Below, piece by piece: positions 1-34,315 of a DNA stretch of 34,315 nucleotides. The DNA lies in the NCBI GenBank assembly GCA_944358815.1, contig CALVRX010000039.1, positions 1 through 34,315 on the forward strand. The letters run 5' to 3'. The position numbers were made by a program, and so were the translations under genes. The DNA is from an uncultured Bacilli bacterium. GTDB lineage: Bacteria > Bacillota_I > Bacilli_A > RF39 > UBA660. Within the stretch, counting starts at the first letter, position 1; every line of letters starts with the position of its first letter. The notes under the pieces are model-generated. The model had not been told where the DNA came from. It ran no database searches and saw nothing but the letters and a program-made list of their open reading frames with translations.

Positions 1-311
1 CTACTGGACCAACGGGACCTAGTGGAGCAACGGGAGCTACTGGTCCGACAGGACCTAGTGGAGCAACGGGAGCTACTGGACCAACGGGACCTAGTGGAGC
101 AACTGGCGCTACTGGACCAACGGGACCTAGTGGAGCAACTGGCGCTACTGGACCAACCGGACCTAGTGGAACAACAGGTGCTACTGGACCAACGGGACCT
201 AGTGGAGCAACTGGCGCTACTGGACCAACGGGACCTAGTGGGGCAACAGGTGCTACTGGACCAACCGGACCTACAGGACCAACCGGACCTACGGGACCGA
301 CTGGACCATAA
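1..311 (+). CDS. Collagen-like (Gly-X-Y) repeat protein, 3' end only
   Basis: The frame starting at base 3 reads without interruption as Gly-X-Y triplets rich in Thr, Pro, Ser and Ala ([12 protein letters not shown] type) and stops at TAA 309-311. The 5' end is outside the window. Such bacterial collagen-like proteins form surface or exosporium filaments (BclA-type in Bacillus); that role is family knowledge and not shown here. The protein ends directly on Gly-X-Y triplets with no C-terminal globular domain, so any trimerisation domain must be N-terminal. An open frame in another register, beginning with ATG at 22, encodes only a Leu/Gln/Asp-rich low-complexity translation and is a shadow. 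A strong terminator follows immediately. Confidence 0.85.
3..254 (+). repeat. Seven tandem 36-bp collagen-coding units
   Basis: Seven consecutive 36-bp units, each encoding twelve residues of the type [12 protein letters not shown], run from 3 to 254. They differ mostly at third codon positions (acg/acc/act, gga/ggt/ggc). The last 54 coding bases switch to a simpler PTGPTGP pattern. Units this similar are prone to copy-number change. Confidence 0.85.
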
Positions 312-318
312 AATTAAA

Positions 319-353
319 AAGAACATTTTCATTTTTGAAAGTGTTCTTTTTTT
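319..353. terminator. Bidirectional terminator between the collagen-like gene and yqeY
   Basis: The stem AAGAACATTTTC / GAAAGTGTTCTT (one G-T pair) surrounds a short T-rich loop. It is followed by a T run on the plus strand and preceded by an A run that becomes a T run on the minus strand. It lies between two convergent genes and can serve both. Confidence 0.85.
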
Positions 354-354
354 G

Positions 355-792
355 TTAGTTTAATTTTTCTTTTACTATTTTACTAACTAGACTCATATCT
401 GCTTTTCCTTTAACTTTTGGAGTTATAGCTTTCATAATTTTACCCATATCCTTAGTAGATTCAGGTTTGATTTCATCAAATACATCATCAATTATTTTAT
501 TTAATTCTTCTTCTGTTAATTGCTGAGGTAAATATTCATTTAAAATATCTATTTCAGCTTGCGTTTTTTCTATTAGGTCTTCTCTATTTCCTTTTTTAAA
601 TTCATTGATAGAATCTTTTCTAGATTTTATTTCTTTGGTAATAACATCAGTTACTTCTTCATCAGAAAGTTCATGTTTTTTATTTAATTCACTCATTTGA
701 ATAGCGCCTTTAACCATTCTAATTACTGAAAGTCTTTCTTTGTCTTGATTTTTCATAGCAGTTTTTAGGTCTTCTAATATTTGATTACGCAT
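355..792 (-). CDS. yqeY: GatB/YqeY domain protein
   Basis: This 145-residue protein matches the YqeY family in length and pattern: an N-terminal helical stretch with RLSVIRMVKGAIQ, a middle ELSDEEVTDVI..RKDSI.EF segment, NEYLPQQLTEEEL, and a C-terminal DMGKIMKAITPKVKGKAD motif. YqeY resembles the tRNA-binding tail domain of GatB, the amidotransferase subunit that makes Gln-tRNA. The exact role of the free-standing protein is not established. The ATG has a strong GGAGGGG ribosome binding site. It follows rpsU on the same strand, with a terminator-like hairpin between them, an arrangement often seen in Firmicutes. Confidence 0.9.
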   Translation of the reverse strand: MRNQILEDLKTAMKNQDKERLSVIRMVKGAIQMSELNKKHELSDEEVTDVITKEIKSRKDSINEFKKGNREDLIEKTQAEIDILNEYLPQQLTEEELNKIIDDVFDEIKPESTKDMGKIMKAITPKVKGKADMSLVSKIVKEKLN

Positions 793-810
793 TATTTCCC
801 CTCCTTTTAG

Positions 811-832
811 AAAAAAGCCATAGATATGGCTT
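811..832 (-). terminator. Terminator or attenuator between rpsU and yqeY
   Basis: On the minus strand AAGCCA-loop-TGGCTT is followed by six T. It starts inside the rpsU stop codon and would lower expression of yqeY relative to rpsU. Confidence 0.75.
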
Positions 833-1034
833 AATAATCGCGGTTTTCACGACGGAAACGACGACGGGCATTTTTAATGCCTTCTTTTTTAGCGTTTCTT
901 CTTCTAACTCCTGGTTTTAGATAACCGTCTTGTTTTTCTCGTAATTGTGCTAGGGAGCCATCTTTACTGTTGGCAGCTTTAAGGTTTCTAAGTGCACCAT
1001 CAACATTGCCATTTCTAACTACTACTTTTGTCAT
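831..1034 (-). CDS. rpsU: 30S ribosomal protein bS21
   Basis: The protein is 67 residues when started at the ATG at 1034, which has a GAGGG site eight bases upstream. A longer open frame to 1091 would include the promoter and is rejected. It shows the S21 signature: an MTKVVVRNGN.D.ALR start, then a very basic C-terminal helix with VRRRNAKKEG and NARRRFRR. bS21 binds the 30S platform near the anti-Shine-Dalgarno helix. Length and composition fit the family (about 57-70 residues). It is expressed from its own strong promoter and is followed by a hairpin before yqeY. Confidence 0.95.
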   Translation of the reverse strand: MTKVVVRNGNVDGALRNLKAANSKDGSLAQLREKQDGYLKPGVRRRNAKKEGIKNARRRFRRENRDY

Positions 1035-1062
1035 AAAAATCCCTCCCTTCTTGGCTAAAAAT

Positions 1063-1091
1063 ATTATAACACGGGCATTAAGGGTTTTCAA
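1063..1091 (-). promoter_or_regulatory. rpsU promoter
   Basis: Minus strand TTGAAA, 17-base spacer, TATAAT, with TG just before the -10 box. Positions are -10 1063-1068 and -35 1086-1091. Confidence 0.85.
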
Positions 1092-1110
1092 GCAAAATAT
1101 TAAAGAAATA

Positions 1111-1136
1111 AGAAAAAAAGTAAGCCTAGGCTTACT
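1111..1136 (-). terminator. Terminator of the bacteriocin operon
   Basis: The perfect palindrome AGTAAGCCTAGGCTTACT (1119-1136) is followed on the minus strand by a T-rich run. It overlaps the stop codon of the second precursor peptide and closes the exporter-peptide transcription unit before the rpsU promoter. Confidence 0.85.
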
Positions 1137-1296
1137 ATATGTCGCAAGTTTTACCGGATGTGACTCTTCTTATGGTAGAGCCAAGGCTTTTCCCAAGTTC
1201 AATTATTAGGCTAAATCCTTTAACGATGGCGTTTATTAAAGTTGAGGTAATAGCTCCACCACTAATGGATTTTAACTGATTATCATTTAATATCAT
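1135..1296 (-). CDS. Double-glycine leader bacteriocin precursor, peptide 2 (53 aa)
   Basis: Reading the minus strand from the ATG at 1296 to TAG at 1135 gives 53 residues. The leader MILNDNQLKSISGG fits the double-glycine consensus (L at position 3, L at 8, I at 11, GG at 13-14). The predicted 39-residue mature peptide is hydrophobic then basic, holds a GxxxG motif (GKSLG), an RR pair, and a single Cys near its end (GKTCDI). The ATG overlaps the stop of peptide 1 as ATGA, so translation is probably coupled. The gene sits directly downstream of a C39 exporter. It is too short for usual ORF cut-offs. Together with peptide 1 it suggests a two-peptide class II bacteriocin. Signalling peptides also use such leaders, but those are rarely paired like this. 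Confidence 0.8.
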   Translation of the reverse strand: MILNDNQLKSISGGAITSTLINAIVKGFSLIIELGKSLGSTIRRVTSGKTCDI

Positions 1297-1427
1297 TTAC
1301 TACATTTTATTGGGTTAATAAAGCCTTCGGCAATACTAATAATGAAGGTTATTATGCCACCAATGGCAGCCCATAAGCCATATCCTCCTCCGGTTACTTG
1401 CATAAGTTTTTCATCGGTTAAATACAT
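1293..1427 (-). CDS. Double-glycine leader bacteriocin precursor, peptide 1 (44 aa)
   Basis: The minus strand ATG at 1427, seven bases after AAGGAGT, opens a 44-codon frame ending TGA at 1293. The leader MYLTDEKLMQVTGG aligns position by position with that of peptide 2 (L3, D5, L8, V11, GG13-14). The predicted 30-residue mature part starts GYGLWAAIGG, continues with a hydrophobic Ile/Phe segment, and ends PIKCSK with a lone Cys. It has an A-xxx-G helix-packing motif rather than a strict GxxxG. It begins 11 bases after the exporter stop and overlaps peptide 2. The role as an antimicrobial precursor cleaved and exported by the adjacent C39 transporter is inferred from leader and context. No immunity gene is recognised. 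Confidence 0.82.
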   Translation of the reverse strand: MYLTDEKLMQVTGGGYGLWAAIGGIITFIISIAEGFINPIKCSK

Positions 1428-1438
1428 TTAACTCCTTT

Positions 1439-3466
1439 CTAGTTATTACGTTTGGTATTTAAAACAATTTGTCCTTTATTTATTTTAATAAATTGGTCGA
1501 ATAAATCAAGGTTATCTAAGCGATGAGAAATATAAATGATGGTTTTTTTAGGATACTTGGCAAATAGTTTTTTTAATATTCTTCTTTCCATATCGATACT
1601 TACTTGATTTAGTCCTTCATCAATGATTAAAATATTAAAGTTACAAAGGGCACGAGCTAAAACAATTCTTTGTTTTTGTCCACTGGAAAGATTAAAACCA
1701 TTTTCCTCAATTAATTGATAATAATTATTTTGGGCAATGTTTTCGATTTCGCAAATATGAACACAATCAGGATTTTTTGTTTTTAAAGTTAAATTATCAA
1801 TTAGAGGACCTGTAAATAATATTTCTTTTGAGGAAACATATATTATGTCTTGAAAATAATGGTTTTGAATATCAGTTTGACCTATGACAATATTACCTTG
1901 GTAGTTTTGATAATAACCTTTTAATATTTTAAATAAAGTTGTTTTGCCACTGCCACTACCTCCTGTTACAAATACTTTACTAGCATTTTTGATAGTTAAA
2001 TTAATATCTTTTAATATTAAGTCTTTATTATCGTAAGTAAAGTTTAAGTGTTTAATTTGAATATCACCATTTACTGATGATTTTATTAATGGCTTTGGAG
2101 TATATATAAGTAGTTCAGCTATATTATTTAACGATGCTTTTAATTCGGTTAGTTGATATTCAAAATCAAAAATATTTTTTACCAAATTTAATGATGCAGT
2201 TATAAGAACATAAATTATTATTAAATTATGAATATTGTGATTATTTTGGATAATTAAAATTACCATAATTAAAATAGTAAAGTGTTCAATTAAGTTTTTA
2301 ATTAACGAAAAAAGATTATTTTGATTAAATACTTGTTTATTTAATTTAGTAAATTTTTGGTAATGACTGATAAATTTGGTATTTATGTTATTTTGAATAT
2401 GCAGGTTTTTAATGGTTTCAAAGCCACTAATGGCTTCCACAATATAGGAGTTTATTTGATATTTTTGCCTAGTCATTTTCTCTATGATTAAGTTATTTGT
2501 TAGTTTATAAATAAGAAAATAAATTAAAATATTTAATATTAAGAGCAGTATAAAGAAAGGATTAATACAACAGAGTATGATAGCTAAAATAATTAAAAGT
2601 GGAAGTTCCATGAAAAAGATTTGTGAAAAATAGTGGATGACATCTTTAACAACATAAAGGTCATTAAAGTAACTGACAATTTCTCCAGTTGTTTTACGGT
2701 AGTAATAACGATAAGGAAGGTTTAAAATTTTCAAAAAAATATCCAATGACAGTTGTTTATCTAATTTTAAATTAAGGTTAATTACTAGTTTATTTTTGAT
2801 GAAATTAAAGAGGTCTTTAAATGAAAAGATTAACAGAAAGGAGGCACATAGCGCCAAAATAAATTTTTTGTTTATATTAGAGACAACTAAAGGTAAAAAA
2901 AGTGAAGATATGATGGATAGGAAACTGACAAATAACGAAGTAAAGTTGATTAGTATGATTAGTTTGAAATTTTTTTTAATATAATACCAGATAAATTTTA
3001 ATATATTAGGTTCAGTTTGATAAGTTATTTGTTTAATTGGATACATTTGGATAGATATTCCTGTCCAAATTTTATTAAACTCCTCAAATTTAATAGATTT
3101 TAAGGATGTCGCTGGGTCAGCAATTAAAAGTGTTTTCTTTTTAAAATTGATCTTATATACGACAACATAGTGTTGGTAGGAGTGGTTAATAATTACGTGA
3201 GCTATACAAGGTAACTTTAAATCAGAAAGATTACTATTTTTGACTCCTATACTATTAAATCCAAGGCTTTTTAATGTTTCGTTTATGTGATAAGCGGTGG
3301 TGCCATTTTGATTAGTTTGCAGCATTTCACTTAGTTTATTTATACTGACATATCCGTGGTGGTATTTTAATATCATCTGCACACATGCTGGTCCACACTC
3401 TTTTAAACCTTTTTGTTTAATATATGGATATTTTTTGATGTTTTCACCTCCCTCATTGATTAACAT
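1439..3466 (-). CDS. Peptidase C39 / ABC bacteriocin exporter
   Basis: This single-chain transporter cleaves double-glycine leaders and exports the mature peptide through the membrane. Numbered from the ATG at 3466, residues 10-145 form the C39 peptidase, with Gln18, catalytic Cys24 (KECGPAC), His99 and Asp117. A membrane domain with several hydrophobic segments follows (about 165-430). The ABC ATPase comes last: Walker A GGSGSGKTT near 500, signature LSSGQKQ near 594, Walker B NILIIDE near 613, and the SHR switch histidine near 645. All catalytic motifs are intact. The two substrate peptides follow at once. The ATG has no ribosome binding site; a strong one (GAGGGAGGTG) lies inside the frame, five bases before an ATC codon at 3439, which is where family members usually begin. 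No HlyD-like accessory protein is present. Confidence 0.9.
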   Translation of the reverse strand: MLINEGGENIKKYPYIKQKGLKECGPACVQMILKYHHGYVSINKLSEMLQTNQNGTTAYHINETLKSLGFNSIGVKNSNLSDLKLPCIAHVIINHSYQHYVVVYKINFKKKTLLIADPATSLKSIKFEEFNKIWTGISIQMYPIKQITYQTEPNILKFIWYYIKKNFKLIILINFTSLFVSFLSIISSLFLPLVVSNINKKFILALCASFLLIFSFKDLFNFIKNKLVINLNLKLDKQLSLDIFLKILNLPYRYYYRKTTGEIVSYFNDLYVVKDVIHYFSQIFFMELPLLIILAIILCCINPFFILLLILNILIYFLIYKLTNNLIIEKMTRQKYQINSYIVEAISGFETIKNLHIQNNINTKFISHYQKFTKLNKQVFNQNNLFSLIKNLIEHFTILIMVILIIQNNHNIHNLIIIYVLITASLNLVKNIFDFEYQLTELKASLNNIAELLIYTPKPLIKSSVNGDIQIKHLNFTYDNKDLILKDINLTIKNASKVFVTGGSGSGKTTLFKILKGYYQNYQGNIVIGQTDIQNHYFQDIIYVSSKEILFTGPLIDNLTLKTKNPDCVHICEIENIAQNNYYQLIEENGFNLSSGQKQRIVLARALCNFNILIIDEGLNQVSIDMERRILKKLFAKYPKKTIIYISHRLDNLDLFDQFIKINKGQIVLNTKRNN

Positions 3467-3482
3467 ACGATTTAAGGAGGCA
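3445..3482 (-). promoter_or_regulatory. Ribosome binding site that can be masked by an upstream anti-SD segment
   Basis: The minus strand TGCCTCCTT (3474-3482) can pair over nine bases (three G-T pairs) with AGGGAGGTG (3445-3453), the strong ribosome binding site of the exporter, leaving a 20-base loop. This would hide the site. Seen by base complementarity only; any control function is inferred. Confidence 0.45.
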
Positions 3483-3520
3483 ATATCCTTTTGGACTATA
3501 AATTTTTACAACAAAAAAAG

Positions 3521-4042
3521 TTATTTACCAAAAATATCTATTTTCTTTGGTCCATAACTTTTAGTTTTTAAAAGTTTCAAGTTAGTAATAGGCATGCCAA
3601 TTTCATATTCACAAATGACGATTCCCCCATCTTTCAAAAGATTTCTTTCTTCAATAATTTTTAAGGCTTTATTTAATTGATTTTGTTGGTATGGAGGATC
3701 TAAAAAAATAATATCAAATTGTTTATCGGTTGTTTTTAAATATTTTTTATAGTCAGTATGCATGATAATAATATTTTCATCCATGTTTTGGCTATTTGTT
3801 TTAATAGTATTTATAGCTTCAATATTATTATCGATTAAATAGCACGTTTTGGCGCCTTGACTAATAGCTTCTAGACCTAAGGCACCACTTCCAGCAAAAA
3901 GGTCTAAAACTATACTACCTGGTATATAGTTTTGAATCATGGCGAATAAAGATTCTTTTACTCTATCCATAGTTGGTCTAGTGCCTTCGATGTTAAATCC
4001 TTGTAATTTTTTTCCTTTATATTTTCCACTAATAATTCGCAT
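3521..4042 (-). CDS. rsmD: 16S rRNA (guanine-966 N2)-methyltransferase RsmD
   Basis: The 173-residue protein starts MRIISGKYKGKKL and has TRPTMDRVKESLF, the S-adenosylmethionine-binding loop DLFAGSGALGLEA, and the catalytic DPPY motif. All are hallmarks of RsmD, which methylates G966 of 16S rRNA in the 30S subunit. Length is typical. The ATG has a GGTGAT site six bases upstream. It follows ylbE by 26 bases in the order ylbD-ylbE-rsmD (ylbH), as in Bacillus, although ylbF and ylbG are missing. The coaD gene that often follows rsmD is replaced here by the bacteriocin locus. Confidence 0.95.
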   Translation of the reverse strand: MRIISGKYKGKKLQGFNIEGTRPTMDRVKESLFAMIQNYIPGSIVLDLFAGSGALGLEAISQGAKTCYLIDNNIEAINTIKTNSQNMDENIIIMHTDYKKYLKTTDKQFDIIFLDPPYQQNQLNKALKIIEERNLLKDGGIVICEYEIGMPITNLKLLKTKSYGPKKIDIFGK

Positions 4043-4068
4043 AAAATCACCAATAATATTTTAACATA

Positions 4069-4290
4069 TTATTTAAGTGTTCCCAAAATTTTTTCAAACA
4101 TTTCGATGGTACTGATAGTTTTTTCTAGTCTATCAATTTTCGATAGATGATATGTTTGTTTGACTTCTTCTTCGAATTTTTTAAATTCGGAGGGGTTTCT
4201 ATTTAAAATTTTATACCAATATGAATGTTTTCTTAAGTGTCTTAGATAATATTCATTTTCTTTAATTTTGAATTGTAATTGTAAAGTCAT
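4069..4290 (-). CDS. ylbE: YlbE-like protein
   Basis: This small 73-residue soluble protein has the YlbE-type core: a Leu-Arg pair, then YWYKILNRNPSEFKKFEEEVKQTYHLSKIDRLEK. It corresponds to the 'P-x-WYR-L-SRNP' motif of Bacillus YlbE, whose function is unknown. Its ATG shares one base with the ylbD stop (TAATG), indicating translational coupling. Position between ylbD and rsmD supports the call more than the weak sequence similarity alone. Confidence 0.7.
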   Translation of the reverse strand: MTLQLQFKIKENEYYLRHLRKHSYWYKILNRNPSEFKKFEEEVKQTYHLSKIDRLEKTISTIEMFEKILGTLK

Positions 4291-4628
4291 TAATCGTCAA
4301 AGTGTTTATATATTGGTCTTGGCTTATAGTTGTTTGTTGGAATGGTTTTATTAGATGACATATCTTGAAGAAGACTGAGAACTCTTTGCAAGCTATTAAC
4401 GCCATTTTGAATACCATCTAAGTCTAATCCTTTTAAGAAGTTAGGTAAGTCGAAATTTGTTTGTTTAGGTTGTTCTGTTTTTAAATAATCTTTCCATGCT
4501 TCTTTATCTTCACCGTAAAGATCATATATTTCATAGAATTGTTGCCAAGTCATTTTTCCTTCTTTAACATATTTCAATAATATTGGATTATTTTTAACAA
4601 AATCTTTAAATTTTTCTTTGGTTTCCAT
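4290..4628 (-). CDS. ylbD: YlbD-like putative spore coat protein
   Basis: The 112-residue protein begins with the YlbD pattern F..FV..NP.L...V..GK.TWQ..YE...L.GE....W..Y and has a Leu-rich C-terminal half (LDLDGIQNGVNSLQRVLSLLQ). In Bacillus YlbD is listed as a putative coat protein; direct function is unclear. It is the first gene of the ylbD-ylbE-rsmD unit, with an AGGTGAT site before its ATG. A TTGACA box lies about 45 bases upstream. Its presence fits the other spore-related genes in the window. Confidence 0.75.
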   Translation of the reverse strand: METKEKFKDFVKNNPILLKYVKEGKMTWQQFYEIYDLYGEDKEAWKDYLKTEQPKQTNFDLPNFLKGLDLDGIQNGVNSLQRVLSLLQDMSSNKTIPTNNYKPRPIYKHFDD

Positions 4629-4691
4629 AAAATCACCTATACTAATATATTCAACAGGAAAATAAAAATGTCAAAAATAATGATAGTAATT

Positions 4692-4716
4692 TAAAAAAAG
4701 ACTTTTTTGGTCTTTT
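4692..4716 (-). terminator. Terminator of the isolated TasA-like gene
   Basis: Minus strand AAAGAC-CAAAAAA-GTCTTT followed by more T, located just at the stop codon of the upstream gene. Confidence 0.8.
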
Positions 4717-5209
4717 AGGCATTTTGGATATAATTCAATTTTAAAGATAAAGTAGAATTAATTATATCGGGTTGGGATGTGACTTTACTATTATAGGAAA
4801 CTATAACATCAAAGGTTTGTGATTGATTAGCTTGCAATAAATCATTTTTATTAATTCTTTGGGTTTGAAACGTAATGGCAGGATTATTAGAATCAGTCAT
4901 TTCAATACTAGATACTTTAGCATCAACATTGCCTTTATTAGTAACAGTGACTGTATAAGTCATAGAATCGCCAGGACTGACTAAATTGGTTTTAAAGGTG
5001 GCAGTGGTGCCTGAGATAACCGGTTCGATAGCTTTAGTGGCACTTCCTTCAACATTTGTGACATCAATATTTGTGATTTGTATATCCCATTTACTCGATA
5101 TGCTGGCAGTACCTGTAGTGATTAGTTGAGTAGAAAAAGCGGCATATCCAACGGCTAGCATACAAATAATAGCTATTAAAAATACTAAAATCATTGATTT
5201 TTGTTTCAT
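4715..5209 (-). CDS. TasA/camelysin-like secreted protein (isolated paralog)
   Basis: A 164-residue exported protein. Residues 1-27 are a signal peptide ending VGYAAFS, the same Tyr/Trp-Ala-Ala-Phe cleavage region seen in SipW substrates such as TasA. The rest is a beta-sandwich-like domain with SPGDSMTYTVTVTNKGNVDAKV, the conserved 'PGD...V.N.G.....' segment of the TasA/camelysin group, and a C-terminal LSLKLNYIQ strand. It is the most distant of five paralogs in the window and lies 10 kb from the SipW gene. It has its own promoter and terminator. A fibre or matrix role is inferred from the family. Confidence 0.75.
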   Translation of the reverse strand: MKQKSMILVFLIAIICMLAVGYAAFSTQLITTGTASISSKWDIQITNIDVTNVEGSATKAIEPVISGTTATFKTNLVSPGDSMTYTVTVTNKGNVDAKVSSIEMTDSNNPAITFQTQRINKNDLLQANQSQTFDVIVSYNSKVTSQPDIINSTLSLKLNYIQNA

Positions 5210-5225
5210 ACTATCACCTATTTTA

Positions 5226-5231
5226 ATTATA
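5226..5231 (-). promoter_or_regulatory. -10 box of the isolated TasA-like gene
   Basis: The minus strand has TGTTATAAT, an extended -10, 22 bases before the AGGTGAT-ATG start region. The -35 region (GGACTT) is poor and lies within the upstream terminator. Confidence 0.6.
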
Positions 5232-5238
5232 ACATATT

Positions 5239-5273
5239 AAAAGAAAAAAGTCCTATTCATTAGCACTTTTTTC
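5239..5273 (-). terminator. Terminator after the LtaS-type operon
   Basis: Minus strand GAAAAAAGT / ACTTTTTTC with a 13-base loop, then TTTT. It covers the end of the upstream membrane protein gene. Confidence 0.8.
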
Positions 5274-5906
5274 ACTCATGGAAGCAACTTCTAATTTTTT
5301 ACCGTTATGAATTATGGTTAAACTTCCTGATGTTTGATAACCTAGGTCTTCTTTATATTCAACTTGAAAATTATAAACATAGGCTTGTTCATCGGTTTGA
5401 TCACCATATTTATAACTAGATTGTTTAACTTTATCAACAGTTACATTTGTGACTTCTGGAAGTTTTTGATTACGGTTATCATAGACATCACTTTCAACGG
5501 TTTTATACATGGTATCCATAGCATATTTTTCAAAATCGTTTTGATAGTTAGAATAAACAAATTGTTTGCCACCGACGTCATTTTTACTTATTTTATTATC
5601 TAATGTAAAGAAATCTGTTACAAACATTTGGGCGACTAAGTCGGCATATTTTTCTTCATCAACTTTGTCTACATTTAAGGTTTTTTCTAACTGATTAAAT
5701 AATTTTTTATAGTATGCGGTAGCATTATCTTTTAGAGTATAGCCATAGGCTTTGATGTTGGCAACTTCTTTAACAGCTTTAACGGTTTCTTCTTTATGGG
5801 TTAATTTTTGAACGGCTAATACACTACCGGCAATTACAAGTGCGAGTAAAATGATGACTATGATTATTCTTTTAACGTTTAATTTGCGTTTTCGTTTCTT
5901 TTTCAT
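5253..5906 (-). CDS. Single-pass membrane protein of unknown function, LtaS-type partner
   Basis: I do not recognise this 217-residue protein. A very basic start (MKKKRKRKLNVKR) leads into one membrane helix (about 15-33), followed by an outside domain of about 180 residues rich in Lys, Asp and Tyr, with no Cys and no visible catalytic motif. The predicted topology is type II (tail inside, domain outside). Its ATG overlaps the stop of the LtaS-type gene by four bases (ATGA), so it is co-translated with that enzyme and probably works with it at the cell surface. The stop codon lies inside a terminator. Confidence 0.8.
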   Translation of the reverse strand: MKKKRKRKLNVKRIIIVIILLALVIAGSVLAVQKLTHKEETVKAVKEVANIKAYGYTLKDNATAYYKKLFNQLEKTLNVDKVDEEKYADLVAQMFVTDFFTLDNKISKNDVGGKQFVYSNYQNDFEKYAMDTMYKTVESDVYDNRNQKLPEVTNVTVDKVKQSSYKYGDQTDEQAYVYNFQVEYKEDLGYQTSGSLTIIHNGKKLEVASMSEKSANE

Positions 5907-7951
5907 TTTTGCCCTCCTTTTATTACTTCTTTAGATTCATTAGTCTTTTTAATTAAATCGTGCACAATAATATCATTAGAAACAGCAATTTCTTTTTCTG
6001 CCATTTCAGTATATTTAGAAATATAGTCTTTACTGATTACAGATGCTTCATCAAAGACAATTGCTTGTCCGTTTTGGCTATCATAATACATTTTATCAGT
6101 AATCCAATTGCCATTTGGGAAAACGACAAAGTGGTCATCAGTACTAAAAACATCGTGTCCTAAGGCATATTTATCATATATACCTAGCATGTTTCCTAAA
6201 GTTGGTAGGACGTCATACATACCGGTTACAGTAGTAATTTCTTTATTAATTTTTTTTCTTAAATCTTTATCTTTAGTCCAAATGATAAATGGTACTTTAC
6301 GATTTAATTCATAATCATATTTAGTGAATTCTTTATATTTTGGATCATTTTTATCTAATTTAGAGTCTGTTTCAGGATTATAGTTATAATAATAATCATA
6401 TTCTGATCTTTTTATTTTAGCGTCATGGTCACCATATATGACTATAACGGTATTTTCTAATAAACCGGCTTGATCTAATTCATCGATAAATTCACCGATA
6501 GCAGAGTCGGCATAATGAGCGGTCGTGAAGTATTTACCTAAAGTAGTATTTTTAAGGTAGTCGTTGACAACTTCGGTTTTTTGACCAGTTACGGGGTCTG
6601 TTTTAGTATAATGATAAGTTAAATCTAAATCAGTTGTATCTTCTAGTCCTTCAAATGGAGTATGGTTTGTTAGCATGATTAATACTCCATAGTATTTGTC
6701 ATGTTTTTCAGAGATGTTTTTAATTTTTTCTACAGATTGTTTAAAGAATGATTTATCGGATAAACCTAAGCCAATATTTTCATCTAATTTATAGTCTTTA
6801 TCATAGTAATAGAATTTATCATAGCCTAATTGTTTGTGCATGACTTCCCTATTCCACATGTTACCTTTATTAGCGTGCATACTAAAGACATAGTAATCTT
6901 CATCTTTTAAGAATTTTTGAATAGATGGATATTCTCTATCCCAATAACTGACAAAGACGGTACCACTACTAGCTGGAAGTAAAGATGTACTATAAGTAAA
7001 TTCTGTATCGCTACTAGTTCCAACACTTTCTTGGGCATAGAAGTTAGAAAAATACATTCCTTCTTCAGCAAGTTTTTTTAGATTTGGAGCAATGGTTTTA
7101 CCATTAATTTCAGTATTTAACAAGTAATTTTGCATGCTTTCAGCATGAATAGCAATGACATTTTTACCTTTAAATATATCAGTATATTCATTTGTTTCAT
7201 CTTTTCTGGTATTTTCTTTATAGTAATCACGAAATTCTTTAGCCGCTTGGTCATAGCCAAATAATGGACTAATTTGTGGTTTTAAGCTGGCAATTAAGTC
7301 ATTACTTTGATAGACATAAATACCAAATTTCATAACGACATATTCTCTATTCCACTGTTTATATAATCTACTAATATCGGTACCTGTTAAGGTAGAGACA
7401 AAGAATCCTAAAACAATAACGGCAGCAACTAATACTTTTAGTACACTGACTCTTAATTTATCTTTTATTTTTAAGTTAGTATAATAACCTTGTTTTAAGA
7501 GCTTACGATGAACAAATATTAAGGTTAATGGAGCCCAAATATAGCAAAAATCCTTTAGTTCCATGATGGTTTCTAAGGCATCACTAACACCCATGAGCTG
7601 TAATGATGTAGCAAGTAATGAAAATGATGTAAAAGAAACATAGTTAGTATAATAAATAGAATTAATTAGGCAAACTAAGGTTAAAATAATAGACCAAGTT
7701 ATAAAGTATTTGAATCTATTTTTTGGTTTAAAGAAATAAGCAAAAGCTCCAACAAATAAAACAAAGGCTAAATCAGCCAAGATTGGAGAAATTGCGGTAT
7801 AGTTTTTTACTGTAAAAAAACGAATCATACAACCATTAATTAAAGATGTAATAATAAATGCAGCAAAGAGCACATTATGTTTGAAAAAATATATGACATT
7901 GGATTTAGTTTTATGGAGAATGTCAATTAATTTTTTGAAAAAATTTTTCAT
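5903..7951 (-). CDS. LTA synthase family sulfatase-fold membrane enzyme
   Basis: The protein has about five N-terminal membrane helices (residues 1-200) and an outside alkaline phosphatase/sulfatase domain. Family residues are present: metal-binding Glu in HAES near 267, the catalytic Thr in GTSSDTEF near 311, a His in the MHANKGNMWNRE segment, and DH in YGDHD near 508. LtaS enzymes move glycerol-phosphate from phosphatidylglycerol onto the lipoteichoic acid chain. The exact substrate here is inferred. The start is placed at ATG 7951, five bases after GAGGTG; an upstream TTG at 7963 would bury that site. The next gene overlaps by four bases. Confidence 0.88.
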   Translation of the reverse strand: MKNFFKKLIDILHKTKSNVIYFFKHNVLFAAFIITSLINGCMIRFFTVKNYTAISPILADLAFVLFVGAFAYFFKPKNRFKYFITWSIILTLVCLINSIYYTNYVSFTSFSLLATSLQLMGVSDALETIMELKDFCYIWAPLTLIFVHRKLLKQGYYTNLKIKDKLRVSVLKVLVAAVIVLGFFVSTLTGTDISRLYKQWNREYVVMKFGIYVYQSNDLIASLKPQISPLFGYDQAAKEFRDYYKENTRKDETNEYTDIFKGKNVIAIHAESMQNYLLNTEINGKTIAPNLKKLAEEGMYFSNFYAQESVGTSSDTEFTYSTSLLPASSGTVFVSYWDREYPSIQKFLKDEDYYVFSMHANKGNMWNREVMHKQLGYDKFYYYDKDYKLDENIGLGLSDKSFFKQSVEKIKNISEKHDKYYGVLIMLTNHTPFEGLEDTTDLDLTYHYTKTDPVTGQKTEVVNDYLKNTTLGKYFTTAHYADSAIGEFIDELDQAGLLENTVIVIYGDHDAKIKRSEYDYYYNYNPETDSKLDKNDPKYKEFTKYDYELNRKVPFIIWTKDKDLRKKINKEITTVTGMYDVLPTLGNMLGIYDKYALGHDVFSTDDHFVVFPNGNWITDKMYYDSQNGQAIVFDEASVISKDYISKYTEMAEKEIAVSNDIIVHDLIKKTNESKEVIKGGQK

Positions 7952-7974
7952 ATTCCACCTCAATTACTTTTAAC

Positions 7975-7983
7975 ATTATAGCA
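7975..7983 (-). promoter_or_regulatory. Extended -10 promoter of the LtaS-type gene
   Basis: Minus strand TGCTATAAT, an extended -10 box 23 bases before the start codon. No convincing -35 is visible. A second TATAAT (minus strand GATATAATAC) lies about 30 bases upstream. Confidence 0.65.
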
Positions 7984-8035
7984 CGTTTTTAATATAAAAA
8001 AAAGTATTATATCTTTAATATATAGTGATTTTACT

Positions 8036-8063
8036 AAAAGAAAAAGTGACTTGAAAAAGTCAC
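8036..8063 (-). terminator. Terminator downstream of yihY / of the candidate structured RNA
   Basis: Minus strand GTGACTT-TTTC-AAGTCAC followed by TTTTTCTTTT. It ends the transcript from yihY, or the conditional leader of the LtaS-type gene. Confidence 0.85.
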
Positions 8064-8162
8064 TAGGAGACTATTACCTTTAATACGTAGAGATTTAAGA
8101 TTAAATCTTTTTAGTACTAGTAGTCTGGGGGTAAGCATATACCGGTAATAAAATATATGCCC
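8064..8162 (-). ncRNA. Candidate structured RNA with possible pseudoknot, family not recognised
   Basis: Between the yihY stop and the terminator three helices can form: P1, a seven-pair hairpin GCATATA/TATATGC (8135-8141 with 8154-8160); P2, AGACTA/TAGTCT (8068-8073 with 8121-8126); and P3, a seven-pair hairpin AGATTTA/TAAATCT (8091-8097 with 8102-8108). The P1 loop holds TATTACC (minus strand of 8144-8150), which is complementary to GGTAATA (8072-8078), a possible pseudoknot. An intrinsic terminator follows. It could be a riboswitch-like leader of the LtaS-type gene, a small RNA, or a structured 3' end of the yihY message. It matches no riboswitch I know. Confidence 0.35.
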
Positions 8163-8163
8163 A

Positions 8164-9006
8164 TTAATTATTATTGACAGTTTGTTTGTTTTTATGCAGT
8201 TTTTTATAAGCATTATATTCATCAGTATTAATGGCAATGCCCATGACAAATATATATGATAAAATGTATATCCAAATCATCATAGCAATAATACCAGATA
8301 TACTACCATAAAATAAGCTATAATTAGCTAAATGGGATACATAATAAGAATATATGGATGTGGTTACTATCCAACATATAGTAGTAAATAAAGCGCCTTT
8401 ATTCATAAATTTACTTTTTATTTTTTTATCTGGGGAAATTGTATAGATGATTTTTAAAATCCAGAAAATAAAGATAAAAGCAATAGGCCATTTTAAGAGA
8501 ACAAATATAAAGTATATATTATTTTTAATGGCAGAAAACATTTGCAGTTGCATTACTTCTTCAATAATGATATTTCCATAAGCTAAAACGATAAAGATAA
8601 AGACGAAGACAAACATTAGTAAAATAATCATGAATAAGGCTTTGACACGATCTTTGATATAGTCGGTACTTTTAATATTATAAAGTTCATTAGAGGTGAT
8701 GATTATGGAGTATGTGCCATTAGATACTAATATGAATCCGACAATCATGAAGAAAATGACATTCCCAGTGATATGACTATCTTTTATAAAAGGTATCATA
8801 ACTTGAAGGACGCTAGATGGGATTAGTTTTTCAATAATATCGACAAAAGGCGCTATTAAATAAAGAATTTTGGAACCTATATAGCCATATAAAGTTAAAA
8901 GAGGAAAGATGGCTAATACAAGGAAAAAAGCTAATTGACCAGGTAATATTTTCATTTCTGGTCTAGTGATTAAATCAAATATTCTTTTAGCGTACGATTT
9001 TAACAT
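8164..9006 (-). CDS. YihY/UPF0761 family membrane protein
   Basis: A 280-residue polytopic membrane protein with about six hydrophobic segments. It has the N-terminal family pattern AFFLVLAIFPLLTL, a middle YGSISGIIAMMIWIYILSYIFVMG segment, and the ending INTDEYNA. This group was once called ribonuclease BN, but that activity belongs to another gene, and the function remains unsettled. It follows the GGDEF gene by 19 bases on the same strand, in a unit with a 155-residue membrane protein. An overlapping frame at 8034-8249 is a shadow. Confidence 0.88.
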   Translation of the reverse strand: MLKSYAKRIFDLITRPEMKILPGQLAFFLVLAIFPLLTLYGYIGSKILYLIAPFVDIIEKLIPSSVLQVMIPFIKDSHITGNVIFFMIVGFILVSNGTYSIIITSNELYNIKSTDYIKDRVKALFMIILLMFVFVFIFIVLAYGNIIIEEVMQLQMFSAIKNNIYFIFVLLKWPIAFIFIFWILKIIYTISPDKKIKSKFMNKGALFTTICWIVTTSIYSYYVSHLANYSLFYGSISGIIAMMIWIYILSYIFVMGIAINTDEYNAYKKLHKNKQTVNNN

Positions 9007-9025
9007 ACTGCCTCTTCCCTTTCTT

Positions 9026-11047
9026 TTAATTTTTTATTTCTTCTTTATTATTACGCATATCAATAGTGGCTTCATTGATAGCATCATCAATGGTTTTGAT
9101 TTCGTCATTAATCATACTATAACCTATGGCAGCACCGAAACCATGTGATAGTTCTTTAAATTCTTTGTTTAATTTTCTAATATAGGTGACGATAGTTTTT
9201 TCATCATGGCCAATAATAAAGATTAAGAATTCATTACCATTAGTTCTTAAAATTTCACTATTGCTTAATTGATGGTTAATTAAAATACTAGCAGCTTCGA
9301 CTATGACTTTATCACCTTCAGTATGACCAAAGTTATCATTAATATAAGCAATGTTATTCAAGTCAATGACGATAACTGATTGTGGATAGGCTTCACTATT
9401 ATCCCATTTTTCCATATTATCATTTAAATAATTACGATTTTTCAATGATGTTAGGGTATCAATATAGCGTAATTTATCGGTTTTGGATAATTTACTATTG
9501 ATGTCTTTCTTTTTATTTAAAATAATTTTAGTAATAATAACGGCAATAGCTAATAATACAATAGCAATAGAGCTTAAGATTAATTGTAAGTTCTTATTAT
9601 TATTATTTGATAAAAGTAAATCTTTATAACTATTATTGACAGTTTCTTTAGTATTTATAAAAGATAAGTAAAAATTGAAAAAGTCATTTAAGTTTTTATT
9701 TTTTTGAGAGATATATCCAAAATTATCTTGAATATCTAAAGTATTTAATTTTTTGAATTGTTTTAAATCTGATCTAATATAATAATCATATGTGTATTCA
9801 TCGATGGCAGCGATGTCATTAGGTTTTATATTACTTATTAAATCTTTCACATTGTCATATTCTTTAGTTTTTATATTATTTTCTTTTAAATATTTAGATA
9901 TTTTAGTATCTTTGATGGTTAAGACGGTTATATCTTTTAGAGATGTAACGTTATTTACGATTAAATTTGTATTTTGATTTGTGATAATGGCGATTTTACT
10001 ATCAAATATTGGGATAGTTTTATAAGTGTTTTTGACATTATTACTATGATTATTTAAAGTAATATCAATTTCATTTGTTTCTAATGCTTTAAGAATATTG
10101 GCTTGTGATGAGTATTGTTTATAGTCAATTTCAATACCAGCAGTTTTAGCAAAGTTACTTAAAATATCATGATTAAAGCCTTTTAAAGACCCACCTACGG
10201 TAATATCATACGGTGCATTAGCTACAAATCCAAAGGTATATCTCCTACTTCGAAAATCAGTTTGTTCTTTTTCAGATATTTCTTTATAGGTAAAATAGTT
10301 ATTGGCAAAGTGTTTAGCGAAAGAATTTGATAGTTTATTTTCTTTCCATTTATTTAAATATTTAGTAATGATTTTATTTAATTTTTCATCAGTGCCCAAA
10401 GTTATAACATAGTTAATTTTATATTCAGGAATATTATAGGCTATGTGCAGATTTTTAGAGGTTAAAATTGTCTCTAGGTAATCTAGTTTTGGTAAGGCTA
10501 TAGCATTTACAGCATTAGTGTTTAAAGCAGTTAATAAAAGTTCAGCTGTGTCATATTCTTGATAAGTTAAATTGGTGGATCCTAATAAGGAATCAGAAAG
10601 TTTTTTAGTGGTGTTTTTTAAACAACCAATTTTTAAGTTATTTAATTCACTAATATCAGTAAAATGCTGTTTTTCATTTGTAATTAAAATATAATTATCC
10701 TGATACAATAATAAATCATTAGAGCTTGGATTATCTTTTTTAGATAATGAGTAGTCAGCTATAGTGTCAGTTGAAGTTTCGTAGGAAATTTTATTGAAGG
10801 CAAGTTTAGTATCTTTACTTAATGAGTTGATGAAGTCGAAAAAGATACCACTTCCATTATTACTAACTATTGGAACATTATTTAGTATAGCAAAGTCAAT
10901 AACGTTATTTTTATTGTCTTCAATCCATTTTTTTTCAACTACTGTTAAAGTTGTGTTTTGGTCCTCTTTAGTAAAAAAACGGACTAAGCCGATAGAACCT
11001 AAAATTACTACAATTATTATGGCAATTATTCCGATTTTTTTATTCAC
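9026..11047 (-). CDS. Tandem solute-binding domains with degenerate GGDEF domain
   Basis: An N-terminal membrane helix (NKKIGIIAIIIVVILG) is followed by two outside periplasmic-binding-protein type 3 domains (about 45-260 and 270-485), a second membrane helix (LQLILSSIAIVLLAIAVIITKI), and an inside GGDEF domain of about 160 residues beginning near DTLTSLKNRNYL. The layout is that of a ligand-sensing diguanylate cyclase. The signature motif reads NGNEF rather than GGDEF, while DLNNIAYINDNFGH..GD is kept, so c-di-GMP synthesis is doubtful. The GTG at 11047, six bases after GGTGG, is the best start; the frame also opens at ATG 11068. Either start overlaps the upstream gene. Confidence 0.85.
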   Translation of the reverse strand: MNKKIGIIAIIIVVILGSIGLVRFFTKEDQNTTLTVVEKKWIEDNKNNVIDFAILNNVPIVSNNGSGIFFDFINSLSKDTKLAFNKISYETSTDTIADYSLSKKDNPSSNDLLLYQDNYILITNEKQHFTDISELNNLKIGCLKNTTKKLSDSLLGSTNLTYQEYDTAELLLTALNTNAVNAIALPKLDYLETILTSKNLHIAYNIPEYKINYVITLGTDEKLNKIITKYLNKWKENKLSNSFAKHFANNYFTYKEISEKEQTDFRSRRYTFGFVANAPYDITVGGSLKGFNHDILSNFAKTAGIEIDYKQYSSQANILKALETNEIDITLNNHSNNVKNTYKTIPIFDSKIAIITNQNTNLIVNNVTSLKDITVLTIKDTKISKYLKENNIKTKEYDNVKDLISNIKPNDIAAIDEYTYDYYIRSDLKQFKKLNTLDIQDNFGYISQKNKNLNDFFNFYLSFINTKETVNNSYKDLLLSNNNNKNLQLILSSIAIVLLAIAVIITKIILNKKKDINSKLSKTDKLRYIDTLTSLKNRNYLNDNMEKWDNSEAYPQSVIVIDLNNIAYINDNFGHTEGDKVIVEAASILINHQLSNSEILRTNGNEFLIFIIGHDEKTIVTYIRKLNKEFKELSHGFGAAIGYSMINDEIKTIDDAINEATIDMRNNKEEIKN

Positions 11048-11507
11048 TGCTTCCACCATCTTTTCCATATATGAAGTTTTCTTCTGTTTTATGTTTATAA
11101 CCAGCGATTGGGTAATTAGCGTTATCTTCTTTTGTGTCGATTAAAACTTGAATATCATAATATGATTTATCATCGTCTTTTAGTTTTTCTAGGATGGTAT
11201 TACCTAGTTTTTTAGCATCTTCTGGTTTCATTTCGTTATTAACGGTGATGATGAAATTTAAAATACGTCCCTCATTATGATAATCGACATTTGATACTTG
11301 GTTATTGGATTTTAAAGTGTCTTCAATATCATCAATAGTACTAGAAGATATTTTATGGTCCTCAATACCATTTAGACGGTCACCATATTTATTATTACTA
11401 AATAGTGGTACAATAAATAACCAAATTATAATGATTAAAAAGATAACTAGAAAGATAATGCCTCCAATTAGACATTGTTTTTTGTGTTCATTTATAAATT
11501 TTTTCAT
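11040..11507 (-). CDS. Single-pass membrane protein of unknown function
   Basis: I do not recognise this 155-residue protein. It has a short basic inside tail (MKKFINEHKKQ), one long membrane helix (about 14-35), and an outside domain with the pattern of a small alpha/beta fold (STIDDIEDTLKSNNQVSNVDYH..GRILNFIITVN, then ILEKLKDDDKSYYDIQVLID). It starts at ATG after GAGGTG, and its end overlaps the tandem SBP/GGDEF gene, so the two are made together. It may help sensing by that protein; this is inference from position only. Confidence 0.8.
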   Translation of the reverse strand: MKKFINEHKKQCLIGGIIFLVIFLIIIIWLFIVPLFSNNKYGDRLNGIEDHKISSSTIDDIEDTLKSNNQVSNVDYHNEGRILNFIITVNNEMKPEDAKKLGNTILEKLKDDDKSYYDIQVLIDTKEDNANYPIAGYKHKTEENFIYGKDGGSSE

Positions 11508-11524
11508 TGTTAATCACCTCGAAT

Positions 11525-11553
11525 ATTATACTATATTTTATGCTTATTTTCAA
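11525..11553 (-). promoter_or_regulatory. Promoter of the membrane protein-GGDEF-yihY unit
   Basis: Minus strand TTGAAA, 17 bases, TATAAT (-35 11548-11553, -10 11525-11530). It overlaps the last codons of the upstream pilin-like gene. Confidence 0.85.
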
Positions 11554-12150
11554 ACTTCGCTTATCAAATAAGGATTTTCTTTGGTTCCACTTCCACCAAT
11601 TATTTTAGAGGTGTTATGGAGAGTTATAACTGGTCGAATGTTCAACTGCTGTGTTGGAGTGGATGTTTTAAGAGTGCCATTAGAAATAATATAAACATTA
11701 TTATTTATGGTATTGATGGTATATTCTGGACCGTTTTTTATAGAAAAATCTGATAAGTAATTGCCTTTTTGGCATTCTATTTCAGTACCTGTTTGACATT
11801 TTAAATTATTAGATGCATTTAAAAAGTCTTGGGTAGTTAAAAGTCCTATGGTCATATTAATATGCTTTTGACATTCATTTTGAGCAAATTGTAAGCAGAA
11901 ATCTGTTTTTTTGAGTTCTAAATTGTTAAATTCATTATAGAGATTATGATTTAGATATGTATTAATACTGGATGTTTGAAAGTTAGTTTGATTATTGGTA
12001 TCCCATGGCATGGTGGCGATTTTATCATTACTGACGATTTTGATGGATCCGTCTTTATTAAGAGATAAAATACGCCATACGGTATTATTTAATTTTAGAT
12101 AGTTATCTGGATTGCTACCTTTATAAATTCCTGATGTGGCTTTTAGCAGA
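11550..12150 (-). CDS. C-terminal part of the pilin-like surface protein (out of frame)
   Basis: This open frame runs from the ten-A tract to a stop at 11550. Its first ATG is at 12011, but the upstream codons already read as protein (NPDNYLKLNNTVWRILSLNKDGSIKI). That segment closely parallels one in the surface protein at 33-34 kb (NPNNYL.FNNE..GWRIISI..DGTIKI), and both end with a related (R)PVITL / VPAVYL...GG.G...NPY tail. It therefore belongs to the same DUF6273-like, lectin-fold-type domain and is not an independent gene. Four Cys lie in the middle. Adding one A (or removing two) at 12151-12160 joins it to the pilin-like part, giving about 342 residues. Confidence 0.75.
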
Positions 12151-12577
12151 TTTTTTTTTTAGAATTAGCATAAATAGTGTCAGATAAGTTTAGACTGATA
12201 TTGGTTTCTTTAGATGGTTCATCATTATAGGTATAGACATAACTTTTAGTTTCGCTATTATATTTGATTTCGACATTACCATTTAAATTTTCACTACTAT
12301 TACGTGGGTCTTTGACTTCGTCATTAGTGATATAGCCTTCATCGATTAGTTGACTTACTGGAAGTGAATAGACAGAACCGTCATCACTTAATTTAGTGGC
12401 ATTGTCTACGCTCCATTCTTTGGCAGCTGTAATGACAACGTCAACTTGGTCTTTATAAGTTTCTTCTCTAGCATTTCTAATAACAGAACCAACGGCTGGA
12501 TAAACGACTAAAGCTATGAGTCCTAAAATAGCAACTACGGCTACTAATTCTACTAGGGTAAATCCTTTATTTTTCAT
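12143..12577 (-). CDS. Type IV pilin-like protein, N-terminal part before an A10 frameshift
   Basis: The start KMKNKGFTLVELVAVVAILGLIALVVYPA is a class III (prepilin) signal: cleavage Gly-Phe, Glu at +5, then a hydrophobic helix. It continues as a pseudopilin-like domain (IRNAREETYKDQVDVVITAAKEW, then VSQLIDEGYI). At ten A in a row the frame runs into a stop two codons later, leaving about 144 residues. ATG 12577 is chosen because AGGTGAT lies six bases upstream. No prepilin peptidase is in the window. The intended product is probably the fusion with the downstream frame. The break could be a switch, transcriptional slippage, a true mutation or a sequencing error. Confidence 0.8.
   Translation of the reverse strand: MKNKGFTLVELVAVVAILGLIALVVYPAVGSVIRNAREETYKDQVDVVITAAKEWSVDNATKLSDDGSVYSLPVSQLIDEGYITNDEVKDPRNSSENLNGNVEIKYNSETKSYVYTYNDEPSKETNISLNLSDTIYANSKKKIC
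12151..12160 (-). repeat. Homopolymer A10 tract inside the pilin-like gene
   Basis: Ten T on the plus strand are ten A in the coding strand. It sits exactly at the point where the N- and C-terminal frames separate. A length of 8 or 11 would keep one frame open throughout. Confidence 0.9.
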
Positions 12578-12599
12578 TTTCATCACCTATTCTATTTAA

Positions 12600-12628
12600 A
12601 TTATAATGTAAATGAGGTGCAAAGTCAA
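12600..12628 (-). promoter_or_regulatory. Promoter of the pilin-like gene
   Basis: Minus strand TTGACT, 17 bases, TATAAT, close to perfect consensus. The gene is therefore strongly transcribed despite its frameshift. Confidence 0.88.
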
Positions 12629-12645
12629 CCAACACATGGTATAAT
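12617..12645 (+). promoter_or_regulatory. Promoter of the U32 peptidase gene
   Basis: Extended -10 TGGTATAAT (12637-12645) with a poor -35 (GTGCAA) 17 bases before TATAAT. It overlaps the divergent pilin-like promoter, so the two may interfere. Confidence 0.7.
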
Positions 12646-12672
12646 ACTTTTGGAAATTTTGGGGGTGTTTAG

Positions 12673-14781
12673 ATGTCTAAAGCAGAACTTTTAAGTCCAG
12701 CTGGCAATATGGATACTTTAATTTCAGCGGTAAATAATGGTGCTGATGCGGTTTATGTTGGAGGAAAAATGTTTGGGGCTAGAGCTTTTGCAAATAATTT
12801 TTCTTTGGATGAACTAAAAGAGGCTGTAAAGTATTGTCATATATATGGAGTTAAATTATATGTAACGGCTAATACAGTGGTTTTTGAAAATGAAATAGAA
12901 GATTTTTTAAATTATATGAAATTTTTATATGAAATTGGTATTGATGCGGTAATTATGCAAGATTTAGGGATGATTAATTTAGTTCGAAAGTTTATTCCTA
13001 ATTTAGTGATTCATGCTTCTACACAAATGAATTGTCACAATGATGAGAGTTTATTTTTACTGAAGAAAATGGGGGTTAAAAGGGCTGTCTTGGCTCGGGA
13101 GATGAGTTTAGAGGAAATTAAGAATTTAAAATGCCCGATTGAAAAAGAGATATTTATTCATGGCGCACTTTGTGTTTCATATAGTGGTCAATGTTTATTT
13201 AGCAGCTTAAATGGGGGCCGAAGTGGAAATCGTGGAAGCTGTGTAGGAAGTTGCCGTTTACCATATGAATTATACGGCGATAATGGAAAAGTTAAAACTG
13301 ATGGAGATTATTTACTTAGTACCAAAGAGTTATGTACCGTAAATAATATTAAAGAGATTTTAGATACGGGAATTGAAAGTTTAAAAATTGAGGGACGTAT
13401 GAAAAGTCCAGAGTATGTGGGATATGTAACTAAAGTTTACAGAAGATTGATAGATGATTATTATTTAGGAAAAAATCCACAAGTAACTAAAGAAGAGATG
13501 ATTAATTTATACAAGTTATTTAACCGAAAGTTTACAAATGGTTATTTATTTAATGATGATATTTATAATATTAAAACGCCAAATCATTTAGGTTATCCTT
13601 TAGGAGAAATTGTGAAATTAGATGAGGAAAAAATTTATATTAGATTAAGCGACGATTTAAATCAAGAAGATGGAATTAGATTTAATTTATCCAATAAAGG
13701 GATGATTGTAAATTTACTTTATAATGAACAAGGTCTTTTAGTAAATCACATTCCTAAGGGAAATATAGCGATTGTCGATAATAAAGTGGGAATTGTGAAA
13801 AAAGGTAGTGTTAATAAGACCTTAGATAAATGTTTGATGAGTAGAAAAAAGGCTATTAAAAAAATAAAAGTAGATTTAAGGCTTAAAGGTACAGCTGGTG
13901 ATTATTTAACTTTAACTATTTCTGATGGATTGAATACGGTGACAGAGAAATCTATTTTATTAGATAAGGCAAAGAAAAAAGTGACAACACAAGAGGAAGT
14001 TTATGAAAAAATAAGTAAGCTCGGGGCAACTCCATTTATTTTAGGAAAATGTGAGATTATTTTAGATGAGGCATTTATTCCAATGAAGTTTTTAAATGAA
14101 CTTAGACGTTCAGTATGTGATAAGTTAATTAATAAAAGATGCGGGTCAAGCCGAAATATTCAATTTAAATATGAGAAAAAAAGATTTGATGGAATACTCG
14201 ATGGTTTTAGTGTTTTAGTAAGAAATGAAAGACAATTAAAGTTATTTTTAGGTGATATGCGAATTTATACAGAAGATTTTGATTTATATAAAAAATATAA
14301 AAAAAATAATGTTTATTATAAGTTACCTAGAATTATGAATAATTTTCCTTTATTTAAAGGTGAAAAGTTATTAGTGAGTGATTTAGGTAGCATTTACAAA
14401 TATAGTAAAGATAACGAAGTGATTGCGGATTATCCATTAAATATTACTAATAGTGAAACGGTGAATTTTTTATATAGTTTAGGGGTTAAAATAGCGACTA
14501 TTTCACCTGAAGTTAAAGATTTTAAAGAGGTTTTAAAGTATTGCAAACATGCGGAGATTATTATTTATGGAAAAGTTGATTTAATGATTTTGAAGAAGTT
14601 TAGAGAAAATGGAAAGTATTTAAAAAATAAGAATAATTATTTTCCGATTATTCATGGAAAGTATACGACAATTTTACATCATGAAAATATTAATTTAAAA
14701 GAAACAGGCAGAATTATTTTATTCGATGAAGATGTTAATAAAATAGATGAGATTAAAAAAATATCAAGGGTTAATCCTTGA
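12673..14781 (+). CDS. U32 family peptidase / RlhA-type 23S rRNA hydroxylation protein
   Basis: The 702-residue protein belongs to the long U32 group. It has the N-terminal LLSPAG..D.L..A...GADAVY.G pattern, IHASTQMN, and the signature HGALCVSYSGQCLFSS..GGRSGNRG.C...CRLPY (about 165-200) with its Cys cluster, then SLKIEGRMKSPEYV. A DUF3656-like region and a second half of about 300 residues follow. The E. coli homologue RlhA is needed for hydroxylation of C2501 in 23S rRNA; other U32 proteins were called collagenases. The ATG has GGGGGTG eight bases upstream. The last codons are part of a terminator hairpin. Confidence 0.9.
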   Translation: MSKAELLSPAGNMDTLISAVNNGADAVYVGGKMFGARAFANNFSLDELKEAVKYCHIYGVKLYVTANTVVFENEIEDFLNYMKFLYEIGIDAVIMQDLGMINLVRKFIPNLVIHASTQMNCHNDESLFLLKKMGVKRAVLAREMSLEEIKNLKCPIEKEIFIHGALCVSYSGQCLFSSLNGGRSGNRGSCVGSCRLPYELYGDNGKVKTDGDYLLSTKELCTVNNIKEILDTGIESLKIEGRMKSPEYVGYVTKVYRRLIDDYYLGKNPQVTKEEMINLYKLFNRKFTNGYLFNDDIYNIKTPNHLGYPLGEIVKLDEEKIYIRLSDDLNQEDGIRFNLSNKGMIVNLLYNEQGLLVNHIPKGNIAIVDNKVGIVKKGSVNKTLDKCLMSRKKAIKKIKVDLRLKGTAGDYLTLTISDGLNTVTEKSILLDKAKKKVTTQEEVYEKISKLGATPFILGKCEIILDEAFIPMKFLNELRRSVCDKLINKRCGSSRNIQFKYEKKRFDGILDGFSVLVRNERQLKLFLGDMRIYTEDFDLYKKYKKNNVYYKLPRIMNNFPLFKGEKLLVSDLGSIYKYSKDNEVIADYPLNITNSETVNFLYSLGVKIATISPEVKDFKEVLKYCKHAEIIIYGKVDLMILKKFRENGKYLKNKNNYFPIIHGKYTTILHHENINLKETGRIILFDEDVNKIDEIKKISRVNP

Positions 14782-14790
14782 TATTTTTTA
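14755..14790. terminator. Bidirectional terminator, U32 gene / SipW operon
   Basis: ATATCAAGG / CCTTGATAT with a six-base loop, flanked by A run and T run. It overlaps the end of the U32 gene and the 3' end of the convergent operon. Confidence 0.9.
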
Positions 14791-15882
14791 GTCTCTTGGT
14801 CTATTGAAGTGATCAAAGTCAGATTCTCTTAAAGTGAATTTATACAATGTATTACCACTAATAATGACGAACACACTTTCATAGTCTTCTCTAACTTCGA
14901 AGTATAGAATTGGTGAATGTAATTCTTCTTCAACATCAACTAAATCATTGAAGTTTTTAACATTGATAATATCATATTTATCAATATCTGGCATGTTATG
15001 TGTTTCGGCAATGATGTCACCATATTCTTTTAAGATCTTATTAAGTGCTAAGACATATTCAGATTTTCTTGTTACAGCAAGTAGGCTCTTAACTAATACT
15101 TTAAAGGCTACTAAAGTAATTATTAATACTACGGCACTTAGAATAACTATAGGTACATTAATATCAGCTTGATCTGATGCAGATTTATAAATTGTATTAC
15201 TGCCATGATTTACATAATTTGGTTTAATATTAATAGTTTGCTGTAGTAATGGAATTTCTAGTGTCATAGTGTTAGTTTCTTTTAATCCTTTTTCAGTTGC
15301 ACCATGTAATCCAGCTGTTATATTAACAACCATGCTTAAATCTACTCTAGCATCAATGGATAATCCGTATTGGTTACGGAAATCAGTCATTATTTTATTG
15401 TATTGTTCATAATCTAAATTGACATTTTTATTAATGGTAAATGTTTTTCCACTACCTGTTTGATTAGCTTGATTAGCTACAGGATAGGCTTTTGACCAAA
15501 TTTCAACGTCTTTTCCTTCGGTATTTTGATATAAACCACGAGCAGTAGCTACAATTTCATAATTGTAACTATAATCTAAGTCTTCGGTACTTTCAAAGAC
15601 ATAAGTGGCATCGACATTGATATGATCAATTAAAGATGTAATATATTGTTTATTCATTCCAATGTATGGTGTTGTGAAATAGCTGTTGTCTTTTAGATAC
15701 ACCTTATAGTTTAAGTTAGAATTATAAGTATATGAATATAATTCTTCTTGTCCAGTTTGGCTTGGATTTAAGTTTTTCACAAGCGAAACAATGGATGCAA
15801 TCATGATAGCAATGACAACGATTAATAAAGCTACACGGACCCATTGTTTTAAGATAATTTCTGTTTCATTTTTTTGTCTCAT
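14788..15882 (-). CDS. DUF5305-like membrane protein of the SipW operon
   Basis: This protein of about 364 residues has an N-terminal membrane helix (VRVALLIVVIAIMIASIVSLV), a large outside domain of about 200 residues with repeated beta-strand patterns (LNYKVYLKDNSYFTTPYIGMNKQYITSLIDH), a second helix (VPIVILSAVVLIITLVAFKVLV), and an inside tail of about 100 residues. The 'Y.V.L..N.......L..N..Y....I' start of the outside part resembles DUF5305 proteins, which I recall near SipW-type peptidases; this is a moderate match. ATG 15882 is chosen because GGGGAG lies just upstream; the frame extends to 15921. It follows sipW by 22 bases. A role in fibre assembly is inferred. Confidence 0.75.
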   Translation of the reverse strand: MRQKNETEIILKQWVRVALLIVVIAIMIASIVSLVKNLNPSQTGQEELYSYTYNSNLNYKVYLKDNSYFTTPYIGMNKQYITSLIDHINVDATYVFESTEDLDYSYNYEIVATARGLYQNTEGKDVEIWSKAYPVANQANQTGSGKTFTINKNVNLDYEQYNKIMTDFRNQYGLSIDARVDLSMVVNITAGLHGATEKGLKETNTMTLEIPLLQQTINIKPNYVNHGSNTIYKSASDQADINVPIVILSAVVLIITLVAFKVLVKSLLAVTRKSEYVLALNKILKEYGDIIAETHNMPDIDKYDIINVKNFNDLVDVEEELHSPILYFEVREDYESVFVIISGNTLYKFTLRESDFDHFNRPRD

Positions 15883-15904
15883 TTTATTTCTCCCCTTCTT
15901 ATTT

Positions 15905-17047
15905 CTATGATATTGCACCACTTAGCCATACTGATGGATAACCAATATATGGTACAACAAATGATACTTTACCAATGACATCTTCAAAAGCAACGGCATT
16001 AGCATCAATGGTATTATTATGATCTCCTTTAGTAACAAATAATTTGTTACCAAATTCGTCGTTAGTAATTTCTACAATTCTATGAACAACATATTTGGTG
16101 CCACTGACGAATTGAATTATATCGCCTTTTTTTAATTCATCTTTTTCTTTGTTGTTTAGTTTATTAATGACTACGGCATCGCCACGATTAAAGGTTGGTG
16201 ACATACTACCGGACATGACGGCAATTGGTTGATATTTGAATAATCCCATAACAAAGCCAGCAAGTAAAGCGATAAAGATAAATACTGGGACATAAACGAC
16301 AGGATTATATTTTCTTCGTTCGCGCTTTGATAGCCTTTCAGATTTATTTACATGAACATAGTTCATATAAACGTATACAGCAAGTGGTAATAAAACGCCC
16401 ACAATAGCTGTTCCAAACCAATCTAAGTTAGGTACGATTGGTACAATAAATGGTGGAACAGTAACAAATAATTTATAGATGATACTGAATTTAACTCCAC
16501 CTATATATACTAGATAAGTACATACCGCACTTTCTAATATATTTGGTATTAATGTTGTAGATGTATAAATAAATGCTTCTTTTAAATCGCTGAAATTATT
16601 TAAGAAATTTGAAAAATCTGTATTAATGAAAGCAAATAAAATAGTCATTAAAATAAAATTCCAAACTTTTTTCTTTTCATTTTTAACAAGTGCTGCTCTG
16701 ATAAATTCTTGGAAAAATATTATTCCTACAAAACACCATAAGTTTTTTATAATACTAACAATATCTTTGGCATAAGGTGTTCTTTCGAAACCAAATACTA
16801 ATCCAAGTAAGAAATATATGATTATATAAATTATCAATGCAATAAGTAAACTTTGTGTTTTATCTTGTTCTCCTTTAACCCTAAATGACGAATCTCGACT
16901 TAAAAATACTGCAACTGCGCATAATATAATCCACATGAGTGGATGAATTATTTCATTGTAGTAATCAAGATTTAAGGGACTGATAACAAAGGTGTTTAAA
17001 ATCAAATATATAATTAATGAACTATATATTATTAGATTATTTTTCAT
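15905..17047 (-). CDS. sipW: SipW-type (ER-type) signal peptidase I with large membrane domain
   Basis: The C-terminal 120 residues are a signal peptidase: catalytic Ser in AVMSGSMSPTF near 280, RGDAVVINK, GDIIQF, and KYVVHRIVEI near 321, where His replaces the Lys of bacterial enzymes, as in SipW and the ER signal peptidase. It ends with GDHN..ID and a final hydrophobic segment. The N-terminal 250 residues form about seven membrane helices with no similarity I recognise; ordinary SipW is about 190 residues in total. The likely substrates are the TasA-like proteins encoded upstream. ATG 17047 is seven bases after GGGG; an ATG two codons earlier is less well placed. Confidence 0.88.
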   Translation of the reverse strand: MKNNLIIYSSLIIYLILNTFVISPLNLDYYNEIIHPLMWIILCAVAVFLSRDSSFRVKGEQDKTQSLLIALIIYIIIYFLLGLVFGFERTPYAKDIVSIIKNLWCFVGIIFFQEFIRAALVKNEKKKVWNFILMTILFAFINTDFSNFLNNFSDLKEAFIYTSTTLIPNILESAVCTYLVYIGGVKFSIIYKLFVTVPPFIVPIVPNLDWFGTAIVGVLLPLAVYVYMNYVHVNKSERLSKRERRKYNPVVYVPVFIFIALLAGFVMGLFKYQPIAVMSGSMSPTFNRGDAVVINKLNNKEKDELKKGDIIQFVSGTKYVVHRIVEITNDEFGNKLFVTKGDHNNTIDANAVAFEDVIGKVSFVVPYIGYPSVWLSGAIS

Positions 17048-17095
17048 AGTCATACCCCTTTTTTATATTTTTCCTTACTATTCTTACTATATTGA

Positions 17096-17124
17096 ATTAT
17101 AACATATCATTAAGGTATTGACAA
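17096..17124 (-). promoter_or_regulatory. sipW operon promoter
   Basis: Minus strand TTGTCA, 17 bases, TATAAT, with TG before the -10. A leader of about 40 bases precedes the start codon. Confidence 0.85.
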
Positions 17125-17163
17125 CTATATAGGCTAAAAAAGTTTTCTTTTGACATTTTTATT

Positions 17164-17203
17164 CAAAAAGAAAAACTTATGCTATTAGGCTTGAACATAA
17201 GTT
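17164..17203 (-). terminator. Terminator of TasA-like gene 1
   Basis: Minus strand AACTTATG / CATAAGTT with the stop codon in the loop, then TTTCTTTTT. It separates this gene from the sipW promoter. Confidence 0.85.
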
Positions 17204-17739
17204 AAGTTTACAGTTAAACTAGCAGTTGAGTTATAGGCGTTATCATTGCCGGCTGCTTTATCAACAAATTCAGCAACAATTTTTAATTGAGCTGTACTAC
17301 TGCTTTGTAAAACTCCGGTTCCTGGGCTAGTGACTGTGTATTTTATATTTCCATCTGAGCTTACAGCTGTTAGGTTTTCTTGATTTGGAGTTATATTGTT
17401 TCCAGATAAGGTAATATTACTTAATTTGGCATCAATAGTACCTGTATTTTCAATTGGAACAATATAAGTTATGGTATCTCCTGGACTAATTAAGCTAGCT
17501 TCAAAAGTAGCGGTTAGACCATCACCATCAACCAAGACTTGACCTGATGGAGTTGTACCCATGGTAGAATTAGCTTGATAAGTGGCACCTGTTTGCTGAA
17601 AATGAACATCCCACCTTGATGTAATAGTGGCATCACCAGTGATATTTAATTTTTGAGCAAAGGCGGCATAGCCAACTGACATAACTAAAACTACAGCTAA
17701 AAGGGCAATAATTAATGCTTTTTTATGTGTTTTTTCCAT
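17185..17739 (-). CDS. TasA/camelysin-like secreted protein 1
   Basis: A 184-residue exported protein with signal peptide KKALIIALLAVVLVMSVGYAAFAQ. The mature part starts KLNITGDATITSRWDVHF, and a core SPGDTITYIVPIENTGTIDAKLSNITL matches the TasA/camelysin sandwich. The last strand is SLTVNLTYVQ. It is the nearest paralog to sipW and more diverged from the three upstream copies: it lacks their NEKTNWNVH insert and ends in YVQA. It has its own promoter and terminator and an AAAGGAGG site. Expected fate: SipW cleavage near AFA-Q, then assembly outside as fibre or matrix; inferred from the family. Confidence 0.8.
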   Translation of the reverse strand: MEKTHKKALIIALLAVVLVMSVGYAAFAQKLNITGDATITSRWDVHFQQTGATYQANSTMGTTPSGQVLVDGDGLTATFEASLISPGDTITYIVPIENTGTIDAKLSNITLSGNNITPNQENLTAVSSDGNIKYTVTSPGTGVLQSSSTAQLKIVAEFVDKAAGNDNAYNSTASLTVNLTYVQA

Positions 17740-17765
17740 GTTTTCCTCCTTTATATTCTATAAAA

Positions 17766-17794
17766 ATAGTATCATAATTTAATTAATGATTCAA
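17766..17794 (-). promoter_or_regulatory. Promoter of TasA-like gene 1
   Basis: Minus strand TTGAAT, 17 bases, TACTAT (-35 17789-17794, -10 17766-17771). Confidence 0.75.
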
Positions 17795-18016
17795 GTAGAT
17801 TTAACATTAACTTACATTTTTATATTTTAAAATGATATAACATAATATTATTTGACTTTATGTTGACGTTAATTAAATACCTACATAAATATTGTGTGTT
17901 TTTATCTTTAGTTTTATGATAAGTATAATATTACTTGATTTTTCTATTTTTAACTGTAATTGTTTGTGTTTTTTTGGATAAAATCTATTAATTTTTTAGA
18001 AAATAAACAGAAGACA
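17795..18016. other. AT-rich gap between TasA-like genes 1 and 2
   Basis: About 220 bases with no coding potential in either strand and no clear hairpin. It holds two loose copies of a TTAACATTAA / TTGACGTTAAT pattern. It is longer than the other gaps in the array and may carry extra control sites for gene 1; nothing further can be supported. Confidence 0.5.
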
Positions 18017-18050
18017 CAAAAAAAGAAAAACGTTATAGTTTTCCATTTTT
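18017..18050 (-). terminator. Terminator of TasA-like gene 2
   Basis: Minus strand GAAAAC-TATAAC-GTTTTTC followed by TTTTTTT. Confidence 0.75.
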
Positions 18051-18058
18051 CATACGTA

Positions 18059-18637
18059 TTATTCAGCTTGGTGAGCTAATGTAGTTACTGAAATGCTTGA
18101 TTCAGTAACAGAACCAACTGACTGAGCATTACCATCGAATGTAGCTGTTACAGTCATTGTAGCAGTTGCACCTTTAGCAATTGAATCTGGATTAGCTGGA
18201 GTTACTGTGAAGATGATATTTCCTTTTTTAACAACTAAATCAGCAGGATTGGTGTCTTCGCCTCCACCGTTTGCTGTAACTTTTGGTTCATCTAATATAG
18301 CAGTAACATTTCCTTCATTCATAATAGTTAAAGTAAATTCTACTGTATCACCTGGCTGATTTAAAGTAGCATTAAGAGTTGCAGTATGTCCTTCATCATC
18401 ATATTCAATAGTTCCGGCTGGAGGTGTTGCTCCACCTGTGCCCATATTAGCAACTACAGCACCACTTGATTCTTTTTTACTTGTATCAAAGTGGACATTC
18501 CAGTTTGTTTTTTCTTCAGTGATGTTAGCTGTACTATTGATAGTTAATGTTTGAGCAAAAGCGGCATAACCTACTGCCATAACAAAGACAACTGCAAGTA
18601 AGGCTCCAATTAGTGCATTTTTGTGTTTGCTTTCCAT
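18059..18637 (-). CDS. TasA/camelysin-like secreted protein 2
   Basis: A 192-residue protein with signal peptide KNALIGALLAVVFVMAVGYAAFAQ. The mature start is TLTINSTANITEEKTNWNVHFDTSKKESSGAV, followed by a Gly-rich turn and the conserved core LNQPGDTVEFTLTIMNEGNVTAILDEP. The end is ESSISVTTLAHQAE. It is a close copy of proteins 3 and 4, differing mainly in an acidic loop after the core (GGGEDTNPADL) that looks like the exposed variable part. It has its own promoter, leader hairpin and terminator, so the copies can be expressed separately. Likely a SipW substrate. Confidence 0.82.
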   Translation of the reverse strand: MESKHKNALIGALLAVVFVMAVGYAAFAQTLTINSTANITEEKTNWNVHFDTSKKESSGAVVANMGTGGATPPAGTIEYDDEGHTATLNATLNQPGDTVEFTLTIMNEGNVTAILDEPKVTANGGGEDTNPADLVVKKGNIIFTVTPANPDSIAKGATATMTVTATFDGNAQSVGSVTESSISVTTLAHQAE

Positions 18638-18687
18638 TTTCGATTTCCCTCCTATAATATTCTAAGTAGTTTCTCTACTCTATATTG

Positions 18688-18716
18688 ATGATACCATAAT
18701 TTGCAAAAGACTTCAA
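18688..18716 (-). promoter_or_regulatory. Promoter of TasA-like gene 2
   Basis: Minus strand TTGAAG, 17 bases, TATCAT with TGG before the -10. The leader carries GTAG-AGAAA-CTAC followed by the AGGAGGG site, nearly identical to the gene 4 leader. Confidence 0.8.
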
Positions 18717-18717
18717 T

Positions 18718-18750
18718 AACAAAAAAAGAAAAACTATGTTAGTTTTTTCC
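18718..18750 (-). terminator. Terminator of TasA-like gene 3
   Basis: Minus strand AAAAACTA-ACA-TAGTTTTT followed by CTTTTTTT. Confidence 0.85.
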
Positions 18751-18768
18751 TTTTTTACACAAATTACA

Positions 18769-18804
18769 TTATTCAGCTTATTCAGCTTATTCAGCTTATT
18801 CAGC
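18769..18804 (-). repeat. Four tandem 9-bp units repeating Ala-Glu-stop
   Basis: On the coding strand GCTGAATAA occurs four times in a row. Because the unit is nine bases, each copy reads Ala-Glu-stop in the gene frame. Only the first stop is used, so three spare in-frame stops follow. TasA-like gene 2 has a single copy at the same place. Confidence 0.9.
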
Positions 18805-19374
18805 TTGGTGAGCTAATGTAGTTACTGAAATACTTGATTCAGTAACAGATCCAACTGACTGTGCATTAGCATCGAATGTAGCTGTTACAGTCATTGTAGC
18901 AGTTGAACCTTTAGCAATTGAATTTGGTGTAGCTGAAGTTACATTAAAGATGATATTTCCTTTTTTAACAACTAATAGATCTTCATCTTCGTCAGTACCT
19001 TCACCGTTGGCTGTAACTTGTGGTTCATCTAATATAGCAGTAACATTTCCTTCATTCATAATGGTTAAAGTAAATTTTACTGTATCACCTGGCTGATTTA
19101 AAGTAGCATTAAGAGTTGCAGTATGTCCTTCTCCATCATAGGTAATAGTTCCTTTTGGAGCTACAGCACCACCTGTTCCCATATTAGCTTCTACAGCACC
19201 ACTTGATTCATTTTTAGTTGTGTCATAGTGAACATTCCAGTTTGTTTTTTCATCAGTAACTGTAGCTGTACTGTTGATAGTTAATTGTTGTGCGAAAGCG
19301 GCATAACCTACTGCCATAACTAAAATAACTGCTACTAATGATACGATTAATGTGTTTTTGTATTTACTTTCCAT
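18796..19374 (-). CDS. TasA/camelysin-like secreted protein 3
   Basis: 192 residues when started at ATG 19374, which follows AAGGAAGG by six bases; the frame opens seven codons earlier without a site of its own. Signal peptide KNTLIVSLVAVILVMAVGYAAFAQ. The mature start is QLTINSTATVTDEKTNWNVHYDTTKNESSGAV, with core LNQPGDTVKFTLTIMNEGNVTAILDEP. The variable acidic loop here is GEGTDEDEDLLVV. The rest is nearly the same as protein 2, including the ESSISVTTLAHQAE end. Recent tandem duplication is the simplest explanation. Likely exported, SipW-processed and surface-located. Confidence 0.82.
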   Translation of the reverse strand: MESKYKNTLIVSLVAVILVMAVGYAAFAQQLTINSTATVTDEKTNWNVHYDTTKNESSGAVEANMGTGGAVAPKGTITYDGEGHTATLNATLNQPGDTVKFTLTIMNEGNVTAILDEPQVTANGEGTDEDEDLLVVKKGNIIFNVTSATPNSIAKGSTATMTVTATFDANAQSVGSVTESSISVTTLAHQAE

Positions 19375-19419
19375 GTTTTCCTTCCTTTCTCTCAAGTAGC
19401 TTTTCTCTACTCTTAATTT

Positions 19420-19448
19420 AATATATCATTTTTTTTATAGGTTATCAA
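19420..19448 (-). promoter_or_regulatory. Promoter of TasA-like gene 3
   Basis: Minus strand TTGATA, 17 bases, TATATT. The leader has a variant hairpin GTAGAGAAAAGCTAC. Confidence 0.78.
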
Positions 19449-19453
19449 GATAC

Positions 19454-19487
19454 AAAAAAAGAAAAGCTATAAAAAGTTTTTCTTTTT
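19454..19487 (-). terminator. Terminator of TasA-like gene 4
   Basis: Minus strand AAAGAAAA / TTTTCTTT with inner CT/AG pairs, followed by more T. Confidence 0.7.
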
Positions 19488-19495
19488 TACACATA

Positions 19496-20074
19496 TTAGG
19501 CACCAGCTTGGTGAGCTAATGTAGTGACTGAAATAGTAGCAGTATTGACATCACCTACTGACTCAGCAGTAGAATCAAATTCAGCAGTTACAGTCATTGT
19601 AGCAGTTTCCCCTTTAGCAATTGAACCTGGTGTAGCTGAAGTTACTGTGAAGATGATATTTCCACTTTTTACTTTCATTGGATCATCAGGTAATTCATCA
19701 TCGCCATCAAATGAAACTTTTGCTGGATCTAATACAGCAGTAACAGCGCCTTCATTCATAACAGTTAAAGTATACAATACTTTGTCGCCTGGCTGATTTA
19801 AAGTAGCCTTAAGAGTTGCAGTATGTCCTTCTCCATCATAGGTAATAGTTCCTGCTGGAGCTACAGCACCACCAGTTCCCATAGTAGCACTTACGGCACC
19901 AGTTGATTCTTTTTTACTTGTATCAAAGTGAACATTCCAGTTTGTTTTTTCATTAGTAACTGTAGCTGTACTGTTGATAGTTAGTGTTTGAGCAAATGCG
20001 GCATAACCTACTGCCATAACTAAAATAACTGCTACTAATGCGACAATTAACGCATTTTTGTGTCTAGTTTCCAT
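19496..20074 (-). CDS. TasA/camelysin-like secreted protein 4
   Basis: A 192-residue paralog with signal peptide KNALIVALVAVILVMAVGYAAFAQ and mature start TLTINSTATVTNEKTNWNVHFDTSKKESTGAV. The core is LNQPGDKVLYTLTVMNEGAVTAVLDPAKV and the acidic loop DGDDELPDDPMKV. It ends SVTTLAHQAGA, one residue beyond proteins 2 and 3. It is the most upstream copy of the array and has its own promoter. The AGGAGGG site and leader match gene 2 almost base for base. A role as a SipW-dependent fibre subunit is inferred. Confidence 0.82.
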   Translation of the reverse strand: METRHKNALIVALVAVILVMAVGYAAFAQTLTINSTATVTNEKTNWNVHFDTSKKESTGAVSATMGTGGAVAPAGTITYDGEGHTATLKATLNQPGDKVLYTLTVMNEGAVTAVLDPAKVSFDGDDELPDDPMKVKSGNIIFTVTSATPGSIAKGETATMTVTAEFDSTAESVGDVNTATISVTTLAHQAGA

Positions 20075-20120
20075 TTTTTCCCTCCTATAATATTCTAAGT
20101 AGTTTCCCTACTCTATTACG

Positions 20121-20149
20121 ATGTTAACATATTTTTGAGAACAATTCAA
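20121..20149 (-). promoter_or_regulatory. Promoter of TasA-like gene 4
   Basis: Minus strand TTGAAT, 17 bases, TAACAT with TG upstream of the -10. The leader has GTAG-GGAAA-CTAC before the AGGAGGG site. Confidence 0.78.
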
Positions 20150-20273
20150 GAAATTAAATTTTTTTTTAATTAATTTTTTTTAGAAAACATCAATAATAGT
20201 GTTTTTTCAAGGAGCAAAAAATATCTAATTATGTAAAGTGTTTTTTACAAATATTTTTTTTATTATTTGATGG

Positions 20274-21959
20274 TTACATAGTTGTAGGAATATGAATGCC
20301 TAATAGTTCTAGGAGTGTTTTTAAAATTAAATTATTATAAGAAAGGATAATATTATAATCATTTTTGGTTATATCATCTAAATTAGATATATGGTTATTT
20401 TGATAGAAGTTATTCGCAATTACTGATAATTCATACAAGTATGTTGCTATAATATGTGGTCTTCTTTCTTGCGCTGCTTTGTCAATTACAGAAGTAACTT
20501 CTAACAATTTAAGACGCAAGGTTCTATCGATGTCATTATAGATATTATCTGATAGTTTTTGATTATTAGTAGTTAATAGTTTATTAATTCTCAAATATGT
20601 GTATAAAATATATGGTCCTGTTTTACCATTAACTTCACTGAATTTTTTGATGTCAAAAATATAGTTTCTCGTTAAATCATTTTGAAGGTCAGCAAATTTT
20701 AATATAGAGTTGACAATAATGTCTAAATCTTTAGGATTCATATTTTTATTTTCTGGACGTAAGTTTATGAATTCAGTTTTAACTTCTTTGATTAAGTCTT
20801 CTAGTTTTAAAGCTCCACCGGTTCTAGTTTTAAATGGTTTATTATCTTGACCATTAACGGTTCCATTACCATAGTGAACTAATTTTCCATTAAAGATATG
20901 AGTTTTTTTGGCAGCTCTAAAGATTTGGGTAAAGTACATACTTTGGCGAGCATCAACTACATAAATAATTTCATCAGGGTTAAAATCCCTTTTTCTTTGC
21001 CATATTGTTCCTAAATCAGAAGTAGCATATAGATAAGCCCCATCACTTTTTTGAATGATACATGGCGGAATATCTATTTTATCATCCAGCTCTTTGACAT
21101 CGATAACTTTAGCGCCATTATCGATTCTAACACATGATTGTTTATCTAAGTATTCCATCATTTCATTAAATACTTTATAGGCGTCACTTTCACCATACCA
21201 GTAATCAAAGTGAACATCTAGATAGTCATAAATTCTTTTAATGTCGCTGACGGATATTTTATATATTTTTTCCCATAATATATGGTAATTTGGATCTCCT
21301 TCTTGAAGTTTTTTAGTTATTTCTGCACATTTTTGACGTATTTCTTCATTTTCTTTACAAAGGGCACTCATTTTGGGATAAGTAACATTTAAGTAGTTTA
21401 AATCGAATTCAATGTCTTCATATTTGGTGTTTGGAAAATCGTTAATGATGCCATAGATTACTTGACCCATTTGAGCACCAATATCGCCTAGGTGCACATC
21501 ACTGATGGTTTTATTACCTTTAAATTTTAAAATATTATTTATTGCTTGTCCAATAATGGCAGTTCTTAAGTGACCAACATGAAGTGGTTTGGCAACGTTT
21601 GGTCCACCATAGTCTAAGACGATAGTTTCATTTTCTTGAGCGATGCCAAATTTTTCTTTTTGCATTAATTCGGTTAATGATTCATTTATTAGTTTATTTG
21701 TTACTACGATGTTAATGAATCCTGGTTTGGCGACATCGACTTTAGAAAAATATTCATTAAATTGGGCATGTTCTTTTAGTTTATTGACAATTTCTTCAGC
21801 AATAACAAATGGAGCTTTATGATATATTTTAGCTAGTTTAAAGCAATCATCTAGTTGAAAGTCAACGCCTTCCATGTTGGATTTGATAATGGTGACATTA
21901 TAGTCATAATTTAATTGTTTTAATGTTTCATTTAATATGGTTTCTAATTTAGTATTCAT
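20274..21959 (-). CDS. argS: Arginyl-tRNA synthetase
   Basis: The 561-residue class I synthetase charges tRNA-Arg. It has the N-terminal additional domain (about 1-105), DYGGPNVAKPLHVGHLRTAIIGQA containing the HIGH-type HVGH motif, the catalytic insertions, FKTRTGGALKLEDLI at the KMSKS-equivalent position (ArgS often lacks canonical KMSKS), and a C-terminal helical DALR domain ending in LL.LLGIHIPTTM. Length is typical. The ATG follows AGGAGGAAACT. Expression is under a T-box leader with an Arg specifier, so it should rise when uncharged tRNA-Arg accumulates. Confidence 0.96.
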   Translation of the reverse strand: MNTKLETILNETLKQLNYDYNVTIIKSNMEGVDFQLDDCFKLAKIYHKAPFVIAEEIVNKLKEHAQFNEYFSKVDVAKPGFINIVVTNKLINESLTELMQKEKFGIAQENETIVLDYGGPNVAKPLHVGHLRTAIIGQAINNILKFKGNKTISDVHLGDIGAQMGQVIYGIINDFPNTKYEDIEFDLNYLNVTYPKMSALCKENEEIRQKCAEITKKLQEGDPNYHILWEKIYKISVSDIKRIYDYLDVHFDYWYGESDAYKVFNEMMEYLDKQSCVRIDNGAKVIDVKELDDKIDIPPCIIQKSDGAYLYATSDLGTIWQRKRDFNPDEIIYVVDARQSMYFTQIFRAAKKTHIFNGKLVHYGNGTVNGQDNKPFKTRTGGALKLEDLIKEVKTEFINLRPENKNMNPKDLDIIVNSILKFADLQNDLTRNYIFDIKKFSEVNGKTGPYILYTYLRINKLLTTNNQKLSDNIYNDIDRTLRLKLLEVTSVIDKAAQERRPHIIATYLYELSVIANNFYQNNHISNLDDITKNDYNIILSYNNLILKTLLELLGIHIPTTM

Positions 21960-21962
21960 AGT

Positions 21963-22184
21963 TTCCTCCTTTTAATATAAAAATCCCAATAAAATAAGGA
22001 CGAGATTTTTTCCCGCGGTGCCACCTTACTTCATAGGGATTCTATGCGACTTTAATCTTTAATGCAGATTATACAACGGCATTTATATTAGGAACGCGTT
22101 CATAAGGATATATTACTAGGCTTCCACTATTTCCCAGTTCACTATAAATATATTGATCTTATTACTATTTTCCTCATGTCTTGC
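21963..22184 (-). promoter_or_regulatory. T-box riboswitch of argS (specifier CGC, Arg)
   Basis: The minus strand carries the T-box antiterminator core AAGGTGGCACCGCGGGA (22011-22027) and an alternative terminator AAAATCTC/GGGATTTTT with T run (21978-22011). It also has a stem I with the apical AGTGAACTGGGAAA..GTGGAAGCC pattern. The specifier loop lies between CTTAT/ATAAG and TTCC/GGAA helices and exposes CGC (22096-22098) followed by a purine, an Arg codon matching argS. Uncharged tRNA-Arg binding should favour antitermination. Confidence 0.92.
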
Positions 22185-22189
22185 CATTA

Positions 22190-22218
22190 ATTATATAGAA
22201 ATAATTTTTATTTGTCAA
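22190..22218 (-). promoter_or_regulatory. argS promoter, perfect consensus
   Basis: Minus strand TTGACA, exactly 17 bases, TATAAT. The start of transcription is expected near 22183, at the 5' end of the T-box. Confidence 0.93.
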
Positions 22219-22276
22219 TGAGACGATATTTAAAAATAAATTTTCATAATATGGTTTTTTAGATTTATTTTGTTAT

Positions 22277-22308
22277 ATGCAAAAGAAAAGTCTATGGACT
22301 TTTCTTTA
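22277..22308. terminator. Terminator after the YjcZ-like micropeptides
   Basis: GAAAAGTC / GACTTTTC with a four-base loop, preceded and followed by A- and T-rich runs. It follows the second micropeptide stop by a few bases. Confidence 0.8.
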
Positions 22309-22419
22309 TTAAAAGAATACAGACCCTAACAAAATAGCTAATAAGATATATAGTACTAAAATTATTAAATAACTATTATTGTTAGTGCATGGTCTTTCAC
22401 ATGAATTATTGCAAGCCAT
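22309..22419 (-). CDS. Small membrane micropeptide, YjcZ-like (36 aa)
   Basis: The minus strand ATG at 22419, after AAAGGAGTAATT, opens 36 codons: MACNNSCERPCTNNNSY, then a hydrophobic helix LIILVLYILLAILLGSVFF. It has three Cys in the head and a single membrane span. The small Cys/Asn head plus ILVLYILL helix resembles the very short YjcZ-type sporulation membrane peptides. Too short for usual ORF cut-offs. It lies 21 bases after a second such gene and before a terminator, so both share a transcript. Confidence 0.65.
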   Translation of the reverse strand: MACNNSCERPCTNNNSYLIILVLYILLAILLGSVFF

Positions 22420-22440
22420 AATTACTCCTTTCTAGGGCTT

Positions 22441-22524
22441 TTATAGGTAAGCTCCAAGTATGATTATTAAAAGAATAAATAATACTAATACGATTGCGGC
22501 TGAGCTTGTTCCGGTATTACACAT
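22441..22524 (-). CDS. YjcZ-like sporulation micropeptide (27 aa)
   Basis: ATG 22524 follows AAGGAGGATGATTTAT. The 27-residue product is MCNTGTSSAAI and then VLVLFILLIIILGAYL. The helix closely parallels the 'ALIVVLFILLIIVG' stretch of the Bacillus YjcZ/SscA-type small spore proteins. It is predicted to be a single membrane span. Upstream, CATAAAATA on the minus strand matches the CATAnnnTA -10 pattern of mother-cell sigma factors. Spore expression is inferred from family and box; the sequence alone does not prove it. Confidence 0.7.
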   Translation of the reverse strand: MCNTGTSSAAIVLVLFILLIIILGAYL

Positions 22525-22554
22525 ATAAATCATCCTCCTTTTTACCTTTCACAT

Positions 22555-22563
22555 TATTTTATG
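22555..22563 (-). promoter_or_regulatory. Possible SigE/SigK-type -10 box
   Basis: Minus strand CATAAAATA fits CATAnnnTA, about 30 bases before the 27-residue YjcZ-like gene. An AC dinucleotide lies at about the right distance upstream. No good vegetative promoter is visible for this gene pair. Confidence 0.4.
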
Positions 22564-22612
22564 GAAAAATTTAGTTTGTGTGATTACTTCTAGGTAAAAA
22601 TAAATAAAATTG

Positions 22613-22641
22613 TTGAATTTTAAAGGAAAATTTGATATTAT
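22613..22641 (+). promoter_or_regulatory. prsA promoter
   Basis: TTGAAT, 17 bases, TATTAT, with TG before the -10. Confidence 0.82.
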
Positions 22642-22643
22642 TT

Positions 22644-22665
22644 ATATGTATGAAAGCATACATAT
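22644..22665 (+). promoter_or_regulatory. 5'-end hairpin of the prsA message
   Basis: ATATGTATG-AAAG-CATACATAT, a perfect nine-pair hairpin that begins at or just before the expected transcription start and ends a few bases before the AAAGGAAG ribosome site. It could stabilise the message or be an operator over the start point. Confidence 0.55.
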
Positions 22666-22681
22666 GAAAGGAAGATATTAA

Positions 22682-23680
22682 GTGAAGAAAAAAAGATTAT
22701 TCGCCTTAGCGTTAGTTGCAACATTAATGCTTACTGGTTGTGGCAAGGTAGCAACTTTGAAAAATGGCGAAGAAGTTGTAGCAAAAGTAAATGGAAAGTC
22801 TATTACGGCAGAAGAGTTATACGATGAACTTAAAAATCAAGGTGGTGCGGCTGTACTTTCAAGTATGATTGATGAGTATATCGTAAATAAAGAAATCAAG
22901 ACTGATGATGATGCTAGATCTTATGCAGATTCACAACTTAATTCTTATAAACAATCTTACAAAAGTTATGGACAAGATTTTGATGCAGCACTTAAATCAG
23001 CTGGTTATGAGAATGAAGATGATTTTAAGGATGCTTTAATTGTTGAATATAAGAAACAACAAGCTACGGAAAATTATGTGAAAGATCAGCTTACAGATTC
23101 AGAAATTGAAAAATATTATGACGACAATATTTATGGTGATATTGAAGCTAGACATATTTTAATTAGTCCAAATACTGATGACGATATGAGCGATGAAGAA
23201 AAGTCAAAAGCAGAAGAAAAAGCTAAAAAAGAAGCCGAAGATATTATCAAAAAATTAGAAAAAGGCGAAAAGTTTGCTGATTTAGCTAAGGAGTATTCAG
23301 ACGACGAAGGTACAGCAAGTAAAGGTGGTAAGCTAACGGTTACCTACGGTGCTGTTGTCGATGAGTTCTGGGATGCTTGTGAAAAATTAAAAGATGGTGA
23401 ATATACTAAAGAGCCAGTTAAATCAGAGTATGGTTATCATATTATTTACCGTATCAAGCAAAAAGAAAAACCTTCATTAGATAAGGTTAGAGATGATGTT
23501 ATCGATGATTTAACTAAAGAAAAAATAGATAATGATGCTTCTTTACAAACTAAAGCGTTAGTAGCTTTAAGAAATAAATATGATTTAAAGATAGACGATG
23601 ATAAACTTAAAAAGTCATACGACAATACTGTAAATGCTGCATTGAGTGCTACTAGTTCAAATTCAGACAGTTCAAATTAA
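22682..23680 (+). CDS. prsA: PrsA-type foldase lipoprotein (parvulin peptidyl-prolyl isomerase)
   Basis: The 332-residue lipoprotein helps exported proteins fold at the membrane-wall interface. The GTG start at 22682 follows AAAGGAAG by seven bases. The signal peptide ends in lipobox LTGC with Cys20 to be lipidated. The N-terminal chaperone region (about 25-150) starts AKVNGKSITAEELYDEL. The parvulin domain (about 155-250) shows EARHILIS, FADLAKEYSDDEGTASKGGKL and EYGYHIIYR. The C-terminus is a helical tail ending in a Ser/Asn-rich stretch. It likely assists the many secreted proteins encoded nearby. The stop region forms a terminator shared with recX. Confidence 0.93.
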   Translation: MKKKRLFALALVATLMLTGCGKVATLKNGEEVVAKVNGKSITAEELYDELKNQGGAAVLSSMIDEYIVNKEIKTDDDARSYADSQLNSYKQSYKSYGQDFDAALKSAGYENEDDFKDALIVEYKKQQATENYVKDQLTDSEIEKYYDDNIYGDIEARHILISPNTDDDMSDEEKSKAEEKAKKEAEDIIKKLEKGEKFADLAKEYSDDEGTASKGGKLTVTYGAVVDEFWDACEKLKDGEYTKEPVKSEYGYHIIYRIKQKEKPSLDKVRDDVIDDLTKEKIDNDASLQTKALVALRNKYDLKIDDDKLKKSYDNTVNAALSATSSNSDSSN

Positions 23681-23694
23681 TGAACTGTCTTTTC
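23666..23694. terminator. prsA/recX convergent terminator
   Basis: GACAGTTCA / TGAACTGTC with a six-base loop and TTTT on the plus side. It spans both stop codons, which overlap. Confidence 0.85.
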
Positions 23695-24444
23695 TATGAA
23701 ATTATTTATTTCTTCATTAGTAAAGCCTTTAGAATATAGTTTTTGTTTTAGTTTATTTTTAAGAGTATAGCCATCGTATTTTGTTTTTAATTTATTATAT
23801 ATTTTTTCCATTTCGTGAGTTAGATGACTATTGTCTAGATGAAGATTATCTAAGTGATTGTATATATCTTCCCTACTATACCCAAGGTTTATAAGGTAAA
23901 GGGCGGTTTTTTGTTTAAAGATACAAGAGGTATCTTTGGTGTTGGATTTAAGTTTTTTTTGGATAATTTTATCTAATTTAGTATCGATTAAATTTTGGGT
24001 AAAGTTAGATAAGGCATTTTCAATATAGGTCTGATTAATGTGATTATCTTCTAGTTGTTTTTTTATTTTATAAGGTCCATCTAGAGTTAAGTTTATTTTA
24101 TCATTAGTATATGATTGGGCAAATAGTTCATCATTGATTAAATTAATTTCTTTTAGTTTACTAATAATTTTAGCAATATCATCATCAGAGACATTATTAT
24201 TTTTTAGGTGTTTTTTTATTTCATATTCACTTCTAATTTTACGGCTAATCATTTTTAAAGTTTTATCATAGTTTTCATAGTAAGCGGTTTGGTTTTGAAG
24301 TTCAGTTAATTCTTTAGGGGTTAGCTTTTTTTTATATAAGATATTACTATTAACGATGACATGGTCATTAGCAGTAATAACTTCTCCGTTATCTAAAATT
24401 ATTTTATATTTATTACCTACTTTTTTTATGTTTAATATTTTCAT
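23677..24444 (-). CDS. recX: RecX family recombination regulator
   Basis: The 255-residue protein is built of repeated three-helix units typical of long Gram-positive RecX. The N-terminal 70 residues form a small beta-rich segment (ILNIKKVGNKYKIILDNGEVI). Then come SRKIRSEYEIKKHLKNNNVSDDDIAKIISKLKEINLINDELFAQSYTNDKI, GPYKIKKQLEDN.I and a last SREDIYNHLD repeat. RecX binds RecA filaments and limits their growth. The ATG follows CCGGTGAT, with TATAAT about 25 bases upstream. It converges with prsA; the two coding ends overlap by a few bases. Confidence 0.88.
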   Translation of the reverse strand: MKILNIKKVGNKYKIILDNGEVITANDHVIVNSNILYKKKLTPKELTELQNQTAYYENYDKTLKMISRKIRSEYEIKKHLKNNNVSDDDIAKIISKLKEINLINDELFAQSYTNDKINLTLDGPYKIKKQLEDNHINQTYIENALSNFTQNLIDTKLDKIIQKKLKSNTKDTSCIFKQKTALYLINLGYSREDIYNHLDNLHLDNSHLTHEMEKIYNKLKTKYDGYTLKNKLKQKLYSKGFTNEEINNFIEKTVH

Positions 24445-24491
24445 TTTTTATCACCGGTTTTATTATACCTAAAATAAGGGCTTTTTTCAAA

Positions 24492-24516
24492 GAAAAAAAT
24501 AGGTATTAAACCTATT
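24492..24516 (-). terminator. Terminator of the FeoA-domain gene
   Basis: Minus strand AATAGGT-TTA-ACCTATT-type stem followed by T7. It starts at the stop codon. Confidence 0.8.
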
Positions 24517-24730
24517 CAACGAATATATTTTTACTATCATTTAATCTCAGTGCCATAACGGTGTTTTTTATTTGATAAGCTCGCATATTATCTCCAAAGT
24601 TTTTTAAAAGAAGTTTTATTTTGGTGCCTTTAACAAAGCCAATATCCATCAAACGTTTTTTGAGATTACTATTTTGAATTTGGATGATAGTGGCTTCTTC
24701 GTTAATTTTTAAATCATTTAAATTTTTCAT
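24512..24730 (-). CDS. Small FeoA-domain protein
   Basis: The 72-residue protein is a single FeoA fold (SH3-like): L..L..NEEATI..I, then the conserved LKKRLMDIGFVKGTKIKLL and a C-terminal YQIKNTVMALRLND. FeoA proteins act with the FeoB ferrous iron transporter; no feoB is in this window, so the partner is elsewhere or the protein has another job. The ATG has no ribosome binding site, and TATAAT ends only five bases before it, so the message may be leaderless. It is followed by a terminator, hence a single-gene unit. Confidence 0.82.
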   Translation of the reverse strand: MKNLNDLKINEEATIIQIQNSNLKKRLMDIGFVKGTKIKLLLKNFGDNMRAYQIKNTVMALRLNDSKNIFVE

Positions 24731-24735
24731 ACTTT

Positions 24736-24741
24736 ATTATA
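24736..24741 (-). promoter_or_regulatory. -10 box of the FeoA-domain gene, very close to the start codon
   Basis: Minus strand TATAAT ends five bases before the ATG. The -35 region is weak (ATACCA at 17 bases). Transcription would begin about at the start codon. Confidence 0.55.
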
Positions 24742-24810
24742 TGTTTTTTTGAGGAAAATGGTATAGTTTATTGAAATTGGAACAGAATAATTTTGAAAGG
24801 ATTTGATAAA

Positions 24811-25011
24811 ATGATTAGTATTAAGCAACACATTATGAATAATTTTAAAGGAGCAAGTAAGGATGATATAAAAGAGTCTATAGTAGCTTCATTTAATGAT
24901 AAGGATGAAATTACATTACCTGGACTAGGAGTATTTTTTGGAATTTTATGGAATAAGAGTTCGGATGAGGAGAAAAATAGAATTTTGGATATATTAAAGG
25001 ATAGCTTTTAG
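24811..25011 (+). CDS. sspI: Small acid-soluble spore protein SspI
   Basis: 66 residues when started at ATG 24811, behind GAAAGGA; an earlier ATG at 24793 sits on that site and is rejected. The sequence matches SspI over its whole length: I.QHIM.N..G...D.I...I..S....E..LPGLGVFF.ILW..SS..EKN.IL. The LPGLGV and W..S...K signature is very characteristic. SspI is a minor spore core protein in Bacillus, made in the forespore under SigG. No clear SigG promoter can be pointed out here. Its presence is the strongest sign that this organism forms spores or descends from spore formers. Confidence 0.85.
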   Translation: MISIKQHIMNNFKGASKDDIKESIVASFNDKDEITLPGLGVFFGILWNKSSDEEKNRILDILKDSF

Positions 25012-25025
25012 GCTATCCTTGATTT
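24997..25025. terminator. sspI / membrane protein convergent terminator
   Basis: AAGGATAGC / GCTATCCTT with a six-base loop across the sspI stop. T-rich sequence follows on the plus side; the minus side has few T. Confidence 0.75.
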
Positions 25026-25738
25026 TGTATATTAGTTGTTGGGTCACTAAAGTCTTCACCAGTGAAGTTAACAATATACTGTGAACCAGCAATAGTTTGA
25101 TTATTATTAATTAGTCTAGTTTTAAAACTAAAGTAAGTTGGTGTAAATTGAAAACTATTTGGATCAATGGTTTTAGTACTAATTGGATCAGTAGATACAG
25201 CTTGGAAGTTTGGATCAGAAATTTTAATTTCATCTAGAGTATCTTTTAAACTATAGATATTTTCACTATTACTATTATAAACTAAAACATTCGCTTCATT
25301 GTTATTTTTATCTAATAGGAATAATTTGTTATCAAAAATGCCTAATCTAATGTTAAGTAAGTTATCAACTTTAGATACGACTCTAGTTTTATTGATATAA
25401 AGTCCTGATTTAGCTCCGTTTTTATCAGAGTAGATAATGACTACTTCTAAGTTATTATTACCTAGATTAATATCAGTTAGATTATATCTACTATAGCCAC
25501 CTTTACATCCTGGTCCAGTTAAAGCATTATATTGAGTTAAAGTGACGTCAAATGTACATTCAGCAGAAATGTTTGGATATGGATTAACGTCGACAGTTGG
25601 TGTAGTTGTAGCCGTTGATTCTATAGGTTCTTCTTTAGGATTATTTTGCAAAATTAAGTATGTAAGTGCGATAATTAGTACTATGACTAGCAACATTAAA
25701 ATGTATACTAAAATTAGTTTATTTTTTTCCCCTTTCAC
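25013..25738 (-). CDS. Membrane-anchored exported protein of unknown function
   Basis: I do not recognise this 241-residue protein. A short basic start (MKGEKNK) leads to one membrane helix (about 8-30), a Thr/Pro-rich linker (ESTATTTPTVDV), and an outside domain of about 180 residues. That domain has two Cys (SAECTF and GPGCKGG, possibly a disulfide), many beta-strand patterns and Asn-rich turns. The start is GTG at 25738 after GAGGTGAATAAAA. It lies downstream of dnaE with a 52-base gap holding TATAAT, so it may have its own promoter. It shares a convergent terminator with sspI. Confidence 0.78.
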   Translation of the reverse strand: MKGEKNKLILVYILMLLVIVLIIALTYLILQNNPKEEPIESTATTTPTVDVNPYPNISAECTFDVTLTQYNALTGPGCKGGYSRYNLTDINLGNNNLEVVIIYSDKNGAKSGLYINKTRVVSKVDNLLNIRLGIFDNKLFLLDKNNNEANVLVYNSNSENIYSLKDTLDEIKISDPNFQAVSTDPISTKTIDPNSFQFTPTYFSFKTRLINNNQTIAGSQYIVNFTGEDFSDPTTNIQNQG

Positions 25739-25790
25739 TTTTATTCACCTCTATTATAGAATAACACAAATTTTAATAAAAATATATAGC

Positions 25791-28670
25791 TTAATTTAAT
25801 TTTGTAATTTTACTGGCAATTATTTGATATTGATCATATCTTTTTTCAACTTTACCGATAATTTGTAAAATGTCACCTGGATTAATGTTACCGGTTGTTT
25901 GATAGGTTTTAGGAAAGACAACAATTTCAATGGTTGCGAGTTCATCACTAGCGGTTATAAACATCATTTTTTCTTTATTTTTGGTGTCAATTTCTTTAGT
26001 TTTATCGCCAATGACAATAGCTTCAATTGTTTTATCAAAATAGTTTTTAATGTTTTTTAGTTCAATGGCTTTAGGGTTTAATTTTTTATAGTCGGTTACA
26101 GGATGATTACTTAAATAAAAGCCGAATACTTCGAGTTCTTTTTGCATAAGTTCTTGTTTAGATAGTTCTTCATATTGATGAAGTTCTGGTTTAAAGGTAT
26201 CGTCAATAACATAAGTACCGATTTCACTATAGCCGGTAATAATATCAAGATTTTGAATTAAAGTGTTTTTATTAATGCCAAAGGTATCGAAGGCGCCAGC
26301 ATAAATTAAAGATTCTAAGGTTTTAGTGGTAATAGGTCCACCATAGCAGCGACAAACAAAGTCAAATATATCTTTAAATTTACCTTTTTCACGCTGTTGC
26401 AGGATTATTTTAGTGGCATTTATGCCGACATTTTTGATATTTGTTAAAGGAAAGATGATCTGATTATTTGAGGTAATATAAATATCGGTACTGATATTGA
26501 TATTAGGTTTTTGGACGTGGATATTATTTTTATTACATTCATAGATGTATTCTTTAGTTTTGGTTTCACTATTGATGGCGTTAGTCAAAAGATGTTTCAT
26601 AAAGATTTTTGGATAATGAGCTTTGAGATATGCCATGCGGTAAGAGGTCATAGCATAGGCAACTGAATGAGAGCGATTAAAACCGTAGTCGGCGAATTTA
26701 AAAATCATATTATATACTTTTACAGCTAGTTCTTTATCATAGCCATTATTAATACTACCTTGAATAAATTTATCTCTTTCTTTAAGTAATATGTCGGCAC
26801 TTTTTTTACTCATGGCTCTTCTTAGTAAATCAGCTTCGGCTAAAGTATATCCGGCCATGATATGAGCAATTTGCATGATTTGTTCTTGGTAGATAATGAT
26901 GCCATAGGTGGGTTTTAAGATAGGTTTTAAATTTTCATGAAAATAGTCGATTTTTTCTTTTCCTTGTTTTCTACGAATATATGAATCAATATTTTTCATA
27001 GGTCCAGGTCTAAAGAGGGCTAAGGCAGAAACTATATCTTCAAAAGTGGTAGGTTTAAATTTTTGAAGAAAGTTTTTCATACCTTCTGATTCAAACTGAA
27101 AGATACCGGTGGTATTGACGGTGGTAAAAATATTTAGAGCTTTTGGATCATTTTCGGGAATGGTATCAAAAGTAAGGTCATTAATTTCATTTAAGATACT
27201 GGCAATCAAGGTTAAGTTTTTTAAGCCTAGGAAATCCATTTTTAATAGTCCAAGGTTTTCCAGATAATCTTTATCATATTGAGTAGCGTATAATTCATCG
27301 TGAGTTTTATCCAGAGGAACATATTCATCGAGGTTATATTTAGACATGACAATACCGGCCGCATGAAGTGATGTATGGCGTTTAATGCCTTCAAATTTAC
27401 TAGCTATTTGATAAACAGGCATGAATTCTTTATTAATTTGTAAGAAGTGTTTTACTTGCATATTTTGAAAGTTTTGTTTTAATGATAGTTTGGAGTCTAA
27501 TAGTTTACTTAAGTTATCGGCTTTTTTTTGATCGACATTTAATACTCTAGCGACATCTTTTATAGCTTGTTTAGCAGCTAGCGTGCCAAAGGTGACAATA
27601 AAGGCAACTTTTTTATGTCCATATTTTTCATAGCAGTATTTAATTACTTGCTGTCTTTTAGTGTCTTCAAAGTCGACATCAATATCGGGCATGGTTATTC
27701 TATCGGGGTTTAAAAATCTTTCAAATAATAGATTATATTTTAAAGGGTCAATGGTGGTAATGTTTAGGCAAAAGGCGACTAATGATCCAGCTGCGCTTCC
27801 CCTACCCGGTCCGACTAGGATATTATGGGTTTTGGCAAATTTAATATAGTCGGCGACAATTAGAAAGTAATCACAAAATCCCATTTTATTAATGATTTCT
27901 AATTCTTTTTTTAATCTAATGGCGTATGTTTTAGGAGCGTAGGCACCAAAATGTTTTTTCATTCCGGCAATACATGCTTTTTTTAAGGTTTCATAAGGGT
28001 CATTATTGTTATCAAATACAGGAAGTAAGTTATTATGAAATTTAATTTCAAGGTCACACATATTAATTAGGTATTCATTATTTTCATTTTGTTTTAAAGG
28101 AAGCAGACTTTTATTAGTGAAGGTTTCAGTAATTTCATCGATAGATTTGCCTTCTTTAATGGCTTTTAAATATTTTAAGTATTTTTCATCTTCCTTATTT
28201 ATACATAATATTTCGTCCATATAAAGGGCGTTTTTTAAATTGATATTATGTTTTTGGGAATCGTTTTTATAAGTGACAAAAATATATTTATATATTTTTT
28301 TTAATTCATTATATAGTTTACGGCTTTCATATGGGACTAGACAGATAAGTCCTTCTGAATAGTTATTTAAAATATCTAAAGTTAATTTAGTTTCAGATTG
28401 AATGGTAGTTATTTTAATTAGATTTTTATAGCCTGAATAATTCATGGCATAGAAGATAATTTTATCTGGCAAGGATATTTCAAGACCAATAATCGGTTTG
28501 ATATTATTTTTTTTACAAGCAGTATAAAAGTCTAAGGCACCATACATATTATTATCAGTAATAGTTAACGCTTGGATATTATATTTTTTGGCTGTTTGGA
28601 TTAAGTCATCAATTTTGATCATGCTTTTTAGAAGTGTATTACATGTTTTAATATTAAGTGGTGCGTACAT
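25791..28670 (-). CDS. dnaE: DNA polymerase III alpha subunit, DnaE type
   Basis: The 959-residue C-family replicative polymerase has these parts: an N-terminal PHP domain (about 1-200), the palm with GPGRGSAAGSLVAFCL and catalytic Asp residues in MPDIDVDFED near 327, HTSLHAAGIVMS, LKMDFLGLKNLT, ALFRPGPM, GIIIYQEQIMQIA, the helix-hairpin-helix region (NIKNVGINAT), and a C-terminal OB fold. It is somewhat shorter than usual (about 1,050-1,150). The PHP start reads LNIKTCNTLLKS where active enzymes have HLHTHSEYSLL, so the metal-binding His residues are lost and no PHP exonuclease is expected. In Firmicutes DnaE works beside PolC. The ATG follows AAAGGAGGG. Confidence 0.93.
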   Translation of the reverse strand: MYAPLNIKTCNTLLKSMIKIDDLIQTAKKYNIQALTITDNNMYGALDFYTACKKNNIKPIIGLEISLPDKIIFYAMNYSGYKNLIKITTIQSETKLTLDILNNYSEGLICLVPYESRKLYNELKKIYKYIFVTYKNDSQKHNINLKNALYMDEILCINKEDEKYLKYLKAIKEGKSIDEITETFTNKSLLPLKQNENNEYLINMCDLEIKFHNNLLPVFDNNNDPYETLKKACIAGMKKHFGAYAPKTYAIRLKKELEIINKMGFCDYFLIVADYIKFAKTHNILVGPGRGSAAGSLVAFCLNITTIDPLKYNLLFERFLNPDRITMPDIDVDFEDTKRQQVIKYCYEKYGHKKVAFIVTFGTLAAKQAIKDVARVLNVDQKKADNLSKLLDSKLSLKQNFQNMQVKHFLQINKEFMPVYQIASKFEGIKRHTSLHAAGIVMSKYNLDEYVPLDKTHDELYATQYDKDYLENLGLLKMDFLGLKNLTLIASILNEINDLTFDTIPENDPKALNIFTTVNTTGIFQFESEGMKNFLQKFKPTTFEDIVSALALFRPGPMKNIDSYIRRKQGKEKIDYFHENLKPILKPTYGIIIYQEQIMQIAHIMAGYTLAEADLLRRAMSKKSADILLKERDKFIQGSINNGYDKELAVKVYNMIFKFADYGFNRSHSVAYAMTSYRMAYLKAHYPKIFMKHLLTNAINSETKTKEYIYECNKNNIHVQKPNINISTDIYITSNNQIIFPLTNIKNVGINATKIILQQREKGKFKDIFDFVCRCYGGPITTKTLESLIYAGAFDTFGINKNTLIQNLDIITGYSEIGTYVIDDTFKPELHQYEELSKQELMQKELEVFGFYLSNHPVTDYKKLNPKAIELKNIKNYFDKTIEAIVIGDKTKEIDTKNKEKMMFITASDELATIEIVVFPKTYQTTGNINPGDILQIIGKVEKRYDQYQIIASKITKLN

Positions 28671-28688
28671 ATTTATCCCTCCTTTATC

Positions 28689-28717
28689 ATTTTACTATAA
28701 TTTTAGGCGATAAACAA
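28689..28717 (-). promoter_or_regulatory. dnaE promoter
   Basis: Minus strand TTGTTT, 17 bases, TAAAAT. A TATAGT four bases upstream of the -10 is an alternative. Confidence 0.6.
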
Positions 28718-28737
28718 AATTTTTTTGACAATTTTAA

Positions 28738-28767
28738 TTTACAGATAAATGAATATGTTGTTATAAT
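28738..28767 (+). promoter_or_regulatory. Promoter of the ClpX-like gene
   Basis: TTTACA, 18 bases, TATAAT, 25 bases before the start codon. It lies back to back with the dnaE promoter. Confidence 0.7.
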
Positions 28768-28792
28768 GAATGTGGGGGGAAGGATTGATAAT

Positions 28793-30211
28793 ATGGATGA
28801 TTTAAAAATGTTTTTTGATTTAGGATATGTGGATAGTGATACAGCACTTGGTCTTGCATATATTTATAAGCCACGTTATGGTTTAATTAATAAAAGTATT
28901 GGAATGCAGAATTATTATGAAGTTATAGATGTAGATATGGGTTTTAAAACTAGCAATAATTTTTTTATTTCTGTTTTAAAAAATTCCGGTGAAGTGATTA
29001 GCTTAGGAAATGATTTCAGTGAAGATGATTTTGCTTTAGATTTTAAAAGTTTTGAAGAATTATCTAAAGAGTGCGGAGAGTTTAATACAGATTTATTTTT
29101 AAAACAATATGAAGAAAAAATGGGAAAATTTTATACTTGGAATTATGCTAAAAACGAGTTTGAAGAAATTAAGGATGAGAAATTTTTAGAAAAACATAGA
29201 AAAAAGAAAAAAATTGTTCCTAAAGATTTGAATATTTTAAATATGTATGGCAAAATTAAAGAAACTATTATTGCTCAAGATGAACAAGTTAAACAAATTT
29301 TAGCAGCAGTATATAAGAATCAGAAGTTAATTAATTCATCTTTAGATTTAGAGACTATTTCCAAGTTAAAGGAAAATATCATCGTATATGGTCCGACTGG
29401 TACGGGTAAAACGGAGATACTCACTCAAGTGGCGAAATTATGTGATGTACCAATTGTTATTGAGGATGCGACATCTTTTACTGAGTCTGGTTATGTAGGA
29501 CGCGATGTTTCAGAGATGCTGAGCGATTTATATTCAGCGGCCGGTATGGATATTCATTTAGCTGAGCAAGGAATTTTAATTATCGATGAGTTTGATAAAC
29601 TGGCCGATAGTGGTAGTAATGGAGCATTGGATGGTCCTTCAAGAAATGGTGTACAAAGGTCTCTTTTAAAAATTTTAGATGGTGGTACTGTGACATTTAG
29701 AGAGGATAATTACGAAGGTAATGTAATTGATTTTAATACTTCTAAATTAACGGTAGTCGCACTTGGTGCATTTAGCGGTATTAAGAAGAATGATGATTAT
29801 TCTGATATATCAATGAAAGATTTTATCGATATGGGAATTATGCGTGAGGTTATGGGCCGTTTTTCGAAGTTAGTGGCGATGAATCATTTTTCTAGAGAAG
29901 ATTATAGAAAGATTTTATTAGAGTCTAATTTAAGTCCTTTAAATACATATCAAAGGTTATTTGCTGAATTAAATATTGATTTTTCTTATGATGATAAACT
30001 TATAGATTATATTATTGATGAAGCTGAGGCATTGGACTGTGGAGCTAGAAGTTTAAAAACTGTATTTGATGGGATTATCAGTAGTGATTTATTTGATATT
30101 TTTGCGGGAAAGAAAAAAAGTATACATTTAACTGTGCCAAATGATAAAAGTAAATCTTATGTGGCTAAAAAAAGAGCTTCTGAGAACAGAAAAAGAGTAG
30201 GTTTTCTTTAA
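28793..30211 (+). CDS. ClpX-like AAA+ ATPase with unknown N-terminal domain
   Basis: 472 residues from ATG 28793, which follows GGGGGGAAGG; the frame opens 45 codons earlier but would include the promoter. Residues 1-165 form an unrecognised domain (MDDLKMFFDLGYVDSDTALG start). The ATPase then shows Walker A GPTGTGKTE near 200, pore loop GYVGRD, Walker B ILIIDEFDK near 260, the GAFSGI sensor, GRFSK arginine finger region near 356, and sensor 2 GARSLKT near 416, all like ClpX. The ClpX zinc finger is missing, and I see no IGF loop for binding ClpP. It is therefore more likely an unfoldase without ClpP, in an unknown pathway. It is the only gene of its unit. Confidence 0.85.
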   Translation: MDDLKMFFDLGYVDSDTALGLAYIYKPRYGLINKSIGMQNYYEVIDVDMGFKTSNNFFISVLKNSGEVISLGNDFSEDDFALDFKSFEELSKECGEFNTDLFLKQYEEKMGKFYTWNYAKNEFEEIKDEKFLEKHRKKKKIVPKDLNILNMYGKIKETIIAQDEQVKQILAAVYKNQKLINSSLDLETISKLKENIIVYGPTGTGKTEILTQVAKLCDVPIVIEDATSFTESGYVGRDVSEMLSDLYSAAGMDIHLAEQGILIIDEFDKLADSGSNGALDGPSRNGVQRSLLKILDGGTVTFREDNYEGNVIDFNTSKLTVVALGAFSGIKKNDDYSDISMKDFIDMGIMREVMGRFSKLVAMNHFSREDYRKILLESNLSPLNTYQRLFAELNIDFSYDDKLIDYIIDEAEALDCGARSLKTVFDGIISSDLFDIFAGKKKSIHLTVPNDKSKSYVAKKRASENRKRVGFL

Positions 30212-30250
30212 TATTTATTTATATATTTTCAAATATTTCCTTGTAAATAT

Positions 30251-30279
30251 TTGACTTATGAGGAATTATGTGGTAAAGT
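30251..30279 (+). promoter_or_regulatory. rpmB promoter
   Basis: TTGACT, 17 bases, TAAAGT with TGG before the -10. A TTATAT lies three bases further. Confidence 0.75.
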
Positions 30280-30315
30280 TATATAGCGAAGAAAAAAACT
30301 TAAGGAGGGATAATC

Positions 30316-30489
30316 ATGGCAAAAAAAATTACAGATGCGAAACCTTTATTTGGTAATCGTCGTTCACATGCTTTAAATGCGACAAGACATGCGTTTAAAC
30401 CTAATTTACAAACAGTAACAATTAATGGTAAAAAATACAGAGTAACTGCTCGTGAATTAAAAACTATTAAAAAAATGTTAGCTGCTTAA
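30316..30489 (+). CDS. rpmB: 50S ribosomal protein bL28
   Basis: 57 codons from ATG 30316, behind AAGGAGGGATAATC, to TAA 30489; short enough to be missed by ORF cut-offs. The product has the bL28 pattern: a basic start ([13 protein letters not shown]), then [19 protein letters not shown], a beta hairpin [15 protein letters not shown], and a basic tail (KTIKKMLAA). The CxxC zinc pair of some L28 proteins is absent, as in many Firmicutes. It has its own promoter and terminator. bL28 binds 23S rRNA near the exit site of the large subunit. Confidence 0.93.
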
Positions 30490-30512
30490 GTCCATGATTA
30501 TGGACTTTTTTT
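30488..30512 (+). terminator. rpmB terminator
   Basis: AAGTCCAT-GATT-ATGGACTT followed by TTTTT. It begins within the stop codon. Confidence 0.9.
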
Positions 30513-30544
30513 ATAAAAAAAAGCTTCTGAGAGAAAGAAGCTTT
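30513..30544 (-). terminator. Terminator of the two-component operon
   Basis: Minus strand AAGCTTCT-TTCTCTC-AGAAGCTT followed by TTTTTTTATAA. It overlaps the histidine kinase stop. Confidence 0.88.
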
Positions 30545-31802
30545 ATTTTATTGTAAAGGTAATGCCAACGCGTTCGTTTTTGACAGTGACTTCATACCCT
30601 AGTAGGGATAGGGTTCTTTTTACAATTGAAAGTCCCAAACCGAACTGTCCGTTGATACCTTTTTTATAAGGAGTAAACATGTCATTTAAAATGTCTTCAT
30701 CGATATTTGGTCCATCGTTATAAAAGGTAATACGATGGTTTTTAACCGTAATTTTAATTTCTTTTTGGGCATATCTTGTGAAATTACTTAAGATATTATC
30801 AATAATGGCTTCCCAATTGTCTTCAGAACCTTTGAAGACTGTTTTTTTATCCAAAATATCGATTTGCCATTTAATATCTGGCCTTGTCATTTTAAATTTG
30901 GATACGGAAGATTCTAGTATATCGACGATATTTATTTCGCCGCTAGTATAATTTTCCATATCTTTAAAATACGTTAATTTATTTAAATATAGTAAGGAGT
31001 GTACTTTTATTTCTAATTTTTTTATTTCTTGTTTTATTATTTTTAGTCCATCTTTTTCACTTTCCACGCCATCTTCGATTGCCTCAATATATGATCTTAT
31101 AACGGTGAGAGGGGTTTTAAAATCATGAGAAATATTTTGATACATTTGGTTTTTATATTCATCTTGTTTATGTAGGGTAAGTTTCATCTCGTCGATGGCT
31201 TTAGATAGGACTTTTAGTTCGTCATCTACTTTATATTTATATTTATCGACATAGTTATCATTATCTAAGTTATCAACTTTTTCTTTTAGATGACGAATTT
31301 TTTGGGCGAGCGACTGACTCCACCAAGCTACTATGGCAAGCATTAGTAGCAAGGTAATTAATAGAACCGGGAATAAGGCTTCTATTATGTCAGAACGCAT
31401 TTGATGGACATAGTCATCATTGGTGAGGGCTATTTTATGTTCTTGTCCATCATGTATTGTATTATAGTAGTAAGTTTTGCCATGGTAATTAAATTTACCA
31501 TATTCATTTTTTATGTTTTCTATAATTTGTTTAGCTGGCAGATCAATTAATTTTGTTAAGTTACTAGATGTTGTGATAGTGTCATTTTTGACATATAGAT
31601 AAGCAATGGAGCTATCTATTTCGGTTTGTGAGAAGTCGGAACGTACAACATCTAAAGGAGTTTTCAAGTATAAATATATATTTTTTTCATAAATTGGTAT
31701 TAAGACTTTTGGGAGTATAATCGCAATACTTATGTATATGAGGGCGAACATGATAAGGACTATGGTTAAGACTTGTCTATATAGGTTATGTCTTAGTTTC
31801 AT
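30543..31802 (-). CDS. Sensor histidine kinase
   Basis: A 419-residue membrane kinase. The first helix (about 9-32) and second helix (about 140-160) flank an outside sensor of about 105 residues. A HAMP-like linker and dimerisation helix follow, with the phosphorylated His in NISHDFKTPLTVIRSY near 225. The catalytic domain has N box NILSNFTRYA, G1 FYNDGPNIDED and G2 GQFGLGLSIVKRTL. The outside domain is not recognisable, so the signal is unknown. It overlaps the response regulator by four bases (ATGA) and ends in a terminator. A role in envelope sensing is only a guess. Confidence 0.92.
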   Translation of the reverse strand: MKLRHNLYRQVLTIVLIMFALIYISIAIILPKVLIPIYEKNIYLYLKTPLDVVRSDFSQTEIDSSIAYLYVKNDTITTSSNLTKLIDLPAKQIIENIKNEYGKFNYHGKTYYYNTIHDGQEHKIALTNDDYVHQMRSDIIEALFPVLLITLLLMLAIVAWWSQSLAQKIRHLKEKVDNLDNDNYVDKYKYKVDDELKVLSKAIDEMKLTLHKQDEYKNQMYQNISHDFKTPLTVIRSYIEAIEDGVESEKDGLKIIKQEIKKLEIKVHSLLYLNKLTYFKDMENYTSGEINIVDILESSVSKFKMTRPDIKWQIDILDKKTVFKGSEDNWEAIIDNILSNFTRYAQKEIKITVKNHRITFYNDGPNIDEDILNDMFTPYKKGINGQFGLGLSIVKRTLSLLGYEVTVKNERVGITFTIK

Positions 31803-32452
31803 GATAATCTATATCCATATCCGTAGATTGTATTTAATCTAAGTTTAGGCATTTTTTTTCTAAGTCTTCTGACTAAATCATCTACTACCCTATCACTACC
31901 AAAGTAGTCATTTCCCCAAACTGTTTCTAAGATATGGCTTCGCGAAAAAGATTTTTTTCTATTTTTGACAAACATTAATAATAAATCAAATTCTAAAGTA
32001 GTGAGAGAAAGTTCTTTAGGACCGTCTTTTACTAATCTTTTATCAATATCTATTTCGTAACTGTCATATTTAATTTTTTGGGTTTGCCCCATATAAGTTC
32101 TTTTTATAATATTATTTACTCTTAATACTAATTCTTTTGGTGAATACGGCTTAGTAACATAATCATCACTTCCTAACTCTAAGCCGATTATTTTATCCAA
32201 ATCTTGGTCACGAGCTGAAGTAAATATTACGGGAACTTCACTACTTTCCCTGATTTTTTTGATAATGTCATAGCCACTTACTTCGTCGCCTAACATTATA
32301 TCAAGTATCCATAAGTCAACTTTATCAGTTACGTGATTTAAAGCATCAGTTCCATTATAATATTGGGTTACTTCATATCCTGCTCTTTCTAAATATGATT
32401 TTATTAAGTCATTTAAATTTTTTTCATCTTCAACTAAACAAATTTTATACAT
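31799..32452 (-). CDS. OmpR/PhoB-type response regulator
   Basis: A 217-residue regulator. The receiver domain (1-120) has the acidic pair in LVEDEKN, phospho-acceptor Asp near 52 in LWILDIMLGD, Thr/Ser in IFTSARD and Lys in VTKPYSP. The winged-helix DNA-binding domain (about 125-217) has LSLTTLEFDLLLMFVKN, FSRSHILETVWG, and RVVDDLVRRLRKKM ending YGYGYRLS. It is the first gene of a two-gene operon with the kinase and probably controls its own operon. An extended -10 TGTTATACT lies about 30 bases upstream; no ribosome site of note precedes the ATG. Confidence 0.93.
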   Translation of the reverse strand: MYKICLVEDEKNLNDLIKSYLERAGYEVTQYYNGTDALNHVTDKVDLWILDIMLGDEVSGYDIIKKIRESSEVPVIFTSARDQDLDKIIGLELGSDDYVTKPYSPKELVLRVNNIIKRTYMGQTQKIKYDSYEIDIDKRLVKDGPKELSLTTLEFDLLLMFVKNRKKSFSRSHILETVWGNDYFGSDRVVDDLVRRLRKKMPKLRLNTIYGYGYRLS

Positions 32453-32682
32453 TAGTTATCGCCTCATTTATAGTATAACACTATTTCAGTTTCGGGTCAT
32501 CTATCACGTCCTTTCTAAGAGCTATTTTCCTGCTCTGTAATAATAATACTAAATCATTGTGGAGAAATTTTGATAAAAATATGTGAAATTATGTGAGAAG
32601 GAAAATATTGTTAAAATGCGCTAAAGATAAAGGACGTGTGTTTACTTAAATGTTCTTAATTAGATAAATCGATAATTATATG
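32453..32682. other. Gap between the response regulator and the MutS-like gene
   Basis: About 230 non-coding bases. They hold the extended -10 of the regulator gene (near 32475), a small AGAGC/GCTCT hairpin near 32520, and a perfect 10-base inverted repeat CACGTCCTTT (32505-32514) / AAAGGACGTG (32629-32638). No terminator for the upstream MutS-like gene is clear. Confidence 0.5.
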
Positions 32683-33087
32683 TCATAAAATCTTTTCTAT
32701 TTCATCTAATATGTCATTAATTTTAGAATTGTTTTGTAAAACTTTAAGTCTTTCATATATTTTATTTATTCTATCTTCTATATTTAAGTCATTAGATATG
32801 TATTTATCATAATTGTTTAAATTAAATTTTTTTCTTGTAATTTCATCATTTTCTATAATTAGATAATTAATCTTAAAATTTTTCAATTTTGATATTACTT
32901 TTTCAAAACTACTTATTGGAAACCCTACTCTATTTACTCCATTAACTTCTTTTATTTTGTAGTTAAATAAATTATTTAAAAGATAGACATCTTCTCCATA
33001 TGCTTCATAAAAAATTCCCACTTTTATTAAAATAATATATTTTGGATATTTATTTTTATATATATTATATTTATCTTTTATTTTCAT
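32683..33087 (-). CDS. Free-standing MutS domain I-like protein
   Basis: The 134-residue protein matches the first (mismatch-reading) domain of MutS: KYPKYIILIKVGIFYEAYGEDVYLLNNLF corresponds to 'PD.ILLFRMGDFYE.F.EDA....L', then VGFPISSFEKVISKLKNFKINYLIIE to 'GVP....D.YI.KL...G..VAI.EQ'. No clamp, lever or ATPase domain follows. The last 40 residues look like a coiled helix (NIEDRINKIYERLKVLQNN). It cannot do repair alone. As I recall, MutS-like small proteins are among accessory proteins of diversity-generating retroelements, which fits the next gene upstream. The ATG has AAAGGAG; a promoter-terminator leader precedes it. Confidence 0.72.
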   Translation of the reverse strand: MKIKDKYNIYKNKYPKYIILIKVGIFYEAYGEDVYLLNNLFNYKIKEVNGVNRVGFPISSFEKVISKLKNFKINYLIIENDEITRKKFNLNNYDKYISNDLNIEDRINKIYERLKVLQNNSKINDILDEIEKIL

Positions 33088-33104
33088 AAAACTTACTCCT
33101 TTAC

Positions 33105-33148
33105 AAAAAAAACAGTATCAAGCGAAGGTCAAAGCCTTGTTGGTACTG
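33105..33148 (-). terminator. Terminator hairpin in the leader of the MutS-like gene
   Basis: Minus strand CAGTA/TACTG, CAA/TTG and AAGG/CCTT stacked with small bulges, then eight T. It lies only about 10-15 bases after the expected transcription start and 18 bases before the start codon. It would release an RNA of about 50 bases unless read through. Confidence 0.75.
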
Positions 33149-33164
33149 CTTAAAACTTTTTTTA

Positions 33165-33193
33165 ATTATATCATATCTTTTTAAATATTACAA
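33165..33193 (-). promoter_or_regulatory. Promoter of the MutS-like gene leader
   Basis: Minus strand TTGTAA, 17 bases, TATAAT with TG before the -10. Confidence 0.85.
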
Positions 33194-33319
33194 AATATTT
33201 AATATAATTAATGCTTTTCGATTATATTAATTCATAAACTATATTGTTTTAAAGAAAACTATTGTTACAATGATCAAAATTAGGTGTTAAATCAAATGGA
33301 TTATTTTTATTATTTTATA
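33194..33319. other. AT-rich gap between the surface protein and MutS-like gene
   Basis: It contains an AT-rich inverted repeat (TTAATATAAT / ATTATATTAA, 12-base gap, near 33197-33230) and a loose direct repeat AAACTATATTGTT / AAACTATTGTT. No reading frame and no copy of the 3' end of the surface protein gene (template repeat) can be seen by eye. Confidence 0.45.
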
Positions 33320-34249
33320 TTATCCTAAGGTATATGGATTTGTCTGGTTTCCATTTCCTCCAGTAATTTTGACATTAGAATTTAGATATACAGCTGGAAC
33401 GGTACTCAAAGAGTTGATGGAAGTGTTTTCAGGAATTATTTCACTGAATTGACTAATATATAACACGCTGTCAGAGCTGCCAGCAAGGGGCGTTAAAGTC
33501 CACCATGGATTGATATGCATCCATGTAGTGTTTTTACATGTATTATGATTGTTATTTAGTTTGCTAAAAGTATTACAATCAGTATCTAGATTTGTTCTTA
33601 TATATTCACTTAATGTTGGTAAGGCTATCTTTCCATTCCATTTCTTACTATTTTCATCATTTATCTGATCTGCTAAATCATTATTATTACGTGTTACTGC
33701 GCCTATACTATAATCGTGTGATACTATTTGGCTTTTGGCAGTATTGCTCAAGCTGTTATAATATGTTCCATTTAAATATGTGTTTAATGTGGCAGGGCGT
33801 GACCAATCATTGAAGTTAGCTGCATCCCACGCTATATTTCCTATACTATCTATTTTCATTATTTTTATAGTTCCATCGTCTTCGATTGATATGATTCGCC
33901 AACCGGCTGTTTCATTATTAAATGTCAAATAATTATTTGGATTTTTTCCTCTATAAAAATATCTATCTTCATATTCATCTTTATATAGGCCATCGCCTGT
34001 TGTTACTATTTGTATTTTATCAAGTATTGTACCACCTGATGTTGGTGGCTTAGCTATACAGGTATTATAAAGTTCATCGATAGCTCCTTGTACTTCTGTA
34101 GCACTCATGCCACTTGTAGAATGATCATAGGTTATTCTATTACTTGCGATATAGGTAGCGGCATATACTCCACCTATGCCAAAGACAAATATTCCTAGTA
34201 TTATTCCGATTAAATATTTTTTGGAAAACATTTCGACATTTTTCTTCAT
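33320..34249 (-). CDS. Surface protein with DUF6273-like C-terminus, candidate DGR target
   Basis: A 309-residue protein with N-terminal membrane anchor or signal (KKYLIGIILGIFVFGIGGVYAATYI), a short linker with SGMSATEVQGAIDELYNTC, then a domain starting near 105 (NNYLTFNNETAGWRIISIEDDGTIKIM) that is shared with the pilin-like protein at 11.5-12.6 kb. The C-terminus WWTLTPLAGSSDSVLYIS, then VPAVYLNSNVKITGGNGNQTNPYTL, has the layout of C-type-lectin-fold variable regions in diversity-generating retroelement targets. The coding segment 33462-33492 is unusually GC-rich (about 20 of 31). ATG 34249 follows GGGGAG. Surface binding is inferred. Confidence 0.72.
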   Translation of the reverse strand: MKKNVEMFSKKYLIGIILGIFVFGIGGVYAATYIASNRITYDHSTSGMSATEVQGAIDELYNTCIAKPPTSGGTILDKIQIVTTGDGLYKDEYEDRYFYRGKNPNNYLTFNNETAGWRIISIEDDGTIKIMKIDSIGNIAWDAANFNDWSRPATLNTYLNGTYYNSLSNTAKSQIVSHDYSIGAVTRNNNDLADQINDENSKKWNGKIALPTLSEYIRTNLDTDCNTFSKLNNNHNTCKNTTWMHINPWWTLTPLAGSSDSVLYISQFSEIIPENTSINSLSTVPAVYLNSNVKITGGNGNQTNPYTLG

Positions 34250-34294
34250 TTTTCTACTCCCCTATCTTGTTATTATTTTCTTATATATATTTTA

Positions 34295-34310
34295 ACACTC
34301 ATTTGAGTGT
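34295..34310. repeat. Inverted repeat upstream of the surface protein gene
   Basis: ACACTCATTTGAGTGT, two seven-base arms around two bases. It may be an operator of the surface protein gene or the terminator of a gene beyond the window edge. Confidence 0.45.
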
Positions 34311-34315
34311 AATGC

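Follow-up and report, generated by a model that had tools for sequence, protein, structure and literature searches.

Two-peptide (class IIb) bacteriocins, among them lactococcin G, plantaricin S, enterocin 1071 and the cerein 7B family, have double-glycine leaders, a C39 exporter and GxxxG-type motifs in both peptides, the motifs being present in all characterised members (PMC6382864), and class IIb systems have membrane immunity proteins (PMC6957408). In Streptococcus, the competence-induced CibAB/CibC and CabAB/CabC systems consist of two peptides and a downstream immunity gene under alternative-sigma control, and CibAB is universal in one species, S. pneumoniae (PMC13059744). Cdz of Caulobacter likewise combines two glycine-zipper proteins, type I secretion and a small membrane immunity protein (PMC5380434), while the double-glycine peptides EbfG1-4 and the C39 exporter PteB of Synechococcus have a biofilm role (PMC4997328). 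RF39/UBA660 are genome-reduced gut Bacilli (PMC6784871, PMC13155120, PMC10868615), widespread in animal guts, uncultured and lacking pathways for fatty acids and for several amino acids and vitamins (PMC6784871). We found no paper on how RF39 interacts with its neighbours, and literature searches on RF39 with bacteriocin turned up no description of the peptide pair reported here.

The pair lies in a 34,315-nucleotide contig of an uncultured member of the Bacilli (the window; Table 1). As an earlier sequence-only reading had claimed, two small frames, peptides A and B, directly follow the 3' end of an intact C39/ABC exporter frame and share 4 nt, and the positions and sizes given there were correct. 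Its details also held: the two leaders align without gaps (L3, D5, L8, V/I11, G13 and G14), both peptides have a GxxxG-type motif (S31xxxG35 in A and G35xxxG39 in B), each ends with a lone Cys in a basic tail (NPIKCSK in A and SGKTCDI in B), and a hairpin with a T run is found at the stop of B (1136-1109). The next gene beyond B and the terminator is that of ribosomal protein S21. All exporter motifs (C39, Walker A, signature and Walker B) are present, and the protein carries the sole C39 domain detected in the window's genome, an incomplete draft of 1.05 Mb. Structure prediction of B with four sequences gave a leader helix and one long helix with a mean pLDDT of 60, and was uninformative on pairing.

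Table 1. Features of the exporter-A-B locus (positions in the window)
Feature	Position	Strand	Remarks
Promoter-like element AAGGAT-N-CGTATGTTAAT upstream of exporter	3459..3490	-	sole match in window, 0 expected
C39 peptidase-containing ABC exporter, 675-codon frame	1439..3466	-	Pfam Peptidase_C39 1.8e-34, ABC_membrane, ABC_tran
Peptide A precursor, 44 aa	1293..1427	-	adjoins B in 95 of first 97 loci
Peptide A leader, 14 aa, double-glycine	1386-1427	-	
Peptide A predicted mature part GYGLWAAIGGIITFIISIAEGFINPIKCSK, 30 aa	1296-1385	-	
SxxxG (GxxxG-type) motif of A, residues 31-35	1323..1337	-	GxxxG 75, SxxxG 19, AxxxG 1 (95 sequences)
Cys42 codon of A	1302..1304	-	co-varies with Cys51 of B
Peptide B precursor, 53 aa	1135..1296	-	present in 269/288 genomes of the order
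Peptide B leader, 14 aa, double-glycine	1255-1296	-	
Peptide B predicted mature part AITSTLINAIVKGFSLIIELGKSLGSTIRRVTSGKTCDI, 39 aa	1138-1254	-	
GxxxG motif of B, residues 35-39	1180..1194	-	96/96 sequences
Cys51 codon of B	1144..1146	-	co-varies with Cys42 of A
Intrinsic-terminator-like hairpin and T run, operon end	1109..1136	-	7-pair stem, T tail; RNA fold z = -1.96

The exporter was present in all 35 same-genus genomes searched, with 39-63% identity (one of them a partial copy at the edge of a contig), and both peptide frames were kept beside it in 35/35 same-genus loci having a full-length exporter. In the alignment of 35 same-genus sequences, L8, G35, P39 and C42 were invariant in A, as were L8, G13, G14, G35, G39, R44 and C51 in B. 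When the order was searched with a profile of B, the peptide was found in 269 of 288 genomes and 97 of 102 genera (231 of the 245 genomes with a completeness of 90% or more), and outside the order there were two weak matches only among 395 genomes of the class, about 340 of which lie outside the order. The order's sampled genomes form one family with more than 100 genera and genome sizes of 0.6-1.9 Mb, and they probably correspond to GTDB RF39, family UBA660. Further loci were read from about 60 more genomes, mostly one per genus; the exporter lay upstream in 94 of the 95 loci that reached far enough to show it, this co-occurrence being what the sequence-only reading had named as support, and S21 was found within 1.5 kb downstream in 62 of 90. 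The leaders of A showed GD and AS as rare variants of the double glycine. Within the genus, exporter protein distances followed those of RsmD, a neighbour of the locus (Mantel r = 0.77, p = 0.001), with r values of 0.68 for B and 0.52 for A. Codon pairs with dS < 1.5 had a median dN/dS of 0.38 in A and 0.29 in B. Taken together, exporter, A and B are a core, vertically inherited locus that is not mobile, and both small frames are under purifying selection; neither the lack of conservation nor the broken frames beside an intact exporter that had been named as grounds for abandoning the peptide pair were seen.

The two weak matches elsewhere in the class (G038 and G476) were rejected as 130-aa double-glycine proteins of another kind, matching in the leader and its start. 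In two small genomes of another family (L133:6039-6431 and L134:1470-1862), the ribosomal protein L21/L27 genes (named by eye) adjoin a gene for a 130-aa protein that has a double-glycine leader.

The C-terminal Cys was scored in 161 adjacent A-B pairs from 157 loci, the lowest-scoring genomes being deliberately included. The uncorrected tally was 148 pairs with both Cys, 11 with neither and two apparent exceptions, in L206 and L228. In both of these a third double-glycine peptide lies between a true A and a true B that each have the Cys, so that the discordant pairs were mispairings and the corrected tally is 150 with both, 11 with neither and none with one alone. Co-loss occurred in three genera (g33, g43 and g47), in each of which other members or pairs keep both residues. 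A Fisher test of the uncorrected table gave p = 2e-15, a value that ignores phylogeny and behind which there may be three independent co-losses only; the co-variation is fairly stated as co-loss in three genera versus zero single losses. It is best explained by a physical link between the two residues or by a common partner of both, and the simplest form of such a link would be an A-B disulfide. The intermolecular bond suggested from the single window is supported by this joint retention and loss. Some genomes of g33 (L174, L182, L188 and L189) have two tandem A-B pairs, of which one keeps the Cys and the other does not. Where the Cys is missing in g33 (nine pairs), A carries an internal Cys in G-x-F-C-G instead, and a matching Cys was found inside the GxxxG of B in three partners only, the rest being without it, which counts against our reading of the pair.

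The locus resembles class IIb systems in that genes for two distinct peptides lie side by side (95 of 97 loci; 161 pairs from 157 loci), that both peptides carry double-glycine leaders and have a C39 ABC exporter of their own, and that a GxxxG-type motif was seen in every A (95/95) and every B (96/96) sequence. It has, however, no dedicated membrane immunity protein in the window or its genus. It also differs from them in being core and vertical, in its paired Cys, and in giving weak, mostly leader-driven matches, none of which reached a curated cut-off among the matches listed. With Bacteriocin_IIc (PF10439), B scored 14.3 bits against a gathering cut-off of 27.1 and A gave no match, the score in its own genome being 13.3 bits, likewise below the cut-off; with the NCBIfam class IIb models TIGR03949 and NF038034, A and B of the window scored 15-17 bits against cut-offs of 21.5 and 37. 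Bacteriocins of solved structure gave weak leader-region matches only (CtA, carnobacteriocin B2), with no relatedness beyond the leader. From the two-peptide bacteriocin first proposed, we therefore retain the secreted pair, the C39-type leaders and the GxxxG-type motifs, but not an ordinary accessory bacteriocin, since the locus is near-universal, syntenic and core, is under purifying selection and has no immunity gene in the window's genus. Because that gene is absent here and killing is something that we infer, we do not claim membership of class IIb and file the pair as bacteriocin-like. By sequence comparison, A and B appear to be a new family, CibAB-like in design. Unlike CibAB, the pair spans a whole order, has its own adjacent exporter and paired C-terminal Cys, is without an immunity gene in the window's genus and is linked to competence genes in one genome only. 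Its likeness to Cdz, which comes from another phylum and forms surface aggregates, is one of design, and for EbfG1-4/PteB the part of the source drawn on describes no such pair with GxxxG and paired Cys (PMC4997328).

The sequence-only reading had recognised no immunity gene in the window; we likewise found none there or in the genus, and there is no room for one between B and the terminator. Outside the genus, an additional frame, ORF C, was found downstream of B in 23 of 59 loci (about 40%; e.g. L047, L048, L055 and L096), in nearly all of which it shares 7-26 nt with B. The protein is leaderless, with a Lys-rich start, a membrane helix, the motif G-x-x-x-G-T-x-x-R and often a Cys. In profile comparison it aligned to the GxxxG-Cys half of B (hhalign 94%, E = 1.6e-7) and gave no alignment with A, and a search for a homologue in the window's genome gave noise only. 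Position and topology fit a candidate immunity protein and, as it mimics B, ORF C could pair with A as a decoy. If it does confer immunity by such mimicry, the principle would be a new one among two-peptide bacteriocins.

The promoter-like element is kept upstream of the exporter across the genus, in the form AAGGAAA-N15-GTATRTTAA (spacer of 15 in 29/30), and in many other genera. Exact matches to the genus form numbered about 50 in same-genus genomes versus 0 for a reversed control. The genes below it, named by eye unless they had Pfam matches, were the exporter operon, dnaG-sigA (in several genomes), M23 peptidases, PD-(D/E)XK/Rpn-type genes and a UvrD-like helicase, and it also precedes a thioester-type adhesin-sortase-amidase cluster. 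An exact match before comEA-comEC was limited to one genome (L245), which counts against a competence-linked reading. The -35 part resembles that of sigma-H promoters, one of which drives dnaG-sigA in B. subtilis. We regard the element as a lead to an alternative-sigma-like promoter that would define a regulon in the genus, and its gene content hints at a resemblance to the streptococcal competence regulon driving CibAB (PMC13059744).

Since the ATG of the exporter frame at 3466 falls inside this element, the true start is probably a non-AUG codon, ATC at 3437-3439, after GGGAGGTGA. The codon following this Shine-Dalgarno sequence was ATC, ATT or ATA in 14 of 14 subclade species and GTT in a 15th, and sister species have ATG at that position. 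A conserved non-AUG start is likely because the exporters of L008, L014 and L015 have no upstream in-frame ATG, GTG or TTG.

We favour, with moderate confidence, the view that exporter, A and B are a core, vertically kept system for a class IIb-like secreted pair that permeabilises neighbours through disulfide-locked pairing of helices. From known C39 biology, the exporter would bind both leaders, cut after Gly-Gly and export A (30 aa) and B (39 aa). Judging from their sequences, the mature peptides may each form a membrane helix and pack together via GxxxG, and a disulfide between the C-terminal Cys residues would lock the heterodimer, which would most likely permeabilise neighbouring bacteria. 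By analogy with competence-linked CibAB predation, membrane damage could release nutrients or DNA to the genome-reduced, auxotrophic RF39 cells. Self-protection in many other genera would probably come from ORF C, mimicking the GxxxG-Cys half of B; in the window's genus it would have to come from elsewhere, if it is needed at all. We hold only tentatively, and rather doubt, the fuller picture of an order-wide core, disulfide-locked two-peptide membrane weapon, induced by an alternative sigma factor together with wall hydrolases and DNA-uptake genes, that frees nutrients or DNA from neighbours and against which a B-derived membrane decoy protects the producers of many genera. The pair nevertheless offers a short, synthesizable object that almost all of the order has kept and for which the co-loss of Cys predicts a covalent link.

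Three observations count against a bacteriocin: retention this close to universal is unusual for such a locus, the window's genus has no immunity gene although its peptides are intact, and mature A is little charged (mean +0.6); the charge of mature B, about +3, speaks for one. The main rival is a core secreted heterodimer that is not an antibiotic, remaining in or attached to the envelope of the cell that makes it, or aiding surface or biofilm behaviour, in which case immunity would be unneeded. The order-wide, single-locus, vertical retention and the missing immunity gene of the window's genus agree with it, as does the occurrence of the promoter element before thioester-type adhesin, sortase and cell-wall enzyme genes, and the biofilm peptides EbfG/PteB of Synechococcus are a precedent (PMC4997328). 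A GxxxG peptide pair and, in many genera, a downstream membrane ORF that mimics B fit a toxin and its immunity protein better, and we consider this rival possible but unlikely.

The other explanations are weaker still. That A, B or both are pheromones is improbable: pheromones too leave via C39 exporters and there were weak leader-type matches to pheromone families, but no histidine kinase or regulator was found at the locus, in the window or in the loci read, and two co-conserved hydrophobic peptides of this length with paired Cys are unlike known pheromones. An ordinary strain-variable class IIb bacteriocin of recent acquisition would account for the anatomy of the locus; it is ruled out by distribution and synteny, with presence in nearly all genomes and genera of the order, the same neighbours and almost nothing beyond the order, and by the way in which exporter and B track RsmD, so that we assign it a very small probability. 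Chance frames or relics, for which small size alone speaks, are refuted by the order-wide conservation, the dN/dS of about 0.3-0.4 and the invariant residues, and are scarcely credible. The permeabilising pair described above is the reading that we prefer.

In other genera the locus is often longer: between exporter and A, 36 of 59 loci encode an additional protein of some 140 aa that has a single membrane helix. The gene is absent from the window's genus. The model of the protein has one helix and a beta domain, a fold search gave many weak membrane-fusion-protein matches, none with E < 0.001, and 7 of 15 accessory proteins of the order matched NCBIfam MAG1140 (NF045999), weak evidence that it is probably a minimal HlyD-type protein. 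Mycoplasmas likewise combine a C39-type exporter and a small accessory protein of one helix, the Mbov_0121-family peptidase ABC transporter and the MAG1140-family protein (NF045998, NF045999), although the window's exporter scored 202 bits against the NF045998 cut-off of 500 bits. In three mycoplasma-type genomes (L148, L152 and L161), a C39-type exporter and a MAG1140-like accessory gene were seen upstream of ybeY-cdd-era (named by eye); unlike in the order's locus, no double-glycine peptides were recognised beside them.

Elsewhere in the window, a collagen-like GxT/GxS repeat frame (1-311) runs off the contig edge, and several TasA/CalY-like secreted proteins and a signal-peptidase-like gene were identified by eye (4715-5209, 15905-17053 and 17185-20074), which suggests a protein fibre system.

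Follow-up and report, generated by a model that had tools for sequence, protein, structure and literature searches.

Probable remains of a degenerate DGR: a DUF6273 surface gene beside a MutS-like accessory gene in an uncultured Bacilli genome

The window analyzed here, a stretch of 34,315 bp comprising the whole of contig C39 in an uncultured Bacilli assembly (1.05 Mb, 63.3% complete), carries near its end a surface-protein gene and, after it on the same strand, a small MutS-like (MSL) gene. This locus is very probably a degenerate diversity-generating retroelement (DGR) and not an intact one. Its remaining parts are homologous to, and collinear with, those of intact cassettes, one congener has such a cassette at the orthologous site, and the missing parts can be named: the body of the template repeat (TR), avd and the reverse transcriptase (RT) gene. 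Relatives moreover display adenine-specific pairs of TR and variable repeat (VR), and targets that match a template in trans. On the present assembly, an intact DGR at this site is excluded. An initial annotation of the sequence had suggested a DGR target next to an accessory gene and had offered a remote target or a cassette remnant as readings; the target-TR-MSL-Avd-RT order of relatives, a homologous spacer and a TR-MSL-Avd-RT cassette at the orthologous site of congener G028 all support the latter. Features of the locus are collected in Table 1.

Table 1. Coordinates of the target-MSL locus and its flank in the window.
Feature	Position	Strand	Remarks
DGR target gene	33320..34249	(-)	309 aa; N-terminal hydrophobic leader and DUF6273 domain
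VR equivalent	33392..33496	(-)	aligned to templates of G002 and G020
Possible relic of TR 5' edge and leader	33262..33314	(-)	shuffle test, MAFFT alignment; template body missing
TCTCTAAAACACTATGGTTTATGAACTAATATGGTCAT-like element, directly after TR in relatives	33205..33255	(-)	alignment
TR-to-MSL spacer	33088..33199	(-)	inverted repeat 33110-33151, then T run
MSL accessory gene	32683..33087	(-)	134 aa, intact, MutS domain I only
Junction zone without avd and RT	32609..32682	(-)	G028 has both between MSL and conserved block
Conserved block 5' of response regulator	32456..32608	(-)	76-86% in 11 congeners; orthologous-site marker
Response regulator (31799-32452) and histidine kinase (30543-31802)	30543..32452	(-)	positional anchor, outside DGR

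Both open reading frames occur where they were first placed, encoding a DUF6273 domain and a MutS domain I, respectively. DUF6273 spans residues 153-278 of the surface protein (25 bits versus a Pfam cut-off of 23.5), and the motif WWTLTP...VPAVYL...PYTLG is present. According to two reports, DUF6273 domains are targets of phage DGRs with the VR at the C-terminus (PMC10743442, PMC11792537). The window target resembles these in having its VR at the C-terminal end of the domain, and differs in that the genes here belong to bacterial assemblies and encode a leader helix, and MSL relatives were not encountered among viral contigs. The domain is reported as C-type-lectin-like, and the fold of the target is known here from the DUF6273 literature only; an AlphaFold2 model (pLDDT 44.3 from an alignment of 9 sequences, with no PDB match at E <= 0.001) was set aside as unusable.

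The MSL protein matches the MutS domain I profile with 36.4 bits (cut-off 20.6, E 6.6e-9), and its AlphaFold2 model (pLDDT 85.8, 30 sequences) has MutS chains as top PDB matches (E 1.9e-6). Phe26, which presumably corresponds to the mismatch-wedging Phe of MutS, and Tyr27 are invariant in 30/30 aligned sequences, and Glu28 is present in 10/30. Pairwise dN/dS against four relatives ranges from 0.057 to 0.134, ratios that are rough because dS exceeds 1. These low values may mostly reflect time preceding the loss of other parts; it is also possible that MSL is still in use in the window lineage. Since none of 600 pattern matches in viral contigs was confirmed as an MSL relative, a phage origin of the gene is unsupported. 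The initial statement that MutS-like proteins are one type of DGR accessory protein agrees with the literature, which lists MSL (PF01624) together with HRDC among the established accessory proteins (PMC10053308). Like the MSL-bearing DGRs described there, those of relatives have a lone MutS domain I beside Avd and RT; the window differs in that its MSL adjoins a target without Avd, RT or TR.

A search of 148 genomes returned 64 MSL matches in 46 genomes. A DGR-type RT lies within 3 kb of 52 of the 64, on the same strand in 51 of those 52, and a layout of target stop, TR and MSL recurs in cassettes whose TR/VR pairs are truly adenine-specific. The proposed pairing of target and MSL is thus not a matter of chance. 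Through these relatives a stand-alone MutS domain I is linked to a DGR RT; the window itself contains no such linkage. As first noted, no RT open reading frame adjoins the window genes, and the window contains no adenine-biased TR for the target. Among the 12 matches without RT, two lie within long frames of 830 and 467 aa and are possibly not MSL, and another (G031:C13), RT-less by the 3-kb count, proved on closer inspection to have Avd and an RT fragment. Locus G007:C30 consists of target and MSL as in the window, with TR and RT not found. The 41 named loci come from uncultured Bacilli, Tenericutes, Mycoplasmatota, Clostridium, Ruminococcus, Candidatus Caccenecus and similar metagenome-assembled genomes; their fetched flanks yielded an RT match in 38 (three on the opposite strand, and that of L211 weak) and an Avd match in 37. 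Target-TR-MSL-Avd-RT is the commonest order, with L143 (Avd-RT-MSL) as an exception. An adenine-biased TR/VR pair was detected in 19 of 40 loci scanned, with 319/359 mismatches at template adenines; many of the other 21 loci have too little DNA 5' of MSL to hold a target.

Within the 232 bp separating target and MSL in the window, the MSL side aligns to the TR-to-MSL spacers of G004, G020 and G002 (nhmmer E 3.7e-10, 1e-6 and 3.8e-6, respectively), and the 5' part aligns with an element found immediately 3' of the TR in eight loci. A relic of the TR 5' edge next to this element is possible but uncertain, its alignment being reached by 0/300 shuffles with G020 but by 37/300 with G002. Putative TR edges alone remain; the TR body and its structured leader are missing. 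The inverted repeat of the spacer has a folding z of -0.18 in the window versus -3.25 in G020, and since the window repeat folds no better than shuffles, a strong terminator at this position 5' of MSL is unsupported in the window, although folding does support one in G020.

Congener G028 carries a TR-MSL-Avd-RT cassette directly 5' of the same regulator/kinase pair, whose proteins are 93% (response regulator) and 85% (histidine kinase) identical to those of the window. The first 860 bases of the G028 sequence hold an apparent target end, DUF6273-like and just 5' of the TR, then a template with Asn-type codons and the inverted repeat, followed by MSL. At the other end, the matched part of RT stops 17 bp short of the conserved block. 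The G028 copy may be failing too, because its RT carries an internal stop. The site is not always occupied, since MSL, Avd and RT went unmatched there in the remaining 10 congeners fetched; three of these 10 carry DUF6273 genes nearby in the contig stretch fetched, and in two of the three the gene lies immediately 5' of the site, separated from it by a different small gene. Independent insertions in G028 and in the window might also be proposed, yet the two loci have both spacer and order in common, which favors loss, and we infer that the missing parts were removed by deletion rather than being absent from a different insertion.

The ancestral cassette, of which relatives retain complete versions, would have comprised a surface gene with a 3' VR, followed by TR, MSL, Avd and RT, 5' of the two-component pair. 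By the known DGR pathway, its template RNA would have been copied by RT and Avd, perhaps with MSL, with errors at adenines, and the cDNA would have replaced the VR of the surface gene, altering the ligand-binding face; the role of MSL in these steps is putative. In the window lineage, one deletion would have taken most of the TR with the structured leader and another avd and RT, leaving the target and MSL reading frames intact. The target is one member of a large dispersed DUF6273 family, and in a relative targets of this kind are rewritten in trans by one template.

The variable region was initially placed at 33330-33510. The VR does lie inside that span, and its equivalent is narrower, with the approximate limits of Table 1. 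Compared with the G002 template, the window VR is mismatched at 18/30 adenines versus 20/49 other positions (p 0.077), and compared with that of G020 at 20/35 versus 25/65 (p 0.057), so that adenine bias relative to either template is not significant. The window VR has drifted; most likely it is frozen, or its last rewriting dates far back, and the locus appears to be inactive at present. Counting against the degenerate-DGR reading are this lack of significant bias, the weak TR relic, a hairpin no stabler than shuffles, and the intactness and low dN/dS of MSL, a gene that a fully dead cassette could dispense with.

The surface-protein family has 44 matches in the same genome, many of them leader-only fragments. 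A single template behind every one of the genome's 18 VR-like ends was rejected, as only three of them (C13, C40 and C15a) show a bias at p < 0.01 when compared with the template of G002. Mismatch of these paralogues to the template is not raised at template-adenine columns (p 0.38). At C21:1-743 (L232) lies a second, internally deleted copy of the end of the window target, and no MSL is present in the 107 bp between it and the contig end. By sequence comparison, variation between the two copies is concentrated in the VR (43/102 identical), with the intergenic part at 150/160, the last codons at 57/61 and stretches further 5' at 47/64 and 95/120; strain mixture in the assembly is a possible source of the difference. 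The window contig itself ends within sequence common to both copies.

Recombination in the form of gene conversion among dispersed paralogues, and not reverse transcription, might now drive DUF6273 variation, the DGR parts being fossils. This proposal concerns the present driver of variation and is compatible with a degenerate DGR; we regard it as a real possibility, although an unlikely one. It would account for the divergent VR within near-identical flanks and the internal deletion of the C21 copy, for leaders common to paralogues (92% to C10) and for the many leader-only fragments. Nevertheless, rewriting by different DGR templates would also yield divergent VRs within conserved flanks, and alignment columns of the paralogues are more diverse where the template has adenine (mean 0.677) than elsewhere (0.547, p 3e-6).

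The DGR reading of the initial annotation hinged in part on a DGR-type RT somewhere in the genome, and because contig C41 carries one, though truncated, the reading holds on this point. This sole RVT_1 match in the genome scores 264 bits against phrog_1423, and its best PDB match is 8ub7 (E 1.4e-23), which we take to be the BPP-1 DGR RT. It resembles that enzyme in the RT core, with the motifs LPIGNETSQ and YMDDF, and is DGR-like; it differs in lacking about 40 N-terminal residues that are present in relatives. The truncation results from a deletion, with 3,188 nt of G002:C4 missing from C41 and covering most of a target, an avd, a 213-aa open reading frame and the first ~40 RT codons. Assignments as a defence RT (Padloc matches) or as a group II or Drt enzyme (NCBIfam, all below curated cut-off) were set aside, as phrog_1423 and 8ub7 fit better. 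A second cassette type was observed at L128-L135 (G042, G022, G029, G011, G014, G002, G030 and G007), with large targets, Avd, an uncharacterized open reading frame of ~208-219 aa between Avd and RT, and an RT 58-79% identical to that of C41. No TR emerged from genome searches that used templates of either cassette type as well as that of G002 itself; these returned only the VR-like C13 site, the window spacer, its counterpart on C21 (E 0.02) and short weak matches. Avd likewise went undetected in the genome with a query that matches 37/41 of the named loci. Because the assembly is 63.3% complete, an intact cassette elsewhere is possible.

In G002, three templates, on C1, C2 and C4, are identical over 112 nt, the C4 template belonging to an orphan target-TR pair (C4:29000-34500, L171) whose fetched surroundings contain no MSL, Avd or RT. 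VRs on C1, C4, C20 and C39 of that genome are changed at 20, 18, 17 and 18 of 36 template adenines, and at 1, 1, 0 and 0 of 66 other positions, giving pooled values of 73/144 versus 2/264. VR matches in G004, G012, G018, G020 and G027 are adenine-biased and less exact, as expected for a related template. Since four dispersed G002 targets match one template except at adenines, these sequences indicate that trans diversification occurs in the genus.

Trans rewriting of the window VR is possible in principle. The target-MSL unit could be a functional satellite that still undergoes rewriting in trans, driven by an intact TR-Avd-RT cassette located in the 37% of the genome missing from the assembly, with MSL kept for help at the target site. 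G002 supplies precedents: a TR-MSL-Avd-RT cassette on C2 without a matched adjacent target coexists with dispersed, trans-matched targets, and C1 bears target-TR-MSL without avd or RT, its VR nonetheless changed at 20/36 adenines versus 1/66 other positions. The low MSL dN/dS and the incomplete assembly also suit this explanation. Against it, searches of this genome yielded neither TR nor avd, its single RT is truncated and the window VR lacks a freshly templated look, and we consider it improbable. Slightly more doubtful again is the general scheme in which RT-less target-(TR)-MSL units would be functional satellites, each genome would rely on a single TR-MSL-Avd-RT cassette to rewrite its dispersed DUF6273 repertoire in trans, and satellite MSL would be under selection, acting locally on TR/VR heteroduplexes. 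Least credible, to the point of being very nearly dismissed, is that the two genes are unrelated, chance having placed a DUF6273 gene that no DGR ever targeted next to a stray gene for a MutS domain: abundant paralogues (44 in the genome) and the non-significant VR bias allow for it, but it is already contradicted by intergenic DNA homologous to the post-TR spacer of DGR cassettes, by identical order in cassettes with adenine-specific repeats and by the DGR at the same chromosomal site in G028.

For other bacteria, the literature already describes DGR loci that are degenerate or act in trans. In Thiohalocapsa PB-PSB1 (PMC10907252), degenerate loci and trans activity are reported, and, as here, there are several loci, some without key machinery, and remote VRs whose departures from one TR fall at adenines; our case differs in its small-genome uncultured Bacilli, MSL-type cassettes and many DUF6273 surface targets per genome. 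Remote DGR targets escape metagenome surveys, according to another study (PMC8144416). Our literature search, whose reach excluded most subscription journals, turned up no publication that treats DGRs in this group of bacteria. These results show DGR cassettes in the small genomes of uncultured gut Bacilli, together with a large dispersed surface-protein family that is rewritten in trans by a single template in at least one species. Decayed loci offer snapshots of part-by-part cassette loss in which targets and MSL persist, and through them the role of MSL, a MutS mismatch-recognition domain beside a mutagenic retroelement, becomes testable.

Several further observations concern the surface-protein family and repeats. 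On C15, C18, C23, C40 and C41, leader-only open reading frames (~65 aa, with the surface-protein leader) lie directly 5' of full-length paralogues on the same strand. The window also encodes, at 11550-12128, a DUF6273-like C-terminal fragment (30% identity) ending RPVITLHNTSKIIGGSGTKENPYLI, preceded by a gene at 12143-12586 with a prepilin-like N-terminus (MKNKGFTLVELVAVVAILGLIALVVYP). Positions 1-363, at the contig start, form a tandem repeat with a period of ~36 bp (also 18) that is open in several frames, and three tandem gene copies of ~192-199 aa, with DNA identity of 84-87%, occupy 18059-20086.
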